Assembly: GCF_002968285.2 (NCBI RefSeq)
Contig: NZ_CP134400.1
Span: 1,302,001 to 1,366,000 of the forward strand
Reading direction: 5' to 3'
Length of the DNA: 64,000 bases
DNA from: Mycobacterium sp. ITM-2016-00318
Lineage (GTDB): Bacteria; Actinomycetota; Actinomycetes; Mycobacteriales; Mycobacteriaceae
How positions within the stretch are numbered: the stretch's first letter is position 1; each line of letters opens with the position of its first letter. Shown piece after piece: positions 1 through 64,000 of the stretch. The notes below the pieces were generated by a model that did not search any database, had not been told where the DNA came from, and worked only from the letters and a program-made list of their open reading frames with translations. The position numbers and the translations under genes were made by a program.

Positions 1-1099
1 GGTTGAGGATGACGCCGAACAGCCCGACGGCCGCGGTCAGGAAGATTCCGCCATACGGCACGCCTCGGCTGGACATCACCGAAGTGAACTTCGGTGCGCT
101 GCCGTTCATTGCCATCGACCGCAGGATCCGGCCGGTCGAGTACAACCCCGCGTTGAGGCTGGAGAATGCGGCGGTCAGCACGACGATGTTCATAACCGTG
201 CCCGCGCCCTCGACGCCGATCTTGGAAAAGAACGTGACGAAGGGGCTCTCGTCCGCCTGATAGGCGGTGTAGGGGAGAAGAAGGGCGAGCAGGAACAATG
301 AGCCGACGTAGAAGACCGCGATACGTGCGATCACCGAGTTAATCGCACGCGGCATGATCTTATGCGGATGAGCGGTCTCGCCAGCCGCAGTTCCGACGAG
401 TTCGACTGCGGCATAGGCAAACACGACGCCGGACATGACAATCACCAACGGGAACAGACCAGCGGGGAACAGTCCGCCGTTATCGGCGACCACGCTGAAA
501 CCGGTTGGCTGACCTTGGATCTCGTAGCGGCCAGCCAGGAAGATAGTGCCCGCGACCAGAAATGTAATCAGCGCAACGACTTTGATGGCTGCAGCCCAGA
601 ACTCGAGCTCCCCGAACAGGGTTACCGAGATGAGGTTTATGCCCACCACTGCCGCCAACGCGATCAGGGCTATCAGCCACTGCGGAACACTCCCGAACGC
701 CCTCCAGTAGTGAAAGTAGGTGGCGATCGCGGTGCAGTCGACGATGGACGTGAACGCCCAGTTCAGCCAGTACATCCAGCCGGCGACGAACGCCGCCTTC
801 TCTCCGAGGAATTCGCGTGCATACGACACGAAGGACCCCGATGACGGCCGGTGCAGCACGAGCTCGCCCAGCGCACGCAGGATCAGGAAGACGAAGACGC
901 CACAGAACGCGTAGCTCAAGAAGAGGCCTGGTCCGGCGTTGTGTAGTCGGCCCCCGGCGCCGAGGAACAGTCCGGTGCCGATGGCACCGCCGATCGCGAT
1001 CATCTGCAGCTGCCGGGGTTTGAGGCCCTTGTGGTAGCCCTCGTCCTCCGCCAGCAGCGCGGAGTTGTCGTACGTCGACGGCTTGGGTTCAGTGGTCAT
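1..1099 (-). CDS. ansP: AnsP-type amino-acid permease, 3' end outside the window
   Basis: Cytoplasmic-membrane amino-acid/proton symporter of the APC superfamily. 366 codons are visible from the ATG at 1099-1097; the C-terminal part lies beyond the left edge. The N-terminus reads [20 protein letters not shown], the family's TM1 signature, followed by TGLFLGAGG and [20 protein letters not shown]. The downstream stretch [20 protein letters not shown] matches remembered mycobacterial AnsP1/AnsP2 (L-asparagine permease) rather than CycA or GabP. Nine or more hydrophobic segments are readable. A GAGGA about 11 nt upstream serves as ribosome site. It follows the small membrane gene by 20 nt on the same strand and is probably cotranscribed. 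Family sure; asparagine specificity inferred. Confidence 0.88.
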
Positions 1100-1119
1100 C
1101 GCAGCAGTCCTCGCTCTAG

Positions 1120-1371
1120 TCAGTTTCCGGGAGACGCGGGATCAACGGGGTTACCACGGGCATCCCACTGCTCCGGAGGTCCTGGCGTATCGCTGACGTC
1201 ACGAAACGTCATCACGAAGCCGCACACTGCGACGACGGCCGCAATCGCGTAGCCGATGATTGAATACCAGCCGACGTGAATGTACGCGGTGACCGCGACG
1301 ATGAACATCGCCAGGAACACCAGACACATCCCGATCAATGGAATCTTCGCAAACAAATCAATGCGTGCCAT
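1120..1371 (-). CDS. small two-TM membrane protein
   Basis: 83-aa protein of unknown function beginning [14 protein letters not shown]. Two hydrophobic helices are evident, [20 protein letters not shown] and [20 protein letters not shown], then a short polar tail rich in Pro, Asp and Gly. The reading frame stays open upstream, but this ATG is preferred because GAGGTGGGG lies 3-11 nt before it. It sits directly upstream of the permease in the same direction, so it may be an accessory membrane subunit or simply share the transcript. No family recognised. Confidence 0.6.
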
Positions 1372-1496
1372 GAGCCCCACCTCGATAGACCGAACGTGAA
1401 CTTCTGGTGAATCGAGTAGACACCCTCGGGCATGCCCGGGCCACTCGAACGGACAGGACTCACAGGTAAGCGAGACCCGCGCTTTAGGATCGCCTG

Positions 1497-1946
1497 ATGC
1501 AGGGCGCGGTGACGGTTCACATGCGGGCGCCCGCAAGGGACATCTGGACGCTCGTCGCAGATGTCACGAACACCGGCCGGTTCTCACCGGAGACCTTCGA
1601 CGCCGAATGGCTCGACGGCGTGACACAACCGTCGGTCGGCGCCAGGTTCCGGGGTCACGTCAAGCGCAACGAGATCGGGCCGACCTACTGGACCACGTGC
1701 CGTGTCACCGCATGTGAGCCCGGCCGCGCCTTCGGATTTGCTGTGTTGGTTAAAAACATGGCGGTCAACAACTGGCACTACGAGTTCACGCCCAACGGCG
1801 CGGGCACCGATGTGACGGAGTCGTTCTCGATCCCGGTTCCCGCCGTCTTACGCGTGACGTCGTTTCTGGGTCTCCTGCGCAAGCGACGGAACATTCGGGA
1901 CATGCGCACGACGCTCGAGCGCATCAAGGCGGTCGTCGAGGCTTGA
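1497..1946 (+). CDS. SRPBCC (polyketide cyclase-like) protein
   Basis: 149-aa START/SRPBCC-fold protein. The N-terminus GAVTVHMRAPARDIWTLVAD is the family's first strand and helix, followed by FSPETFDAEWLDG and, near the end, a long C-terminal helix (MRTTLERIKAVVEA). Such proteins bind hydrophobic ligands in a central cavity; no catalytic residues can be assigned here. It is transcribed divergently from the small membrane protein across 125 nt and stands alone. Ligand unknown. Confidence 0.75.
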   Translation: MQGAVTVHMRAPARDIWTLVADVTNTGRFSPETFDAEWLDGVTQPSVGARFRGHVKRNEIGPTYWTTCRVTACEPGRAFGFAVLVKNMAVNNWHYEFTPNGAGTDVTESFSIPVPAVLRVTSFLGLLRKRRNIRDMRTTLERIKAVVEA

Positions 1947-1966
1947 AGCGCTACAGCGCTTTTGCC

Positions 1967-2283
1967 CTAGTCTCCGGAAGTGCACAGGCGCATGCCGCCG
2001 AGGTTGAACGCCAAACCCGCTCCCGTGTAACGAAATCGAGTCTCGAATACCTCGGGGATGAACGAAGCCATCGGCCCGTAGGAGACGCCGAGAATGGCGA
2101 AGGAACCCATGATGCCGAGCGCGAAGAGCAGCCGTCACCCGCTATCGAGAAGCGGCACGACCGCGAAGCACCACGGCAACGCCAGACAGAAGCCGACCAG
2201 GATGATCGCTCGTCGCCCGTAGGTGTCACTGAGGCGGGCCGAGACGGCGGTCGAACTGCTCGGGGCTGCCACCCGACTCGGCA
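1967..2283 (-). pseudogene. remnant of an MFS (metabolite:H+ symporter-like) transporter
   Basis: On the minus strand one frame still encodes the C-terminal half of an MFS transporter. It shows the loop LSDTYGRR, a membrane helix, an in-frame TGA at 2138-2136, then a second helix and the run PMASFIPEVFETRFRYTGAG followed by LAFNLGG, typical of the MHS subfamily. The frame ends abruptly at a TAG (1969-1967), before the last helices. There is no intact start. The adjoining 2284-2443 has no convincing gene. A short minus-strand stretch there, LGYEFVFTDSDSVAVIEHD, vaguely resembles a VOC/glyoxalase fragment. The whole 1947-2443 interval is therefore read as decayed coding DNA. Confidence 0.7.
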
Positions 2284-2443
2284 GGCTCGCGGACAACGAC
2301 GTCGTGCTCGATGACGGCGACCGAGTCCGAATCTGTGAACACGAATTCGTATCCGAGATGGATTGACCGCGGCGATGACCTGCAAGGCACCTTTTGGGGC
2401 GAACGAGCCCGCCTCAGCGACGCACCTAGGGCAGGCTGGAGCA

Positions 2444-4111
2444 ATGACGGAAGCCACCGACCTCGTCGATGTGGTCACCGCTCTGGGCGAAGTACTGGGC
2501 CGGACGTCGTTCCCGCTGCCTACGCCGTCGGCCTGGTCGGCCGAACGTGAAGCTCGCGAGCTGACCGGGCAGCTGGCCGACTACCTCGTTCCGCGGCTGC
2601 GGAGCATCGACGCCCCGCTGCTGGCGGTGGTGGGCGGCTCAACTGGCGCGGGGAAGTCGACGCTGGTCAACTCGCTGGTCGGCGCTGACGTCAGCCCCGC
2701 CGGCGTGCTGCGGCCCACGACCCGCGGCCCTGCAATCGTGTGCCACCCGTCAGACCTGAGGTGGTTCACCGACGACCGGATTCTGCCGCAACTACCGCGA
2801 TCGTCCGGGCCGGACGGCCTGCGCCTGGTGCCGCACGAAGGTATCGGGCCCGGTCTCGCGTTGCTCGACGCCCCCGACATCGACAGCGTCGTGAGTACCA
2901 ACCGCGAGTTGGCGTCCACTCTGCTGGCCGCGGCCGACCTGTGGATCTTCCTGACGACCGCGGCCCGGTACGCCGATGCGGTGCCGTGGCAGTTGCTTCA
3001 CACCGCCCGCGACCGGGGCACCGCGATCGCGATCGTGCTGAATCGATGCCCGCCGGAGGCGGTAAGAGATGTGGCCGCGCACTTGTCCGACATGCTGGCA
3101 GCGAACGGATTGGGCAGCGCACCGCTGTTCGTGATCGCCGAGCAGGGCCTGCGCGCCGGGCGGTTGCGGGACAAGGCGACAACACCCATTCGCTCATGGC
3201 TGGACGGTCTGACCGCTGACGCTGAGCAACGGGTGGCGGTGGTGCGTTACACGCTGGACGGAGCGCTGCGCAGCCTGTCGCCCCGGACGTATGGACTGGC
3301 CGAGGCGGCCGACGATCAATTCGCGGTGCGCTCGCAACTGGAGTCGTGCGTGTCGTCGGCGTACGGCGACGCACTCGCGCGCGTGGACGATGCGGTTCGC
3401 GACGGCACGCTGCTGCGCGGCGAGGTGCTGGCCCGGTGGCAGGACGTGGTCGGTACGGGCGAGTTTCTGCGCAAGCTGGAATCGCGGGTGGGGCGGGTTC
3501 GGGACCGCGTGGTGGCGGCGGTCACGGGGCGGTCCACACCGGTGGAGGAACTCGGGGAGGCGTTGGAGACAGGCATCGCGACCGTCGTCCGGGCGGCAGT
3601 AGAAGAGGCCGCCGAGGTGACATACGGGTGTTGGGCGCGACACCAGGCCGGCGCGCCGCTGCTGACCGGCGACCTGGCGCGGCCGGCCCCCGGGCTCGAT
3701 GAGGCCGTCGAGCGGCTCGTCCGCGACTGGGAGGAATTCGTGCTCGAGCTGGTCCGCACCGAAGGCGCGTCGAAGCGCTCGGGGGCGCGGTTGGCTTCGT
3801 ACGGTGTCAACGGCGCCGGGCTGGTCGTGATGCTCGCGGTCTTCAGCCAGACGGCCGGACTGACCGGCGCCGAGATCGCGGTCGCAGGGGGAACGACGGT
3901 CGCCAGTCAGAAAGTGCTGGAAGCGATCTTCGGCGAACAAGCGGTTCGCGGCCTGGCCCGGCAGGCCCGCGAGGAACTGCTGGCTCGAGTCGACGGCCTC
4001 CTGCGCCACGACGCCGCCCGCTACGGCGAAGTGCTGGGTTCCGCGTCGGCACTGGTGTCGGGTGACGAGCTGCGGGCGGCCGCCAATCGCGTCGCGGCGG
4101 TGCTGCAGTGA
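2444..4111 (+). CDS. dynamin-like GTPase, first of a coupled pair
   Basis: 555-aa P-loop GTPase. Walker A GGSTGAGKST lies near residue 64, a switch-II-like LLDAPDID near 140 and a G4-like LNRCP near 198; the last is weak against the NKxD consensus. A long alpha-helical C-terminal half follows, with one hydrophobic patch (GAGLVVMLAVFSQ) near residue 450. The layout matches actinobacterial 'dynamin family/YfjP-like' GTPases, thought to act at membranes. The ATG at 2444 (GGAG 5 nt upstream) is preferred over an in-frame ATG at 2363, because the extra 27 residues look non-native. Its stop overlaps the next start by 4 nt, as expected for two halves of one complex. Cellular role unknown. Confidence 0.85.
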   Translation: MTEATDLVDVVTALGEVLGRTSFPLPTPSAWSAEREARELTGQLADYLVPRLRSIDAPLLAVVGGSTGAGKSTLVNSLVGADVSPAGVLRPTTRGPAIVCHPSDLRWFTDDRILPQLPRSSGPDGLRLVPHEGIGPGLALLDAPDIDSVVSTNRELASTLLAAADLWIFLTTAARYADAVPWQLLHTARDRGTAIAIVLNRCPPEAVRDVAAHLSDMLAANGLGSAPLFVIAEQGLRAGRLRDKATTPIRSWLDGLTADAEQRVAVVRYTLDGALRSLSPRTYGLAEAADDQFAVRSQLESCVSSAYGDALARVDDAVRDGTLLRGEVLARWQDVVGTGEFLRKLESRVGRVRDRVVAAVTGRSTPVEELGEALETGIATVVRAAVEEAAEVTYGCWARHQAGAPLLTGDLARPAPGLDEAVERLVRDWEEFVLELVRTEGASKRSGARLASYGVNGAGLVVMLAVFSQTAGLTGAEIAVAGGTTVASQKVLEAIFGEQAVRGLARQAREELLARVDGLLRHDAARYGEVLGSASALVSGDELRAAANRVAAVLQ

Positions 4112-5742
4112 CGCTCGTCGACCGGCTGGCGGCGCTGTCGTCGGTAGTGACACTGGGGTCCGGTCGGCTCTCCGATGATGTCCTTGCCGAGCTGCGCGAT
4201 CTGGACCAGCGGGCGGGCAGCCGACTGCGCTTGTCGGGTGAGTACACCGTCGTCGCGCTGGCCGGAGCGACGGGCAGCGGAAAGTCCTCGCTGTTCAACG
4301 CCGCCGCCGGAGCGCAGCTGGCCGCAGTGGGCGTTCGACGGCCGACCACCTCCGATACCCAAGCGGTTGTCTTCGGCCGCGACGGCGCGACGGAACTACT
4401 GGACTGGCTGGAGATCAAGACCCGGCAACACGGTGACGCGTCAGCTGCACCGGAGCTTTCCGGGTTGGTGCTGCTCGACCTGCCTGACCACGACTCCACC
4501 GAATTGTCGCATCGGGCTGAAGTGGATCGGCTGGTCCGCCTCGTCGACGCCTTCATCTGGGTGTTGGACCCGCAGAAGTACGCCGACGCAGTCCTTCACG
4601 ACGACTACTTGCGCCCGCTGGCCGCACACCGTGACGTGATGATCGTCGCCCTCAACCAGTCAGACCGGCTGGCCGATCCCGACCTGGCTGCGTGTCTACG
4701 AGACCTGACCCGGCTGCTTGGCGAAGACGGGCTGGGCGGCGTGCCTGTCCTCGCGACGTCAGCGGTGACACCGGACGGGGCGGCGCCGTTACGTGAATTC
4801 CTTGCGGCGACCGTGGCCGACCACAAGGCGCGAACGGCACGGGTGAGCGCAGATCTGGACTCGACGGCTGCACGCCTCGCACCGCTGGTTCCGCAGCAGA
4901 GATCCGTACCCGGGCTGCGAGACGGCGAGCGACGCCTGCAAACCGCCCTCGCCGAGGCTGCGGGCATTCCCGCAGTAGTCGGTGCCGTCGGCCGCGCTTA
5001 CGAGCGACGCGGTCTCGCGGCGGTTGGCTGGCCGCCGCTGCGGTGGATACATCATCTGCGACCGGACCCTTTGCGCCGCTTAGGATTAGGGCAGTCAAGC
5101 ACCGGGGACGAAGTACTCCGCCGGACCTCGTTGCCCTCGGCTTCTGCGGTCTCGCGCGCGGGCGTGGACAGCGCCGTGCGCTCACTCGCCGACACCGCGT
5201 CGGGCGGGTTACCGGCACCCTGGCCGCGGCTACTTCTCGAAGCCGCCAAGTCACGAGTGGGTGCCGTGCCTGATGCCTTGGACCGGGCGGTCGGTGGCGC
5301 GGACCTCGGCTCGAATCGGCCACCGCGATGGTGGCGTCTGGCGGGGGCGGTTCAGTGGGTGCTGCTGGTGGCTGCCCTTGCGGGCGGCGTGTGGCTCGGG
5401 CTGCTCGCTGTGCTCGCGTATCTGCAGATCGATCTCGATGCACCCCTTCTTGGGCCGTTCTCCTGGCCGACAGTGCTGCTGGTCGGAGGACTCGCGTCGG
5501 GCTTGGCGCTGCGAATTCTGATCAGACCATTCGTCGCGTTCGGCGCGTCCCGGCGCAGGCGACGCGCGAAAGCCGAACTGGGCCGGCGGGTCGAGGCGGT
5601 CGGAGAGGAGTTCGTCCTATCGCCGCTACGGGCGGAGCTGTCCGTGTACGACGAGCTGGCCGCCGCGGTCCACCGGCTCCATGGTCGCGGTTCATCAGGC
5701 CAGAGCTCACCTATAACACATACGGCGGCTGACCAGCGGTGA
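4108..5742 (+). CDS. dynamin-like/YfjP-family GTPase with two TM helices, second of the pair
   Basis: 544-aa GTPase. Walker A GATGSGKSS is near residue 53, switch II LLDLPDHDST near 121 and G4 LNQSDRL near 181 (NxxD preserved, unlike its partner). Two transmembrane helices at about 410-470 (VQWVLLVAALAGGVWLGLLA and a second one) would anchor it in the cytoplasmic membrane, followed by a basic RRRRRAKAELGRR stretch. It overlaps both neighbours by 4 nt (4108-4111 and 5739-5742), so GTPase 1, GTPase 2 and cyclase 1 are likely one translational unit. The pair probably forms a heterodimer; this is inference from conserved adjacency in actinobacteria. Confidence 0.87.
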   Translation: MTLVDRLAALSSVVTLGSGRLSDDVLAELRDLDQRAGSRLRLSGEYTVVALAGATGSGKSSLFNAAAGAQLAAVGVRRPTTSDTQAVVFGRDGATELLDWLEIKTRQHGDASAAPELSGLVLLDLPDHDSTELSHRAEVDRLVRLVDAFIWVLDPQKYADAVLHDDYLRPLAAHRDVMIVALNQSDRLADPDLAACLRDLTRLLGEDGLGGVPVLATSAVTPDGAAPLREFLAATVADHKARTARVSADLDSTAARLAPLVPQQRSVPGLRDGERRLQTALAEAAGIPAVVGAVGRAYERRGLAAVGWPPLRWIHHLRPDPLRRLGLGQSSTGDEVLRRTSLPSASAVSRAGVDSAVRSLADTASGGLPAPWPRLLLEAAKSRVGAVPDALDRAVGGADLGSNRPPRWWRLAGAVQWVLLVAALAGGVWLGLLAVLAYLQIDLDAPLLGPFSWPTVLLVGGLASGLALRILIRPFVAFGASRRRRRAKAELGRRVEAVGEEFVLSPLRAELSVYDELAAAVHRLHGRGSSGQSSPITHTAADQR

Positions 5743-5750
5743 CACGATAC
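5729..5750. repeat. 22-bp repeat spanning the GTPase-2 stop and cyclase-1 start (copy 1)
   Basis: These 22 bases contain the last codons of GTPase 2 (ADQR-stop) and the first codons of cyclase 1 (GTG ACA CGA TAC). The identical 22 bases recur at 10495-10516 just before cyclase 2, where no GTPase gene is present. The second copy is therefore a fragment of the GTPase-2 3' end carried along by duplication. Confidence 0.85.
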
Positions 5751-8700
5751 ACGGGCCCGCCGTGTGCGTCGTGCGGCACTTGGTTGTCCCGCACAGCCAA
5801 GTTCTGCAGTGAATGCGGTACGCCAGTGGCAGACGGCGCACAGTCGGCGGAGTACAAGCAGGTAACGGTGCTGTTCGCCGACGTGGTGCATTCGATGGAC
5901 ATCGCCGCGGCGGTCGGGGCCGAGCGGCTGCGCGAGATCATGGCCGAATTGGTCGAACGTTCGACGGTTGTCGTGAAGCGCTACGGAGGGACGGTGAATC
6001 AGTTCACCGGCGACGGCATCATGGCGATATACGGTGCACCGGCGGCTCTGGAGGACCACGCTTTTCGTGCCTGCCTGGCGGCGTTGGCCATTCAAGAGGT
6101 GGCGAAGCCACTTGCGGCCGACGTCCGGGAACGCGACGGGAAGAACTTGCGGCTGCGCGTCGGACTCAACTCGGGGCGGGTGATCGCCGGTGAGATCGGT
6201 TCCGGCGCTTTGGGTTACACCACCATCGGCGAGCAGGTGGGGATGGCCCAGCGCATGGAGTCCGTCGCCCCTCCGGGTGGGGTGATGCTCAGTGAGTCAA
6301 CCGCGCGGCTCGTCGAGCACGCCGCGATGCTTGCGCAGCCGGAGATGGTGCAGATCAAAGGCGGCGCGGAAGCTGTTCGCGCTCGTCGGCTCCTCGGCGT
6401 GGCCTTGCAGCATGAGATAAGCGGTGCCGCGGAGGCTGCACTGGTGGGACGCGACCTCGAGGTCACCACCATCGCAGGACTTTTGGATCGGTCGGGGACC
6501 GGTCGCGGATGCGTGGTGTGTGTCGCGGGACCGGCGGGGATCGGCAAGACCCGACTCGTTCGCGAGACGATGCGGCTGGCGACCAGCCGGGGTGTCGAGG
6601 CGTTCTCGACCTATTGCGAATCCCACGCCACGGACATCGCGTTTCATTCGGTGGCCCGCCTGCTCCGTGCCGCTACCGGGGTGAGCGGTCTGAACGATGA
6701 GGATGCGCGCGCACGCCTCCGCGCCCAAGCTGTCGACGCCGACGACGAGGACCTGGTGCTGCTGCACGATCTGCTGGGTATCTCCGACCCGGACGTGGCC
6801 TTGCCGAAACTCGACCCGGACGCGCGGCGGCGGCGATTGACCGCGTTGATCAACTCGCTGTCACTGGCGCGTACCGAGCCGGCGCTGTATGTCATCGAAG
6901 ATGCACACTGGATCGACGAAGTCAGCGAATCGATGTTCGCCGAATTCCTCAGCGTGATTCCGCAGACGCCAGCGGTGGTGTTGATCACCTACCGGCCCGA
7001 ATACCTGGGGGCGTTGGCCCAGGTGAAGGGTGCACAGACCATTTCGCTGGCACCACTGAGTGATTCGGAAACAGCCGTGCTGCTCGACGAGCTGCTCGGA
7101 CCCGACCCATCTGTCCTTGGGCTCAGGGCAGTGGTTGCCGAGCGCGCCGCCGGTAATCCGTTTTTCGCCCAGGAGATGGTGCGCGAACTCGCCGAGCGCG
7201 GTGTGCTTCAAGGCGACCGCGGTCGTTACACCTGCCAAGCGGACGTGGCCGAAATCACTGTTCCGGCAACGCTGCAGGCGACGATCGCCGCCCGTATCGA
7301 CCGCCTTGACCCCGACGCCAAGCAGACATTGAATGCCGCCGCCGTGATCGGTTCCCGCTTCACGCCCGGGCTACTGAACGCCCTCGGAAACGATCCCGCT
7401 GTGGGGAAGCTCCTGACGGCCGAGCTGGTCGACCAGATCCGATTCATGCCCAGCGCTGAGTTCGCCTTCCGCCATCCACTGATCCGGACGGTCGCCTACG
7501 AATCGCAGCTGAAGTCCGACCGCGCAGAATTGCATCGTCGGCTGGCTGGAGCGATCCAACAGCGTGACCCCGCTTCCCTGGACGAGAATGCTGCGCTGAT
7601 CGCCGAACACCTGGAAGCCGCGCGTGATCTGGTGGCCGCATTCGACTGGCATATGAGAGCCGGCGCGTGGTCGTATATCCGCGACGTCGCCGCAGCGAGG
7701 TTGAGTTGGGAACGTGCGCGCCGGGTCGCGGATGCGTTGCCTCACGACCACTTCGCTCGCCTGTCCATGCGAATCGCCCCGCGGACGCTGCTATCCGGCA
7801 GCTCCTGGCGAGTGGGCAGCGGCGTCGACACCGGCTTCGACGAGCTGCGCGACCTCTGCGTCGAAGCCGGGGACCAGCGGTCGTTGGCCATCGGCATGAC
7901 GGGTCTGGTGATGAAGGAATTCATGAACGGGCACACCGGCGACGGATCTCGGCTCGCCACCGAACACAGCGCGCTGCTCGAATCGATCCGCGACCCGGCG
8001 TTGGCGGTCGGGTTGTCGTTCGCGGCGCTTGCCGTAAAGCACGAGGCCGGCGCCATGACCGAAGTGTTGCGGCTGGCGGAGCGGGTCATCGAACTGGCCG
8101 GCGGCGACTCCACCATGGGCAGCGTGGTTTTCGGATCCCCGTTGTCGGGCGCGATCGTTTTCCGCGGGTGCGCGCGGTGGTGCCTCGGCCAACCTGGATG
8201 GAAGGAAGATCTTGCGCATTGTGTGGCGATGGCGCGCGCAACCGACGCAACGTCCCTGGCCGGCGTGACCCTCTACAAGTACGTTCTCGCGATTCCGTGC
8301 GGAGCATTGTTGCCCGATGCCAACGCCCTGCGGGAGACCGCCGACGCGTTGACCACCGCGGAGCGGTCGGGCGACGGATTCGCGCTGCTTTTCGCTCAAA
8401 TGGCTCGAGGTATCACGCTGGTCCACGGGGATGGGTTGGACCGCGAGGCTGGGTTCGCCCTGCTTGCGGCGGCTCGAGAGGCCGCCCTGAGGGGGCGTTT
8501 CACATTGACGGCGGTCCCGCCCATTGACCTGCTTTCCGCAAAGGAGGAGGCCGGCTCCGGAGATCTCGATGGTGCAGTCGAAAGGACGCGGTCAGTGGCC
8601 GAGTACCTGTTCAGCTCGGGAAACGTCTGGAGCATCTTCGCCACCACCTGCCTGGTGGAGATGCTGTTGCGCCGCGGCGGGGATGCCGACATCGAGGACG

Positions 8701-8900
8701 CGCAGGCCGCGATCGACCGGTTGGCTGCCCAGCCATTCGGTCTCGCGCTCAACGAGATCACGCTGTTGCGGCTGCGGACGCTGCTGGCGCATGCGCATGG
8801 CGACGAGGCGACCTACCACGACTATCGCGGCCGTTACCGTGAAATGGCGACTGCCCTGGGCTTCGACGGACATATGAAGTGGGCCGAGGCGATGGCGTGA
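5739..8900 (+). CDS. zinc ribbon - class III cyclase-fold - STAND ATPase protein 1
   Basis: 1053 aa, starting at a GTG that overlaps the GTPase-2 stop. A zinc ribbon (CASCG...CSECG, residues about 9-28) is followed by a class III nucleotide-cyclase domain (about 38-200). Both metal aspartates remain (LFADVV and TGDGIMA). The substrate-lysine position is Gln (NQFTGD), and the transition-state Asn of the VNxAxR motif is Gly (GEQVGMAQRM). An AAA/STAND ATPase follows, with Walker A GPAGIGKTR near 264 and Walker B VIEDAHWID near 384. The remainder is a long helical TPR-like repeat region without a LuxR domain. It resembles the mycobacterial Rv0891c/Rv1358-type regulators. It probably senses a ligand and oligomerises; cyclase activity is doubtful. 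Confidence 0.85.
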   Translation: MTRYTGPPCASCGTWLSRTAKFCSECGTPVADGAQSAEYKQVTVLFADVVHSMDIAAAVGAERLREIMAELVERSTVVVKRYGGTVNQFTGDGIMAIYGAPAALEDHAFRACLAALAIQEVAKPLAADVRERDGKNLRLRVGLNSGRVIAGEIGSGALGYTTIGEQVGMAQRMESVAPPGGVMLSESTARLVEHAAMLAQPEMVQIKGGAEAVRARRLLGVALQHEISGAAEAALVGRDLEVTTIAGLLDRSGTGRGCVVCVAGPAGIGKTRLVRETMRLATSRGVEAFSTYCESHATDIAFHSVARLLRAATGVSGLNDEDARARLRAQAVDADDEDLVLLHDLLGISDPDVALPKLDPDARRRRLTALINSLSLARTEPALYVIEDAHWIDEVSESMFAEFLSVIPQTPAVVLITYRPEYLGALAQVKGAQTISLAPLSDSETAVLLDELLGPDPSVLGLRAVVAERAAGNPFFAQEMVRELAERGVLQGDRGRYTCQADVAEITVPATLQATIAARIDRLDPDAKQTLNAAAVIGSRFTPGLLNALGNDPAVGKLLTAELVDQIRFMPSAEFAFRHPLIRTVAYESQLKSDRAELHRRLAGAIQQRDPASLDENAALIAEHLEAARDLVAAFDWHMRAGAWSYIRDVAAARLSWERARRVADALPHDHFARLSMRIAPRTLLSGSSWRVGSGVDTGFDELRDLCVEAGDQRSLAIGMTGLVMKEFMNGHTGDGSRLATEHSALLESIRDPALAVGLSFAALAVKHEAGAMTEVLRLAERVIELAGGDSTMGSVVFGSPLSGAIVFRGCARWCLGQPGWKEDLAHCVAMARATDATSLAGVTLYKYVLAIPCGALLPDANALRETADALTTAERSGDGFALLFAQMARGITLVHGDGLDREAGFALLAAAREAALRGRFTLTAVPPIDLLSAKEEAGSGDLDGAVERTRSVAEYLFSSGNVWSIFATTCLVEMLLRRGGDADIEDAQAAIDRLAAQPFGLALNEITLLRLRTLLAHAHGDEATYHDYRGRYREMATALGFDGHMKWAEAMA

Positions 8901-9030
8901 TGTGATCACCGCGTCGGCCGCCGTGGCTCAGCATGTCTGGCGTGGAACAGCAGACAGGCCTGACAGGCGTGCCCTGCCACCCGACGCCAAGAGTTTGCTG
9001 GCCTCGTCCGAATGGATAGGAAACCGGCGG

Positions 9031-9076
9031 TTGACGAGCTAAGATCGCGTTCTAGGCCGATCGCGTTGTATGCGAT
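9031..9076 (+). promoter_or_regulatory. repeat-rich upstream site of the DUF2652 gene
   Basis: TTGACG (9031-9036) could be a -35 element, with a poor -10 (TAGGCC, 9053-9058). GATCGCGTT occurs twice, at 9043-9051 and 9059-9067, 16 nt apart. The second copy also begins an inverted repeat ATCGC-N7-GCGAT (9060-9076) that ends just before the GAGGTGG ribosome site. The arrangement suits a repressor operator overlapping the transcription start, but no regulator is identified. Confidence 0.35.
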
Positions 9077-9085
9077 AGAGGTGGC

Positions 9086-10288
9086 ATGAAAACGATCGCT
9101 ACGTTAACGAACAGGCGCGACGACTACGGGGTCCACGAGGGCTATCTGCTTCTCGCCGACATCTCGGGATATACCGCGTTCCTCACTGGCACCGAGCTGG
9201 AGCACGCGCACGAGATCATTCATGAACTGACCACGCTCATCCGTGAGCGCCTCGCGCCTCCCATGCGGTTTGTGAAGCTGGAAGGCGACGCTGTCTTCTG
9301 CCACGCGGACACAGAGACGTTTCGGGAAGGTGAGCGGCTGGTCGAGCTGATCGAGGCCTGCTACTTCGAATTCTCCAACCGCTTGCTCGACATGACGCGC
9401 GCAACGACTTGCCGCTGCGTGGCCTGCGCGGCCATCGGTTCGCTTGGGCTGAAGTTCGTATCGCATTACGGCAGCTATGTGGTCGAGCGTGACGACCGAC
9501 GCGAAGACCTCGCCGGACCGGACGTCATCTTGGCGCATCGGCTGCTGAAGAACACGATCAGCGACCACGACGGACCGCCGGCATACGCGTTCTTCACGCA
9601 CGCGTGTCAGCAGCATCTACCTCCGTCGTTCGAACTGCCGTCACATATAGAGATGTACGAGTCGTTCGGCGAAACCAAAGGCGGTGTGCATGATCTCGAT
9701 CCGGTCCTGAGCAGGATGCGGGAGGAGCGCCGCTTGTACATCAGCGCTTCCGACGCGGACTTCGAGATCCCGATCGATGTGCCGGTGCCACCGGCGGTCG
9801 CCTGGCAATACGTCGTTGATCCAATCGAACGACAGCGCTGGGCCTGCCGGCGGTACAACGAGGATCCAGACCAAGATGAGCGGAACCCAGAAGGTCGCCT
9901 CGGGCCTGGCGCGACGTCGCACTGCACCCACGGCCCTGGGCATCTCATGGCCTTCCGCGAGTTCATCGACTGGCGTCCCTTCGCTTACTTCACGTCCCGC
10001 GTGACAACGACGGTGGCCGGAGGTCTGCCCCGGTCTCTTATCGAGACGGTCGAATTCATTCCCCTGGGTGATCACCGCACACGGATCATCATTCGCTATC
10101 GGGCGACGAATCGGTCCCGCATGTCGCTGCTGGTGGGCCGCGCCACACGTGCGTTGGTCACCGGGTTGTGGCAGCGGAGGGGCAGCGACCTGGTCAGCAT
10201 CGTCGAGGAAGATGTCGCAGCGCTTCGGCTCGGCGGCAGAGGCGATCCACAACCGCGTGAAGCGCGTACACCAACGACTTGGCGCTGA
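9086..10288 (+). CDS. DUF2652 - SRPBCC fusion protein
   Basis: 400 aa. Residues about 18-200 match the DUF2652 family: GYLLLADISGYTAFLTGTEL, then FVKLEGDAVFCHA. These two motifs parallel the metal-binding FADxxG/FT and GDA loops of class III cyclases, so the domain probably shares that fold. Residues about 230-375 form an SRPBCC ligand-binding domain (PVPPAVAWQYVVDPIERQRW onward). A cysteine pair (TCRCVACAAIG) lies near residue 105. It has its own upstream region and lies between the two cyclase-STAND paralogues. No function is established; a link to nucleotide sensing is inference from domain and neighbourhood. Confidence 0.72.
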   Translation: MKTIATLTNRRDDYGVHEGYLLLADISGYTAFLTGTELEHAHEIIHELTTLIRERLAPPMRFVKLEGDAVFCHADTETFREGERLVELIEACYFEFSNRLLDMTRATTCRCVACAAIGSLGLKFVSHYGSYVVERDDRREDLAGPDVILAHRLLKNTISDHDGPPAYAFFTHACQQHLPPSFELPSHIEMYESFGETKGGVHDLDPVLSRMREERRLYISASDADFEIPIDVPVPPAVAWQYVVDPIERQRWACRRYNEDPDQDERNPEGRLGPGATSHCTHGPGHLMAFREFIDWRPFAYFTSRVTTTVAGGLPRSLIETVEFIPLGDHRTRIIIRYRATNRSRMSLLVGRATRALVTGLWQRRGSDLVSIVEEDVAALRLGGRGDPQPREARTPTTWR

Positions 10289-10345
10289 TCCGGAGCTCCT
10301 CAAGCGACCGCGCCGAATACCCGCCGGCACGGCGGCACTCGGGCG

Positions 10346-10434
10346 TCAAGCAGTCGGTCGCCAGAAGCCCTGAAAACCCTGACCTGCGTTCGTGGTTCGG
10401 ATCGACGACAGCTGTACCGGATCCCCCGCCTCAG
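10346..10434 (-). pseudogene. duplicated 3' tail of the NlpC/P60 gene
   Basis: The minus strand encodes the last 28 residues of the NlpC/P60 protein found intact at 13740-14834 ([10 protein letters not shown]...GFWRPTA-stop). The amino-acid identity is complete, yet nine codons differ, all at synonymous third positions. Upstream of the GAG codon the match stops abruptly. It is a truncated relic left downstream of cyclase 1. The synonymous-only differences suggest that it derived from a gene copy that stayed under selection after divergence. Confidence 0.85.
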
Positions 10435-10485
10435 CCAGTGATCAATAGGGGTGCAGGCGAGAACAGCGTCCCGAGTGCAATTTGG

Positions 10486-10497
10486 CAGACATGTCTG
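10486..10497. promoter_or_regulatory. perfect 12-bp palindrome before cyclase 2
   Basis: CAGACATGTCTG is a perfect palindrome ending 23 nt before the GTG start of cyclase 2. It lies at the duplication junction. It could be an operator for the newly placed gene, or chance; no regulator can be named. Confidence 0.3.
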
Positions 10498-10516
10498 ACC
10501 AGCGGTGACACGATAC
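10495..10516. repeat. 22-bp repeat, copy 2 (GTPase-2 tail fragment)
   Basis: Exact copy of 5729-5750. Here the ancestral GTG start is followed by ACA CGA TAC TGA, so it is immediately terminated, and cyclase 2 must begin at the GTG five bases downstream of the repeat (10521). This marks one edge of the tandem duplication. Confidence 0.85.
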
Positions 10517-10520
10517 TGAC

Positions 10521-13500
10521 GTGGAAGCCGGTCGGGACGCCCGCGATGATGGCCTGACAGCGGCGCAAGTGCCGTGCGGCTCGTGCGGGACTTATCTGGC
10601 CGCGGCGGCGAAGTTCTGTAGTGAGTGCGGCGCGCCCGTAGCAAATGCCATCCCCTTGGCGGAGTACAAGCAGGTGACGGTGCTATTCGCCGATGTGGTG
10701 CATTCCATGGAAATTGCCGCCGCTGTGGGTGCCGAGCGGCTGCGGGAGATCATGGCCGACCTGGTTGATCGTGCCGCCGCAGTGGTCACGCGTTATGGCG
10801 GGACGGTCGGTAGCTTCACCGGCGACGGGATCATGGCGGTGTTCGGCGCGCCCGCAGCTTTGGAGGACCACGCTGTTCGTGCCTGCCTGGCGGCATTGGC
10901 CATCCAGCAGGAGGCGGAACCGCTCGCCGTCGAAGCCCACGATCGAGACGGTATCGAACTCAAGTTGCGTGTCGGGTTGAACTCTGGAGAGGTGATCGCG
11001 GGCGAGGTCGGCTCGGGGTCTTTCGGATACACCGCTGTTGGTGAGCAGGTCGGGATGGCTCAACGGATGGAGTCGGTGGCACCGCCGGGAGGTGTGATGC
11101 TCAGTGCGTCAACAGCGCGACTCGTCGCAGGGGCTGTCGATCTCAGTGAGCCTGAGATGGTCTCGGTCAAGGGCAGTGCAGAACCGGTGCGGGCGCAACG
11201 CTTGCTTGCAGTCACCTCGGAGCGCCAGCGGGCTCTGTCTACGCAGTCGACGCTCGTCGGGCGCGAGCTGGAATTGCACACTATGACTGGCCTTCTCGAG
11301 CGTGCGATGAGTGGGCGGGGGGTGGTCGTCGGCGTGGTGGGGCCGCCGGGCATCGGAAAGAGTCGGCTTCTGCGCGAGATCACGGCTATCGCCGAAAGTC
11401 GGGGCGTCACGGTGATTTTGAGCAATTGCGAGTCCCATGGCGCGCAGGTCCCGTTCCATGCGGTCGCGCAAATGATGCGCAAAACGTTCCGAGTGTCTGG
11501 TCTCGACGGTGGCGACGCAAGGGTTCGATTGCGGCAGCAGCGTCCAGACATTGACCCCGATGATCTGTTGCTGTGGGAAGACCTCTTGGGCATCGCCGAT
11601 CCGAGCGCCACGCTGCCTCGGATAGACCCAGACGCAAGGCGGCGGCGACTGGCCGCGTTGATTAACACCGCGAATCTGCGTCGCACGCATCCGGCGTTGT
11701 ACATCTTGGAGGACGTGCACTGGATAGATGAGGCCAGCGAGTCGATGATGGCCGACGTCCTCGCTGTGATCGGTCAGACATACACGATGTCTGTGTCCAC
11801 TTACCGGTCCGAATATCAGGGCGCGCTGACCCGCGTACATGGCGCGCACACGATCGCGCTGACCCCGCTGACGGATTCCGAGACCTCTGGGCTGCTCGGG
11901 GAACTGCTCGGTCCCGACCCGTCGGTCGGCGACGTGGCCGCCACAGTAGTGTCGCGAGTGGGCGGTAATCCATTCTTCGCCGAGGAAATGGTCCGCGAGC
12001 TAGCCCAGAGCGGACAGCTGGACGGCGAGCGCGGCGGATACATATGTCAGACCGATGTTGCCGACGTGACGGTGCCCGCCACGGTGCAGGCGACCATCGG
12101 AGCCCGCATAGACCGCCTCAACCCGGTGGCGAAGCGCACCCTGAGTGCGGCGGCAGTGATCGGATTGCGTTTCAGCGCGGACCTTCTCACTATGTTGGCC
12201 GCCGACGCCGCCGTCGAGGAGCTCGTGGCGGCTGAACTCATCGACCAGGTGAGGTTCACCCAGGACGCGGAGTATGCGTTCCATCATCCGCTGATACGCG
12301 CGGTGGCTTACGAGTCCCAGCTGAAGTCAGACCGCGCCGAGTGGCACCGACGGGTGGCTGCTGTGATCGAAACACGCGAACCGGACGCAGCTGGGGATCA
12401 TGCCGCGCTCATCGCCGAGCATCTCGAAGCCGCAGGCGAACTCCGGGAAGCCTACGGCTGGCATATGCGCGCAGGGAGCTGGTCGACCAGACGCGACATC
12501 GCCGCGTCGCGAACGAGTTGGGAGCGCGCGCGACGGATCGCCGATGCGTTGCCGGACAACGAGCCCGAATGCACCACCATGCGAATTGGCCCGCGCGTCA
12601 GGCTGTGTGGTAGTGCCTGGCGGGGAGGTCTGTCGAACGTTGCAGGACTCGTCGAGGAGCTCCGCGAGTTGTGCGCGCGGGTGGATGACCATGCCTCACT
12701 CGCGGTCGGCATCACCGCGTTGACATTTCAGCTCGGCGCAGACGGACATCTGCGCGAGGCTTTCCAGCTTGCGTCCGAACAGTTGACGATATTCGAATCC
12801 GTCGAAGATCCGACGACGGCCATCGGCGCCGCCGCCGCGGCAGCCTCCGTATTGCACCAATCCGGTCAAGCGATGAAGGTGTTGCGATGGTCGCAGTCCG
12901 TGATCGATTGGGCGGGTGAAAATTCCGGTGAACGCGATGACAGGATCTCGAGATCGCCGTTGATCGCACTAGCGTGGGTCTTTCGCGGTATGGCTCGGTG
13001 GTATCTTGGCCGTCACGGCTGGCGGCAAGATCTAGACGATGCGGGTGCGATGGCCCCGAAAGCCGATCCGGTCACTCATCCCTCTGTCGTCGGGTGGAGG
13101 TACCTTGACGCGATTTCCCACGGCGTACTTAGAGCAGACGGCGAATCGGTGCGTGAACTGGAGGGCGCGCTGCGAATTGCCGAGGCATCGGGCGAGGACA
13201 CGTCTGTCGGAAACCTCAAGTACGCGCTGGGTCGGGCACTCGTAGAGCGGGATTCTTTAGCGGAGCGGGAGCGCGGAATGGCGATGTTGGGCGAGATTCG
13301 CGACATGTGTCTCAACCACGGGTTCTTTCGGATCAGAGTGCCCGTCTTGGACTTCTGCGCGGCACGTGAACGAGCCCGCGTCGGTGACTTCGACGACTCC
13401 ATTCCGGTGATGCGGCGCGTTACCGACGGCCTACTGCGGGATGGCCAGGTACTGCAAGGTGTTTGGATCTTGGCGAGATTGGCGGAAACGATGCTCGGAC

Positions 13501-13733
13501 GCGGCTCCGACACGGATATCGCCGACGTGCAGGACGTGGTCGAGAGTATGGCGAACTTGGCGGACGAGGTTGGTGGCGCGATCCGTGACATTTGGTTGTT
13601 GCGTTTGCGGACACTTCTCGCCCTGGCTCGCGGCGACCAGATCGGCTACCGGGATTACCGGGACCGCTACCGGGCGATGGCAGCGTCCTTGGGTTTTGAG
13701 GGCCACATGGATTGGGCTGGAGTTATGGCATAG
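10521..13733 (+). CDS. zinc ribbon - class III cyclase-fold - STAND ATPase protein 2
   Basis: 1070-aa paralogue of the 5739-8900 protein with the same order of parts. It has a zinc ribbon (CGSCG...CSECG), a cyclase domain (LFADVV, TGDGIMAVFG, GEQVGMAQRM), an ATPase with Walker A GPPGIGKSR and Walker B ILEDVHWID, and a helical repeat C-terminus. The substrate-lysine position is Ser (VGSFTGD) and the transition-state Asn is again Gly. The N-terminal half is very similar to copy 1, while the C-terminal repeats have diverged, as expected if the two sense different ligands. It starts at GTG 10521 because the ancestral start is closed by a stop. It is followed after 6 nt by the convergent NlpC gene. 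Confidence 0.85.
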   Translation: MEAGRDARDDGLTAAQVPCGSCGTYLAAAAKFCSECGAPVANAIPLAEYKQVTVLFADVVHSMEIAAAVGAERLREIMADLVDRAAAVVTRYGGTVGSFTGDGIMAVFGAPAALEDHAVRACLAALAIQQEAEPLAVEAHDRDGIELKLRVGLNSGEVIAGEVGSGSFGYTAVGEQVGMAQRMESVAPPGGVMLSASTARLVAGAVDLSEPEMVSVKGSAEPVRAQRLLAVTSERQRALSTQSTLVGRELELHTMTGLLERAMSGRGVVVGVVGPPGIGKSRLLREITAIAESRGVTVILSNCESHGAQVPFHAVAQMMRKTFRVSGLDGGDARVRLRQQRPDIDPDDLLLWEDLLGIADPSATLPRIDPDARRRRLAALINTANLRRTHPALYILEDVHWIDEASESMMADVLAVIGQTYTMSVSTYRSEYQGALTRVHGAHTIALTPLTDSETSGLLGELLGPDPSVGDVAATVVSRVGGNPFFAEEMVRELAQSGQLDGERGGYICQTDVADVTVPATVQATIGARIDRLNPVAKRTLSAAAVIGLRFSADLLTMLAADAAVEELVAAELIDQVRFTQDAEYAFHHPLIRAVAYESQLKSDRAEWHRRVAAVIETREPDAAGDHAALIAEHLEAAGELREAYGWHMRAGSWSTRRDIAASRTSWERARRIADALPDNEPECTTMRIGPRVRLCGSAWRGGLSNVAGLVEELRELCARVDDHASLAVGITALTFQLGADGHLREAFQLASEQLTIFESVEDPTTAIGAAAAAASVLHQSGQAMKVLRWSQSVIDWAGENSGERDDRISRSPLIALAWVFRGMARWYLGRHGWRQDLDDAGAMAPKADPVTHPSVVGWRYLDAISHGVLRADGESVRELEGALRIAEASGEDTSVGNLKYALGRALVERDSLAERERGMAMLGEIRDMCLNHGFFRIRVPVLDFCAARERARVGDFDDSIPVMRRVTDGLLRDGQVLQGVWILARLAETMLGRGSDTDIADVQDVVESMANLADEVGGAIRDIWLLRLRTLLALARGDQIGYRDYRDRYRAMAASLGFEGHMDWAGVMA

Positions 13734-13739
13734 AGGGGC

Positions 13740-14834
13740 TCAAGCGGTGGGCCGCCAGAAGCCCTGAAAACCCTGGCCCGCGTTCGTTGTCCGGATCGAC
13801 GACAGCTGCACCGGATCACCCGCCTCGATCATCTGGCCATTGCCGACGACCATCGCCACATGTCCGTCCCACACTGCGAGGTCACCGGGTCGCAGCGCGT
13901 TCTGGTTCACCGCCGCGCCGAGATCCTGTTCCTGAGCCAGGCGCGGGAGGTCCAGCCCGGCCTGGTGGTATGCCCACTGGGTCAGTCCGCTGCAGTCCAG
14001 TCCGACGCCGGGTGTGGTGCCGCCCCACACGTACGGGACGCCAAGCTGGGTCAGTGCGTGGCGAACGGCGTTGGCCGCCACCGGGTTCGGTGCGCTCACC
14101 GTGCTACCGTCCGGCAGGGTGACCGCAATGCCGTCGCCGAACTCTGCGGGCTCGGGCAGCGCGAGGCCCGCGAGCGAGGCCTCGGTCGGCGCGAGGCCGC
14201 CGGACGCTCCTGAGCCACCCGATGTACCAACGCCACCGGAAGTACCGAAGCCGCCGGGCGCACCCGAACCCGCGGGAGCGTCGAAGCCTGCCGACGGCGT
14301 GTAGCCGGCCGGTGTCGTCGGCGCGCCTGCCGGTGTCGTCGGCGTCGAGATGCCTGCGGCGTTCCCGTCGAGCTCGGTGCGCAGATCGTCGACGACGGCG
14401 ACCGCCTCACCGAGTGCCCGGCGGGCCTCCTCCCGTAGCTCTTCGGCGGCTCCCGGTTCATCGAGTCGCGCCTCGATGGCGGCCGCTCGCGCTTCGAAGC
14501 GATCGACGATGTCGCGAAGCCGAAAGCGGGCGCGCGCCACTGCATCCGCGGCATCGGCGGCGCCTGCCCGCAACTCCTCGATGCGCAGCGACAGCCGGTC
14601 GGCCGCGTCGGCGATCGTGGACATGAACTCGGCCGCGCCGTCCGCGCCCGCACCCGACCAGTCCTCAGCGGCTCGGCTCCAGCCGCCGCGCGTCGCCGCG
14701 GCGACATCGGCCAGCAGTTCGCGCACCTCGGCGAGCGAGGAGACCGGATCCCCCTGGTCCGCCCACCCCGGCCCAACCGACGCCGCCACCTCGCGAATCG
14801 GCGCCGCAAGCGCTGCGATCAGCCCGCTCGGCAT
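13740..14834 (-). CDS. NlpC/P60 peptidoglycan endopeptidase with WXG-like N-terminal domain
   Basis: 364 aa. Residues 1-150 are a helical bundle containing a W-x-G turn ([14 protein letters not shown], about 60-70), like WXG100-type export partners. A Gly/Pro/Ala/Ser linker runs from about 155 to 235. The C-terminal 120 residues are an NlpC/P60 domain with [20 protein letters not shown] (catalytic Cys near 281) and WDGHVAMVV (catalytic His near 325). No Sec signal peptide is visible. The start lies 2 nt after the stop of the EspC-like gene, so the two are coupled. It is probably secreted by a type VII system with that partner and cuts peptide stems in the cell wall. Confidence 0.85.
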
Positions 14835-14836
14835 CG

Positions 14837-15124
14837 TCAGAGGAGACGGCTGCCGCGTCGGTCGGCGTCGGTGTACGCGTCGGCCACCACGCCCGTGCGC
14901 GACCGCGCCGAAGCCAGCTCCTCGGCGAGGAACGCAATGGCACGCGTCTCCGCAGCGATCGCGTCGACGAGCGTGTCGAGGAACCGGGCGCCGACCGGAC
15001 CGAAGGCGGCGACGGTGTCGGCACCAGGCATCGACTTCAGGGCATCGGCGGCATGGGACAGGTCATCGGCTTGATTCGAGCAGTGCGCCCCGAGCGCATG
15101 AATGGCATTCGTATCGACAAGCAT
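14837..15124 (-). CDS. EspC-like (DUF2580) type VII secretion target
   Basis: 95-aa helical protein beginning [21 protein letters not shown] central turn ([13 protein letters not shown]) separates two helices. The C-terminus carries Y-T-D-A-D ([13 protein letters not shown]), a match to the YxxxD type VII export signal. Size, helix-turn-helix form and position two nucleotides upstream of a WXG-like hydrolase fit an ESX secretion-associated partner. No Shine-Dalgarno is obvious before this ATG, so the start is less certain than the frame. Confidence 0.75.
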
Positions 15125-15178
15125 GGCGATACGACGATCGTGCGCGCCGGGCGGTTCCCTGACGTTAGGGTCGGGCCC

Positions 15179-15802
15179 ATGGACGTTCGCGTCGTCGACC
15201 ATCCGCTCGCCGCAGCTCGGCTGACCACGCTTCGTGACGAGCGCACCAACAACGCGACTTTTCGCGAAGCGCTGCGCGACCTGACCCTGATGCTGGTCTA
15301 CGAGGCCACCCGCGACGCGGCGACGGAAAGCATTCCGGTCCGCACGCCGCTCGCCGAGACGACCGGATCGCGGTTGGCCAACCCGCCGCTGCTGGTGCCC
15401 GTGCTGCGTGCGGGCCTCGGCATGGTCGATCAGGCGCACGCTCTGATCCCGGAGGCACACGTCGGGTTCGTCGGCGTAGCCCGCGACGAGGAAACTCATG
15501 CGCCGACACCGTATCTGGAGTCCCTGCCCGACGATCTGAGCGCTCAACCCGTGTTCGTTCTCGACCCGATGCTCGCCACCGGCGGGTCGATGGTGCACAC
15601 CATCGGACTTCTGCAGGCCCGCAACGCCGTTGACATCACGGTGATATGCGTCGTCGTCGCACCCGAAGGGATCGCGGCCCTCGAGAAGGCCGCGCCGGAC
15701 GTCAAGCTGTTCACCGCGACGATCGACGAGCGCCTGAACGACATCGCCTACATCGTTCCCGGCCTCGGCGATGCCGGCGATCGGCAGTTCGGGCCGCGCT
15801 AG
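15179..15802 (+). CDS. upp: uracil phosphoribosyltransferase
   Basis: Converts uracil and PRPP to UMP in pyrimidine salvage. 207 aa, the length I recall for M. tuberculosis Upp. Visible signatures are [26 protein letters not shown], the PRPP loop [14 protein letters not shown] and the uracil-binding C-terminus [18 protein letters not shown]. The ATG at 15179 ([15 protein letters not shown]) is chosen; an upstream in-frame ATG adds non-family residues. Its TAG overlaps the stop of convergent pmmB in a shared CTAG. Confidence 0.96.
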
Positions 15803-17439
15803 AACTTTCCGGCCAGGTCGGCCAGCTCTTCGGCCAGCTGTCTGGCCTCGGCCCGCGCGGCGTCGAGGTTTCCGTCGACGGACTTCCGACGAACCTCGAT
15901 GTAGGACTTGACCTTCGGCTCGGTGCCAGACGGTCGCACCGCCACCCGGACGGTGGTGTCGTCGTCTCCGCCCTCGAGGATCACCGCGTCGGTTCTGCGC
16001 TCGTAGGGCCGTACCGCCGCCAAGTCCGTCATCGCGACTTCGAAACCGCACAGCTTCCTGGGCGCGCTTGCGCGCAGCCGGGTCATGACTTCCGCGGCCT
16101 CATCGGCTCCGGCCACTGGCCGTGAGACCGAGAGCGTGGTGTGCACGCCGTGCGCACGAGCGAGGTCGTCGAGGGCGTCGAGAACGGTGCGGCCCTGATC
16201 GCGAAGAGCAACGACCAGGTCGCAGAACAACACCGCCGCGCTGATGCCGTCCTTGTCGCGCACCGAGGACGGGTCGACGCAGTGGCCGATCGCCTCCTCA
16301 TAGGCGTAGACCAGGGTGCATTCCGACAAGTCAGCGTCGGCCCGCGAGAGCCACTTGAAGCCGGTCAACGTCTGCACATGCCGGGCACCATGCGTCGACG
16401 CAATGCGAGCCAGCATCTGAGACGACACCACCGAGCTCGCCACCACGGCGTGTTCGGCGACCTCGCCCGGATCGATCTGAGAAAGGATGTAATCACCGAG
16501 CAGCCAACCGGTCTCGTCGCCCGTGAGCATGCGCCAGCCATCGGGTGTCGGCACCCCGACCGCACATCGATCGGCGTCGGGATCAAGCGCGATGGCGACC
16601 TCAGCATCGGCCTCGGCCGCGAGCTTCAGAAGCTCGTCGGTCACTCCCGGTTCCTCCGGATTCGGGAACGGAACCGTTGGGAAGTCCGGGTCTGGAGCGA
16701 ACTGGCTTTCTACTACCTGTACGTCGGAGAAGCCAGCTCTGACGAAAGCATCGAGCGCATATTCGCCGCCGACACCGTGCAGCGCGGTGAACGCCAGCCG
16801 CGCCGATCCATGTGTCCGACGCACCCGCGAGGCGCGATCGACATAGCGCTGAATCAGGTCCATGCCCGACGTCGCCACCGGGACCCGCCGGATCTGGTCG
16901 GCGTGGGGGGCCTTGCCGACCATTGCCTCGATCTCCCGGTCGGTGGGCGGGACGATCTGCACCCCGCTGTCGAAGTACACCTTGTAGCCGTTGTGCGACG
17001 GCGGATTGTGGGACGCGGTGATCTGGATGCCCGCGCTGGCGCCGAGATGGCGGGCGCCGAACGCCACCACCGGCGTCGGGACCGCGGCGAACATCAAGGT
17101 GACCATGAAGCCCTCGGCGGCCAGCACCTCGGCGGCGGCGAGGGCGAATTCCTCGGAGCCGCGCCTCGCGTCTCCGCCGACGACCACGCGTGAGCCGGCA
17201 TGGTCGCGTTCCTTGAGCACCTGCGCGACGGCCCACGTCGTCCGCAGCACGACCGCGAGGTTCATCCCGTCGGGTCCGCCGCGGATCGGTCCGCGAAGCC
17301 CTGCCGTGCCGAAGGTCAGCGGGTGGGCGAACCGGTCTGAGAGCTCTTCGTCGCTGCACGCCTCCAACTCGGCGACGGTCACCGGGTCGGGGTCATGGGC
17401 AATCCATTCATGTATTTCCGGTGAGCCGTCGCTCGTCAT
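15799..17439 (-). CDS. pmmB: phosphomannomutase/phosphoglucomutase PmmB
   Basis: 546-aa alpha-D-phosphohexomutase that interconverts hexose 1- and 6-phosphates. The phosphoserine loop [15 protein letters not shown], the metal loop [12 protein letters not shown] and the phosphate-binding [13 protein letters not shown] are all present. As in M. tuberculosis (Rv3308) it sits convergent with upp. Its start overlaps the MarR stop by 4 nt, so MarR and PmmB share a transcript. Substrate preference among mannose, glucose and pentose phosphates cannot be read from sequence. Confidence 0.93.
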
Positions 17440-17948
17440 GGCTCGTGTGTTCCCACTTTTCCTTCGGGGTAAGCCAGCTTCCGCAACACGGGCGCAACCA
17501 GCATGAGCAGGTCGAATTCGAGGTCGGTGAGGTTTTCCCGCATGGTCGTGTTCAGCCAGGCGTCGCGCTCGGCGCGGTCGTCGGTGAGCAGCGCCACCCC
17601 GTCGTCGGTGATCTCGACCAGCTGGCGACGCCGATCGTCGTCATCGGGGCGGCGCGACACCAGGCCCCGGCTCACCAATTCATTGATGCTGTCGGTGAGC
17701 GATTGCACGCGCACGTGCAGGCGCGCGGCCACCTCGGCGGGGGTGCTCACGCCGGTCTGTTTCGCTCCTCGCGTGCGCGTGGTCTGTTTCGCTCCTCGCG
17801 TGCGCGTGGTCCGGCTGACCTCGCCGAGCACCTCCAGCTGAGACAGCGTCAACCCGTGATCGGGGCGGTGCCTGCGCATCTGCCTGGTCACGGCCATCAT
17901 CGACTCCCGCAACTCGGTGGCGGGCGATCCGGCGCGCACGTCGGTCAT
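17436..17948 (-). CDS. MarR-family regulator with a duplicated insert in its DNA-binding domain
   Basis: 170 aa. The winged-helix core is clear: LTLSQLEVLGEVSR, then VSTPAEVAARLHVRVQSLTD and the wing LVSRRPDDDDRRRQLVEITD. Between helices alpha-2 and alpha-3 lies TTRTRGAKQ repeated twice in tandem (residues 47-64). It is encoded by an exact 27-bp tandem duplication and is not usual for the family. The gene is divergent from the AbrB-type transporter, with a CCAAG-N6-CTTGG site two bases before the ATG, so it likely represses itself and the transporter. Whether the insert leaves DNA binding intact is unknown. Confidence 0.85.
   Translation of the reverse strand: MTDVRAGSPATELRESMMAVTRQMRRHRPDHGLTLSQLEVLGEVSRTTRTRGAKQTTRTRGAKQTGVSTPAEVAARLHVRVQSLTDSINELVSRGLVSRRPDDDDRRRQLVEITDDGVALLTDDRAERDAWLNTTMRENLTDLEFDLLMLVAPVLRKLAYPEGKVGTHEP
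17754..17810. repeat. 27-bp exact tandem duplication inside the MarR gene
   Basis: Two identical 27-bp units occupy 17757-17783 and 17784-17810, flanked by an extra GGT. Each adds nine in-frame residues. The core GCTCCTCGCGTGCGCGTGG also occurs with two changes at 34660-34678 in front of the crotonase gene, suggesting a recurring short sequence. Confidence 0.9.
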
Positions 17949-17950
17949 AA

Positions 17951-17966
17951 CCAAGTTATACCTTGG
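17951..17966. promoter_or_regulatory. inverted repeat CCAAG-N6-CTTGG, candidate MarR operator 1
   Basis: Perfect 5-bp arms around TTATAC, starting 2 nt upstream of the MarR start codon and covering its ribosome-site region. It shares the CAAG-N6-CTTG core with the site at 18017-18030 beside the divergent transporter start, the arrangement expected for an autoregulating MarR protein. Confidence 0.55.
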
Positions 17967-18016
17967 CAATCCTTCGCTGTCATAGCGAGAACAACCGTGT
18001 TGCATGCTAATTTTGT

Positions 18017-18030
18017 CAAGGGCATACTTG
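18017..18030. promoter_or_regulatory. inverted repeat CAAG-N6-CTTG, candidate MarR operator 2
   Basis: CAAG-GGCATA-CTTG lies 5 nt before the GTG start of the AbrB-type transporter and has the same arms and spacing as operator 1. The 87-nt divergent interval therefore carries one site next to each gene. Confidence 0.5.
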
Positions 18031-18035
18031 TCATA

Positions 18036-19166
18036 GTGACGAGAGAGCGACTGAAGCGGACAGGCAATTGGGTGCTGCTGGTCATCGCCACCGTCGCCGT
18101 CACCGTGCCGCTGACAATGCTCGGCGTTCCGTCGGCCGCGCTGTTCGCCGCGCTCGTCGTCGGCACCGCGTTGGCGCTGCCTTCGCTGGCGCCCAGCCGG
18201 ATGCCGCGACACGCGGGCATCGCCGCCCAGGGTGTGCTCGGCGTCTACATCGGCACGATGGTCCACAGCGACGCCGTCAGCGCTCTGGGGCCGGACTGGC
18301 CGATCGTGGTCGCCGTCGCGGTCGCCACCTTGGTACTCAGCATCACCGCGGGTGCGCTGCTTGGACTGCACCGCGACGTCAGCCCCCTCACCGGCTCGCT
18401 CGCGTTGGTCGCAGGCGGCGCGTCCGGACTGGTGGCGATCGCCCGTGAACTCGGAGGCGACGATCGCGTCGTCGCCGTCGTGCAATACCTGCGCGTGGCA
18501 TTGGTGACCGCCTCGATGCCCGTCGTCGTCACCATGATCTACCACGCGGACCGCACGCACCACTCCGCGGCCGCCGCTCAGAACGGCTCGGCGCCTTGGT
18601 ATTCGAGCGTGGCGATGATGGCGGTCTGCATCGTCGCGGGTGCGGCGGGCGGCAAGCTTCTCCGCCTTCCCGGTGCGGGACTGCTGGGGCCGCTCGCGCT
18701 GACCGTTGCGCTGCAACTCAGCGGGTTGTCGTTCGGCCTCTCGGTACCCAACGTGTTGGTGCAGATCGGCTACATGGTGATCGGCTGGCAGGCAGGCGTC
18801 GTCTTCACGCGTGAGTCGCTGCGGGCGGTCGGCCGGATCCTGCCTGCGGCCATTGCGCTGATCGTGCTGCTCGGTGTCGCCACCGCAGGCTTCGGCGTGC
18901 TGCTGGCCGACATCGCAGGCAAGACACCGCTCGAGGGTTACCTCGCGACCAGTCCCGGCGGCGTCTACGCCGTGCTGGCGATCGCCGTCGAAACAGGTTC
19001 AGGCGTCACCTTCATCATCGCCGCCCAGGTTTTCCGTGTGCTGCTGATGCTGTTCACCGCGCCGTTGCTGGCCCGAACCGTGATCAAGTTGACCGAGCGT
19101 CGCGCTCGACGTCAGAGCCGGGAGATCACCGAGGCGAGCAGGGAACCCGTCCGCGTCGCCGACTGA
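18036..19166 (+). CDS. AbrB-family membrane transporter
   Basis: 376-aa integral membrane protein with about ten hydrophobic helices in two similar halves, each ending in a Gly-rich segment ([20 protein letters not shown] and [20 protein letters not shown]). This is the PF05145 'AbrB/ammonia monooxygenase-like' family, not the AbrB DNA-binding protein. Members are putative small-molecule transporters. The GTG start at 18036 follows candidate operator 2. The last 55 nt overlap the convergent deoD gene, so the basic tail [19 protein letters not shown] is encoded antisense to the DeoD C-terminus. Substrate unknown. Confidence 0.8.
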
Positions 19167-19906
19167 CGGCCCGCTTCCAATACCTCTTCGTGATTCAGCG
19201 GCTCGCCCGTCATCCCCGCGGCGGCGTTCGTCACCAACGAAACCGCGAGCACCTCGGCGCCCGCCGCTCGTGCGGCGATCGTCTCGTGCACCGTCGACAT
19301 GCCGACCAGGTCCGCGCCGAGCGTGCGCAACATCCTGATTTCTGCGGGGGTCTCGTAATGCGGCCCCGGCAGGCAGGCGTAGACACCGTCGGCGAGGTCG
19401 GGGTCGACCTCGCGGGCCAGCGCCCGCAGCCGGGGTGAATAGGCGTCGACCAGATCCACGAACTGCGCACCGATCAGCGGCGATCGTGCGGTCAGGTTCA
19501 GGTGGTCGCTGATCAGCACGGGCTGTCCAACCGTGAAATCCTCTCTCAGCCCGCCGGCGGCGTTGGTCAGAACCAAGGTGTGGACGCCTGCGGCGCACGC
19601 GGTACGCACCGGATGCACGACATGGCTCAGATCGTGTCCCTCATAGGCGTGGAGCCTGCCGACGAACACCAGCACGCGATGACCGCCGGTCCGCGCAGAA
19701 ATGAGGTCGCCGCGATGCCCTTCGGCGGTCGGGGGAGAGAATCCGGGTAGTTCACCCATCGGAACCACCGCGGTCGGAGCACCCAACTCAGCGGCCGCGG
19801 GTGCCCACCCCGAACCCAGGATGACGGCGACATCATGGCCGTCGACTCCGGTGCGTTCGCGGATTGCGGCTGCCGCCTGCTGCGCTACCGCGTCCGGATC
19901 GGTCAC
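19112..19906 (-). CDS. deoD: purine nucleoside phosphorylase
   Basis: 264-aa trimeric-type PNP that splits (deoxy)inosine and guanosine with phosphate. Signatures are [60 protein letters not shown] and VTNAAAG with the purine-site NHEE nearby. A GTG start at 19906 gives the expected length (about 268 in M. tuberculosis Rv3307). It is divergent from amiB1 with only 37 nt between the starts. Its C-terminus [18 protein letters not shown] is family-conserved, so the overlap with the transporter gene is real coding on both strands. Confidence 0.93.
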
Positions 19907-19943
19907 AGTTCGGCAGCTTAGCTCCCAGTGAGATACTGCCAAG

Positions 19944-21128
19944 ATGCCCACCGCCACCGCCTCCGTCAGCGTCGAAGACGCAGTAAACCGGCGAAGTGGC
20001 GACCTTATCGAGCTGTCCCACGCCATACACGCCGAACCGGAGCTGGCTTTCGCCGAGCACAAGAGCTGCGCCAAGGCGCAGGCGTTGGTCGCCGAGTACG
20101 GCTTCGACATCACCGCTGCGCCTGCCGGGCTGGACACGGCGTTTCGCGCCGAGTTCGGCAGCGGTCCCTTGGTCATCGGCATCTGCGCGGAATACGACGC
20201 CCTGCCGGAGCTCGGGCATGCTTGCGGCCACAACATCATTGCCGCCTCAGCCGTCGGCGCGGCACTGGCACTCGCCGACGTCGCCGACGATCTCGGCCTC
20301 AAGATCGTGCTGCTCGGTACCCCGGCTGAAGAGGCGGGCGGCGGAAAAGTGTTGTTGCTCAACGCGGGAACGTTCGACGACATCGCCGCGACGGTGATGA
20401 TCCATCCGGGCCCGATCGACATTGCGCGAGCGCGTTCGCTGGCGCTGTCCCAGGTCGAGGTGACCTACCGCGGCATGGCGGCCCACGCTGCCGTCGCACC
20501 GTATCTGGGTGTCAACGCCGCTGACGCGACCACGCTGGCGCAGACGGCCATTGGGTTGCTCCGTCAGCAGTTCGCGCCCGGCCAGATGGCTCACGGGATC
20601 GTCACCGACGGCGGCCAGGCCGCGAATGTCATTCCGGCCCGCGCGGTGCTGCAGTACATCATGCGCGCGACCGACGCGACATCACTGCGCCATCTCGAGG
20701 ACAAAATGGCCGACTGCTTCCTCGCAGGCGCGATCGCGACGGGCTGCGACTACGAGGTGGAAGAGACCGAACCGCCGTACGACGAACTCGCGCCGGACAG
20801 GTGGCTGGCCGACGTTTTTCGCGGCGAGATGGTCCGCCTCGGCAGGGCACCGATAGGTGAGGAGATCGAGGCAGCCGTGCCATTGGGTAGCACCGACATG
20901 GGCAACATCACGCAGGTGATGCCGGGTATCCATCCTGTTATCGGAGTGGAAGCCGACGGGGCATCGGTGCACCAGCCCGGCTTCGCCGCCGCTGCCGCCA
21001 GCCCGAGCGGGGACAAGGCCGTCGTCGAGGGCGCGGTCATGCTGGCGCGCACGGTCGTCGCGCTCGCCGAAATGCCCACGGAGCGGGATCGGGTGCTCGA
21101 ATTGCATGCTGAGCGGGTGGCGCCGTGA
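19944..21128 (+). CDS. amiB1: M20-family amidohydrolase AmiB1
   Basis: 394-aa zinc amidohydrolase/carboxypeptidase, the same length I recall for M. tuberculosis AmiB1 (Rv3306c). [11 protein letters not shown], the metal-site [32 protein letters not shown] and [19 protein letters not shown] mark the M20D family, which removes acyl groups from amino acids or related amides. The ATG at 19944 follows AGATACTGCCAAG with a weak ribosome site. The stop overlaps the amiA1 GTG start by 4 nt, so the two enzymes are made together. Substrate unknown. Confidence 0.92.
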
Positions 21129-22294
21129 CGCTTCTCGAGGCCGCCGACGACTGGCTCGCCGCCCACTTCGATGACGTGGTGGCCTGGCGCAGGCACATCC
21201 ACACCCATCCCGAACTCGGCCGACAGGAGTTCGCCACCACGCAGTTTGTGGCGTCGCATCTGGCCGACGCCGGGCTGAACCCGAAAGTGTTGCCCGGCGG
21301 CACGGGTCTGATCTGCGACTTCGGTCCCGAGCACGGCCCGCGCATCGCGCTGCGGGCGGATATGGACGCGCTGCCGATGTCCGACCGCACCGGGATGCCG
21401 TACGCGTCCGAGGTGCCCAACGTCGCGCACGCCTGCGGGCACGATGCGCATACCGCGGTGTTGCTCGGTGCGGCTCTCGCGCTGAACTCGGTGCCCGAGC
21501 TGCCGGTCGGTGTCCGGCTGATCTTCCAAGCCGCCGAGGAGCTGATGCCCGGCGGCGCCATCGACGCGATTTCGGCGGGCGCAATCAACGGGGTGTCGCG
21601 CATTTTCGCGTTGCACTGCGATCCGCGGCTGGCGGTCGGAAGGGTCGCGGTGCGGCAAGGACCGATCACGTCGGCCGCCGACCACATCGAGGTCACGCTG
21701 CACAGCCAGGGCGGACACACGTCGCGACCGCATCTGACCGGCGACCTCGTTTACGGGCTCGGCACGCTGATCACCGGGGTGCCGGGGGTGTTGTCGCGCC
21801 GCATCGACCCGCGCACCAGCACGGTGATGGTGTGGGGCGCCGTCAACGCCGGTGTCGCGGCCAACGCAATCCCGCAGACCGGCATGCTCGCTGGCACCGT
21901 GCGCACGGCCAACCGCGACACTTGGCTGACGCTGGAAGCCATTGTCGGCGAGACGATTACGGCACTGCTCGCACCGCTGGGCATCGAGCACATGCTGCAT
22001 TACAAGCGCGGCGTGCCGCCGGTGGTCAACGAGGAGATCTCGACCCGGATTCTGACCCATGCCATCGAGGCCATCGGGCCCGGGGTGCTGGCCGATACCC
22101 GGCAGTCCGGCGGCGGCGAGGACTTCTCCTGGTATCTCGAGGAGATTCCGGGTGCGATGGCGCGGCTGGGGGTCTGGTCGGGCCGCGGCCCGCAGCTCGA
22201 TCTGCACCAGCCGACGTTCGACATCGACGAGCGTGCGCTTGCGGTGGGCGTTCGCACACTGGTGAACATCGTCGAAGAGGCCGCCGCCTTTTAG
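21125..22294 (+). CDS. amiA1: M20-family amidohydrolase AmiA1
   Basis: 389 aa, the length of Rv3305c. It is homologous to AmiB1 but clearly distinct: RRHIHTHPELGRQEFATTQF, the zinc-site HACGHDAHTAVLLGAAL, FQAAEELMPGGA and GGEDFSWYLEEIPGAMARLG. The histidines, the Asp and the Glu-Glu pair needed for two zinc ions are all present. It starts with GTG inside the amiB1 stop. The paired genes suggest either a heteromeric enzyme or two steps on related substrates. Confidence 0.92.
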   Translation: MTLLEAADDWLAAHFDDVVAWRRHIHTHPELGRQEFATTQFVASHLADAGLNPKVLPGGTGLICDFGPEHGPRIALRADMDALPMSDRTGMPYASEVPNVAHACGHDAHTAVLLGAALALNSVPELPVGVRLIFQAAEELMPGGAIDAISAGAINGVSRIFALHCDPRLAVGRVAVRQGPITSAADHIEVTLHSQGGHTSRPHLTGDLVYGLGTLITGVPGVLSRRIDPRTSTVMVWGAVNAGVAANAIPQTGMLAGTVRTANRDTWLTLEAIVGETITALLAPLGIEHMLHYKRGVPPVVNEEISTRILTHAIEAIGPGVLADTRQSGGGEDFSWYLEEIPGAMARLGVWSGRGPQLDLHQPTFDIDERALAVGVRTLVNIVEEAAAF

Positions 22295-22300
22295 TGCGTT

Positions 22301-22355
22301 GAGACTGCAGCCGTGGCGAGGGCTACTCGCACTTCTTCGCCCCTAGTGCAGTCTC
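22301..22355. repeat. long inverted repeat between convergent amiA1 and the GGCT gene
   Basis: GAGACTGCA (22301-22309) pairs perfectly with TGCAGTCTC (22347-22355) around a 37-nt loop that itself folds (GTGGCGAG against CTCGCAC). No U-tract follows, so it may be a structured intergenic repeat or a bidirectional terminator of the transcripts that meet here. Confidence 0.5.
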
Positions 22356-22362
22356 GATGAGG

Positions 22363-22842
22363 CTAGGACGACGTGCCGGGGCCGATGTTGCGGGACGGCC
22401 GGTTGCGCAGATCGCGCACGTATTCCTCCGGCGCACCGGCGATTTCGGCCGCGTCGGCCACCACACCGAGATAGCGCGCCGAGGGAAGCCCGCCTTCCCA
22501 GGCGTCGACGACGTACAGCCAAGCCAGCACCGGGTCGGTCGTGGTATCCGACGACAGCCGGTCCACGCGGCACCGGATCTTCTTGTGCACACCCAGCTCG
22601 CTTCCCTCCCAGCGGTCCAGGTTCCGCTCGTCGGCATCGGTCATGTCGTAGAGCACGACGAACACCTTCTCCAGCGGATCCTCGACGAGCGTGGCCAGCG
22701 CGCCTTCCCAGCCGATGTCCTCGCCGCCGAAGGTGAGCCGCCAGCCGTGCAACCATCCGGTGCCCGCCATCGGCGAGTGCGGTGCCCGCTCCTGCATCTG
22801 TTCCGGATGCATGTTCGATCCGTACGCGGCGTAAATCGGCAC
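22363..22842 (-). CDS. gamma-glutamylcyclotransferase-like protein (Rv3304 type)
   Basis: 159 aa, the same length as remembered Rv3304. MPIYAAYGSNMHPEQMQERA is the YGSNM substrate loop of the GGCT/AIG2 fold. GWRLTFGGEDIGWEGA and the acidic RWEGSELGVHKK support it, and the Glu in the WEG turn could be the catalytic acid. Members act on gamma-glutamyl peptides or related amines. It is divergent from lpdA across 65 nt. Family clear; substrate unknown. Confidence 0.85.
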   Translation of the reverse strand: MPIYAAYGSNMHPEQMQERAPHSPMAGTGWLHGWRLTFGGEDIGWEGALATLVEDPLEKVFVVLYDMTDADERNLDRWEGSELGVHKKIRCRVDRLSSDTTTDPVLAWLYVVDAWEGGLPSARYLGVVADAAEIAGAPEEYVRDLRNRPSRNIGPGTSS

Positions 22843-22907
22843 GGAGAAACTCTAAGGCTTCGCCCAGTGGCTGGGCGGCCAACGGCGCGCTTGGCTAGGT
22901 TAAGGCG

Positions 22908-24326
22908 GTGGCAGCTACCCGAATTGTGATCATCGGCGGCGGCCCCGCCGGGTATGAAGCGGCGCTGGTCGCCGCCGCCCGCGGCCGGGACGCCGCCGAG
23001 ATGACTGTCGTCGACAGCGACGGCATCGGTGGCGCCTGCGTGCTGTGGGACTGCGTGCCGTCGAAAACGTTCATCGCCTCGACCGGCGTGCGGACGGAGC
23101 TGCGCCGGGCCCCTGATCTGGGGTTCGATCTCAAATTCGAGAACGCCGAGATTCAGCTGCCGCGGATCAACGAGCGTGTCAAGAGGCTTGCCGCCGCACA
23201 GTCCGCCGATATCGCCGACCGGCTGCAAAGCGAGGGCGTCACCCTCATCGACGGACGCGGCGAACTCGTCGACGACGTGCCCGGCATGGCGCAGCACCGC
23301 ATCAAGGTCAGCACACCCGACGGCTCGACGAACTTGTTGGAAGCCGATGTGGTGTTGATCGCCACCGGCGCCAGCCCACGCGTGCTGCCCGGCGCGATGC
23401 CCGACGGCGAGCGAATCCTCAACTGGCGCCAGCTCTATGACCTCGATGCGCTGCCCGACCATCTCGTAGTGGTCGGTTCCGGCGTCACCGGCGCCGAATT
23501 CGTCAACGCCTACACCGAACTCGGCGTGACGATCACGGTGGTGGCCAGCCGCGACCAGATCCTGCCGCACGAGGACTCCGACGCCGCCGCGGTGCTCGAA
23601 GAGCTGTGGGAGCAGCGCGGCGTCAAACTGGAGAAGAACGCGCGGGCCGAGTCGGTCGTCCGTTCCGGTGACGGTGTTCTGGTGACGTTGACCGATGGCC
23701 GCACCGTCGAGGCCAGCCACGCGTTGATGACCGTCGGGTCGGTGCCCAACACGTCGGAACTCGGCCTGGAGAAGGTCGGGATCGAACTCGGCGAGGGCAA
23801 CTACCTGACCGTGGACAGGGTGTCGCGCACCTCGGCGCCGGGCATTTACGCGGCGGGCGACTGCACAGGCCTGATGCTGCTGGCTTCTGTTGCCGCGATG
23901 CAGGGCCGCATCGCCATGTACCACGCGCTGGGCGAGGCGCTGAGCCCAATCAGGCTCCGCACCGTCGCAGCTGCCGTGTTCACCCGCCCGGAGATCGCCG
24001 CCGTCGGCGTGCCGCAGGCCAAGATCGACGACGGAACGGTCGCCGCCCGCACGATCATGCTGCCGCTGGAAACCAATGCGCGAGCCAAGATGTCCAGCCT
24101 GCGCCGAGGCTTCGTGAAGATCTTCTGCCGGCCGGCAACCGGGGTGGTGATCGGCGGCGTGGTCGTCGCGCCGATCGCCTCCGAACTGATCATGCCGATC
24201 GCGATGGCGGTGCAGGACGGTCTACCTGTCGATGAACTGGCGGAGACGTTTTCCGTCTACCCGAGCCTGTCGGGCTCCATCACCGAAGCCGGCCGACGGC
24301 TGATGCGGCACGACGATCTGGACTAG
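22908..24326 (+). CDS. lpdA: flavoprotein NAD(P)H:quinone reductase LpdA
   Basis: 472-aa pyridine nucleotide-disulfide oxidoreductase: FAD site VIIGGGPAGYEAALVAAARG, NAD(P) site VVVGSGVTGAEF, second FAD motif GIYAAGDCTGLML. A C-x4-C pair is present (ACVLWDCVPSKTF). The C-terminal catalytic His-Glu of true lipoamide dehydrogenases (HPTxSE) is replaced by YPSLSG, matching the known mycobacterial LpdA, which reduces quinones rather than lipoamide. The start is GTG; glpD2 follows 55 nt downstream. Confidence 0.92.
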   Translation: MAATRIVIIGGGPAGYEAALVAAARGRDAAEMTVVDSDGIGGACVLWDCVPSKTFIASTGVRTELRRAPDLGFDLKFENAEIQLPRINERVKRLAAAQSADIADRLQSEGVTLIDGRGELVDDVPGMAQHRIKVSTPDGSTNLLEADVVLIATGASPRVLPGAMPDGERILNWRQLYDLDALPDHLVVVGSGVTGAEFVNAYTELGVTITVVASRDQILPHEDSDAAAVLEELWEQRGVKLEKNARAESVVRSGDGVLVTLTDGRTVEASHALMTVGSVPNTSELGLEKVGIELGEGNYLTVDRVSRTSAPGIYAAGDCTGLMLLASVAAMQGRIAMYHALGEALSPIRLRTVAAAVFTRPEIAAVGVPQAKIDDGTVAARTIMLPLETNARAKMSSLRRGFVKIFCRPATGVVIGGVVVAPIASELIMPIAMAVQDGLPVDELAETFSVYPSLSGSITEAGRRLMRHDDLD

Positions 24327-24332
24327 CCGCGG

Positions 24333-24361
24333 GTAGCCTGGAGAATAGCTACTGACGAGTA
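24333..24361. promoter_or_regulatory. hairpin and TACT-GACG-AGTA inverted repeat before glpD2
   Basis: GTAGC-N10-GCTAC (24333-24352) partly overlaps a second small inverted repeat, TACT-GACG-AGTA (24350-24361). The latter ends just before the strong AGAGGAGGGG ribosome site of glpD2. It may be an operator or a weak terminator/attenuator between lpdA and glpD2. No regulator gene is adjacent. Confidence 0.3.
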
Positions 24362-24381
24362 ACAAGAGGAGGGGTCTCCGC

Positions 24382-26130
24382 GTGAGCGACCCGATCCCCG
24401 CTACGACGGGCAAGGGGCAGACCCTGCTGGGTCCCGAGCAGCGGAAAGAGGCATGGGACCGACTCGGCAGCGAGCAGTTCGACGTCGTCGTCATCGGCGG
24501 CGGCGTGGTCGGGGCAGGCGCTGCGCTCGATGCCGCGACCCGCGGGCTGAAGGTCGCCCTCGTCGAGGCCCGCGACTTCGCGTCGGGCACGTCGAGCCGA
24601 TCATCGAAGATGTTCCACGGCGGGCTGCGCTACCTGGAGCAGCTCGAGTTCGGGTTGGTGCGCGAGGCGCTCCACGAACGTGAGCTGTCGCTGACGACAC
24701 TCGCGCCGCATCTGGTCAAACCGCTGCCGTTCCTGTTCCCGTTGACCAACCGCTTGTGGGAGCGGCCCTATGTCGCGGCGGGCATTTTTCTCTACGACCA
24801 GCTCGGCGGATCGAAATCGGTTCCAGCGCAGAAGCATTTGTTCAAGGCGGGCGCCCTGCGGCTGGCGCCGGGACTCAAGCGGAGCTCTTTGATCGGCGCC
24901 ATCCGCTACTACGACACCGTGGTCGACGACGCCCGCCACACCATGACGGTCGCCCGCACGGCCGCACATTACGGCGCGGTGGTGCGAACCTCGACGCAGG
25001 TGGTTTCGCTTTTCCGCGAAGGGGATCGGGTGACCGGGGTCACCGTCCGCGACTCGGAGGACGGGTCCATGACCGAAGTCCACGGTCACGTCGTCGTCAA
25101 CGCCACCGGTGTGTGGACCGACGAGATCCAGGCGTTGTCCAAGCAGCGCGGTCGATTCCGGGTGCGGGCGTCCAAGGGTGTGCACATCGTGGTGCCGCGC
25201 GACCGCATCGTCAGCGAGGTGGCGATCATCCTGCGCACCGAGAGATCGGTACTGTTCGTCATCCCGTGGGGTACGCACTGGATCATCGGCACCACGGACA
25301 CCGACTGGAACCTCGACCTCGCGCATCCCGCGGCCACCAAGGCCGACATCGACTACATCCTGACCCACGTCAACAAGGTGCTGGCCACGCCGCTCACCCA
25401 TGACGACATCGACGGTGTGTACGCGGGGCTTCGCCCGCTGCTGGCGGGGGAGAGCGAGTCGACGTCGAAGCTGTCGCGTGAGCACGCCGTCGCCGTTCCC
25501 GCGCCAGGCCTCGTCGCCATCGCGGGAGGCAAGTACACGACCTACCGAGTGATGGGCGAGGACGCAATCGATGCTGCGAGCGAATACGTGCCGACGCGCG
25601 TGGCGCCGTCGATCACCGAGAAGGTTCCGCTGATGGGCGCCGACGGCTATTTCGCGTTGATCAACCAGACCGAGCACGTGGGGTCGCTCTACGGGCTGCA
25701 TCCCTACCGGGTGCGGCACCTGCTGGATCGTTACGGCTCGCTGATCGGCGAGGTGCTGGCGATGGCAGTGGGCAGGCCGGACCTGCTGGCGCCGATCGGC
25801 GAAGCGCCGGTGTACCTGCGGGTCGAGGCGTGGTACGCCGCGGTGGCCGAGGGCGCGCTGCACCTCGAGGACATCTTGGCCCGCCGCATGCGGATCTCGA
25901 TCGAATATCCGCACCGCGGCGTGGACTGTGCGCGCGAGGTCGCCGAAATCGTGGCGCCCATTCTCGGTTGGAGCGCCGAGGACGTCGACCGCGAGGTGAA
26001 CACCTACATCGCCCGGGTGGACGCTGAGGTGCGGTCGCAGCAGCAGCCCGACGACGAGTCGGCCGACGCACTGCGGGCGGCTGCGCCGGAGGCGCGCGCC
26101 GAGATCCTCGAGCCGGTGCCACTCACTTGA
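24382..26130 (+). CDS. glpD2: FAD-dependent glycerol-3-phosphate dehydrogenase GlpD2
   Basis: 582-aa membrane-associated enzyme that oxidises sn-glycerol 3-phosphate to dihydroxyacetone phosphate and passes electrons to quinone. FAD motif VVIGGGVVGAGAALDAATRG, family signature SGTSSRSSKMFHGGLRYLEQ, and GVYAGLRPLLAG with GGKYTTYRVMGEDA. The length is close to M. tuberculosis GlpD2 (585). The GTG start is backed by GAGGAGGGG. The stop overlaps the TTG start of the pseudouridine synthase, so the two are cotranslated. Confidence 0.94.
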   Translation: MSDPIPATTGKGQTLLGPEQRKEAWDRLGSEQFDVVVIGGGVVGAGAALDAATRGLKVALVEARDFASGTSSRSSKMFHGGLRYLEQLEFGLVREALHERELSLTTLAPHLVKPLPFLFPLTNRLWERPYVAAGIFLYDQLGGSKSVPAQKHLFKAGALRLAPGLKRSSLIGAIRYYDTVVDDARHTMTVARTAAHYGAVVRTSTQVVSLFREGDRVTGVTVRDSEDGSMTEVHGHVVVNATGVWTDEIQALSKQRGRFRVRASKGVHIVVPRDRIVSEVAIILRTERSVLFVIPWGTHWIIGTTDTDWNLDLAHPAATKADIDYILTHVNKVLATPLTHDDIDGVYAGLRPLLAGESESTSKLSREHAVAVPAPGLVAIAGGKYTTYRVMGEDAIDAASEYVPTRVAPSITEKVPLMGADGYFALINQTEHVGSLYGLHPYRVRHLLDRYGSLIGEVLAMAVGRPDLLAPIGEAPVYLRVEAWYAAVAEGALHLEDILARRMRISIEYPHRGVDCAREVAEIVAPILGWSAEDVDREVNTYIARVDAEVRSQQQPDDESADALRAAAPEARAEILEPVPLT

Positions 26131-27008
26131 GGCGTGCCGCGCCGTTGCCTGACCGGGACGGGGTCGGCCCGGCGCGGGTGCGGCTGCGCGGTGGCTCGGT
26201 GCTGGTGGAGCTGGCCGATCGATTCGGTGAGGCTGCCGCGACCAAAGTGCTTGCCGGCGAGGTCGTTTGCGCCGACGGATCTGTCGTCATGGCGTCGACC
26301 GTATTGCCACCGAACTCGCATGTGTATCTGTACCGCGACCTGCCCGACGAGGTTTTGGTGCCGTTCGACATCCCGGTGCTCTACCGCGACGAGAACATTG
26401 TGGTGGTCGACAAACCGCATTTCTTGGCGACGATGCCGAGGGGCGGCCACGTTGCGCAGACGGCGACGGTGCGGCTACGGCGAGAGCTGGATATGCCCGA
26501 ACTGTCGCCGGCTCATCGGTTGGACCGGCTGACGGCGGGGGTGCTGTTGTTCACGGCGCGGCGCGAGGTGCGGAGCGCTTATCAGAAGCTGTTCGCGCGC
26601 GGTGAAGTACGGAAGACGTATCTGGCGCGGGCGGCGGTCGACCCGTCGCTGGAGTTTCCGCTGACGGTGCGGAGCCGAATCGTCAAGGAGCGCGGTCGGT
26701 TACAAGCTTTCGAGGAGCCGGGCGAGCCGAACGCCGAGACGTTCGTCGAGCACCTCGGCGACGGCTTGTATCGGCTGACCTCGCGCACCGGCCGGACACA
26801 TCAGCTGCGAGTCCATATGGCGTCGCTGGGCCTGCCGATCGTCGGAGATCCGTTGTATCCCCATGTGGTCGACGTGGCGCCCGACGACTTCTCGAATCCG
26901 CTGCAGCTGCTCGCGCAGAGCATCGAGTTCACCGATCCGACAGGTGGACGCTTACGTCGATTCGTCAGTCAGATCCCGCCGAGGCGCTTACGCGATCTCG
27001 ACCACTGA
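26127..27008 (+). CDS. RluA-type 23S rRNA pseudouridine synthase (Rv3300c type)
   Basis: 293 aa. The catalytic motif AHRLDRLTAGVLLFT holds the essential Asp. PHFLATMPRGGHVAQTA, ARGEVRKTYLARA and SRTGRTHQLRVHMASLGLPI complete the RluA/RsuA core, and an S4-like N-terminal region (about 1-85) likely binds RNA. The TTG at 26127 overlaps the glpD2 stop and is the only in-frame start that keeps the N-terminal domain. Its last 21 nt overlap the convergent surface-protein gene. The target uridine is unknown. Confidence 0.87.
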   Translation: MRRAAPLPDRDGVGPARVRLRGGSVLVELADRFGEAAATKVLAGEVVCADGSVVMASTVLPPNSHVYLYRDLPDEVLVPFDIPVLYRDENIVVVDKPHFLATMPRGGHVAQTATVRLRRELDMPELSPAHRLDRLTAGVLLFTARREVRSAYQKLFARGEVRKTYLARAAVDPSLEFPLTVRSRIVKERGRLQAFEEPGEPNAETFVEHLGDGLYRLTSRTGRTHQLRVHMASLGLPIVGDPLYPHVVDVAPDDFSNPLQLLAQSIEFTDPTGGRLRRFVSQIPPRRLRDLDH

Positions 27009-30000
27009 TACCGAGTCGCCGACCCCGTTGACGACGTATAGGTGCACGCCATCCGCCGCCGGCACAACGGCCCATGGGGTATCGCCGACGGGGAAAGTGA
27101 GAATGACCGTATTCGTGGCGGTGTCGATGACCGACACGGTGTCGCTCCCCGAGTTCGTGACGTAAGCACGGGTGCCGTCGGGACTGATCGTAACTCCTAC
27201 TGGACCCTGACCGACGGGGACGGTGGCCACCACCGTGTTAGTGGTCGTGTCGATTACGGATACCGTGTTGACCGTCCCGTTAGGAACGTACGCGCGTGCA
27301 CCATTGGGGGTTACCGCCACCTCGAACGGGCGCCCGCCGCCAACGGGGACTGTCGCGATCACAGTATTGGCGTTGGTGTCGATGACCGACACGCTGTTGC
27401 CATCAAGATTCGTGACGTAGACGCGATTTCCGTGGACGGCTACCCCGTCTGGGTTAGTCCCCACTGGGATGGTGGCGATGACGGTGTTGTTAGCGGTGTT
27501 GATTACAGACACGGTGTTGTCAGCACCATTCGCGACGTAGGCGCGGCTGCCGTCGGCGGTAAACGCAATGCTGCGAGGGTCGTTTCCGACGGGGATGGTG
27601 CCGACGACTGTGTTGTTGGCGGTATTGATGACAGAGACATTGTCTGTAACCCGGTTGGTGACGTAAACAAAGGCCCCATTCGGCGTGACCGCCGCGTCGC
27701 TGGGCCATGTGCCCACAGCGATCGTGGTCACGAGGGTGTTGTTCGTTGTGTTGATCACTGTTACGGAGTTGCTCAGCACATTCGTAACGTACGCGCGAGT
27801 TCCTGCTGGATTGAGCGCAATTCCTTGCGGACTGTCACCCACGGGAATCGTTGCGATGAGGGTGCCGTCCAGGGTGTTGGCGACGGCGAGGGTGAAGGTT
27901 TGGGTGGCGGTGGTGTTGGCGGCGTCGGTGGCGGTGACGGCGACGGTGTAGTTGCCCGGGGTGGTGGGGGTGCCGCTGATGGTGCGGGTGGTGGGGTTGA
28001 ACGTCAGCCCTGCCGGCAGGCCGGTGGCGGTGTAGGTGAGGGTGTCGCCGTCGGGGTCGGTGAAGGTGCCCGCCGGGATGGTGTAGCTGAAGGGGGTGTC
28101 TTCGACGGCGTTCTGGTTGGGGGGCGGGGTGCTCGCGGTGGGGGCGTCGTTGGTGTTGGCCACCGCCAGGGCGAGGGTGGTGCTGGCGGTTTGGCCGCTG
28201 GGGTCGGTGGCGGTGACGGCGACGGTGTAGTTGCCCGGGGTGGTGGGGGTGCCGCTGATGGTGCGGGTGGTGGGGTTGAACGTCAGCCCTGCCGGCAGGC
28301 CGGTGGCGGTGTAGGTGAGGGTGTCGCCGTCGGGGTCGGTGAAGGTGCCCGCCGGGATGGTGTAGCTGAAGGGGGTGTCTTCGACGGCGTTCTGGTTGGG
28401 GGGCGGGGTGCCCGCGGTGGGGGCGTCGTTGGTGTTGGCCACCGCCAGGGCGAGGGTGGTGCTGGCGGTTTGGCCGCTGGGGTCGGTGGCGGTGACGGCG
28501 ACGGTGTAGTTGCCCGGGGTGGTGGGGGTGCCGCTGATGGTGCGGGTGGTGGGGTTGAACGTCAGCCCTGCCGGCAGGCCGGTGGCGGTGTAGGTGAGGG
28601 TGTCGCCGTCGGGGTCGGTGAAGGTGCCGGCCGGGATGGTGTAGCTGAAGGGGGTGTCTTCGACGGCGTTCTGGTTGGGGGGCGGGGTGCTCGCGGTGGG
28701 GGCGTCGTTGGTGTTGGCCACCGCCAGGGCGAGGGTGGTGCTGGCGGTTTGGCCGCTGGGGTCGGTGGCGGTGACGGCGACGGTGTAGTTGCCCGGGGTG
28801 GTGGGGGTGCCGCTGATGGTGCGGGTGGTGGGGTTGAACGTCAGCCCTGCCGGCAGGCCGGTGGCGGTGTAGGTGAGGGTGTCGCCGTCGGGGTCGGTGA
28901 AGGTGCCCGCCGGGATGGTGTAGCTGAAGGGGGTGTCTTCGACGGCGTTCTGGTTGGGGGGCGGGGTGCCCGCGGTGGGGGCGTCGTTGGTGTTGGCCAC
29001 CGCCAGGGCGAGGGTGGTGCTGGCGGTTTGGCCGCTGGGGTCGGTGGCGGTGACGGCGACGGTGTAGTTGCCCGGGGTGGTGGGGGTGCCGCTGATGGTG
29101 CGGGTGGTGGGGTTGAACGTCAGCCCTGCCGGCAGGCCGGTGGCGGTGTAGGTGAGGGTGTCACCGTCGGGGTCGGTGAAGGTGCCCGCCGGGATGGTGT
29201 AGCTGAAGGGGGTGTCTTCGACGGCGTTCTGGTTGGGGGGCGGGGTGCCCGCGGTGGGGGCGTCGTTGGTGTTGGCCACCGCCAGGGCGAGGGTGGTGCT
29301 GGCGGTTTGGCCGCTGGGGTCGGTGGCGGTGACGGCGACGGTGTAGTTGCCCGGGGTGGTGGGGGTGCCGCTGATGGTGCGGGTGGTGGGGTTGAACGTC
29401 AGCCCTGCCGGCAGGCCGGTGGCGGTGTAGGTGAGGGTGTCGCCGTCGGGGTCGGTGAAGGTGCCCGCCGGGATGGTGTAGCTGAAGGGGGTGTCTTCGA
29501 CGGCGTTCTGGTTGGGGGGCGGGGTGCCCGCGGTGGGGGCGTCGTTGGTGTTGGCCACCGCCAGGGCGAGGGTGGTGCTGGCGGTTTGGCCGCTGGGGTC
29601 GGTGGCGGTGACGGCGACGGTGTAGTTGCCCGGGGTGGTGGGGGTGCCGCTGATGGTGCGGGTGGTGGGGTTGAACGTCAGCCCTGCCGGCAGGCCGGTG
29701 GCGGTGTAGGTGAGGGTGTCGCCGTCGGGGTCGGTGAAGGTGCCCGCCGGGATGGTGTAGCTGAAGGGGGTGTCTTCGACGGCGTTCTGGTTGGGGGGCG
29801 GGGTGCCCGCGGTGGGGGCGTCGTTGGTGTTGGCCACCGCCAGGGCGAGGGTGGTGCTGGCGGTTTGGCCGCTGGGGTCGGTGGCGGTGACGGCGACGGT
29901 GTAGTTGCCCGGGGTGGTGGGGGTGCCGCTGATGGTGCGGGTGGTGGGGTTGAACGTCAGCCCTGCCGGCAGGCCGGTGGCGGTGTAGGTGAGGGTGTCG

Positions 30001-31337
30001 CCGTCGGGGTCGGTGAAGGTGCCCGCCGGGATGGTGTAGCTGAAGGGGGTGTCTTCGACGGCGTTCTGGTTGGGGGGCGGGGTGCCCGCGGTGGGGGCAT
30101 CGTTGACCGGGGTGATGTTGATGGTCAAGGTGCCGGTGTCGGTGTGCGCACCGCCGAACAGCAGCCCGCCAAGGCCGTGGACATGCGGCCGCCAGGCTTT
30201 GTCGCTGACGGTGTAGGTGAACACGTCTTGACCGCTGGCGTTGGCCACTGGCGTGTATGTGTAGGAACCGTCGGCGGCGAGAACGAGCGTGCCCTTACTG
30301 CTCGTGTAGGTGCCGGGATTGGTGACTGTGAGCGTCTCGAAGGTGCCGTCGGGATTCCCTAGACGGTCGTTGGTCAACACGTTGCCCGTCGCCGGGTTGA
30401 CTTCGCCAGTTGTGACAACATCCGGGACAGCGTCCGGGCGGCGGTTGCAAAAGCTGAGCTGAATTTCGCGGCGCGCCCATGCCAGCACACCGAGCAGCAG
30501 CGGCGGCTCGGGCGGAGCGACGGGGCCGGGAGCGAGGAACGGCGCCAAAGCGGCTGATATGAAGCGCGTCACGACGCCCACCGGATTGATCAGAGGTGGG
30601 GTGGGCGGTGCCTGAATATGAGCGACAGAGGGCGCCACGACGTCTTGCTGCCCATTGTCGACAATTGCTTGTCGCTGAACCCCCTCGGGGACAACGGCGT
30701 TCGGCGTAAAGATCTGGCGGTTCTGCGGACCTCCACTGGACGGAAGGCTGACCAGTGCCTTGATCTCATTCGCAACGCTGACGGGAAGGGATGTCACGGA
30801 GGGCGCGAGCTCGCGGCTCTCGGCGTTGGATGCGAGCCGCGGCGTGACCGACGACCCGGAATCGGCAGTCGGATGCCCCTGTGGTGCAGCGCCTTGCGCG
30901 GGTGCGGGATTCTTGGGCAGGTTGTTTGTCACTGCCGATGCGACGTTTTCGATCACTGTCGACAGCCGAGGCAGACGTGGTTGCGCACTGTCCGTGCGTG
31001 ACCTCTGCGCTCCACCCGTCGCGTTGAAGATCATCTTCGGAACGTCGGCGATTCGCTCCAACGGCGACCGAGGTCGGCTCGAGTTCCCGGGGGCCGCAGT
31101 CGGCGAAGGAGAAGGGGGTGTGGTGCCAGCGCCGTCGCCATCGTTGTGGTTCGTGTCGCCATCCTGCGATGTGTCCGGCGACGGGTCCCCTTCGGTGGCA
31201 TAGGCGACGCCGAGTCCAAGACCGTGCCCGGAAGCCATCGCCGCTCCGATCCCGAGCGCTACCGCCAGCGCGCCGACGCGGCCGACGTACGCCGCGTAGG
31301 CCGGATTCTTGTCGCCGGCGTTGATGTGCTCGGTCAT
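26988..31337 (-). CDS. exported repeat protein: Ig-like repeats plus YVTN beta-propeller
   Basis: 1449 aa. Residues 1-47 contain a long hydrophobic export signal (VGALAVALGIGAAMASGHGL, cleavage likely after VAYA). A Pro/Ser/Thr-rich region runs to about 300. A cadherin/VCBS-like segment (NVLTNDRLG, GTLVLAADGSYTYTPVANA) occupies about 320-410. Eight near-identical 93-residue putative-Ig repeats (NDAPTAGTPPPNQNAVEDTP onward, with FTDPDGDTLTY) fill 412-1155. The end (1156-1449) is a seven-unit YVTN propeller (IPVGDSPQGIALNPAGTRAY, VTNxxSNSVTVI). It is probably a surface adhesin or wall-anchored scaffold; no LPXTG is seen. The ATG at 31337 follows GGGGGAACACC. Confidence 0.88.
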   Translation of the reverse strand: MTEHINAGDKNPAYAAYVGRVGALAVALGIGAAMASGHGLGLGVAYATEGDPSPDTSQDGDTNHNDGDGAGTTPPSPSPTAAPGNSSRPRSPLERIADVPKMIFNATGGAQRSRTDSAQPRLPRLSTVIENVASAVTNNLPKNPAPAQGAAPQGHPTADSGSSVTPRLASNAESRELAPSVTSLPVSVANEIKALVSLPSSGGPQNRQIFTPNAVVPEGVQRQAIVDNGQQDVVAPSVAHIQAPPTPPLINPVGVVTRFISAALAPFLAPGPVAPPEPPLLLGVLAWARREIQLSFCNRRPDAVPDVVTTGEVNPATGNVLTNDRLGNPDGTFETLTVTNPGTYTSSKGTLVLAADGSYTYTPVANASGQDVFTYTVSDKAWRPHVHGLGGLLFGGAHTDTGTLTINITPVNDAPTAGTPPPNQNAVEDTPFSYTIPAGTFTDPDGDTLTYTATGLPAGLTFNPTTRTISGTPTTPGNYTVAVTATDPSGQTASTTLALAVANTNDAPTAGTPPPNQNAVEDTPFSYTIPAGTFTDPDGDTLTYTATGLPAGLTFNPTTRTISGTPTTPGNYTVAVTATDPSGQTASTTLALAVANTNDAPTAGTPPPNQNAVEDTPFSYTIPAGTFTDPDGDTLTYTATGLPAGLTFNPTTRTISGTPTTPGNYTVAVTATDPSGQTASTTLALAVANTNDAPTAGTPPPNQNAVEDTPFSYTIPAGTFTDPDGDTLTYTATGLPAGLTFNPTTRTISGTPTTPGNYTVAVTATDPSGQTASTTLALAVANTNDAPTAGTPPPNQNAVEDTPFSYTIPAGTFTDPDGDTLTYTATGLPAGLTFNPTTRTISGTPTTPGNYTVAVTATDPSGQTASTTLALAVANTNDAPTASTPPPNQNAVEDTPFSYTIPAGTFTDPDGDTLTYTATGLPAGLTFNPTTRTISGTPTTPGNYTVAVTATDPSGQTASTTLALAVANTNDAPTAGTPPPNQNAVEDTPFSYTIPAGTFTDPDGDTLTYTATGLPAGLTFNPTTRTISGTPTTPGNYTVAVTATDPSGQTASTTLALAVANTNDAPTASTPPPNQNAVEDTPFSYTIPAGTFTDPDGDTLTYTATGLPAGLTFNPTTRTISGTPTTPGNYTVAVTATDAANTTATQTFTLAVANTLDGTLIATIPVGDSPQGIALNPAGTRAYVTNVLSNSVTVINTTNNTLVTTIAVGTWPSDAAVTPNGAFVYVTNRVTDNVSVINTANNTVVGTIPVGNDPRSIAFTADGSRAYVANGADNTVSVINTANNTVIATIPVGTNPDGVAVHGNRVYVTNLDGNSVSVIDTNANTVIATVPVGGGRPFEVAVTPNGARAYVPNGTVNTVSVIDTTTNTVVATVPVGQGPVGVTISPDGTRAYVTNSGSDTVSVIDTATNTVILTFPVGDTPWAVVPAADGVHLYVVNGVGDSVSVVEIA
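27873..30104. repeat. eight tandem 279-bp repeats inside the surface-protein gene
   Basis: Period 279 bp (93 codons), eight copies. Differences are few: a G/S alternation in the NDAPTA(G/S)T segment (28132 and 28690), a C/G change near 28629, and a T/C change near 29162. The last-encoded copy (27873-28151) alone carries a divergent end (DAANTTATQTFTLAVANT in place of DPSGQTASTTLALAVANT). This pattern signals recent unequal exchange or gene conversion. Copy number may be misassembled with short reads. Confidence 0.95.
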
Positions 31338-31458
31338 GGTGTTCCCCCAGGTGCATGAAGCAGGATCGGTATCGCCTCGTCGGCTCCTAGCCCTGAAGCT
31401 GAGTTCAAGCTGAGAAGTTGAGCAAAAACTAACGTATGAGAAATCAGTTCGCTAGCGC

Positions 31459-31487
31459 TTTAAACGAACAATTGCGAAGTTCGTCAA
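31459..31487 (-). promoter_or_regulatory. candidate promoter of the surface-protein gene
   Basis: On the minus strand TTGACG (31487-31482), a 17-nt spacer and TTTAAA (31464-31459) form a housekeeping-type promoter with about 115 nt of leader before the ATG. GTTCG and CGAAC arms alternate across the same bases and could form competing hairpins or operators. Confidence 0.4.
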
Positions 31488-31777
31488 ATTTGTGGGCAAC
31501 TCAGAGGATTGCCGGTCCATCCATGGTGGCCAGCGGCCTAAAGAGCTGATCTTACAAGCGAGTTTTGTTGCATCGGCAAGATCAACGGCGCCATCGAAGG
31601 TAACAAGTGAGGTTGATCTAAGTAACAACGGTGTCGTATGCGACGTTGCTGAGGCATGCGAAATTCAAGATCAGCAATGTGACATGGCCGAGTGTCAAGC
31701 AAAGCTTTCAGGTGTTTCTCAGCTAGCCGCCCGGCCCGGTCGTTGACGGTGGACTGACGGCGAACCACTATCGACCA

Positions 31778-31837
31778 ATGACGACTGTTGGCAGGCTGTG
31801 GCAATACCCGGTCAAGTCGATGCAGGCGGGGAAGTAG
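31778..31837 (+). pseudogene. N-terminal relic of a MOSC-domain protein
   Basis: ATG at 31778 opens a 19-codon frame, MTTVGRLWQYPVKSMQAG(K), that stops at TAG 31835-31837. The run VGRLWxYPVKSM is the characteristic start of MOSC N-terminal barrel proteins (molybdenum-cofactor sulfurase relatives). Nothing of the remaining family length (normally over 200 residues) survives. The DUF1330 gene begins 5 nt later. Confidence 0.6.
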
Positions 31838-31841
31838 AACA

Positions 31842-32219
31842 TTGAATGCCGTAGTCACCGCCGAGCAGATGGCAGCGCTCGCTGCGCGCCCCGCCGACGC
31901 ACCGGTCGTTATGGTCAATCTTCTGAAGTTCACGGCCGACGGCGGCCGGGAGAGCTACGCGCGCTACGCACAGGAGGTGGTACCGCACCTCCAGCGGGTG
32001 GGCGGCACGGTGCGCTACGCGGGCAGCGCACCGACGCACGTCATCGGCGATGACGAAAAGCCTTGGTGGGATGCAATTCTGGTGGTCGAGTACCCGTCGC
32101 CTGCCGCCTTCATCGACATGGTGACCAACGAGGACTACCTCAAGATCCATGACTACCGGGCGGCCGCGCTCGATCGCGGCGACCTGATCGCCACGTCGAA
32201 CTGGACGATGGCCGACTAG
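31842..32219 (+). CDS. DUF1330 family protein
   Basis: 125-aa ferredoxin-like (dimeric alpha/beta barrel) protein. The core is VVMVNLLKFTADGGRESYAR, then GTVRYAGSAPTHVIGD and VVEYPSPAAFIDMVTNEDYL, typical of DUF1330. The TTG at 31842 with GGGGAAG about 8 nt upstream gives the family start; no ATG or GTG fits in frame. It runs into the NmrA-like gene after 2 nt. Function unknown; relatives resemble small monooxygenases or isomerases. Confidence 0.78.
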   Translation: MNAVVTAEQMAALAARPADAPVVMVNLLKFTADGGRESYARYAQEVVPHLQRVGGTVRYAGSAPTHVIGDDEKPWWDAILVVEYPSPAAFIDMVTNEDYLKIHDYRAAALDRGDLIATSNWTMAD

Positions 32220-32221
32220 CC

Positions 32222-33121
32222 ATGTACCTCGTCACCGGGGCCGGTGGGGGCACAGGCAGTGTCAGCCGCGCGGTGGTCGAATTGCTCGTCGAGGACGATC
32301 GGCCGGTGCGTGCGATGGTGCGCCGGGACGACGAGCGTGCCAGGGGACTTCGCGACCTCGGCGCCGACGTCGTCGTCGGCGACCTGACCAACCCGCAGGA
32401 CGTCGCGACCGCGATGACAGGCGTCGACCGGATGTTCTTCAACATGAGCGTCTCGCCGGATTATCTGACGGCGACTTCAATCGTGTGCGCGGTCGCGCTC
32501 GAAGCGGCGCCCGTCGAGGTCATCGTGAACATGTCACAGATGACCGTGTCGCAGATGACGCTCACCAGCACAACGGAATCCAATCAGCACCGGCTGCACT
32601 GGCTCGCCGAACACATCATGAACTGGTCGAGGGTGCCGGTGGTGCACGTGCGGCCAACGGTGTTCATGGAGAACCCGCTGCTCACCATGTTGGCGGCGGC
32701 CTCGATACGCGAACGCGGCACGCTCGTGCTGCCGTTCGGTGCCGGGCGGACGTCACCGATCGCCGCCGCCGACGTCGCCCGAGTGGTGGCGACGATATTG
32801 CGTGACCCCGCAGGCCGCATCGGTGACGTCTACGAGTTGACCGGACCCGAGGTTCTCGGTGTCGACGACATCGCCGAGCAATACTCGCGGGCTCTGGGCC
32901 GGCCGGTGACGGCTGTCGACACGCCACTCGACGAGTGGACGAAGCAGGTGCTTACCCCGATGGAGTTGCCGCCGCACGTTGGTCAGCACATCGCGACGAT
33001 GGCGCGGCTGCACCGGGAGGGTCGCTACGACCGCAGCACTGATGACGTCGCGTCGATCACCGGTGCCCCTGCCCAAACGGTGGAGCAGTACGTAGCGGCG
33101 CACGCCCACGTGTTTAGCTGA
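32222..33121 (+). CDS. NmrA-like NAD(P)-binding protein (atypical SDR)
   Basis: 299 aa with an N-terminal dinucleotide loop YLVTGAGGGTGS, GADVVVGDLTNPQ and the active-region PVVHVRPTVFMENPLL. No YxxxK motif lies in the canonical position, as in NmrA/HSCARG-type atypical SDRs, which may be redox sensors or NAD(P)H quinone reductases. It sits in a tight operon, 2 nt after DUF1330 and 4 nt before the SDR. Confidence 0.83.
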   Translation: MYLVTGAGGGTGSVSRAVVELLVEDDRPVRAMVRRDDERARGLRDLGADVVVGDLTNPQDVATAMTGVDRMFFNMSVSPDYLTATSIVCAVALEAAPVEVIVNMSQMTVSQMTLTSTTESNQHRLHWLAEHIMNWSRVPVVHVRPTVFMENPLLTMLAAASIRERGTLVLPFGAGRTSPIAAADVARVVATILRDPAGRIGDVYELTGPEVLGVDDIAEQYSRALGRPVTAVDTPLDEWTKQVLTPMELPPHVGQHIATMARLHREGRYDRSTDDVASITGAPAQTVEQYVAAHAHVFS

Positions 33122-33125
33122 CCCC

Positions 33126-33896
33126 GTGGATCGCACCTCATTCGACCGCCTCTTCGACATGACCGACCGCACCGTCATCGTGACCGGCGGCACCCGCGGA
33201 ATCGGCCTGGCCCTCGCGGAGGGATTCGCCCTCGCCGGTGCACGTGTCGTCGTGGCCAGCCGCAAACCTGACGCCTGCGAGCAAGCTGCCTCGCATCTGC
33301 GCGACCTCGGCGGGCAGGCCATCGGGGTGCCGACGCATCTCGGCGAGGTCGAGGCGCTCGGCACGCTGGTGCAACGCACCGTCGACGAGTACGGCGGCGT
33401 CGACGTTGTCGTCAACAATGCCGCAAACCCGTTGGCGCAGCCCCTCGGGGCGATGACCGTGGACGCGATGACGAAGTCGTTCGAGGTGAACCTGCGAGGG
33501 CCGGTGTTCCTCGTCCAGGAGGCGCTGCCACACCTCGAAAGTAGCCGGCACGCCGCGGTGTTGAACGTGGTGTCCGTCGGCGCGTTCATCTTCTCGCCGA
33601 TGCTCTCCATCTACTCGTCGATGAAAGCCGCGATGATGTCATTCACCCGCTCGATGGCCGCGGAGTTCGCGCCGCACGGCATTCGCGTCAACGCGGTCGC
33701 CCCTGGTCCGGTGGACACCTACATGATGCAGCAGAACCCGCAGGAGGCCGTCGACGCGATGGTCGGTGGGACGTTGATGAAAAGGCTCGCCACGCCTGAC
33801 GAGATGGTTGGCCCGGCGCTGCTGCTGTGTTCGGATGCGGGCAGCTACATGACCGGCAGCGTGATCATCGCTGACGGTGGCGGAACTCCTCGCTGA
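33126..33896 (+). CDS. classical short-chain dehydrogenase/reductase
   Basis: 256 aa, GTG start. The TGGTRGIG cofactor loop, NNAA, a Ser in VVSVGAF and the catalytic YSSMKAA are all in place, with the C-terminal PGPVDTYMM. It should oxidise or reduce a hydroxyl/keto group using NAD(P)(H); the next gene encodes a CoA-type crotonase, which hints at acyl-CoA or terpenoid breakdown. Its last 32 nt overlap the convergent crotonase gene. Confidence 0.88.
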   Translation: MDRTSFDRLFDMTDRTVIVTGGTRGIGLALAEGFALAGARVVVASRKPDACEQAASHLRDLGGQAIGVPTHLGEVEALGTLVQRTVDEYGGVDVVVNNAANPLAQPLGAMTVDAMTKSFEVNLRGPVFLVQEALPHLESSRHAAVLNVVSVGAFIFSPMLSIYSSMKAAMMSFTRSMAAEFAPHGIRVNAVAPGPVDTYMMQQNPQEAVDAMVGGTLMKRLATPDEMVGPALLLCSDAGSYMTGSVIIADGGGTPR

Positions 33897-34650
33897 AGCG
33901 GGCCACCGCACCGCCGCTCGACGCCAGGATCTGACTGCGGTTCTCGACGTGCAGCGCCGCCTCGAGGCTGCCTGCGTCGAGGTTCGCCCACAACACCTGC
34001 TTGGTCGACTCGAGTCCGAATTCGCCGTAGCCGCAGAGGGTTTCGGCTATGGCAAGAGCATCGTCGAGTAGCGCCGGATCCTCTGACAAGCGGGTCACCA
34101 GACCGAGTCGCAGCGCCTCATGGGCGTCGATGACGCGCGCGGTCAGGACCATGTCGAACGCGGGTCCCGCACCGATGATGCGCGGCAGCGTGTAGCTGAC
34201 GCCGATGTCGCATCCGCCGAGGCCGAGTTTGATGAACTGCGTGCAGAACCGCGCTGACTCGCCTGCGATTCGGATGTCGCAGGCCGCCGCGATACCGAGG
34301 CCGCCTCCGTATGCCGGGCCGTTGACGGCGGCGATCACCGGTTGGCGCAGCCGGTGAATGCGCGTTGTCAGTTCGGCGATGCGTTCCTGCCAGCGCATAC
34401 CCGACCGCGGGAACTCCAGGTGAGAGCCTGCGTTCGGTGGGCTGGGATCGGTCAGGTCCAGACCCGAACAGAAACCACGGCCTGCGCCGGTGAGCACCAC
34501 GACCCGGCATTCGTCGCTCGCAGCGATCTCGTCGATGGTGGCGTGCAGCGACTCGACAAGGTCTCGTGACAACGCGTTGAGCTTCTCCGGTCGGTTGAGC
34601 GTGATGACGGCGATCTCGGGGCGCGGGTACATCAGATCCAGAAGCGGCAT
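33865..34650 (-). CDS. enoyl-CoA hydratase/isomerase (crotonase) family protein
   Basis: 261 aa with LNRPEKLNALSRDLVE, oxyanion-hole AGRGFCSGLDL and NGPAYGGGLGIAAACDIR. The first catalytic Glu of hydratases (GGGCELA) is Gly here, and the second Glu is replaced in GLGGCDIGVSYTLPR, so simple hydration is unlikely; isomerase, hydrolase or ring-cleaving chemistry is possible. The start at 34650 has GAGGAG upstream. A longer frame exists but runs through the intergenic region. Confidence 0.85.
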   Translation of the reverse strand: MPLLDLMYPRPEIAVITLNRPEKLNALSRDLVESLHATIDEIAASDECRVVVLTGAGRGFCSGLDLTDPSPPNAGSHLEFPRSGMRWQERIAELTTRIHRLRQPVIAAVNGPAYGGGLGIAAACDIRIAGESARFCTQFIKLGLGGCDIGVSYTLPRIIGAGPAFDMVLTARVIDAHEALRLGLVTRLSEDPALLDDALAIAETLCGYGEFGLESTKQVLWANLDAGSLEAALHVENRSQILASSGGAVARFSEEFRHRQR

Positions 34651-34688
34651 TTGCTTATTGCTCCTCACGTGCGCGTAGCCACACGTTA

Positions 34689-34934
34689 TTACGTTGATGG
34701 GCAGGCTATGTCGACATACACCGTGGATCCAGGATGCACGGCGGTGACCGAGCACTCCGAGAGCGACCTGTTCACTGCCCCGTTGACCTGCACCGTGTAG
34801 CCGTCGGCCTCCAGGCTCTTCACGGTGTCGGCCGCTGTTCCGACGCCACTGGGAGCTGCGCCTGCGTCTGCCGCGAATCCCAACGCACCCAACACCAGAA
34901 CGCCGGCTGCGACTGTGGAAATTGCGAACTTCAT
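34689..34934 (-). CDS. small secreted protein
   Basis: 81 aa. A clear Sec signal (FAISTVAAGVLVLGALGFAA, cleavage near ADAGA-AP) precedes a mature part of about 55 residues with two cysteines (SECSVTAVHPGSTVYVDIAC) that could form one disulfide. Similar small exported proteins with a 'VKSLEADGYTVQVNG' segment are common in mycobacteria; their role is unknown. Confidence 0.75.
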   Translation of the reverse strand: MKFAISTVAAGVLVLGALGFAADAGAAPSGVGTAADTVKSLEADGYTVQVNGAVNRSLSECSVTAVHPGSTVYVDIACPST

Positions 34935-34987
34935 GCCAACTGGAACGCTGCTGCGTACTCAGGTATTTCTCAGCTACGACGCCGCCG

Positions 34988-35668
34988 TCAGGGGCGGCTG
35001 CGCCATCCGGCGACGCCGACGGCGATCATCCGCAGCTGCTTGATCGCTGTGCGCTTGATCTCATCGAGCGCAGACTGGTCTCCGGCATCCTCGATGGCCT
35101 CGGCGATGACGATCATCGCGTTGACGAACAGCGTCGCCAGGATGTTGAGATCCTCGCTGCTCCACTCGTTCAACCCCGGAAAACGGGCGAGGTCGATGGC
35201 GAGCTCCGAGGTGATCAACCGGATCTCGGTACGGATCGCGTAGCGCAGCACGCTGACGCCACTGTTCCGTTCCCGTCCGATGAAAAGCCAGTGTTCACGA
35301 CGGGCGGCGACGCCCGCGATGAGGATGTCGACCGAGGACTCGATGACGCGGTTGGGATCGAGCTTGCCTGCGCGGGCGCCACGCAACATGTCGCGCAGAG
35401 ATCGGAAGGACTCGTCGATCAGGACAAGGCCGAGGGCCTCCATCGACTCGAAATGGCGGTAGAACGCCGCAGGTGCGATACCGGTGGCGCGGGTGACCTC
35501 ACGCAGGCTCAGCGCGCTGAAGCTGCGGTCGGAGAGCAACGCAAGCGACGCGGCGATGATCGCGCGCCTGGTGGCTTCCTTGCGCTCTTCTCGCGATGGG
35601 GTGTCGCGCGAACGCTTGTATGTTCGACTTGACCTGCTCGTATGTGAGTTAGGCGAACGGCTGTTCAC
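34988..35668 (-). CDS. FabR-like TetR-family repressor
   Basis: 226 aa. The helix-turn-helix LSLREVTRATGIAPAAFYRH with FESMEALGLVLIDESFRSL, and the C-terminal QLRMIAVGVAGWRSR, closely follow E. coli FabR, which senses unsaturated acyl groups and represses their synthesis. The GTG at 35668 is the last good start before the HTH; the longer frame crosses the intergenic region. It is divergent from the reductase-desaturase operon, so its target is very probably that operon. The start codon lies within the TTCAC-TCT-GTGAA palindrome, implying autoregulation. Confidence 0.85.
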   Translation of the reverse strand: MNSRSPNSHTSRSSRTYKRSRDTPSREERKEATRRAIIAASLALLSDRSFSALSLREVTRATGIAPAAFYRHFESMEALGLVLIDESFRSLRDMLRGARAGKLDPNRVIESSVDILIAGVAARREHWLFIGRERNSGVSVLRYAIRTEIRLITSELAIDLARFPGLNEWSSEDLNILATLFVNAMIVIAEAIEDAGDQSALDEIKRTAIKQLRMIAVGVAGWRSRP

Positions 35669-35676
35669 TCTGTGAA
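35664..35676. promoter_or_regulatory. palindrome TTCAC-TCT-GTGAA, candidate FabR-like operator
   Basis: Perfect 5-bp arms around TCT. The half TGTTCACTC recurs at 35740-35748, over the start of the divergent reductase gene. Both edges of the interval therefore carry a copy, as expected for control of both transcripts. Confidence 0.5.
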
Positions 35677-35738
35677 ACCTACCACAATCAGCATCGATTC
35701 TATTGACGCGGTCCACTGTACTCACGCACCGTATACAC

Positions 35739-36800
35739 ATGTTCACTCAAACTTTGACACGCCGAGCGCGACGGTCGCCCCTGCTGGAGCTGCTGACCGG
35801 CCCCCACGGCGTTGACCGATACACCGAGCTCGTCGACCCGACCTGGACCGATGGCGAGGCCCGCGCGAAGGTCGTCGCGGTGCGGCGCCAGACCCCGCGC
35901 AGTGTCACGCTGACCCTCGAACCGAACCGGGCGTTCACCGGGTTCCGGGCCGGCCAGCACATCAACCTGACCGTCGAGATCAACGGGCGCAGGCGCACCA
36001 GGTGCTACTCGCCGGCGAGCGCCGAGAGCGCGCACCACATCGAGTTGACGATCGGCCGTCACGACGGCGGGCTGGTGTCGACCTACCTGTGCGACCACGC
36101 CCGACCCGGCATGATCGTCGGCCTCGACTCCGTCGGCGGCGACTTCACACTGCCCGCCGTCCCTCCGCGACGCATCCTGTTCGTGTCCGGCGGCAGCGGC
36201 ATCACACCGGTGATGTCGATGCTGCGGACCCTGCGGACCGACGGGTTCGAAGGCGACATCGCGTTCGTCCACTATGCGCGCAGCGCCGAGGAAGCGTGCT
36301 ACGCCGACGAACTCGCCACCATGACCGGAGTCCGCGTGCTGCACGGCTTCACCCGTGACGGCGCAGGCGATCTGACAGGCCACTTCGACGCCGATCATCT
36401 GGCCGCCGCGATGCCGGATCCCCCGGAAAACACAGCCGTCTACGTGTGCGGCCCGCCCGCACTGGTGGACGCCGTCCGAGCACACTGCCCCGACGCGCGG
36501 TCCGAGAGCTTCGTGCCGCCGACGTTCAGTGTTCCGGCCGACTCCACCGGCGGCCGAGTGTCGTTCACCGACAGCGGTGTCGATGCCACCGACGACGGCC
36601 AGCCGCTGCTGGTGCAGGCCGAGAACGCCGGACTAACGCCCGAAAGCGGATGCCGGATGGGCATCTGTCACAGCTGCACCCGCCGCAAGACCAGCGGCGC
36701 GGTACGCAATTTGATCACCGGGACTGTCTCGAGCACCGACGAGGAGGACGTGCAGATCTGCGTGTCCGCACCCGTCGGCGACGTCGAGATCGCCCTCTAG
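35739..36800 (+). CDS. ferredoxin reductase-type electron donor for the desaturase (Rv3230c type)
   Basis: 353 aa. An FAD/NAD(P)H reductase module (RCYSPASA, ILFVSGGSGITPVMSMLR, VYVCGPPALV) is fused to a C-terminal plant-type [2Fe-2S] domain with C-x4-C-x2-C (GCRMGICHSCTRR) and a fourth Cys in VQICVSAP. It passes electrons from NADPH through FAD and the cluster to the diiron desaturase encoded 12 nt downstream. The ATG at 35739 is preferred; an in-frame ATG at 35703 would overlap more of the regulatory interval. Confidence 0.92.
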   Translation: MFTQTLTRRARRSPLLELLTGPHGVDRYTELVDPTWTDGEARAKVVAVRRQTPRSVTLTLEPNRAFTGFRAGQHINLTVEINGRRRTRCYSPASAESAHHIELTIGRHDGGLVSTYLCDHARPGMIVGLDSVGGDFTLPAVPPRRILFVSGGSGITPVMSMLRTLRTDGFEGDIAFVHYARSAEEACYADELATMTGVRVLHGFTRDGAGDLTGHFDADHLAAAMPDPPENTAVYVCGPPALVDAVRAHCPDARSESFVPPTFSVPADSTGGRVSFTDSGVDATDDGQPLLVQAENAGLTPESGCRMGICHSCTRRKTSGAVRNLITGTVSSTDEEDVQICVSAPVGDVEIAL

Positions 36801-36812
36801 ATAAGGAGAATC

Positions 36813-37910
36813 ATGACTGCACCAACGATTACGCAGAAGACGCTCCAGAAGACGGTCGCAGGCAAGACCGTCACCCTGACCCCCGAGCAGGCCGAGGCGT
36901 TCGGACGCGAGCTCGACGCACTCAAGGAGCGCGTGATCGCCGACCTCGGCGAGCGCGACGTCGACTACATCCGGCGAATCATCAAGGCCCAACGCGGCCT
37001 CGAGGTCGCAGGCCGGGCCCTGCTCTTCGGCGGCATCTTCCCGCCGTTCTGGCTCGCGGGCACCGCAATGCTGGGAATCTCGAAGATCCTCGACAACATG
37101 GAGATCGGCCACAACGTCATGCACGGCCAGTACGACTGGACCGGCGACCCGGCGCTGGCGAGCAAGAAGTTCGAATGGGACACCGCGTGCCCTGCCGATC
37201 AGTGGCGCCACTCGCACAACTACATGCACCACACCTACACCAACATCGTCGGCATGGACCGCGACGTCGGCTACGGCATCCTTCGGATGAGCAAGGATCA
37301 GCGGTGGAGCCCGTACTTCCTCGGCAACCCGGTTTACGCCTTCCTCCTGATGGTGCTGTTCCAATACGGCGTCGCACTGCACGAGCTGGAGACCGAGCGG
37401 ATCCGCTCAGGCGAGATCACCGTCGCTGAGAAACGCGAAGTCCTCAGCGCGATCTGGGGCAAGACCAAGAAGCAGACGCTGAAGGACTATGTGGCCTTCC
37501 CGCTGCTGGCCGGGCCCTTCGCGCCATGGGTGTTCGCGGGCAACATGACCGCCAACCTGATGCGCAACGTCTGGTCGTACATGATCATCTTCTGCGGCCA
37601 CTTCCCCGAAGACGTCCAGGAGTTCTCGATCGAGGAGACGAAGGCCGAGACCCGCGGCGGATGGTACTTCCGCCAGATACTCGGATCGGCAAACCTCACC
37701 GGCGGCAAGCTCTTTCACATCTTGAGCGGCAATTTGTCGTTCCAGATCGAACATCACCTGTTCCCCGACGTCCCCGCCCACCGTCACGCCGAGATCGCAC
37801 CCGAGGTGCAGGAGATCTGCCAGCGCTACGGCATCCCCTACAACAAGGGGTCGCTGCCCAAGCAGTTCGGCACCGTGGTGCGCAAGATCGTCAAACTGGC
37901 TCTGCCCTAA
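36813..37910 (+). CDS. desA3: acyl-CoA desaturase (DesA3 family)
   Basis: 365-aa membrane diiron delta-9-type desaturase. Three histidine boxes are intact: HNVMH near 100, HSHNYMHH near 133 and QIEHH near 311. Hydrophobic pairs lie between them. It introduces a double bond in stearoyl-type acyl chains for membrane lipids. It lacks the basic C-terminal tail that I recall in the 427-aa M. tuberculosis DesA3, so it may be a paralogue. AAGGAG lies before the ATG. Its stop interlocks with that of convergent nei2 (CTAA). Confidence 0.9.
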
Positions 37911-38668
37911 CGCTGACAGTTGGGGCACCAGAAGGTGACCCGGTCACCGCTCCAGTCCGACTCGATGGCCGTGCCGCACCGTCGGCACGGCTCATCGGCG
38001 CGTCCGTATACCCAGACCTGTCGTCCGCGCCGGGTGTCGCCGGTGGTGGTGCGGTTGGAACGGAACCGGTTCAGCCACAACATATCTCGCGCACGCTGAG
38101 CCAACCGCAAGGGATCTTTTACCGAACTCACCGGAGTCGTCGGCAGGTGCCCGAACACAAAGCACAACTCGTTGCTGTACACGTTGCCCAGGCCGGCCAT
38201 CACCTGCTGATCCAGCAGCACCTCCGAAAGCGGCCGGTCCGGGTCGGCGGTCAGATTCGTTACGGCGAGGTGTGGGTCCCAGTCGGGGCCGAGGAGGTCG
38301 GGGCCGAGATGCGCGACGGCGTCCTCGTCGTTGGTCCGCTCGAGAATCTCCAGCACGCCGAGGTCGATGCCCGCCGCCTGCACATCGCCCGCCTCGAGGA
38401 TGATGCGGATGCGATGTCCCGCGCGGCTCGGCCTTGCTGCGCTGCCGACACGCCAACTGCCGTCCATTTTCAGATGCGAATGGATGCTCGCCTGCCCGAC
38501 CCGGATGAAGAGGTGCTTCCCGCGGCTGACGACTTCGTCGACCCGCTGGCCAGTGAGGTCGACCGCGGCATAGCGCGGAACACGGACATCGCAGCGCGTC
38601 AACGTCTTTCCTTCCAATGCTTCGCGCAGCTTGGACGCCGTGTGAAAGACGGTGTCACCTTCGGGCAT
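37907..38668 (-). CDS. nei2: endonuclease VIII-like DNA glycosylase Nei2
   Basis: 253 aa. The mature N-terminus [10 protein letters not shown] places the catalytic Pro2 and Glu3 exactly, which fixes the start at 38668 rather than an upstream in-frame ATG. The H2TH segment [15 protein letters not shown] and a C-terminal zinc finger (CRRCG...CPNCQR) follow. It excises oxidised pyrimidines and nicks the abasic site. It lies near lhr as in M. tuberculosis (Rv3297/Rv3296), separated here by two inserted genes. Confidence 0.93.
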
Positions 38669-38670
38669 CG

Positions 38671-39606
38671 CTAGCCCGCCATCCGCAGCGAGACGTCCCA
38701 CAACCGCTCGGCATTGGCCGGGTCGACGGCGTAGCGCGCGACGCCACCGGTTCCCGGCGCTCCGCGGCGGTCGACGACCGGTGCCTGCGCGCAGTCCTCG
38801 AAGTAGCGGCCGCCGATGCCATCCAGCAGCGGTGACGCCGCCAGCAGCACCGACGTCGCGGCGCCTTGCTCGACGGTCTTGAGCTTCAGTAGTTTCGCCG
38901 CCGCGGCGGCATGGCCGGGATCGACGTGGCGTCCGAGCGCGGTGTCGAAGATCGCACCCGGCATCAACGCATTGGAGGTGATGCCGTCATCGGCCCAGCG
39001 TCGCGTCGCCTCGACGGCCAACAGCACATTGGCAGTCTTCGATTGCCCGTATGCACTGAACGGGTTGTAGTCGCGGAAGGCGAAGTCGATGTCGTCGAAG
39101 ACGACCGGCGAGCGCAGGTGTCCACCGGAGCTGACCGAGACGATCCGCGCTCCGCCGGCGGCGGCGAGTGCCTCGTGCAGCCCGACGGCGAGCGCGAAGT
39201 GGCCGAGATGGTTTGTGGCGAAATGTATCTCGTGTCCGCTGGAAGACAGCGTCAGCTCGGGAACCGCCATCACGCCCGCGTTGTTCACCAGGATGTGCAG
39301 CGGTCCCGCCCACGCGCGGACGAAGGCGGCGACGCTGGAGAGCTCGCCGAGGTCGACGGCGCCGACGGTGACGGCATCATTGCCGGTGCTCTCCCGGATC
39401 TCGGCGGCGACGTTCTCGCCGGCAGAGGTGTTGCGCACGGCCAGAGTGACCGCGGCGCCCGCGGCCGCCAGCGCCCGTGCGGTCTCGACGCCGATGCCCG
39501 ACGAGGCGCCGGTGACGATCGCCGTCTTGCCGGTCAGGTCGACGCCCGCAACGACGTCGGCCGCCGTCGTTTCGAATCCGAACGGAGTGGTCAACGGGTC
39601 ACTCAT
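38671..39606 (-). CDS. short-chain dehydrogenase (retinol-dehydrogenase-like SDR)
   Basis: 311 aa: cofactor loop [14 protein letters not shown], catalytic Ser in IVSVSSGGH and YGQSKTAN. The layout matches extended 'oxidoreductase/WW-domain-like' SDRs of actinobacteria. It ends 2 nt before nei2 begins, and its start overlaps the previous gene's stop by 8 nt, forming a run NMO-SDR-nei2 on one strand. Substrate unknown. Confidence 0.87.
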
Positions 39607-40555
39607 GGCGCCCGCCTGCCGTGGCGATGGCCTGCTCCGCCTCGCGCGCGATGCGACCGACGAGCGCCGCGGCACCCTCCGAACCGGTGATCACATCGAG
39701 GGCTTCGCCCGCCCAGATCGGCACGTAGTCGAGGTCGCCGCGGTCCACACCCTCGCGGTAGGCCGTTTTCGTGGCGTCGTCGATGTCGTCGTCGCGGCCC
39801 CGCCACGCGTCGGTTACCTTGTTGCGCAGCGTTCGCGCGGGATATCGCGCCGGCCACGGCGAATCGCGGACGACATCGAGCGCGCGTCCCTGTGTGGTGT
39901 CCTCGGCGCCCGCGGCAATCATCGCCGTGATCTCTTCAGAGGAGATCAGCGCTTCGTGAGTAGCTTCGAACCGGGTGCCGATGACGGCGCCGGCGGCGCC
40001 GAGCACGAGTGCGGCGGCCAAGCCTCGGCCGTCGCCGATGCCACCGGCCGCCAGCACCGGAACTGATTCCGCGATATCGACGACTGCGGGCACGAATGGC
40101 AGCGTTGCCCGGCCGCCGCCGTGCCCGCCTGCTTCGGAGCCCTGCGCCACGACGATGTCGGCACCCACGTCCAGTGCTCGACGGGCTTCTGCAAGGTCGG
40201 TCACCTGAATGATGACCGGGATGCCCGCCGCCCGGATCGCGTCGGTGAACGGGGCGGGATCGCCGAACGACAGCATGATCGCCGCGGGGTTCTGCGCTAT
40301 CGCCGCATCGATGATCGCCGCATCGACCGCCCACGATAAGAAGCCGATGCCCCAGGGTTTGTGCGTGCCTGCCCGCGCCAGGTCGCACTCCCTCGCCAGC
40401 CAGGTCAGGTCGCCGACCCCGGCGCCGATCACGCCGAGCCCGCCACCCTCGGACACCGCCGCCGCCAGGGCGCCGCCCGCCACTCCGCCCATCGGAGCCA
40501 GCACCACGGGATGGTCGATGCCGAACTTCTCGGTCAAGGCTGTGCGCATCCCCAT
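39599..40555 (-). CDS. FMN-dependent nitronate monooxygenase-like enzyme
   Basis: 318-aa TIM-barrel flavoprotein of the 2-nitropropane dioxygenase family: LAPMGGVAGGALAAAVSEGG, GADIVVAQGSEAGGHGGG and PVLAAGGIGDGRGLAAAL (phosphate loop). It oxidises alkyl nitronates, or acts as an enoyl-type FMN reductase in some relatives. The ATG at 40555 is used; a second ATG two codons later is possible. It lies 25 nt after the lhr stop on the same strand. Confidence 0.87.
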   Translation of the reverse strand: MGMRTALTEKFGIDHPVVLAPMGGVAGGALAAAVSEGGGLGVIGAGVGDLTWLARECDLARAGTHKPWGIGFLSWAVDAAIIDAAIAQNPAAIMLSFGDPAPFTDAIRAAGIPVIIQVTDLAEARRALDVGADIVVAQGSEAGGHGGGRATLPFVPAVVDIAESVPVLAAGGIGDGRGLAAALVLGAAGAVIGTRFEATHEALISSEEITAMIAAGAEDTTQGRALDVVRDSPWPARYPARTLRNKVTDAWRGRDDDIDDATKTAYREGVDRGDLDYVPIWAGEALDVITGSEGAAALVGRIAREAEQAIATAGGRHE

Positions 40556-40580
40556 GCTCAGCACTCTAGGAAGCCTGCCG

Positions 40581-43500
40581 TCAGCGCAGTCGCAGACCCC
40601 GAGGTGTGCGCGCGAAACCGGCTCCGGTGAGCGCCGCGACGACGGTCGCCTGGTCGCCGTTCGCGTCCGGGGCCAGGACCGGTTCGCCGTTGATCTTCTC
40701 CACCAGCAGGGACTGCACCCGGCCAGAGCCGACCAGATCGGCGAGTGCACCCGCGGCCGCATGATGTGCCTCCGGATCTGCGGTGAAGCTGAGTAACGTC
40801 CGGCCCCCGCGCTCGACGAACCAGGCGAGCTCGCCGTCGACCAGAGCCACAAGCGCACCTGCCTTGCGGCCCGGCCGGTGCGCGCTCTCCGGCCATGGCA
40901 GTGCCGCGCCGTAGGGATTGGCGGGGTCGGCCGCCGCCAGCACCACGGTCTGGTACTCCCTGCGTTCCGGTTCGACGCTGTCGAGATAGGACCGCAGCCG
41001 ATCCACGGTCGACGCGACTGCGAACTGCGCGCCGCCCAGCGACTCGACGAAGTACCCGCGCTGGCATCGGCCGACATCCTCGAATGCGGACAACACCTTG
41101 TAGAGCGTCGCGAATCCGCCGGGGATGCCCTCGCCCGCGACCGCACCTTTGGTTAGCACCCCGTGCCTGTTGAGCAGAAGCTCGGCTTGAAAGTGTGCCC
41201 GCACAGTCGAATCCAGCTCAGCGGCAGGCAGTGCGGACCAGCGTCCCGCGACGGTGGGATCGGAGGCACGGGTCTGCGCATGGGCGACGCTGTATCGGCT
41301 CAACCGCGGCGGTCGCTTGGACCCCTGGCGGTGCGCGGGCCGACCCGACCGACGTCCGGTGCCGCCCAGCAGCGCGCGCACCGGCGCGAACGTGTCGCCG
41401 GTCACCCAGCCTGCCCAAATCAGTTCCCACAGAGCCTGTTTGAACTGCTCGTCAGCTGCGCCCGCGGAGCCGGCAGTTGGGCTGGAGCCTGCGAGCTGGC
41501 GGAAGAAGTACGCGCCGCCGCCACCGAGCAACTCCATGATCGCGCGGTGGGTGTCGGTGAAGTCGACCTCGGTCGGCTGCGCAAGCGTCAGCGGCGCGGA
41601 GTCGGCGGGATGGAAGGCGATCCAGCCGTCTGCGCTGCCGATCGGGCCTGCGCCCGACCACGTCACCTCGCCTGATGCGAGCAGTTCGTCGAGCATCGCG
41701 GGCTGGTAGTCGCGGACGCGGGCCGAGAACACGAGCGGTTCGACCGCCGACGCGGGCATCGGCACACCGGCGACCTGGTCGATCACCGATGCCAGCCCGT
41801 CGACGCCGGAAGCCCGTTCGAGTCCGACCTGCTGCCACGCGGGCAGGAAGCGCGCATAGGCGGTGGTGCTGACCGGCTCCACCTGCGCCCGCAGCGCCGC
41901 AAGCGACCGCCGCCGCAGAATCTTCAGCACGCCTGCGTCACACCACTGGTCCCCCGATTCGGCGGTATCGGTGAACTCCCCGCGCACCAGCTTGCCATCG
42001 ATCGCCATGCGGCCCAACACATCTGCCGTGATGCGCTGACCAAGCCCGAAGCGGGTGGCCGCCTCGTGGGTGGTGAACGGGGCTCGCGTGCGGGCGTATC
42101 GACCGAGCAGTTCGCCCAGCGGATCGTCGACGCCTTCGGTGAAGGTCAGCGGGACACCGACGGGTACGGCGACACCCACGCCGTCGCGCAACAGGCCGAT
42201 GTCCTCGATGGCCACCCACCACGTCTGCCCGGCGAACGACACGGTGAGCGCACGCTTCGTCTCGCGCAACCCTTCCAGCCAGCCGCCGACGTCATCGGCG
42301 GTGCACCGCTCGGCGATCTCGGCCTCGGTCAGCGGGCCCAGCATCCGCAGCAGGTCGGCGACACCCTCGGCATCACGGGCGGCACGGTCCTCGCTGAGGT
42401 GCTGCAATTGCGCTGCGGTGCTTGCGATCACCTGCGGGTCGAGCAGCTCTCGCAGCTCGACACGGCCAAGCAACTCGGCCAGCAGCATGCTGTCCAGCGA
42501 CAGCGCCGCGGCGCGCCGTTCGGCCAGCGGGCTGTCGCCCTCGTACATGAACGCCCCGACGTAGCCGAACAACAGCGAAGCCGCGAACGGTGACGGTGTC
42601 TGGGTCTCCACCTCGACCACCCGCAGCCTGCGCTGGGCGATGCGACCCATCAACTCGGTCAGCGTCGGCACGTCGTAGACGTCCTGCAGGCATTCGCGCA
42701 CGGTCTCCAGCACGATCGGAAAGTCGGGGTACTTGCGGGCCACGTCCAGGAGTTGGGCGGCGCGCTGCCGCTGATGCCACAGCGGAGAACGCTTCCCCGG
42801 ATGCCTGCGTGGCAACAGCAGCGCGCGTGCCGAGCATTCGCGGAATCGCGAGGCGAACAACGCCGATCCGCCCACCTCGGCGGTGACGATCGGCTCGATC
42901 TCGTCGGCGTCGAACACGAACAGCTCGGCGCCTGGCGCGACGTCCTCGGTGTCCGGCAGTCGCACGATGATGCCGTCGTCGGAGGCCGTCGGCTTCTCGT
43001 CGATGCCGTAACGCTCCCGAAGCCGGCGTGACACCGCAAGCGCCAACGGACCGTGCACCCGCAACCCGTACGGGGAGTGCAGGATCACTCGCCAGTCGCC
43101 GAGCTCGTCGCGGAATCGCTCCACCACGAATGTCACATCCGTCGGCACGGTTCCGGTGGCCTGGCGCTGGTCGTTCAACAACTGCCACAGGTTGTCGGTG
43201 GCGTAGTCGTCGAACCCCATTGCCGCGCACCGGTCGGCGAACTCTTCCTGAGGCAGACCGGACAGTTCTCCGGTGAACTTCCCGATCGCCGCGCCGAGCT
43301 CGGCGGGCCGACCGACTCCATCGCCCCGCCAGAACGGCAGCCGCGCCGGTTGCCCCGGCGCCGGGATGACAAGCACCCGATCGTGGGTGATCTCGGTGAT
43401 CCGCCAGCTGGTGGCGCCGAGGGAGATGACATCGCCGGGCCGCGACTCGTAGACCATCTCCTCGTCGAGTTCACCCACCCGCGAAGGCTTTTCTGATTCC

Positions 43501-45122
43501 GCGCTTGACGCCAGATAGACGGTGAACAGCCCGCGGTCGGGAATCGCTCCGCCGGAGGTGACGGCCAGCCGCTGTGCGCCAGGCCTGGCGGTCAGGGTAC
43601 CCGCATCGCGGTCGTACACCAGCCGTGGCCGCAACTCGGCGAACTCGGTCGACGGGTACTTGCCCGACAGCAGGTCGAGCGTCGCTTCGAACGCGCTGCG
43701 CGGCAGCGTCGCGAACGGCGCGCTTCGCCGTACCGCGTCGAACCACAGGTCGGCATCGAGCGGCTCGAGCGCGCAGGCGGCCACCGTGTGCTGAGCCAGC
43801 ACGTCGAGCGGGTTCGTCGGCACCCGCATCGTCTCGATTTCGCCGGAGAGCATCCGCCGCACCGTCACCGCGCAGCCGATCAGGTCGGAGCGGTGCTTGG
43901 GGAACAGCACGCCCTGCGAGATCTCGCCGACCTGGTGTCCCGCCCGTCCGATGCGCTGCAGCCCGCTGGCCACCGACGTCGGCGTCTCCACCTGGATCAC
44001 GAGATCGACTGCCCCCATGTCGATGCCGAGCTCGAGACTCGAGGTGGCGACCACGGCCTTCAACCGCCCGGTCTTGAGGTCGTCCTCGACGATCGCCCGC
44101 TGCTCCTTGCTGACCGACCCGTGGTGCGCCTTGGCCAGCAACAGCTCGGCGCCGGAAGCCAGCCCGCTGCCCATGATGTGAGCCGGCGCGCCGCCGCCCA
44201 CCTGCGGGTTGGGGCCGTCAGGCAAGTCGACACCAAGCCGTTCGGCGTGGATTTCGTTGAGCCGCGACGTGAGTCGCTCGGCCAGCCGCCGCGAATTGGC
44301 GAACACGATCGAACTGCGGTGCGCCTCGATCAGGTCGACGATCCGCTCCTCGACGTCAGGCCAGATCGAGTTGTTCTCGAGGTTGGCCATATCGGGCACC
44401 GGTACCTGCACCGACAGGTCGAACGTCTTGGCCGCGGGCGGGGCGACGATCGTCGCAGGGGCCTGCCCGGACAGGAACCGCGCCACCTCTTCGGGCGGGC
44501 GCACGGTCGCCGACAGCCCGATGCGCTGCGCGGGCCTGTCCAGTAATTGATCCAGCCGCTCGAGCGAGAGGGCGAGGTGGGCGCCCCGCTTGGTGGCGGC
44601 GACCGCGTGCACTTCGTCGACGATGACCGTCTGAACTGCCGCGAGCGAGTCACGCGCAGCCGACGTCAGCATTAGAAACAGCGATTCGGGTGTGGTGATC
44701 AGGACGTCGGGCGGCCTGGCGATGAGCTCTCGCCGTTGGCCGGGCGGAGTGTCCCCGGAGCGGACGCCGACGCTGATCGCCGGCGGTTGTTGGCCGTGCC
44801 GCTCGGCGATGCGGGTGATGCCGGTCAGCGGCGTCCGGAGGTTGCGTTCGACGTCGACGGCCAGCGCCTTGAGCGGCGATACGTAGAGGACGCGGGTGCC
44901 CGAGCCTGCGGGCCGCGGCTTCTCGGCGAGCCGGTCGATCGCCCAGAGGAAGGCGGCCAGCGTCTTACCGGACCCCGTCGGCGCGATGACCAGCGTGTTG
45001 TCGCCGTCGGCGATGGCCGACCAGGCCTCGGCCTGGGCATCAGTCGGCGCCGCGAAGGTGCCGGTGAACCACTCCCGGGTCAGCGCGCTGAACCGGGAGA
45101 GCGGGTCGCGGACAGAGGTCAC
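40581..45122 (-). CDS. lhr: ATP-dependent DNA/RNA helicase Lhr
   Basis: 1513 aa, exactly the length I recall for mycobacterial Lhr (Rv3296). This superfamily 2 helicase translocates 3' to 5' on DNA and prefers RNA:DNA hybrids. Walker A APTGSGKTLAAF is near residue 45 and the DEVH box is in TVIVDEVHAVAATKRGAHLA. Motif III-type GLSATVRPPEE, helicase C motifs (TSSLELGIDMG, QRIGRAGHQ) and the long C-terminal winged-helix/beta-barrel region of Lhr follow. The GTG at 45122 gives the family start. It is damage-inducible in relatives and genetically near nei2, consistent with DNA repair. Confidence 0.95.
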   Translation of the reverse strand: MTSVRDPLSRFSALTREWFTGTFAAPTDAQAEAWSAIADGDNTLVIAPTGSGKTLAAFLWAIDRLAEKPRPAGSGTRVLYVSPLKALAVDVERNLRTPLTGITRIAERHGQQPPAISVGVRSGDTPPGQRRELIARPPDVLITTPESLFLMLTSAARDSLAAVQTVIVDEVHAVAATKRGAHLALSLERLDQLLDRPAQRIGLSATVRPPEEVARFLSGQAPATIVAPPAAKTFDLSVQVPVPDMANLENNSIWPDVEERIVDLIEAHRSSIVFANSRRLAERLTSRLNEIHAERLGVDLPDGPNPQVGGGAPAHIMGSGLASGAELLLAKAHHGSVSKEQRAIVEDDLKTGRLKAVVATSSLELGIDMGAVDLVIQVETPTSVASGLQRIGRAGHQVGEISQGVLFPKHRSDLIGCAVTVRRMLSGEIETMRVPTNPLDVLAQHTVAACALEPLDADLWFDAVRRSAPFATLPRSAFEATLDLLSGKYPSTEFAELRPRLVYDRDAGTLTARPGAQRLAVTSGGAIPDRGLFTVYLASSAESEKPSRVGELDEEMVYESRPGDVISLGATSWRITEITHDRVLVIPAPGQPARLPFWRGDGVGRPAELGAAIGKFTGELSGLPQEEFADRCAAMGFDDYATDNLWQLLNDQRQATGTVPTDVTFVVERFRDELGDWRVILHSPYGLRVHGPLALAVSRRLRERYGIDEKPTASDDGIIVRLPDTEDVAPGAELFVFDADEIEPIVTAEVGGSALFASRFRECSARALLLPRRHPGKRSPLWHQRQRAAQLLDVARKYPDFPIVLETVRECLQDVYDVPTLTELMGRIAQRRLRVVEVETQTPSPFAASLLFGYVGAFMYEGDSPLAERRAAALSLDSMLLAELLGRVELRELLDPQVIASTAAQLQHLSEDRAARDAEGVADLLRMLGPLTEAEIAERCTADDVGGWLEGLRETKRALTVSFAGQTWWVAIEDIGLLRDGVGVAVPVGVPLTFTEGVDDPLGELLGRYARTRAPFTTHEAATRFGLGQRITADVLGRMAIDGKLVRGEFTDTAESGDQWCDAGVLKILRRRSLAALRAQVEPVSTTAYARFLPAWQQVGLERASGVDGLASVIDQVAGVPMPASAVEPLVFSARVRDYQPAMLDELLASGEVTWSGAGPIGSADGWIAFHPADSAPLTLAQPTEVDFTDTHRAIMELLGGGGAYFFRQLAGSSPTAGSAGAADEQFKQALWELIWAGWVTGDTFAPVRALLGGTGRRSGRPAHRQGSKRPPRLSRYSVAHAQTRASDPTVAGRWSALPAAELDSTVRAHFQAELLLNRHGVLTKGAVAGEGIPGGFATLYKVLSAFEDVGRCQRGYFVESLGGAQFAVASTVDRLRSYLDSVEPERREYQTVVLAAADPANPYGAALPWPESAHRPGRKAGALVALVDGELAWFVERGGRTLLSFTADPEAHHAAAGALADLVGSGRVQSLLVEKINGEPVLAPDANGDQATVVAALTGAGFARTPRGLRLR

Positions 45123-45190
45123 CTTGTCATCGTGCCAACCGCCACCGACAAAGTGCGACGGTCGGCGTTCGCCGGGCGCGAGAATGAGCC

Positions 45191-46516
45191 ATGGCCGGTG
45201 CCCATGCGATCGTCCTCGGCGCCAGCATGGCGGGACTGCTGGCCGCACGGGTGCTTGCCGACTCGTATCGGGCGGTCACCCTGGTGGAGCGCGATGAGCT
45301 GCCAGAGGCCGTCGGCAACCGACGCGGCGTGCCGCAGGGCCGGCACGCCCACGGACTGCTGGGCCGCGGCTCGCTGATCCTCGCGGACCTCTTCCCCGGT
45401 TTCGAGGCCGAACTCGTCACCGCAGGCGTACCGGCGTTCGACTATCGCGACCTGTCGAGGGCGTCGTTCCTTCTCGCGGGACATCGCGCACCGACCCGGG
45501 GCGCCTTCTCGACCGTGCCGCCGCTCTACTTTCCCAGCAGGCCGTTGCTGGAGAGCCTCGTCCGGCGCAGGGTGCGCGAGATACCCAACGTCGAGTTCCT
45601 GACGGCGCACGATGTCGTCGACCTGACGTCGACATCCGACCGTGTCACCGGCGCGCGGGTGATGCCCCACAACGGCGCGGGCGAACGCGTGCTGGACGCC
45701 GATCTCGTCGTCGACGCGACCGGCCGGGGGGCACGCACACCGGCCCTCCTCGAAGACCTCGGATACGGCCGCCCGACAGAGGACACGGTGACCGTGCACG
45801 TCGTCTACTCCAGCCAGTTGCTGCAGATGCCGCCGGGTGCCCTGCGGGAAATGGTGGTGGCCACCACGCCGGAGCCTGGAAGGCCCACCGGGATGGCTCT
45901 TTTCGGCTACGAGAACGACACCTGGATGTTCACCGCGTTCGGTATGGCCGGCCGTGAGCCGCCGACCGACCCCGTCGACCGGCTGGCCTTCGTCGAGGCG
46001 ATCACGCCGCCGCACATCATGCGCGCATTGCGGGATGCGGTGCCGCTCAGCGACATCTGTCGGTACCGCTACCCGGAGAATCGATGGCGGCGCTACGACA
46101 AGATGAGGCGGTTCCCCGAGGGGCTGCTCGTCATCGGCGACGCGGTCGCCAACTTCAATCCGATCTACGGCCAGGGGATGACCGTTGCGGCGTTACAGGC
46201 CCTGGCCTTGCGCGACAGCCTCTCTCGCGGCCCGCAGCAGTTGGCGCGACGGTACTTCCGTGCGGCGGCGAAGCCGATAGCGGTGGCGTGGCGGTTCGCG
46301 ACCGGCGCCGACCTCAGCCAACCCGAAGTCCAGGGCCACCGCTCGCTGCCGACGCGGATCGCGAACGGCTATGTGCAACGGCTGCTGACGGTGTGCGAGT
46401 CCGACATCGCCTGCGCAGAACAGCTCATCCGGGTCACCGGACTCATCGACCCGCCCACTCGGCTGCTGCGCCCGAGAATCATGTACCGCGTCGCTCGAAC
46501 GCGACCGCCTCGCTGA
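45191..46516 (+). CDS. FAD-dependent monooxygenase-like oxidoreductase
   Basis: 441 aa. FAD loop AIVLGASMAGLLAARVLADS, then GRHAHGLLGRG, LVVDATGRGARTP and GLLVIGDAVANFNPIYGQGM place it in the PHBH/geranylgeranyl-reductase-like group. A distinct NAD(P) motif is absent, as usual for that group. It begins 68 nt from the divergent lhr start. Its last 38 nt overlap the convergent TetR gene. Substrate unknown. Confidence 0.83.
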   Translation: MAGAHAIVLGASMAGLLAARVLADSYRAVTLVERDELPEAVGNRRGVPQGRHAHGLLGRGSLILADLFPGFEAELVTAGVPAFDYRDLSRASFLLAGHRAPTRGAFSTVPPLYFPSRPLLESLVRRRVREIPNVEFLTAHDVVDLTSTSDRVTGARVMPHNGAGERVLDADLVVDATGRGARTPALLEDLGYGRPTEDTVTVHVVYSSQLLQMPPGALREMVVATTPEPGRPTGMALFGYENDTWMFTAFGMAGREPPTDPVDRLAFVEAITPPHIMRALRDAVPLSDICRYRYPENRWRRYDKMRRFPEGLLVIGDAVANFNPIYGQGMTVAALQALALRDSLSRGPQQLARRYFRAAAKPIAVAWRFATGADLSQPEVQGHRSLPTRIANGYVQRLLTVCESDIACAEQLIRVTGLIDPPTRLLRPRIMYRVARTRPPR

Positions 46517-47135
46517 GCGCGTCCGGGATACCTGGCACGCGACCGACCATGTCGAGCAGCGCATGCGCGCAGGTGTCGGCGATCTGGCCGGCGTCGATGG
46601 ACGGATCCATGATGCGCTGCCTGCACATCTCCATCGTCATCGCGAGCCAGCCGTACATGGTCATCCGCACGTCGCGCTCCACCTTGGAGTCCAGCCCACT
46701 GCCGAGGGTGTGGTTCATCCGGTCCATCAGCCGGTTGACCTGACGCTCGTTGTCGGTGTCCTCGATGCCGCGCAGGACCGGGTCGGAGGTGCCCATGCCG
46801 ACGTAGGCCGCCCACGCGCCGTGCGGGTGCTGCTCGTCATAGCGCAGATAGGCCAGCACGCCCGCGCGCAGCTGCACGAACAGCGTCTGGCCCGCGATCG
46901 CCGGGGTGTTCGTCGCCTCGAACAGCCGGTCGCCCTCGGCCTTCACCACCGCGGCGAAGAACGCGCGCTTGTCGGGGAAGTAGTGGTACATCAGCGCGCG
47001 TGACACACCTGCGCGTTCGGCGATCTCGTCGATGCGGACTTCGTCGTAGGGGCGTTCACCGAACACCTTGGCGCCGAGGTCCAACAACTCACTCCGACGA
47101 TCGTCGGGGGAGAGCCGCCGCCCGGGTTCAGCCAC
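46479..47135 (-). CDS. TetR-family regulator (Rv3295 type)
   Basis: 218 aa with a well-formed N-terminal HTH (YDEVRIDEIAERAGVSRALM then YHYFPDKRAFF) and an all-helical ligand domain. Length and position between lhr and pcd match remembered Rv3295 (221 aa). It is divergent from the SRPBCC gene across 61 nt, so it may regulate itself or that neighbour. Confidence 0.88.
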   Translation of the reverse strand: MAEPGRRLSPDDRRSELLDLGAKVFGERPYDEVRIDEIAERAGVSRALMYHYFPDKRAFFAAVVKAEGDRLFEATNTPAIAGQTLFVQLRAGVLAYLRYDEQHPHGAWAAYVGMGTSDPVLRGIEDTDNERQVNRLMDRMNHTLGSGLDSKVERDVRMTMYGWLAMTMEMCRQRIMDPSIDAGQIADTCAHALLDMVGRVPGIPDALSEAVAFERRGT

Positions 47136-47196
47136 CCGGCCAGTCTAATTTGCGCGTGTACAACATCGGCTCAGACTGCGCCCGTACTGTGGCGCC

Positions 47197-47634
47197 GTGG
47201 CCGAGATACGCGTCGAACGCATCATCGCCGCGCCTCTAGAGCACGTCTTCGACTGGGTCGCCGATCCGGCCCATCTGACCGAAGCCAGGCTCATCCTCTG
47301 GGCCGGCTGGGCGAAGGGAACGCAGGCTGCTGGGCTGGGCGCCGTTCGGAACGCGATCGCGGCAGGTATGTGGCTGCGCGAGGAATACACCGCCTATGAC
47401 GCGCCGCGGAGCTACTCGTACCTGATCGTCCATTCGGTGCCGGCCCTCAACCACGATGGCGGCACACTGACGCTCACTCCCTCAGTCGATGGCACACACA
47501 TCGACTGGGTCACCGCGTTCACCCATCCGGTATGGGTGGGCGGCAAGGCGCTGGAGGCGGTGACGGCGCGGGCGATTCGGTCGGGCTTCGTCGAGATCCT
47601 CGACAGCTGCGCGAAAGCCCTCGAAACGCCCTAG
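47197..47634 (+). CDS. SRPBCC family protein
   Basis: 145 aa, GTG start. EIRVERIIAAPLEHVFDWVA is the usual SRPBCC opening; a conserved-looking HxxW stretch (DGTHIDWVTAFTHPVW) and a C-terminal helix follow. Ligand unknown. It lies alone between a divergent TetR gene and the convergent pcd gene, with which it shares a CTAG stop overlap. Confidence 0.77.
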   Translation: MAEIRVERIIAAPLEHVFDWVADPAHLTEARLILWAGWAKGTQAAGLGAVRNAIAAGMWLREEYTAYDAPRSYSYLIVHSVPALNHDGGTLTLTPSVDGTHIDWVTAFTHPVWVGGKALEAVTARAIRSGFVEILDSCAKALETP

Positions 47635-49172
47635 CCGAAGTGCACGCCCTGGGCCAAAGGCAGCTCGGAAGAGTAGTTGACGGTGTTGGTCGCCCTGCGC
47701 ATGTAAGCCTTCCATGCGTCCGAGCCGGACTCGCGGCCGCCACCGGTCTCCTTCTCGCCGCCGAAAGCTCCGCCGATCTCGGCTCCCGAGGTCCCGATGT
47801 TGACATTGGCGATGCCGCAGTCGGACCCCTCGGCCGACATGAACCGTTCGGCCTCGCGCATGTCGGAGGTGAAGATCGCCGATGAAAGTCCCTGCGGGAC
47901 AGCATTGTTCAACTCGATCGCCTCGTCCAGGTCGTCATAGGTGATCACGTACAGGATCGGCGCGAAGGTCTCCTGGTGCATCAGCTCCGTCTGCGAAGGC
48001 ATCCGCACCACGGCGGGGGCGACGTAGTAGGCGTTGTCGCCGAAATCGTGGCGCTCGCCGCCGAACACCTCACCGCCTTCGGCGCTGGCCAGCTCGAGCG
48101 CGCCGACCATGTCCCGGTATGACGTCTCGTGGATCAGCGGCCCGACGAGCGTGCCGTCGGCCTGAGGGTCGCCAATGGGCAGCTGGCGGTAGGCCGACAC
48201 GATCCGCTCGACGAGGGAGTCGGCGACCGAGGAGTGCACGATCAGCCTGCGCAGCGTCGTGCAGCGCTGCCCCGCGGTGCCCGCCGCGGAGAAGACGATG
48301 CCGCGTAGGGCCAGCTCGAGGTCGGCCGACGGCGTGACGACGGCGGCGTTGTTGCCGCCGAGTTCCAGCAGCACGCGGCCGAACCGCTGGGCCACCCGCG
48401 GACCGACCTGGCGGCCCATCCGCACGGAACCGGTTGCGCTGAGCAGAGCGACGCGCGGGTCGTCGACCAGGCGTTCGCCGACCTCACGCCCACCCATGAT
48501 CAGCCGGCTCACCGCGCGCGGCGCGCCGACGTCCTGCGCGGCCCGCTCGGCCAGCGCCTGGCAGGCGAGTGCCGTGAGCGGCGTGAGCTCCGACGGCTTC
48601 CACACCACGGTGTCACCGCAGACGAGGGCGACGGCGGCGTTCCACGACCACACCGCGACGGGAAAGTTGAAGGCGGTGATGACACCGACGACACCCAGCG
48701 GGTGCCAGGTCTCCATCAGCCGGTGTCCCGGCCGCTCCGAGGCGATGGTCCTGCCGTACAGCTGACGCGACAGACCGACGGCGAACTCGCAGATGTCGAT
48801 CATCTCCTGCACCTCGCCGAGGGCCTCCGAGGTGATCTTTCCCGCCTCGATGGTGACCAGCGCCGCGAGATCACTCTTGTGCTCCTTGAGCAGCTCGCCC
48901 AGGCGTGCGACCAGCGCGCCACGAACCGGTGCGGGGGTGGTGCGCCACGACGTGAACGCCTGCGCCGCTTCGGCGATCGCGGCCTCGGCCTGCTCCGGTG
49001 AGCTCTCCGGCACGGTGAACAGCACGTCGCCGGTGATCGGACTGCTTGCATGCACGCCGTGGGCGCCGGTCTCACCGAGTTCGACGCGTGAACCGACCGC
49101 CTGCAGGGCGTCACGGGCCTTCGCGCGAAGGTCGTCGGCCGTCGGGAGCGGTGATGTCTGAACGCTGGTCAT
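47631..49172 (-). CDS. pcd: aldehyde dehydrogenase, alpha-aminoadipate semialdehyde type
   Basis: 513-aa ALDH7-like NAD-dependent enzyme. FNFPVAVWSWNAAVALVCGD, catalytic Glu in LELGGNN and catalytic Cys in GTAGQRCTTLRRL are intact. It oxidises alpha-aminoadipate semialdehyde (piperideine-6-carboxylate) formed by Lat. The start overlaps the hglS stop by 4 nt (ATGA), so HglS and Pcd are made together, as in the Rv3292-Rv3293 pair. Confidence 0.93.
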   Translation of the reverse strand: MTSVQTSPLPTADDLRAKARDALQAVGSRVELGETGAHGVHASSPITGDVLFTVPESSPEQAEAAIAEAAQAFTSWRTTPAPVRGALVARLGELLKEHKSDLAALVTIEAGKITSEALGEVQEMIDICEFAVGLSRQLYGRTIASERPGHRLMETWHPLGVVGVITAFNFPVAVWSWNAAVALVCGDTVVWKPSELTPLTALACQALAERAAQDVGAPRAVSRLIMGGREVGERLVDDPRVALLSATGSVRMGRQVGPRVAQRFGRVLLELGGNNAAVVTPSADLELALRGIVFSAAGTAGQRCTTLRRLIVHSSVADSLVERIVSAYRQLPIGDPQADGTLVGPLIHETSYRDMVGALELASAEGGEVFGGERHDFGDNAYYVAPAVVRMPSQTELMHQETFAPILYVITYDDLDEAIELNNAVPQGLSSAIFTSDMREAERFMSAEGSDCGIANVNIGTSGAEIGGAFGGEKETGGGRESGSDAWKAYMRRATNTVNYSSELPLAQGVHFG

Positions 49173-50383
49173 GAGGATGCGACTTTCTCGTAGAGCTCGT
49201 AGGGATCGTGAATGTGGTGCCCGATCTGTCCCGCCATCCAATCGACGGTGTATTGATCCCGATCTTCCTGATTATCGGAGCCGTCCGGCTTCTGCGCGTC
49301 GATATCGAGATTCGATCGGAAAATCCCGGCCGCGGATGCGGGCAGGAAATCTTCATAGACAACGGGTTTGGACGGGTTGTCACCGTGGTAGTACGCCAGC
49401 CCGGCCGTCGCCATCCGGTCGTGGGTGGTGGGGAAGTAGTCGCCCCACACCTTCGCCGGATTCGGCGTGGCCATGGCCGCGTCGAAGCGACGGCGTCCCT
49501 CGGGGGTCAGTGCGACCCCCCGCGACTCCACCTCGCCGAACCGCACGCGCAGGGTGCCGTCGGCGACGCTGCCGTCGGCGTCGCGGAAGCGGCGAGGCTC
49601 GGCTAGCGCCCGAAACGACGTCTGGCGTAGCAGCACATCGGGACCGTCCCAGCGCGGCGGGCCCTGGATGGCGCCGGTCATCGTGATGCCGCGCGCCGTC
49701 ATCCGTCGGTACAACTCGTCGATGTCGAGGACGCGCGGCGTCAGGTGGTTGATGTGGGTGGAGGCAACCCCTGCGATGTCGGCGGCGACGGCCGACACCG
49801 CGGTCAGCTGCTCGTACCAGCCGCGATCGATCGGTTCACGGGAGAGCGCGAATGCGGCGACCGCCGAGGCGACGAACCGCCGCGCCCGGTCGGGTTCGGC
49901 GCCGCCTGCTTCGGCGATGCACCTGGCCTCGGCGATCAAGGCGGAGTCGAACAGCCGGCGCCCGGCAAGGAACCGCTCGACCCGCGCGCGCATCTCGGGG
50001 GAGAAGAAGCGGGTGTCGGCCGTGGCCAGCATGGACGTGAAAATCCGAAACGGATTGCGCGCCAGCTGATCCGCGTCGATCGGCCGGAACGCCGTCGACA
50101 TGACAGGTACGGGTGGGGTGGCATCACGGAGATCGTAGAACCCGACGGGGTGCATTCCGAACGCCGCGAACAGGTCGGCGACATCGGCGAGTTCGCGGAC
50201 ATTGCCGACACGGATCGCACCGTGACGTTCGGCGGACACCCGCTGCGAACCGCCGAGTTCGCGGTTCACCTCAGCGCTGACCTCGAGAAGGGTGGTGTAC
50301 GCGGGCACCTCCGTGCCGTACATCCGGGACAGCGCAGCGGCGAATTCGGCGCGCAGCCGCCATGTTTCGATTGGTTTGCTCAT
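49169..50383 (-). CDS. hglS: 2-oxoadipate dioxygenase/decarboxylase (HglS, DUF1338)
   Basis: 404-aa VOC-fold Fe(II) enzyme of the DUF1338/YdcJ family. ERHGAIR carries the metal His and the substrate Arg four residues later; THINHLTPRV gives the second His, and a Glu in VRFGEVESRG is a candidate third ligand. Known members convert 2-oxoadipate to D-2-hydroxyglutarate in lysine catabolism. Its coupling to pcd, and the lat gene nearby, fit that step. It is divergent from lrpA across 30 nt, where LrpA probably acts. Equivalent to Rv3292. Confidence 0.88.
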   Translation of the reverse strand: MSKPIETWRLRAEFAAALSRMYGTEVPAYTTLLEVSAEVNRELGGSQRVSAERHGAIRVGNVRELADVADLFAAFGMHPVGFYDLRDATPPVPVMSTAFRPIDADQLARNPFRIFTSMLATADTRFFSPEMRARVERFLAGRRLFDSALIAEARCIAEAGGAEPDRARRFVASAVAAFALSREPIDRGWYEQLTAVSAVAADIAGVASTHINHLTPRVLDIDELYRRMTARGITMTGAIQGPPRWDGPDVLLRQTSFRALAEPRRFRDADGSVADGTLRVRFGEVESRGVALTPEGRRRFDAAMATPNPAKVWGDYFPTTHDRMATAGLAYYHGDNPSKPVVYEDFLPASAAGIFRSNLDIDAQKPDGSDNQEDRDQYTVDWMAGQIGHHIHDPYELYEKVASS

Positions 50384-50413
50384 TGCCCACGCCCGAAAGG
50401 ATAGGGTGCGGCC

Positions 50414-50866
50414 ATGAGCGAAGAGCTCGATGAGATCGACCGGATCCTGGCCCGCGAACTCGTCGCAGATGGCCGGGCCACGCTGGCGCAGCTCGCGGCG
50501 ACGGCGGGACTTTCGGTGTCCGCGGTCCAGTCACGCGTGCGACGGCTCGAGGCGCGGGGCGTGGTGACGGGATACACCGCCCGGATCAACCCCGAGGCCG
50601 TTGGGCACATGCTGTCGGCGTTCGTGGCCATCTCTCCTATCGATCCCTCTCAGCCCGATGATGCGCCCGCCCGTCTCGAACACATCGAGGCCATCGAGTC
50701 GTGTCACTCGGTGGCGGGCGAGGAAAGCTATGTCCTCCTGGTGCGTGTCGAGTCGGCGCGGGCGCTGGAAGACCTGTTGCAGCAGATCCGCACGGCCGCC
50801 AATGTGCGCACTCGAAGCACCATCATCTTACAGACTTTTTACGCAGGACGCGAGCATATCCCGTAA
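50414..50866 (+). CDS. lrpA: Lrp/AsnC-family regulator LrpA
   Basis: 150 aa, the length recalled for M. tuberculosis LrpA (Rv3291c). The N-terminal HTH (TLAQLAATAGLSVSAVQSRV) is followed by a RAM ligand-binding domain (SCHSVAGEESYVLLVRV). It lies between hglS-pcd and lat and is expected to control both in response to lysine or another amino acid, forming octamers on DNA. Confidence 0.94.
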   Translation: MSEELDEIDRILARELVADGRATLAQLAATAGLSVSAVQSRVRRLEARGVVTGYTARINPEAVGHMLSAFVAISPIDPSQPDDAPARLEHIEAIESCHSVAGEESYVLLVRVESARALEDLLQQIRTAANVRTRSTIILQTFYAGREHIP

Positions 50867-50919
50867 TTCTTCCGGTCAGCTGGCGTATCAACCGTAAAAG
50901 ATGCGCTAAGATCGTCGGC

Positions 50920-52284
50920 ATGACCGCCGTGATGACCCCTGCCGAAAAGACAGCCGCCGTCCCCGCCATCCGCTCGGCCGACGTGCGCGAGGTGCTGGCT
51001 CGCAGCATCCTCGCCGACGGTCTCGATTTCGTACTCGACATCGAGCGCTCGTCCGGCTCGAACCTCGTCGACGCCCGAACCGGCGAGCGCTACCTCGACA
51101 TGTTCACGTTCTTCGCGTCTTCGGCGCTGGGGATGAACCATCCAGCACTGGCCGAGGACGAGGCGTTTCGCGCCGAGCTCGCCGCCGCGGCGGTGAACAA
51201 GCCGAGTAACTCCGACGTGTACAGCGTTCCGATGGCGCGCTTCGTCGACACGTTCGCCCGCGTGCTGGGCGACCCCGCCCTTCCGCACCTGTTCTTCGTC
51301 GACGGCGGGGCGCTGGCCGTCGAGAACGCGCTGAAGGTGGCGTTCGACTGGAAGAGCAGGCTCAACGAGTCGCGCGGCCTGGCCGGTTCGTCCTCCTCGC
51401 GTGCGGGTGACCCCGAGCTCGGCACCAAGGTGCTCCATCTGCGCGGCGCCTTCCACGGCCGCAGCGGGTACACGCTGTCGCTGACCAACACCGACCCGAA
51501 CAAGGTCGCGCGGTTCCCGAAGTTCGACTGGCCGCGCATCGATTCGCCGTACGTCCGCCCCGACGCCGATATGGATGCGCTGGAGGCCGAGTCACTGCGG
51601 CAGGCGCGCGCGGCCTTCGAGGCCAACCCGCACGACATCGCCTGCTTCATCGCCGAGCCCATTCAGGGCGAGGGCGGCGACCGGCACATCCGTCCCGAGT
51701 TCTTTGCCGCGATGCGCGAGCTGTGCGACGAGTTCGACGCGCTGCTCATCTTCGACGAGGTGCAGACCGGCTGTGGTTTGACCGGAACAGCCTGGGCCTA
51801 CCAGCAACTGGGCGTGACGCCCGATGTGGTCGCGTTCGGTAAGAAGACCCAGGTATGCGGAATCATGGCGGGCCGCCGCGTCGACGAGGTCGCCGACAAC
51901 GTGTTCGCGGTCAGCTCGCGGATCAACTCGACATGGGGCGGCAATCTGGTGGACATGGTCCGCTCGCGCCGGATCCTCGAGGTCATCGAGTCCGACGGGC
52001 TGATGGCGCACGCCGCAGACGCGGGGCGCTACCTGCACGCCCGGCTCGACGAACTCGCCGCCGAGTTTCCCGAACTGGTGCGCGACGTGCGCGGCCGCGG
52101 GCTGATGCGCGCATTCAGCCTGCCGTCGGGTGAGCAGCGCGACGAGCTGATCCGCAGGCTGTGGGACCGCCGCGTGGTGATGCTGGCCAGCGGAGAGGAC
52201 AGCGTCCGGTTCCGGCCCGCGCTGACGGTGTCGTACGCCGAGATCGACGAGGCGGTCGCGACGGTGCGCGAGGCGCTGCGCTAA
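50920..52284 (+). CDS. lat: L-lysine epsilon-aminotransferase
   Basis: 454-aa class III PLP enzyme (M. tuberculosis Lat, 449 aa). The PLP lysine is in VAFGKKTQVCGIMAG, the cofactor Asp in LLIFDEVQTGCGLTG, and the substrate region SALGMNHPALAEDEAFRAEL is family-specific. It transfers the epsilon-amino group of lysine to 2-oxoglutarate. The ATG at 50920 is preferred over upstream in-frame starts inside lrpA. A TAAGAT 11 nt before the start might be the -10 of its own promoter. Its stop overlaps that of the convergent nuclease gene by 4 nt. Confidence 0.94.
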   Translation: MTAVMTPAEKTAAVPAIRSADVREVLARSILADGLDFVLDIERSSGSNLVDARTGERYLDMFTFFASSALGMNHPALAEDEAFRAELAAAAVNKPSNSDVYSVPMARFVDTFARVLGDPALPHLFFVDGGALAVENALKVAFDWKSRLNESRGLAGSSSSRAGDPELGTKVLHLRGAFHGRSGYTLSLTNTDPNKVARFPKFDWPRIDSPYVRPDADMDALEAESLRQARAAFEANPHDIACFIAEPIQGEGGDRHIRPEFFAAMRELCDEFDALLIFDEVQTGCGLTGTAWAYQQLGVTPDVVAFGKKTQVCGIMAGRRVDEVADNVFAVSSRINSTWGGNLVDMVRSRRILEVIESDGLMAHAADAGRYLHARLDELAAEFPELVRDVRGRGLMRAFSLPSGEQRDELIRRLWDRRVVMLASGEDSVRFRPALTVSYAEIDEAVATVREALR

Positions 52285-52883
52285 AGGGCCGTGGGCGCCG
52301 ACGGCTCGGTGAGCCGTCGGATGATCGATCGCAGCCGCGGCAGCTCCGACCCGCCGACGAGCGCACAGCCGTGCAGTTGCGCGAGTTTGACTGCAGCCGG
52401 GGTGAACGCGTGGTTGGTGACGACCATGGTCTTGGTACACCCGTGCATCGGCGCGCCGGCGACGACCTCCTGCACGGCACCCGAGCCGACTGGTCGTGAC
52501 TGCCGTTTGCACTGCACCGCAAGGCGTTCGGGCCGGTGCCCGACGATCAGGTCGACGCCCCAGTCCCCGGTTACCGCGGTCATGATCACGGGTACGCCGC
52601 ACGACCGGGCGATGCGCGCCACGTGATCCTCGAACTCCATGCCGGACATGGCCAACGCCGCAGGGGCTTCTCGGGGGCCGGGGGTGAACGCGCCCGTGAC
52701 GGCCGCCAGCAGGAACCGCGGCGCGGCGGCGAGCAGCACAGGCACAACGGCCGCGGCGACGAGGCTCCATGCCAAATCGACACCGAGTTGGTAGGCGGCC
52801 AGACCGGATGCGACACCGACGGCCGAGTACACCTTCGCCCTGGTGCCGATCACGACGCGAATGCTAGGTCCGCCGACCGACAA
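52281..52883 (-). CDS. membrane-anchored Mrr-like restriction endonuclease-fold protein
   Basis: 200 aa. Two N-terminal hydrophobic helices (VYSAVGVASGLAAY and LAWSLVAAAVVPVLLAAAPR) precede a PD-(D/E)xK domain of the Mrr type. FEDHVARIARSCG, GDWGVDLIVGHRPERLAVQC and KRQS place the catalytic D...QxK. The TTG start at 52883 is the longest option; a GTG at 52853 would give 190 aa. It could degrade foreign DNA at the membrane, like other small Mrr proteins; substrate unknown. Confidence 0.75.
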   Translation of the reverse strand: MSVGGPSIRVVIGTRAKVYSAVGVASGLAAYQLGVDLAWSLVAAAVVPVLLAAAPRFLLAAVTGAFTPGPREAPAALAMSGMEFEDHVARIARSCGVPVIMTAVTGDWGVDLIVGHRPERLAVQCKRQSRPVGSGAVQEVVAGAPMHGCTKTMVVTNHAFTPAAVKLAQLHGCALVGGSELPRLRSIIRRLTEPSAPTAL

Positions 52884-52936
52884 GCAGCGGTTACGCAGGG
52901 TCGCGGGCGTGTCGATTCGCCACGCCGCGAGCCGAG

Positions 52937-52961
52937 GTTTATCGCCGCGTAACCAGGGGAA
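52937..52961 (+). promoter_or_regulatory. SigF-type promoter before the Rv3289c-like gene
   Basis: GTTT (52937-52940), a 16-nt spacer and GGGAA (52957-52961) match the mycobacterial SigF consensus GTTT-N15-17-GGGTA in all but one base, ending 10 nt before the GTG start. The predicted transcript is almost leaderless. Confidence 0.6.
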
Positions 52962-52971
52962 TTAGCTAGCC

Positions 52972-53340
52972 GTGTACCGCACAACGGACGACCTGCGCCA
53001 CGGCGACACCGCCGTTCGCGAAGGTGTGATCGATGCCGTCCGCTTCGGCGCGGGCGTCGTGGTGGCCGCGCTCGTGCTGATGGCGGTCGCCGAGGTGTGG
53101 ATCGGCACCTGTGGAGCATCGACCTTCGATGCGCTTGCCTGCGGTACACCGCAAACTACCGTTCTCGCCCTCGGCGCCCCCCTGATCCTGTTGGCAGGCG
53201 GCTTGCGCGCATTCCACCGGACTTACGTGGTTCGGCGGAGCCACGGCATCGCATGGCCGTGGCAGGGGGCGGGTTGGTTCCTCATGGCCGCGATGCTGCT
53301 GGTTCTTGCCAAGAGCGTGCCACTCATCGCGATGCCCTGA
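52972..53340 (+). CDS. small membrane protein (Rv3289c type)
   Basis: 122 aa, GTG start. Three or so hydrophobic segments are visible: VRFGAGVVVAALVLMAVAEV, VLALGAPLILLAGGLRAF and GWFLMAAMLLVLAKSVPLIA. Size and position match the gene that starts the sigF operon in M. tuberculosis (Rv3289c). It carries a SigF-like promoter and is followed 14 nt later by a flavodoxin-like gene. Confidence 0.8.
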   Translation: MYRTTDDLRHGDTAVREGVIDAVRFGAGVVVAALVLMAVAEVWIGTCGASTFDALACGTPQTTVLALGAPLILLAGGLRAFHRTYVVRRSHGIAWPWQGAGWFLMAAMLLVLAKSVPLIAMP

Positions 53341-53354
53341 CTGAAAGGCATTGC

Positions 53355-53981
53355 ATGCCCGACAATTCACAGCAATCGCTGAACGCCGTCGCGCTGGTGT
53401 GCAGCCTGAAAGCCAGTCCAGCCCCGTCGAGCAGCGAGCTGATGGCCGAGCACGTCTGTCAGCAGTTGCGCAGTCACGGAGTGAAGACCGACACGCTGCG
53501 TTGTGCCGACTACTCCATTTCGCCCGGTGTCGAGGCCGACATGGGTGACGGCGACGAATGGCCGAAGATCCGGGAGCGCGTGCTGGCGGCCGACATCGTG
53601 CTGCTGTCGACCCCTGTCTGGCTCGGACATCCGTCGAGCATCACCCAGCGTGTGCTCGAACGCCTCGACGCCGATCTGTCCACGGCCGACGACGAAGGCA
53701 GGCCGATCATGTACGGCAAGGTCGCTCTCGTTTCTGTCGTCGGCAACGAGGACGGTGCTCACAAGGTGTTCGCCGACTGCGCGCAGGGCCTCAACGACGT
53801 CGGCTTCTCGTTCGCGGCTCAGGCGAACACGTACTGGAACGGCGAAGCGATGCAGAGCAAGAACTACAACGACCTCGACGAGGTGCCCGAGCCCGTGGCG
53901 AAGACGACGGCGTCGGCCGCGCGAAACGCCGCCCATCTGGCTGGGCTGTTGAAGACGAAGCAGTTCCCGGCCCAGCAGTGA
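53355..53981 (+). CDS. flavodoxin-fold NAD(P)H-dependent FMN reductase-like protein
   Basis: 208 aa. ALVCSLKASPAPSSSELMAE is the phosphate-binding turn after strand 1, LLSTPVWLGHPSSITQRVLE is the FMN-ribityl loop, and VGNEDGAHKVF is the third FMN contact, as in WrbA/NADPH-FMN reductases. It likely detoxifies quinones or reduces flavins under stress. It lies between the Rv3289c-like gene and usfY, an insertion relative to M. tuberculosis order. Confidence 0.83.
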   Translation: MPDNSQQSLNAVALVCSLKASPAPSSSELMAEHVCQQLRSHGVKTDTLRCADYSISPGVEADMGDGDEWPKIRERVLAADIVLLSTPVWLGHPSSITQRVLERLDADLSTADDEGRPIMYGKVALVSVVGNEDGAHKVFADCAQGLNDVGFSFAAQANTYWNGEAMQSKNYNDLDEVPEPVAKTTASAARNAAHLAGLLKTKQFPAQQ

Positions 53982-53986
53982 TGTCA

Positions 53987-54011
53987 GATTCGCGGCCAAC
54001 GCCTTCGGGTA
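53987..54011 (+). promoter_or_regulatory. SigF-type promoter before usfY
   Basis: GATT (53987-53990), 16 nt, then GGGTA (54007-54011). The -10 is a perfect SigF match and the -35 differs in one base. GGTAG-TT-CTACC (54008-54019), a small perfect inverted repeat, begins inside the -10. UsfY is a known SigF-dependent product in mycobacteria. Confidence 0.6.
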
Positions 54012-54070
54012 GTTCTACCGTGGGACACATCCCCCTATTGCGGGCAAGAAGTGTGGCGGAAGGAGCAGCC

Positions 54071-54379
54071 ATGAAAAGCCCAGAAGATCCCGTCGACCAT
54101 GCGAGGACCACCCGGCCGCATGCCGGGGAGTCGATGACCGACACGAAGAACATGCCGGCGCTGATCGTCATCGGCGTGGCGCTGGCGTCCTTCGTCGGCG
54201 CTCTGGCCGCGCACGCGACGAACCATCACAGCACCGGCCTGGTGTTCGGTTCGGTGTCGGCCGTGCTGCTGGCCATTGGGCTGGTGTGGTTGGCCGTCGA
54301 GCACCGACGGGTGCGCGGCATCGAACAACGCTGGTATGCCGAACATCCCGACGCGCAGAAGCAGCGCCCGAGCAGCTGA
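54071..54379 (+). CDS. usfY: UsfY, SigF-associated small membrane protein
   Basis: 102 aa. The opening DPVDHARTTRPHAGESMTD, two hydrophobic helices (ALIVIGVALASFVGALAA and TGLVFGSVSAVLLAIGLVWL) and the closing RWYAEHPDAQKQR match remembered UsfY. The start has GGAAGGAG 5-12 nt upstream. In M. tuberculosis usfY precedes rsbW-sigF; here a terminator follows it instead, so it has been uncoupled from sigF. Function unknown; stress-induced. Confidence 0.86.
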   Translation: MKSPEDPVDHARTTRPHAGESMTDTKNMPALIVIGVALASFVGALAAHATNHHSTGLVFGSVSAVLLAIGLVWLAVEHRRVRGIEQRWYAEHPDAQKQRPSS

Positions 54380-54390
54380 GCGCCAGGCAC

Positions 54391-54428
54391 GAGAAAAGTC
54401 CCAGCCGGTTTCCCGGCTGGGACTTCTC
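54391..54428. terminator. strong bidirectional terminator between usfY and csbD
   Basis: AAGTCCCAGCCGG (54396-54408) and CCGGCTGGGACTT (54413-54425) form a perfect 13-bp stem with a TTTC loop, extended by GAG/CTC after two unpaired As. It sits between two convergent genes and would stop both transcripts; a run of Ts is short on either side. Confidence 0.85.
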
Positions 54429-54442
54429 GTCAGTGCCAACTG

Positions 54443-54679
54443 CTACTGGTTGGACTCTTGCCGCTTCTCGGCTGCCTTTGCGCTGCCGCGCGCGGCGTCG
54501 GCCTCGGCTTCCTTCTTGGCGGCGTCCTGCTGGGCGTCGGCCTTGTCCTGCTGAGCCTTGCCCTCGCGGACCACGTCATCACGGCCGGTCACGGTGCCGA
54601 CCGCTTCTTTGGCCTTGCCCTTGACGTCTTCGACGGCGCCCTTGACGCCTTCCGCCGGGCCACTGTTCTTCTCGGTCAT
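54443..54679 (-). CDS. CsbD-family stress protein (microaggregate-binding protein 1-like)
   Basis: 78-aa, very hydrophilic, Lys/Glu/Ala-rich protein: EGVKGAVEDVKGKAKEAVGT, VTGRDDVVREGKAQQDKADA, with coiled heptads to the end. This is the CsbD/Mbp1 type made in bulk under general stress. GAGAGGTG precedes the ATG. A SigF-like promoter lies 86 nt upstream, inside the end of the PRC-barrel gene. Confidence 0.88.
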   Translation of the reverse strand: MTEKNSGPAEGVKGAVEDVKGKAKEAVGTVTGRDDVVREGKAQQDKADAQQDAAKKEAEADAARGSAKAAEKRQESNQ

Positions 54680-54764
54680 GTTTCACCTCTCCGCTGACGA
54701 TCAGCTGGGGTTTTGCCCACTTCGTAGGCGACACACAGGACCACTTGCCCGTGCACCGGTTGGG

Positions 54765-54789
54765 TTCCCGAGGCGCCGAAAGGCTAAAC
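54765..54789 (-). promoter_or_regulatory. SigF-type promoter for csbD
   Basis: On the minus strand GTTT (54789-54786), exactly 16 nt, then GGGAA (54769-54765). The -35 and spacing are perfect and the -10 differs in one base. It overlaps the stop codon of the upstream PRC-barrel gene and gives csbD a leader of roughly 80 nt. Confidence 0.6.
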
Positions 54790-55128
54790 GCCGCCGTTGC
54801 GCAGCACGGCCGAATACTTGGTGTAGCGGGGACGTAGATGCACCGATTTCTCGCCGACCCGCGCCACGTCCTCCCAGGCGGCCAGGAATGTGCCGCGGTG
54901 CCGCCAGCGCATCAGTTGTGCCAGCAGGACGGGCGCTTTGGCGGTGCTGCGCTCGTAGCCGAGGAACGACGAAACGGTTCTGGGGCTGATCACCAGACCG
55001 AGCACTCGAGGGGCCGTCGGATTGTTTTGCATGTCACCGGAGATCGCCAACCGGACGTCGACGACCGTGCCCACCTGGTGGTTCACCGCGTCGACGACCC
55101 GCAGCCCGAGAAACCTACTCAACTGCAT
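54784..55128 (-). CDS. PRC-barrel domain protein
   Basis: 114 aa. MQLSRFLGLRVVDAVNHQVG and TVVDVRLAISGD fit the PRC-barrel fold, a small beta-barrel used in RNA and photosynthesis proteins and in many stress genes of unknown role. VLGLVISPRTVSSFLGYERS continues the barrel. It lies upstream of csbD in the same direction and may be cotranscribed with it. It is divergent from the glycan cluster. Confidence 0.7.
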   Translation of the reverse strand: MQLSRFLGLRVVDAVNHQVGTVVDVRLAISGDMQNNPTAPRVLGLVISPRTVSSFLGYERSTAKAPVLLAQLMRWRHRGTFLAAWEDVARVGEKSVHLRPRYTKYSAVLRNGGV

Positions 55129-55292
55129 GCGTGCCTCCCGGGATATGGCGGATCAGTGGTGGTCACACAGCCACCGCTCGACCCAATTCACGTCGAAGGG
55201 CCGGAGAAGTGATCACGAAACGCGACAGAGCCGCTGTGAATCCGATATGCGAAGCGCTTCTGATCCACTTCGCGAACAGTCGAGCGCTAGAG

Positions 55293-55316
55293 GTTTGTGC
55301 CTTTTCACCTGCGGTA
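55293..55316 (+). promoter_or_regulatory. SigF-type promoter of the glycan cluster
   Basis: GTTT (55293-55296), 15 nt, then CGGTA (55312-55316), one mismatch in the -10. The first glycosyltransferase starts at 55328, so the leader would be only a few bases. It links the glycan genes to the same stress regulon as usfY and csbD. Confidence 0.5.
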
Positions 55317-55327
55317 ATGCGCCGAAC

Positions 55328-56299
55328 ATGGCTTCGACCACTTCCGCGCGCTCACTGCTGGTGTGGCACGTGCACGGCTCCTGGCTGGAGTCGCTGGTCG
55401 CGGGCGCGCATCGCTATCTGGTGCCGGTCAACGAGGCCAGGGACTCCGACGCTCGCGGTCTGGCGGGACGTCACTGGCCGCGCGCAGAGGAAGTCGCCGT
55501 CAGTGAATTGCGCGGTGCCGATGTGGATCTGATCATCCTGCAACGTCCAGAAGAACTGGAACTCGCCGAGTTATGGCTGGGTCGCCGACCGGGCATCGAT
55601 GTTCCCGCGGTGTATGTCGAACACAACGCGCCGCGCCCGTCCCCGGTCGACAGCGTTCATCCGATGGCATCCCGCACCGACATCCCGGTGGTGCACGTCA
55701 CCGACTTCAACCGGCTGATGTGGGACAACGGCGCCGCCCCCGCCCTGGTGATCTCGCACGGAATCGCCGACCCGGGTCACTTCTACACAGGTGACGTCCC
55801 CGCGGCGGCGAGCATGATCAATGAGCCGTTGCGCAGGTGGCGCACCGTGGGCACCGACCTGCTGATCCAACTCGGTGCGCACGTGCCCATCGACGTCTGG
55901 GGCATCGACACACTCGAGCTCAATCGCCGACCGCGACAGGGGATCAGGGCCAAGGGAGACGTACCCACCAGTCGCCTCATGCGCGAGGTCGCTCGTCGGC
56001 GCGTCTACCTGCACCCCGCACGATGGACGTCGCTCGGTTTGTCGCTCGTGGAGGCGATGTACCTCGGCATGCCCGTCGTCGCGGTGGCGTCCACAATGGC
56101 GCCCTCCGTCGTCCCGGACGACGCCGGCGTGGTCAGCGCCGACGTGCGCACGCTGGCGCAAGCACTTCGGGGCTTCGTAACCGATCATGCTGCAGCGACC
56201 TTGGCCGGAAAGGCCGCCCGTGAATACGCAATAGCGCACTTCGCAATCGATCGCTTCCTCGCCCAGTGGGACGAAGTGATCGAGGAACGGTGTGCATGA
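55328..56299 (+). CDS. glycosyltransferase, GT-B (GT4-like)
   Basis: 323 aa. The N-terminal part begins LLVWHVHGSWLESLVAGAHR and has the GT-B strand order. The C-terminal domain has RVYLHPARWTSLGLSLVEAM, the E-x7-E type sugar-nucleotide motif, followed by YLGMPVVAVAST. It transfers a sugar from a nucleotide donor to an unknown acceptor. The ATG at 55328 matches the promoter position; the frame stays open upstream. The next gene starts 20 nt later. Confidence 0.82.
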   Translation: MASTTSARSLLVWHVHGSWLESLVAGAHRYLVPVNEARDSDARGLAGRHWPRAEEVAVSELRGADVDLIILQRPEELELAELWLGRRPGIDVPAVYVEHNAPRPSPVDSVHPMASRTDIPVVHVTDFNRLMWDNGAAPALVISHGIADPGHFYTGDVPAAASMINEPLRRWRTVGTDLLIQLGAHVPIDVWGIDTLELNRRPRQGIRAKGDVPTSRLMREVARRRVYLHPARWTSLGLSLVEAMYLGMPVVAVASTMAPSVVPDDAGVVSADVRTLAQALRGFVTDHAAATLAGKAAREYAIAHFAIDRFLAQWDEVIEERCA

Positions 56300-56318
56300 C
56301 CTCGATGAGAGGAGACCG

Positions 56319-57527
56319 ATGAAAATAGCGATGGTCTCCGAGCATGCGAGCCCGTTGGCCGTGCTTGGGGGAACAGATGCAGGTGGACAGAACGTGCACG
56401 TCGCCGAGTTGTCGGCCGCGTTGGCGCGTCGAGGGCACGACGTGACGGTGTACACCCGTCGCGACGACCCCGACCTGCCAGAGGAGGTCGAAGTACCTCA
56501 CGGTTACACGGTGGTTCATGTGCCCGCCGGGCCCGCAGAGCAGTTGCCCAAAGACGAACTGCTGCAGCACATGGGTCCGTTCGCGCAGTATCTCGATGCG
56601 CACTGGGACGCCTACCGGCCGCACGTCACGCACGCACACTTCTGGATGTCGGGCATCGCGACCCAGTTGGCGGCTCGGCATCTGGGGTTGCCCGCCGTGC
56701 AGACCTTTCATGCGCTCGGTGTGGTGAAGCGTCGACATCAAGGCGCCAAGGACACCAGTCCCCCCGACCGGTTGCGGCTCGAGGCGATGGTGGCCAGGTC
56801 CGCCACCTGGGTGGCCGCGACCTGCAGCGACGAGGTCTTCGAGTTGATGCGGATGGGCCGGTCACGTGCGCGGACGTCGGTGGTGCCGTGCGGAGTCGAC
56901 AAGGACGTGTTCACACCCGATGGGCCGATAGCGACGAAGTCTGCCAAGCATCGGATTCTCAGTGTCGGTCGTCTGGTGCCCCGAAAGGGTTTCGACGACA
57001 TGATCCGGGCGATGCCGTCCATTCCGAACGCCGAACTGATCATCGCGGGCGGCCCGGATCCGACCGAACTGGCCGGCGATCCCGAGGCGAAGCGGCTGCG
57101 AGCCCTGGCCGAGGAGCTGGGCGTCGCGCGTCGCGTGCACCTCTACGGCGCCGTTGCCAGAGCGGCCATGCCGGAGCTGTTCCGGTCGGCTGACGTCGTC
57201 GCCTGCACCCCGTGGTACGAGCCGTTCGGCATCGTGCCGCTGGAGGCCATGGCCAGCGGAGTCCCTGTGGTCGCTTCGGCGGTCGGCGGAATGCAGGACA
57301 CGGTCGTGCACGATGTCACGGGAAGGCTGATCGCGCCGAGGAAGCCCCGCGAGATCGCCGATGCCATCAATCCTCTGCTGCGAGACGCTTTCCTGAGGCA
57401 GAGCCTCGGACTGGCCGGCCGCGACAGGGTGTGCGCCCGCTACACCTGGGATCAGGTCGCCGCGGACACCCTGCGCATCTACGACATGGTGGCGCAGGCG
57501 GATCATCCGCAGGTGTCGACCGGATGA
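56319..57527 (+). CDS. glycosyltransferase family 4
   Basis: 402 aa. MKIAMVSEHASPLAVLGGTD with GGQNVHVAELSAALARRGHD is the start of GT4 enzymes related to MshA and sucrose-phosphate synthase. HRILSVGRLVPRKGFDDMI and PWYEPFGIVPLEAMASGVPV (the E-x7-E donor site) follow. GAGAGGAGACC is a strong ribosome site. The donor is probably UDP- or GDP-activated; acceptor unknown. Confidence 0.9.
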   Translation: MKIAMVSEHASPLAVLGGTDAGGQNVHVAELSAALARRGHDVTVYTRRDDPDLPEEVEVPHGYTVVHVPAGPAEQLPKDELLQHMGPFAQYLDAHWDAYRPHVTHAHFWMSGIATQLAARHLGLPAVQTFHALGVVKRRHQGAKDTSPPDRLRLEAMVARSATWVAATCSDEVFELMRMGRSRARTSVVPCGVDKDVFTPDGPIATKSAKHRILSVGRLVPRKGFDDMIRAMPSIPNAELIIAGGPDPTELAGDPEAKRLRALAEELGVARRVHLYGAVARAAMPELFRSADVVACTPWYEPFGIVPLEAMASGVPVVASAVGGMQDTVVHDVTGRLIAPRKPREIADAINPLLRDAFLRQSLGLAGRDRVCARYTWDQVAADTLRIYDMVAQADHPQVSTG

Positions 57528-57538
57528 TCTGTGTGCAG

Positions 57539-58405
57539 TCAACCGGACTCGACGCGCCTGAGCGCCCGCTCGACCCCGGCGGGCAGCGGCCTGCGAAGGT
57601 TGACCACCGCGGGCAGGCGCGCCACCGCCTGCAGGGCACCGCGGGCGTGCTCGCCGTCACGCATCGCCGCGGCGAACAGCCTGCCGGTGGCCTTGAGACA
57701 GTGCCCCATCGGGCGGCGCAGCCATGTGGTCAGCACATCGTTGCGGAGTTCGCGGGCCTTGCGGGCCGACGAACTGCCGCGGACCGCGGACGGCTGGTGG
57801 TAGGCGGTCAGCTCAGGGCAGTAACACAGTTCCCAGCCGCGCGCGGCGAGATCCATCGCCAGCAGCTGCTCTTCGCCGTAGAAGTGCAGCAGCTCGCTGA
57901 AGCCCCCCGCGGCGACGAAAGCGGATTTGCGCACGATCGCCGCGCACGTCATGAAGCCCAGAATCGATGGACCCGGCAGGTCCGGCCGTCGGCCCAATGC
58001 GCTGTTGGCAAGTTCGGCAACCATCGGATCGTCGCGGTGCTGGGGGAGCACGATGGTGCGCGCGGCCAGCAGGCCGACGGTGGGGTACCGGTCGAAGATG
58101 CCCTCGGCGATCTTCACAGCACTTGGCTCCCACCACGAATCATCGTCGCAGAAGGCGACATTCGGAGTGCGACATGCCGCGACGCCGATGTTGCGCGCGA
58201 CCACGCCCCGATTCGCCTTCAGCTCGATCGCCAGTACGCGGCCTTCCGAATGACGCGCGAAGCGACGGATGACCGCAACCGAGTCGTCCTCGGAGCCGTT
58301 GTCCACGGCGATGATCGGGCATTGCGTGGTGTTGAGCAGACGCGTGATCGTCGTCGTGAGCTCGGCGGCTCGGTTACGGCTGGCGATCACGAACGAGGTC
58401 CGCAT
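57539..58405 (-). CDS. glycosyltransferase family 2
   Basis: 288 aa. TSFVIASRNRAAELTTTITR, the donor-binding IIAVDNGSEDD and the metal motif FCDDDSWWEP mark GT-A inverting enzymes. A GGFSELLHFYGEEQLLAMDL loop places the catalytic base region. It is the only gene of the cluster on the minus strand, convergent with the GT4 gene (11 nt apart) and divergent from the epimerase (40 nt). It probably adds a side-chain sugar. Confidence 0.88.
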   Translation of the reverse strand: MRTSFVIASRNRAAELTTTITRLLNTTQCPIIAVDNGSEDDSVAVIRRFARHSEGRVLAIELKANRGVVARNIGVAACRTPNVAFCDDDSWWEPSAVKIAEGIFDRYPTVGLLAARTIVLPQHRDDPMVAELANSALGRRPDLPGPSILGFMTCAAIVRKSAFVAAGGFSELLHFYGEEQLLAMDLAARGWELCYCPELTAYHQPSAVRGSSSARKARELRNDVLTTWLRRPMGHCLKATGRLFAAAMRDGEHARGALQAVARLPAVVNLRRPLPAGVERALRRVESG

Positions 58406-58445
58406 GACCTGGCTGGCTACCCGCGGGCGGGACGGGGAAACGCCG

Positions 58446-59411
58446 ATGCGTGAGATCAGACTCGCTCTCCTAACCGGGGGCGCCGGCTTCCTCGGCGGTC
58501 ATCTCTGTGAGCGCCTGCTCGCCGACGGCGCCGAGGTCATCTGCGTCGACGACCTGTCCACCAGTGCGCCGAGTGCGGCGACGTTGTTGCAGGACCGCCC
58601 CGGCTACCGCTTCGTCCGCCACGACATCAGTGACCCGTCGACCGGGCTGCCACTGCGTCCAGCGCCCGACACGGTGTTTCACCTCGCCTCGCCCGCGTCG
58701 CCGCTCGACTACCTGCGGTTACCCGTGCAGACGCTGCGCGCGGGTGCGATCGGCACGGCCAACGCCCTCGACGTCGCCGAACGGTGCAATGCCCGCCTCA
58801 TCCTGGCCTCGACGAGCGAGGTCTACGGTGACCCCCTCGAACACCCGCAACGAGAAACCTACTGGGGCAACGTCAATCCGACCGGTCCGCGCAGTGTCTA
58901 CGACGAGGCGAAGCGATTCGCGGAGGCGCTGACCTTCGCCTATAGCCGCGGGCGGTCAGCCGATATAGGAGTGGCCAGGATCTTCAACACCTACGGCCCA
59001 CGCATGCGGTCCGACGACGGCCGCATCGTGCCCACCTTCTGCAGGCAAGCGCTGAACGGTGAGCCGATCACGGTGAACGGCACCGGCAAGCAGACGCGCT
59101 CGCTGTGCTACGTCGACGACACGGTGGACGCACTGGTCAAGCTGGCGCGCTCCGATCGACCGGGGCCGATCAACATCGGTAACCCGGTGGAGTTGTCCGT
59201 ACTCCAGATAGCCGAGACCATCCGCGATCTGGCGGGCAGCGCATCGCCGATCGAACACCGGCCCGCGATGGAGGACGATCCGCGCCGACGGTGTCCCGAT
59301 ATCAGTCTCGCGACGGAGCAGTTGGGTTGGCAGCCGCGCGTGCCCTACCGAGAGGGCCTAGCGCAGACGATCGATTGGTTCAGGAGGCGGTCATGCGCAT
59401 CCTCGGCATAA
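58446..59411 (+). CDS. UDP-glucuronate decarboxylase-like NAD-dependent epimerase
   Basis: 321-aa extended SDR. TGGAGFLGGHLCERLL binds NAD, STSEVYGDPLEHPQ carries the catalytic Ser/Thr, and YWGNVNPTGPRSVYDEAKR contains the YxxxK pair in the form typical of UDP-xylose synthases. It would decarboxylate UDP-glucuronate to UDP-xylose, though related 4,6-dehydratases or epimerases cannot be excluded. The start ATG at 58446 fits the Rossmann strand. The stop lies 19 nt inside the carbamoyltransferase gene. Confidence 0.83.
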   Translation: MREIRLALLTGGAGFLGGHLCERLLADGAEVICVDDLSTSAPSAATLLQDRPGYRFVRHDISDPSTGLPLRPAPDTVFHLASPASPLDYLRLPVQTLRAGAIGTANALDVAERCNARLILASTSEVYGDPLEHPQRETYWGNVNPTGPRSVYDEAKRFAEALTFAYSRGRSADIGVARIFNTYGPRMRSDDGRIVPTFCRQALNGEPITVNGTGKQTRSLCYVDDTVDALVKLARSDRPGPINIGNPVELSVLQIAETIRDLAGSASPIEHRPAMEDDPRRRCPDISLATEQLGWQPRVPYREGLAQTIDWFRRRSCASSA

Positions 59412-61006
59412 ACGCGGTGTTCCATGACTCGGCGGCCGCGCTCGTCGTCGACGGGCAGGTGGTCGCCGCCGCGGAGGAGGAGCGGTTCACCCGTCGTAAG
59501 CACGGGAAGTCGGCGGTGCCGTTCTCGACGTGGGAGCTGCCGGTCGAGTCGGCGCGCTGGTGCCTGTCGCAGGCGGGCCTCGAGCCGGCACAGCTGGACG
59601 CGGTGGGTTACAGCTACGACCCGCGGCTGATGCACGGGCGCACAGACGATCTCGCCGGCTTGGATCGTGACTGGGAGTATCTGCGAACGTTGTACGCCGA
59701 ACGCGCACCACGTTTCCTGCAGACCGCCCTGCCGGGCCTCGACCCGGGCGTTGTGCGCTATGTCCGACATCACGTCGCCCATGCCGCCTCGACGTCGCTG
59801 GCGTCGCCCTACCCGGACAGTGCGGTGCTCGCGATCGATGGACGTGGTGAACGGACGTCGATGTTGGCAGGCGAATACCGGGACTTGAAACTCGATGTCT
59901 TTGCCACGCAGCAACTGCCGCATTCCCTCGGGCTCTTCTACGAGGACCTCACCCAGCACCTGGGCTTCAAGCGGTCCAGCGACGAGTACAAGGTGATGGC
60001 CATGGCGTCGTACGGGAAGCCGCGATACTTCCAGCACCTGCAAGAACGGGTGTACGCCACAGGCGACGGCGGATTTCGCACCGAGCCGGTCGACTGGGAG
60101 TCCTTCAGTCCCCGCGGCGAGCACAATTTCGACCTGGCATGCAGCGTGCAGCGGGTGGTCGAGGAGGTCCTGCTGGACCTGGTGGGCTGGCTGCGCAGCC
60201 GGACCGACCACGAAAACCTCTGTCTGGCAGGTGGAGTGGCGCTCAACTGCGTGGCCAACACCAAGATCTACGCCGAAGGCGGGTTCAACGACGTGTGGGT
60301 GCAGCCCGCCGCGGGTGACTCCGGTACGGCGCTCGGCGCGGCGCTGGCCGTGGCGGGCGAGGCCGGCGAGCCGATCGCCCCTATGCCATCGGCGGCGCTG
60401 GGCCGCGGCTGGTCGGACGACGAGATCGCCGCCGCACTGAACGAGGCTGCGGTCACCTACGAGCGCCCGGAAGATCTCGCCGCCACCGTGGGTAAGGCGC
60501 TCGCGGACAATCAGCTGATCGGATGGTTCCAGGGGCGCTCGGAATACGGACCTCGGGCGCTGGGGCACCGCTCGCTGCTGGCGGACCCACGCCACCCCGA
60601 GAACCTCGAACGGCTCAACACCGTCAAAGGTCGCGAGCAGTTCCGGCCGGTCGCTCCCATGGTGCTCGCCGAGTCGGCGCACGAGATCTTCTCCGGCGGC
60701 CCCATCCCCAGCCCGTACATGCTGTTCGTCCACGACGTGGCAGAGACGTGGCGGTCGCGGATTCCCGCCGTCACGCATGTCGACGGCACGGCCCGAATCC
60801 AGACTGTCGACAAGAGCCACGCGCTGTTGCACGCAACGATCAGCCATTTCGCGAAGCACACCGGGGTGCCGGTCGTCGTGAACACGAGCTTCAACACCGC
60901 GGGCCGCCCCATGGTCGACAGCCCACGCGATGCGCTCGAGTGCTTCGGCAGCTCACCCATCGACATGCTCGCGATCGGTCCCTTCATCGTGAGAAGGCCG
61001 CGATGA
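59393..61006 (+). CDS. NodU/CmcH/TobZ-family carbamoyltransferase
   Basis: 537 aa. The N-terminal Kae1-like domain has ILGINAVFHDSAAALVVDG and the metal-site RHHVAHAAS. LAGGVALNCVANTKIYAEGG and the C-terminal domain motif RSEYGPRALGHRSLLADPRH complete the family. It makes carbamoyl-AMP from carbamoyl phosphate and ATP and transfers the carbamoyl to a hydroxyl, here probably on a sugar. CAGGAGG lies just upstream. The stop overlaps the next start by 4 nt (ATGA). Confidence 0.9.
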   Translation: MRILGINAVFHDSAAALVVDGQVVAAAEEERFTRRKHGKSAVPFSTWELPVESARWCLSQAGLEPAQLDAVGYSYDPRLMHGRTDDLAGLDRDWEYLRTLYAERAPRFLQTALPGLDPGVVRYVRHHVAHAASTSLASPYPDSAVLAIDGRGERTSMLAGEYRDLKLDVFATQQLPHSLGLFYEDLTQHLGFKRSSDEYKVMAMASYGKPRYFQHLQERVYATGDGGFRTEPVDWESFSPRGEHNFDLACSVQRVVEEVLLDLVGWLRSRTDHENLCLAGGVALNCVANTKIYAEGGFNDVWVQPAAGDSGTALGAALAVAGEAGEPIAPMPSAALGRGWSDDEIAAALNEAAVTYERPEDLAATVGKALADNQLIGWFQGRSEYGPRALGHRSLLADPRHPENLERLNTVKGREQFRPVAPMVLAESAHEIFSGGPIPSPYMLFVHDVAETWRSRIPAVTHVDGTARIQTVDKSHALLHATISHFAKHTGVPVVVNTSFNTAGRPMVDSPRDALECFGSSPIDMLAIGPFIVRRPR

Positions 61007-62496
61007 CAGTTGATTTCGCCATCGTCATCCCGACCGTCGGGCGGGAGTCGCTGCATCGTCTGCTCGCTGAACTGGACGGCTCGTCGGGTCCACAGCCGTC
61101 GGAGATAGTGGTCGTCGACGACCGAGCAGACGCCACACCGCCGCTGCGGGTATCCACCCACCTGCCGGTCAGGGTGCTTCGCAGCGGTGGTCGGGGCCCC
61201 GCCGCGGCACGCAACACCGGCTGGCGCAGCACCAAGGCGCGCTGGATCTGCTTCCTGGACGACGACGTTGTTCCGCAGTCGAACTGGCTGGCAGCTGCGG
61301 CCGACGACATCGCGGACGCGGAGCGGGTGGGAGCCGTCGGATCGCAGGCCGTCATCGACGTTCCCGTGGTTGCCGGGCGCCGCGCAACCGACGACGAACG
61401 GCGCACGCAACGGCTCGGCGGAGCGCTGTGGATCACCGCCGACATGATGTTCGAGCGCTCGGCGCTCGTCGGCGTCGGCGGTTTCGACGAGCGGTTCCCA
61501 CGGGCCTACCGGGAGGACTCCGACCTCGCCTTGCGAATCACCCGCGGAGGCAGGTTGATCGTCGACGGTGAGCGACGGTCGACTCATCCGGTCGCTCCGT
61601 CGACATGGCTCAGCAGCGTGCGCGCTCAAGTCGGTAACCGCGACAACGCGTTGATGCGACGCAAGCACGGACCCGCGTGGCGCAAGCAGGTGGGTGAAGG
61701 CCGGGGCCGCGTCCCCGGCCACGCGGTGACGACGGCCGCAGCATTGTGGGCGGTGGCGCTCATCGTCACGGGACAATGGCGCATGGCCGCCCGGGCTTTC
61801 ATCCTGTGGGCGCTCTTGACGGCGGAGTTCGCGGTGCGGCGCATACTGGCGGGCCCGCGGACGATCGCCGAGATCGCATGCATGGTGGTGACTAGTGTTC
61901 TCATTCCGCCGGTGGCGGTGTTTCACCGGATCCGCGGCCAGTGGGAGTTCCGCTCCGCGCGAGGGGATCCGCCGCTGGCCGTGCTGTTCGACCGTGACGA
62001 CACCATCATCGAGGACCACCCGTACCTCAACGATCCGGACGGAGTGACACCGGTTCCGGGTGCATCCAACGCTCTGCGAAAGCTACGGGACCGCGGGCTG
62101 CTGCTCGGTATCGTCAGCAACCAATCCGGTGTGGCGAAGGGTTTGATCACCCACGACGAGTTGGCTGCGGTGAACACACGGGTGGACGAGGTTCTCGGCC
62201 CGTTCGACGCGTGGCAGGTCTGCGTGCACGATGACGGCGACGGCTGCGGTTGCCGCAAGCCTGCGCCGGGGATGGTGGTGGCCGCGGCCGATGCACTCGG
62301 CGTGGATGCGACGCGGTGCGTGGTCATCGGCGACACCGGGGGCGACGTCAACGCCGCGCTCGCGGCAGGCGCCGATGCGGTGCTGGTTCCGACCGAACGC
62401 ACCCTGCGTCACGAGATCAGTGACGCGCAGATGCGCGCGCGGGTCGCCGCCGATCTTCCCGCCGCGGTGTCACTGGTGTTGAGGGAGTGCCGATGA
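61003..62496 (+). CDS. fusion: GT2 glycosyltransferase - membrane segment - GmhB-like HAD phosphatase
   Basis: 497 aa. Residues 1-230 are GT2 (FAIVIPTVGRESLHRLLAEL, LDDDVVPQ, GGFDERFPRAYREDSDLALR). About 240-310 has membrane-type helices (TTAAALWAVALIVTG, RTIAEIACMVVTSVLIPPVA). Residues 325-480 are a HAD-IIIA phosphatase of the D,D-heptose 1,7-bisphosphatase type: FDRDDTIIED, SNQSGVAKGLIT and a Cys/His zinc loop (CVHDDGDGCGCRKPAPG). It should both transfer a sugar and make heptose 1-phosphate. The ATG at 61003 sits in the carbamoyltransferase stop. The fusion is unusual. Confidence 0.88.
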   Translation: MTVDFAIVIPTVGRESLHRLLAELDGSSGPQPSEIVVVDDRADATPPLRVSTHLPVRVLRSGGRGPAAARNTGWRSTKARWICFLDDDVVPQSNWLAAAADDIADAERVGAVGSQAVIDVPVVAGRRATDDERRTQRLGGALWITADMMFERSALVGVGGFDERFPRAYREDSDLALRITRGGRLIVDGERRSTHPVAPSTWLSSVRAQVGNRDNALMRRKHGPAWRKQVGEGRGRVPGHAVTTAAALWAVALIVTGQWRMAARAFILWALLTAEFAVRRILAGPRTIAEIACMVVTSVLIPPVAVFHRIRGQWEFRSARGDPPLAVLFDRDDTIIEDHPYLNDPDGVTPVPGASNALRKLRDRGLLLGIVSNQSGVAKGLITHDELAAVNTRVDEVLGPFDAWQVCVHDDGDGCGCRKPAPGMVVAAADALGVDATRCVVIGDTGGDVNAALAAGADAVLVPTERTLRHEISDAQMRARVAADLPAAVSLVLRECR

Positions 62497-63509
62497 GCCA
62501 CGCCCTCGTCGCCCGACTCGACAGCGCCGGTGATGTGCTCATCACCGGGCCCGCGGTGCGAGCAATCGCGGCTGCCAACGACTCGGTGACCTTCCTGTGC
62601 GGGCCACGTGGCCGCGAGGCCGCGGAGCTGCTGCCCTCGGTGGACGAGGTGATCGAGTGGCAGGCGCCGTGGGTCGACTTCGACTCGCCGGAACTCACTG
62701 CTGGACACGTTGATGCACTGATCAAGCAGCTGCGCGACATTCGGCCGGACCGGGTGTACATCTTCACGTCGTTTCACCAGTCACCGCTTCCGCTCGCCCT
62801 CATCTGCCGCATGGCAGGGGCGCCGTGGGTCGGTGCGATCTGCGAGGACTATCCCGGCACGCTTCTCGACCTGCGACACCGCGTGCCCGACGGGATTCCG
62901 GAACCGGAGCGGGCGCTCTCGCTCGCCCGCGCGGGCGGCGCTCCGCTGCCAAGCGGCGACGACGGTGCGCTGCGGATAAAATCTCCTGGGCCTGCCGCCC
63001 ACCTTGCCGACATCGTCACGGCCGCACCGTTTGTCGCCTTTCATCCCGGCGCCGCGGTCCCGGCGCGGCGACCGACCGCCGATCGCAGCGCCGCAATGGT
63101 GCGGGCCCTCGTCGGCAGCGGCTACCGGGTTCTCGTGACCGGCGCGCCCGACGAGAAGAGCCTGACCGCGGAGGTCGCGGGTGACGTGGCCGTCGACCTC
63201 GGCGGTCATACCACCTTGGCGACACTCGCCGCGGTCTACGCCTGCGCGCAGGTCGTCGTCGTACCGAACACCGGACCCGCGCACCTGGCCGCAGCGGTGG
63301 GCGTGCCGGTGGTGTCGCTCTTCGCGCCCGTTGTGCCCGCGTCGCAGTGGTTGCCGTACGGGCACAACGTGATCTGGCTCGGTGACCAGGACGCACCGTG
63401 CCAGCTGACCCGGGCCCGCGAATGCCCGGTGGCCGGCCACCCGTGTCTGGACGGCATCACCGACGCCGAACTGCTCGCCGCGGTCGCTCGATTGGAGGAG
63501 AACTCATGA
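62493..63509 (+). CDS. glycosyltransferase family 9 (heptosyltransferase-like)
   Basis: 338 aa. SHALVARLDSAGDVLITGPA is the GT9 N-terminal signature, and FVAFHPGAAVPARRPT with VVVPNTGPAHLAAAVGVPVV forms the ADP-heptose-binding half. GT9 proteins usually use ADP-L-glycero-D-manno-heptose. Between GmhB and GmhA functions this strongly suggests heptose transfer. It overlaps both neighbours by 4 nt (62493-62496 and 63506-63509). Acceptor unknown; no lipid A is expected in this organism. Confidence 0.9.
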   Translation: MSHALVARLDSAGDVLITGPAVRAIAAANDSVTFLCGPRGREAAELLPSVDEVIEWQAPWVDFDSPELTAGHVDALIKQLRDIRPDRVYIFTSFHQSPLPLALICRMAGAPWVGAICEDYPGTLLDLRHRVPDGIPEPERALSLARAGGAPLPSGDDGALRIKSPGPAAHLADIVTAAPFVAFHPGAAVPARRPTADRSAAMVRALVGSGYRVLVTGAPDEKSLTAEVAGDVAVDLGGHTTLATLAAVYACAQVVVVPNTGPAHLAAAVGVPVVSLFAPVVPASQWLPYGHNVIWLGDQDAPCQLTRARECPVAGHPCLDGITDAELLAAVARLEENS

Positions 63510-64000
63510 TCCACAGCCACATGCAGGCATTGGGTGAGGCCGTGGGCCGCATCGGCCCCGAGGCTTCGCGACTCGCACTCTGGGGCAGGCAGCTTGCCGG
63601 CGTGTTGACCGGCGGCGGGCGGTTACTCGCCTGCGGCAACGGAGGTAGCGCCGCCGAGGCGCAACATCTGACCGCCGAGCTGGTCGGCCGGTTCCGTGAC
63701 GAACGAGCCCCCCTGTCGGCCATCGCGTTGCACGCCGACACCTCCGCACTTACCGCCATCGGCAACGACTACGGAATCGACGAGGTGTTCGCCCGCGGTG
63801 TGCGTGCACACGGCAGACCCGGCGACGTGCTCGTCTCCCTATCCACCAGCGGTACCAGCAGCAATGTGTTGACCGCCGTCAAGGCCGCGCACGAGGGTGG
63901 CCTGACCACCTGGGCACTGACCGGTCCGGCGCCGAACCCGTTGGCGGCGATGTGCGATGACGCGGTCTGTGTCGAGGCGAAGTCCACGGCGACAGTGCAG
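63506..64000 (+). CDS. gmhA: sedoheptulose 7-phosphate isomerase GmhA, 3' end outside the window
   Basis: 165 codons visible, cut at the right edge. The SIS-domain motif LLACGNGGSAAEAQHLTAEL, VGRFRDERAPLSAIAL, SLSTSGTSSNVLTAVKAA and NPLAAMCDDAVCVE follow GmhA closely. It converts sedoheptulose 7-phosphate to D-glycero-D-manno-heptose 7-phosphate, the first step of nucleotide-heptose synthesis. The start overlaps the GT9 stop by 4 nt. Kinase and adenylyltransferase genes (HldE or HddC type) would be expected downstream. Confidence 0.93.
   Translation, partial: MIHSHMQALGEAVGRIGPEASRLALWGRQLAGVLTGGGRLLACGNGGSAAEAQHLTAELVGRFRDERAPLSAIALHADTSALTAIGNDYGIDEVFARGVRAHGRPGDVLVSLSTSGTSSNVLTAVKAAHEGGLTTWALTGPAPNPLAAMCDDAVCVEAKSTATVQ

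Follow-up and report, generated by a model that had tools for sequence, protein, structure and literature searches.

A probable fossil attachment site of a serine-recombinase element beside a mycobacterial NlpC/P60 gene

Genomic islands of Dehalococcoides linked to the serine recombinases DsiB and DsiA stand in tandem downstream of a single gene, ssrA, with copies of its 3′ end at their borders, and a conserved 15-bp motif without a match to the gene precedes every copy; 15 islands have no integration module and others carry a serine recombinase, and cis-mobilizable elements and accretion are mentioned in the same source (PMC3146451, in the sections used here). Staphylococcal and enterococcal cassette chromosomes (SCC and ECC) enter the 3′ end of a protein gene, rlmH, by means of the large serine recombinases CcrAB, with direct repeats (~50 bp in ECC) and variable cargo, and 16 of 32 ECCs have several attR sites (PMC6222049, in part). 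Int-S prophages of Mycobacterium abscessus, and Bxb1 in groEL1, integrate by a large serine recombinase (LSR) within an open reading frame, with a core of 5–8 bp, and disrupt the gene (PMC8092301, in part).

Here we describe a locus in a 64,000-nucleotide stretch of Mycobacterium DNA (the window), where the last 28 codons of a cell-wall enzyme gene, NlpC/P60, recur as a relic between two cyclase-STAND genes (Table 1). We read the slot bounded by a gene at 362–844 and NlpC as an insertion hot spot with at least three modules, in which foreign signalling genes would have accumulated. Since the relic begins at an LSR crossover point, adjoins an attP-type half-site and has counterparts in other genomes with varied cargo, we regard 10346–10457 as very probably a fossil attR within this NlpC-adjoining hot spot.

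Table 1 Features of the NlpC-adjoining slot in the window.
Feature	Position	Strand	Basis
GTP1, dynamin-like GTPase	2363..4111	+	Pfam Dynamin_N 1.5e-9
GTP2, GTPase	4108..5742	+	own last codons and stop lost at ~5690
Probable junction of GTP2 and upstream end of the cyc1 module	5691..5728	.	comparison with L123 and L217
22-mer, upstream/start element of cyclase-STAND genes	5729..5750	+	family-wide conservation
cyc1, 1053 aa	5739..8900	+	Pfam: class III nucleotide cyclase and AAA_16 STAND-type ATPase
DUF2652 protein, 400 aa, cyc1 module	9086..10288	+	Pfam PF10851 3.8e-22
NlpC relic (last 28 codons and stop), attB-derived half of putative fossil attR	10346..10432	-
GAGGC core	10428..10432	-	GARGC common to attL and attR of intact elements
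attP-type half-site CCTGCACCCCTATTGATCACTGGCT, element-derived half of putative fossil attR	10433..10457	-	motif scan, profile, leave-one-out rank
22-mer upstream of cyc2	10495..10516	+	repeat search
cyc2, cyclase-STAND, 1070 aa	10521..13733	+	Pfam
NlpC/P60 gene, intact, 364 aa	13740..14834	-	Pfam NLPC_P60 3.4e-20
Intact attB within NlpC (probable extent)	13806..13846	-	site of the NlpC cut in G114 and G350

The NlpC gene, its relic and intact elements

The first-pass annotation had described a relic of the NlpC tail after cyc1 and an intact NlpC gene after cyc2, and both stand: the relic belongs to a 92-nt repeat (10341–10432 and 13735–13826, 88% identity). Its nine codon differences from the present tail are, as had been noted, all synonymous (19 codons identical, 9 synonymous and 0 non-synonymous), a pattern expected by chance at about 1e-5 for a neutral synonymous fraction of 0.27–0.29. 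This divergence under purifying selection agrees with the suggestion that the relic had a functional parent or came from a relative, and it implies that one of the two tails derives from a relative.

The left edge of the relic is the crossover point of an LSR. In two other species, an LSR island breaks NlpC at the codon where the relic starts, and the two LSRs are 92% identical. In the first (G114), NlpC is cut at codon 337 and followed directly by a 488-aa LSR with Resolvase, Recombinase and Zn_ribbon_recom domains, the native NlpC tail lying 17 kb away; in the second (G350, from a later draw), the cut is identical and the tail lies 45 kb away, adjoining GTP2. Both have the LSR gene at the junction and a single cut point in the target gene, and attL and attR of these elements have a 5-bp core, GARGC, in common. 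Both attL sites carry an inverted half-site (AATANNGGTGCA; reverse complement TGCACCNNTATT), and the window flank TGCACCCCTATT is alike. The attP arms are inverted repeats, as seen in the P arm of G350 (GGAACCGTTATT) and the reverse complement of its P′ arm (TGCACCCTTATT), and likewise in G114, where the left arm is weaker. From this symmetry, the centre of attP would be the GA of the core, with arms of 23–25 bp. Going by the cut position in G114 and G350, the crossover GA in the attB of the window NlpC would lie at 13826–13825.

The sequences show the attachment site, its half-site and the fossils: the 3′ end of NlpC/P60 serves as chromosomal attB for a family of mycobacterial LSR elements, and a fossil attR would join the NlpC half-site, with the gene tail, to an attP half-site of the element. 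We infer the order in which the modules of the slot arrived, and that an LSR element once ended at this particular fossil. The P-end genes of the two intact elements include no cyclases, which weighs against the fossil-attR reading, and NlpC remains broken in both, so that the intact NlpC of the window calls for a further step.

Half-sites and tail copies across genomes

The junction had been placed within 10435–10494, and this is no arbitrary stretch: 10433–10457 is a conserved recombinase half-site, its 25 bp beside the relic matching the attP half-site of the LSR element. When excluded from training, it ranked first of 127,958 window positions. Leave-one-out testing of 15 arms ranked 8 first, with 5 weaker (5 to 116 window positions equally good) and 2 failing (L131 and L129, both out of register), and profile matches bearing the half-site were found outside the training set at L088, L006/L123, L148, L217 and a third L109 copy. 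Across the genus, the exact pattern with an 11-base spacer occurred only in G000, G054 and G270, always at NlpC fossils; other spacers gave 24 matches in 24 genomes, three of them 12–15 kb downstream of NlpC, a result that weighs against our reading.

A survey of 297 genomes found the NlpC tail in 127, and extra tails were present in eight of these. All extra tails were on the NlpC strand, lay no more than 20 kb downstream of NlpC and began at tail residue 2–7, with cargo between NlpC and the extra tail that differed among genomes; G054 had four fossils in a row. Relic edges near the crossover coincided in about ten genomes. A second draw of 40 further genomes, some on short contigs, yielded no fossil beside an intact NlpC.

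The recombinase itself was sought more widely. The LSR of the G114 group had no match at 1e-15 in the window’s genome (5 of 16 first-look candidates scored), and tblastn with the G114 LSR against 80 first-draw loci at 1e-5, a search that a distant recombinase would escape, returned only G114’s own. No Ccr-type recombinase genes were found inside the cassettes by tblastn and by profiling part of the cassette reading frames. Relatives of the LSR in phages (431 records, none reaching 60% identity; Gordonia phages highest, at 49.7%) and on plasmids (40 records, best row 33%) included none tied to NlpC, and attP as a single pattern had no match in IMG/VR viral contigs. Near other NlpC genes, the right-arm motif (background, 22 matches in 2.5 Mb of shuffled strand) matched without substitution only at the G114 attL; rows with one or two substitutions were rejected, most of them tracing to a single conserved coding sequence or to the left arm read in reverse.

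Separate cyclase genes and the filling of the slot

On sequence evidence, cyc1 and cyc2 were acquired separately and are no tandem duplicate pair. They are 63% identical in nucleotides, cyc2 clusters with a G123 cyclase apart from cyc1, and a clade of the two is rejected (AU test, P = 0.018 for the N-terminal half and 7.9e-6 for the C-terminal half). A mosaic cyc2, with a 3′ part from a donor and a 5′ part from an element, might result from NlpC repair through a cyclase crossover. In sliding windows the closest relative seemed to change along the gene, but tests on the gene halves left the same clades unrejected; we found no convincing mosaic, a point against such a repair.

The exact 22-bp repeat at 5729–5750 and 10495–10516 is real; its interpretation as a scar of the GTP2 end did not hold. 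In the window’s genome the 22-mer occurs at five places with three or fewer mismatches (two exact, three with 3 mismatches; none for a reversed-pattern control), all five next to a cyclase-STAND gene, sitting at its start or shortly before it. The 22-mer is the conserved upstream/start element of that family. Nor does the cyc2 start seem to have shifted to 10521, as had been proposed: most relatives begin at a GTG right after ...GATAYTGAC, as at 10521, and the cyc1 start is probably the deviant. tRNA fragments were seen beside other cyclase-STAND paralogues.

The cyclase-STAND proteins resemble sensor ATPases whose predicted output is a cyclic nucleotide; a zinc ribbon in cyc1 was weak, under the Pfam cut-off. 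Pycsar anti-phage systems combine a PycC-type cyclase with a PycTM or PycTIR effector. The cyclase domain matched PycC models (best 1.3e-17), as class III cyclase domains may, and among the window proteins scanned there was neither a match to a Pycsar effector family nor a specific system called by PADLOC.

GTP1 and GTP2 probably form the oldest of the modules in the slot. The pair also lies near NlpC in M. manitobense (L006/L123), L114, L202 and L205, and GTP2 faces NlpC without a cyclase in M. manitobense and G040 (L114), and in G350, where NlpC is broken. In relatives GTP2 ends in ...HRLR, HRLNR or QRLSR followed by the stop; the window GTP2 runs past ...HRL into other DNA, and terminates inside the 22-mer because its native end is gone. 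In L123 and L217 an NlpC tail stands 19–20 bp beyond GTP2 and is absent at that place in the window, and the GTP2–cyc1 junction at ~5690 appears to have deleted this older tail and its half-site. The slot would have been filled stepwise, by GTP1–GTP2, then DUF2652–cyc1, then cyc2 beside NlpC. As for the intact gene, an LSR element would have broken NlpC, and recombination with the NlpC of a relative, together with its neighbour, would have rebuilt it and left attR at the far end; this restoration is our first choice, though a tentative one.

Alternative explanations and relation to known systems

A variant of this account, possible though we would not count on it, is that gene-restoring cassettes, as circles of NlpC tail, cargo and attP half-site, insert at NlpC through some recombinase or through homologous recombination over the ~90-bp tail. 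Each insertion would bring a new functional tail and turn the previous one into a relic; the site would thereby be regenerated and arrays would accumulate, as in SCC elements. The window has an intact NlpC and a relic whose divergence is that of a functional gene, and the fourfold row in G054 would be such an array; unit ends are rather fixed, with 63 bp (window), 104 bp (G123) and 74 and 64 bp (G054, twice) from half-site to cyclase start, and 6 bp (window), 19 bp (M. manitobense) and 95 bp (G123) between the NlpC and cargo stops. In G123 both flanks carry a tail, a terminator-like spacer and the 3′ end of a cyclase (75%, 338 of 453 columns), and the ssrA islands and SCC/ECC offer precedent. 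Against these stand the two intact LSR elements, which carry no tail and leave NlpC broken, and the fossil loci, none of which except G114’s holds an LSR relative. A circle carrying attR would also need attR × attB recombination, whereas other pairings of sites are reportedly not recombined by serine integrases (PMC3783163, in part). A gene-capture platform of mycobacteria at the NlpC 3′ end, with recombinase-less cassettes (28-codon tail, cargo and attP half-site), often with a cyclase-STAND gene, is rather unlikely; if true, the cassettes would insert at NlpC, rebuild it with their own tail each time and thereby renew the site, giving arrays distinct from integrons and SCC.

It is improbable that an NlpC–cyclase segment of a relative arrived with no site-specific element at work, through homologous or illegitimate recombination, and that the likeness of the half-site is due to chance or to an unrelated conserved element. 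The wholly synonymous tail differences do mean that foreign DNA was involved, and the G123 duplication takes in the cyclase end; yet this type of half-site is present in two intact LSR islands that share their codon of insertion, the one here takes first rank among the window positions, and the shared relic edges also speak against it. The tandem duplication of GTPase tail, cyclase and NlpC tail first proposed for the locus is scarcely credible: both repeats exist, but the cyclases are no sisters, the 22-mer belongs to their family, the DUF2652 gene between cyc1 and the relic sits in one unit only, breaking the supposed twofold order, and tail copies across species with unrelated genes between, a fixed left edge and a foreign half-site are not what it predicts.

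With a fossil attR, an apparent gene duplication becomes a record of mobile-element traffic, and the hot spot gives a reason for two unrelated cyclase-STAND genes side by side. The half-site with gene tail offers a signature for recognising lost integrative elements whose recombinase has disappeared, and the two intact elements with their enzyme are a candidate integration system. We found no earlier description of this protein-coding attB for mycobacterial serine integrases; among the papers listed on mycobacterial serine integrases, serine recombinases and genomic islands, no title or abstract opening names an NlpC attachment site, which does not prove that none has been published.

G114 and G350 resemble Int-S prophages and Bxb1 in that an LSR integrates within an open reading frame and disrupts it; the text of that paper mentions neither NlpC nor a peptidase, and the parts consulted do not describe fossils beside an intact target gene (PMC8092301). 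As with the cis-mobilizable elements and accretion of PMC3146451, recombinase-less modules between att-type sites are stacked in one place. Judged by the parts of the sources cited, the closest known kind is that of SCC and the ssrA serine-recombinase islands. With SCC/ECC the locus shares large serine recombinases, a protein-gene 3′ end, direct repeats and variable cargo, whereas host, gene and site sequence differ, and here the gene is broken by the intact elements, whose attL and attR have only the 5-bp core in common. As in Dehalococcoides, 3′-end copies of one gene are each preceded by a non-gene motif; there the gene is that for tmRNA with a 20-bp repeat, and here it is a protein gene with a tail of ~90 bp (28 codons), with another recombinase, other cargo and no recombinase relative in the loci that combine an intact NlpC with a fossil.

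Relationship of the two cyclase–STAND genes

The exact 22-mer, the 92-nt repeat (88% identity) and the intact NlpC/P60 gene (NlpC) reported by the first-pass annotation are all present in the window, which occupies 1,302,001–1,366,000 of a 5.46-Mb chromosome; its relatives with names are mycobacteria. The order tail–cyclase–tail described for the first unit holds as regards the repeats, but a DUF2652 gene also lies inside it. An EspC-like small ESX gene (Pfam PF10824, 7.2e-5) sits immediately upstream of NlpC.

Coordinates of features in the window and in other loci (L-numbers, loci fetched; G-numbers, genomes of the genus)
Locus	Feature	Position	Strand
Window	22-mer, two copies	5729-5750; 10495-10516	
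Window	cyc1	5739..8900	+
Window	DUF2652 gene	9086-10288	
Window	NlpC relic (last 28 codons)	10346-10432	-
Window	Half-site CCTGCACCCCTATTGATCACTGGCT	10433-10457	-
Window	cyc2	10521..13733	+
Window	NlpC	13740-14834	-
Window	EspC-like gene	14837-15121	
L154	Second NlpC 3' piece	5894-5955	
L200	Cyclase–STAND remnant	1394-1931	
L209	Cyclase–STAND remnant (tblastn)	15638-15876	
L109	Cyclase–STAND remnant (by eye)	4063-5220	
L128	Inverted repeat, both copies	1535-1629; 5046-5141	
G149, C5	Half-site-like pattern	181270	NlpC strand
G206, C1	Half-site-like pattern	3454685	NlpC strand
G223, C1	Half-site-like pattern	4317553	NlpC strand
L126 (G114)	Second recombinase N-terminus match	5373-5801	
L217 (G350)	Second recombinase N-terminus match	5456-5869	
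L166 (own genome C1:4,643,000-4,659,000)	Degenerate tRNA	9883-9942	
L003	GAAGCCAGATGCGAATAGAGGTGCC	1462-1490	
L168 (own genome C1:2,674,000-2,691,000)	30-bp direct repeat	6770-6799; 14087-14117	
L167 (own genome C1:372,000-390,000)	tRNA-Gly(ccc), intact and partial copy	2535-2574 / 14975-15048	

The cyclase–STAND genes cyc1 and cyc2 had been read as a tandem duplicate pair, which our trees do not bear out. They share 63% nucleotide (1976/3132) and 56% residue identity, and cyc2 was scored higher by three paralogs elsewhere in the genome (55–57% identity) than by cyc1. A tree of 22 proteins, with one incomplete sequence (L161) left out, recovered a cyc2–G123 cyclase pair (SH-aLRT 100) and placed cyc1 elsewhere; in quick trees, the AU test rejected a constraint uniting cyc1 and cyc2 for the N half (0.018) as well as the C half (7.9e-6).

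The 22-mer had been called a scar of the upstream GTPase gene GTP2. Because all five of its occurrences in the genome (≤3 mismatches) lie at or just upstream of a cyclase–STAND start, it is, on sequence grounds, an upstream or start element of that family and not a GTPase tail; the reversed pattern, as a control, had no match in the same genome. A block like ...CAGCGGTGACACGATAYTGAC-GTG is common to the upstream regions of cyclase–STAND genes in this genome and other species, and was recognised by eye in about 9 of the 20 starts inspected, not all. Relatives stop one or two residues past ...HRL or ...QRL; the window GTP2 reads on, running into the 22-mer because its own end was lost. A moved cyc2 start is improbable too, since most relatives having the block use a GTG start like that at 10521.

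NlpC tail fossils and the adjoining half-site

A 30-residue NlpC tail, searched against 297 genomes of the genus (E ≤ 0.01), was present in 127, eight of which (G000, G028, G033, G054, G123, G171, G185 and G270) had at least one further tail. In all eight the extra tails lay on the same strand as NlpC, downstream and no more than 20 kb away, starting at tail residues 2–7; G054 had four, and that of G171 was weak (E 0.004). The cargo between NlpC and tail copy varied from genome to genome: an Ig/cadherin-repeat protein and zinc dehydrogenase (G033); MMPL, glycosyl hydrolase 15, dehydrogenase, alpha/beta hydrolase and cyclase genes (G054); a TetR regulator (G270); the GTPase pair (M. manitobense); and cyclases (G123). 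G163 and G257 had the tail without a full NlpC match. In the same search G114 had a single tail, and the NlpC match 17 kb from it ended at residue 340.

Directly outside the window relic is a half-site, a putative element-derived attP arm. A consensus scan (≤4 substitutions, over a subset of the loci) gave 13 rows, the window site counted twice: 11 fell at NlpC-tail fossils (relic tails left behind) already known, L148 was a further fossil according to a profile search, and L143 appears to be a chance match; mononucleotide-shuffled sequence (1.8 Mb) gave two matches. The profile, trained on ten fossils including the window's, separated functional tails (model start 20–31) from fossils with the half-site (3–16). 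Outside its training set it matched L088, L006/L123 (M. manitobense), L148 and a third L109 copy, and, among 43 later loci, solely L217, the attR of G350. The half-site was absent from two repeats, the second L086 copy and L154.

When a 22-bp matrix was built without the window, the window half-site was the best of 127,958 positions. In leave-one-out tests of 15 arms, it was the sole window position scoring as high in eight, the window's own among them; five were weaker (5 to 116 positions equally good), and small indels put the remaining two out of register. The exact pattern with 8–13 spacer bases matched in 27 of the 297 genomes. The three matches with an 11-base spacer (G000, G054, G270) are all NlpC fossils; the remaining 24 have other spacer lengths, three of them (G149, G206, G223) lying 12–15 kb downstream of NlpC with a 10-base spacer and identical sequence, perhaps a conserved gene.

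NlpC or tail loci were taken from 121 genomes: the window's own, 79 from a first draw, enriched because it was picked by NlpC similarity and extra tails, and a further 41 from a second, made up of G350 and 40 whose NlpC is intact. Fossil and half-site occurred together in 10 of the 121, including the window's, and NlpC was broken in two; the G257 fossil stood at the edge of a contig, with no NlpC beside it. The 40 second-draw loci with intact NlpC, which spanned at most 16 kb and in some cases less, included no fossil with the half-site.

Three further observations concern the NlpC slot. The second piece in L154 is longer, extending upstream of the crossover, and is seemingly a different, ordinary duplication. 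Degraded cyclase–STAND pieces directly downstream of NlpC (tblastn matches in L200 and L209; L109 by eye) suggest repeated gain and loss there. In L128, each of the two copies has a terminator-like inverted repeat (GCCGAAATGGCATTCC...GGAATGCCATTTCGGC) separating the NlpC tail from the cyclase stop.

Intact recombinase islands and the unbroken NlpC

In G114, NlpC reads ...CAGATGATCGAAGC, then switches to foreign DNA coding a 488-aa large serine recombinase (LSR); the island ends ...CCCAGTTGAAGC, followed by the native NlpC tail. The second draw (396 genomes, some shared with the first) led to G350. Here an island interrupts NlpC at the identical point; its recombinase is 92% identical, and the native tail lies 45 kb on, 20 bp from the GTP2 stop. 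In both genomes, attL carries a mirror image of the attR half-site, and the core GARGC is common to the sites. Because GA of this core would be the centre by arm symmetry, the predicted arms are 23–25 bp, matching the LSR attP half-site size in PMC3783163. Relatives of the G114 recombinase turned up in none of the remaining first-draw loci (80 in all, 1e-5) and, among later loci, only in G350.

Type I restriction-modification genes occur in both intact islands, as does a TIR-domain protein (PADLOC TIR-TM, 2.7e-41, in L126), and the NlpC site therefore hosts defence-like cargo. Elsewhere in each island, a stretch of ~155 aa weakly resembles the recombinase N-terminus (27–29%) and may represent a small serine recombinase of the DsiA or CcrA kind.

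The first-pass observation that the window relic differs from the functional tail only synonymously was confirmed (nine codons, no other change), against a chance synonymous share of 27–29% for random changes. Synonymous plus non-synonymous counts elsewhere were 4+1 (L127), 12+2 (L086), 8+3 (L109, two relics), 8+7 (L131), 4+4 (L094) and 3+4 (L123). Some relics thus decay in place, and the window pair diverged in two lineages, each copy as a working gene. Of the tails compared, that of the same genome was nearest for L094, L127 and L123 and tied with M. manitobense for the window relic; L086r1, L109r2 and L131r4 did not follow this rule.

GTP2 faces NlpC or its native tail at 19–20 bp in M. manitobense and G350. 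Because M. manitobense has a fossil beyond the neighbouring GTPase gene GTP1, the GTP1–GTP2 pair may be an old module in its own right. In the window, DUF2652–cyc1 and cyc2 would then have been added on the NlpC side of GTP2; the fossil separating cyc2 from DUF2652 is still in place, and one expected between cyc1 and GTP2 would have been lost along with the GTP2 stop.

NlpC has quite possibly been repaired by a relative's DNA, which accounts for the foreign tail and the missing recombinase; the elements with a cyclase at the far end that this route requires were not found. That gene-restoring cassettes rebuild NlpC is somewhat less likely: they account for the fairly fixed unit ends, the array in G054 and the spacer that G123 has twice, but require recombination reported not to occur with serine integrases, or recombination across 90 bp of tail.

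Other cyclase–STAND sites and known systems

Because one paralog in the window's genome (L166) starts less than ~150 bp from a degenerate tRNA (Rfam 29.6 bits, gathering 29; by eye the 3' half of tRNA-Lys), the family may also ride on tRNA-targeting elements. Just past the 3' end of this paralog, GAAGCCAGATGCGAATAGAGGTGCC has one substitution relative to the right-arm (attL) motif of the NlpC element, a resemblance that may be chance. The direct repeat flanking another cyclase–STAND gene (L168) resembles a tRNA 3' end, and neither Rfam nor ARAGORN called it as tRNA; 274 bp separate one of its copies from the matched gene. A third paralog (L167) is flanked by tRNA-Gly(ccc), intact on one side and as a partial copy (83% over 41 bases) on the other.

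Mycobacterial serine-integrase prophages that disrupt open reading frames are already known (also from the survey PMC10654092). A limited literature search brought us no earlier account of the NlpC site, arrays beside the intact gene or cyclase–STAND cargo. The ssrA islands of Dehalococcoides are alike in having tandem islands, gene-end copies, integrase-less islands and, just outside each copy, a conserved motif unlike the gene; SCC and ECC elements at rlmH offer a second parallel.
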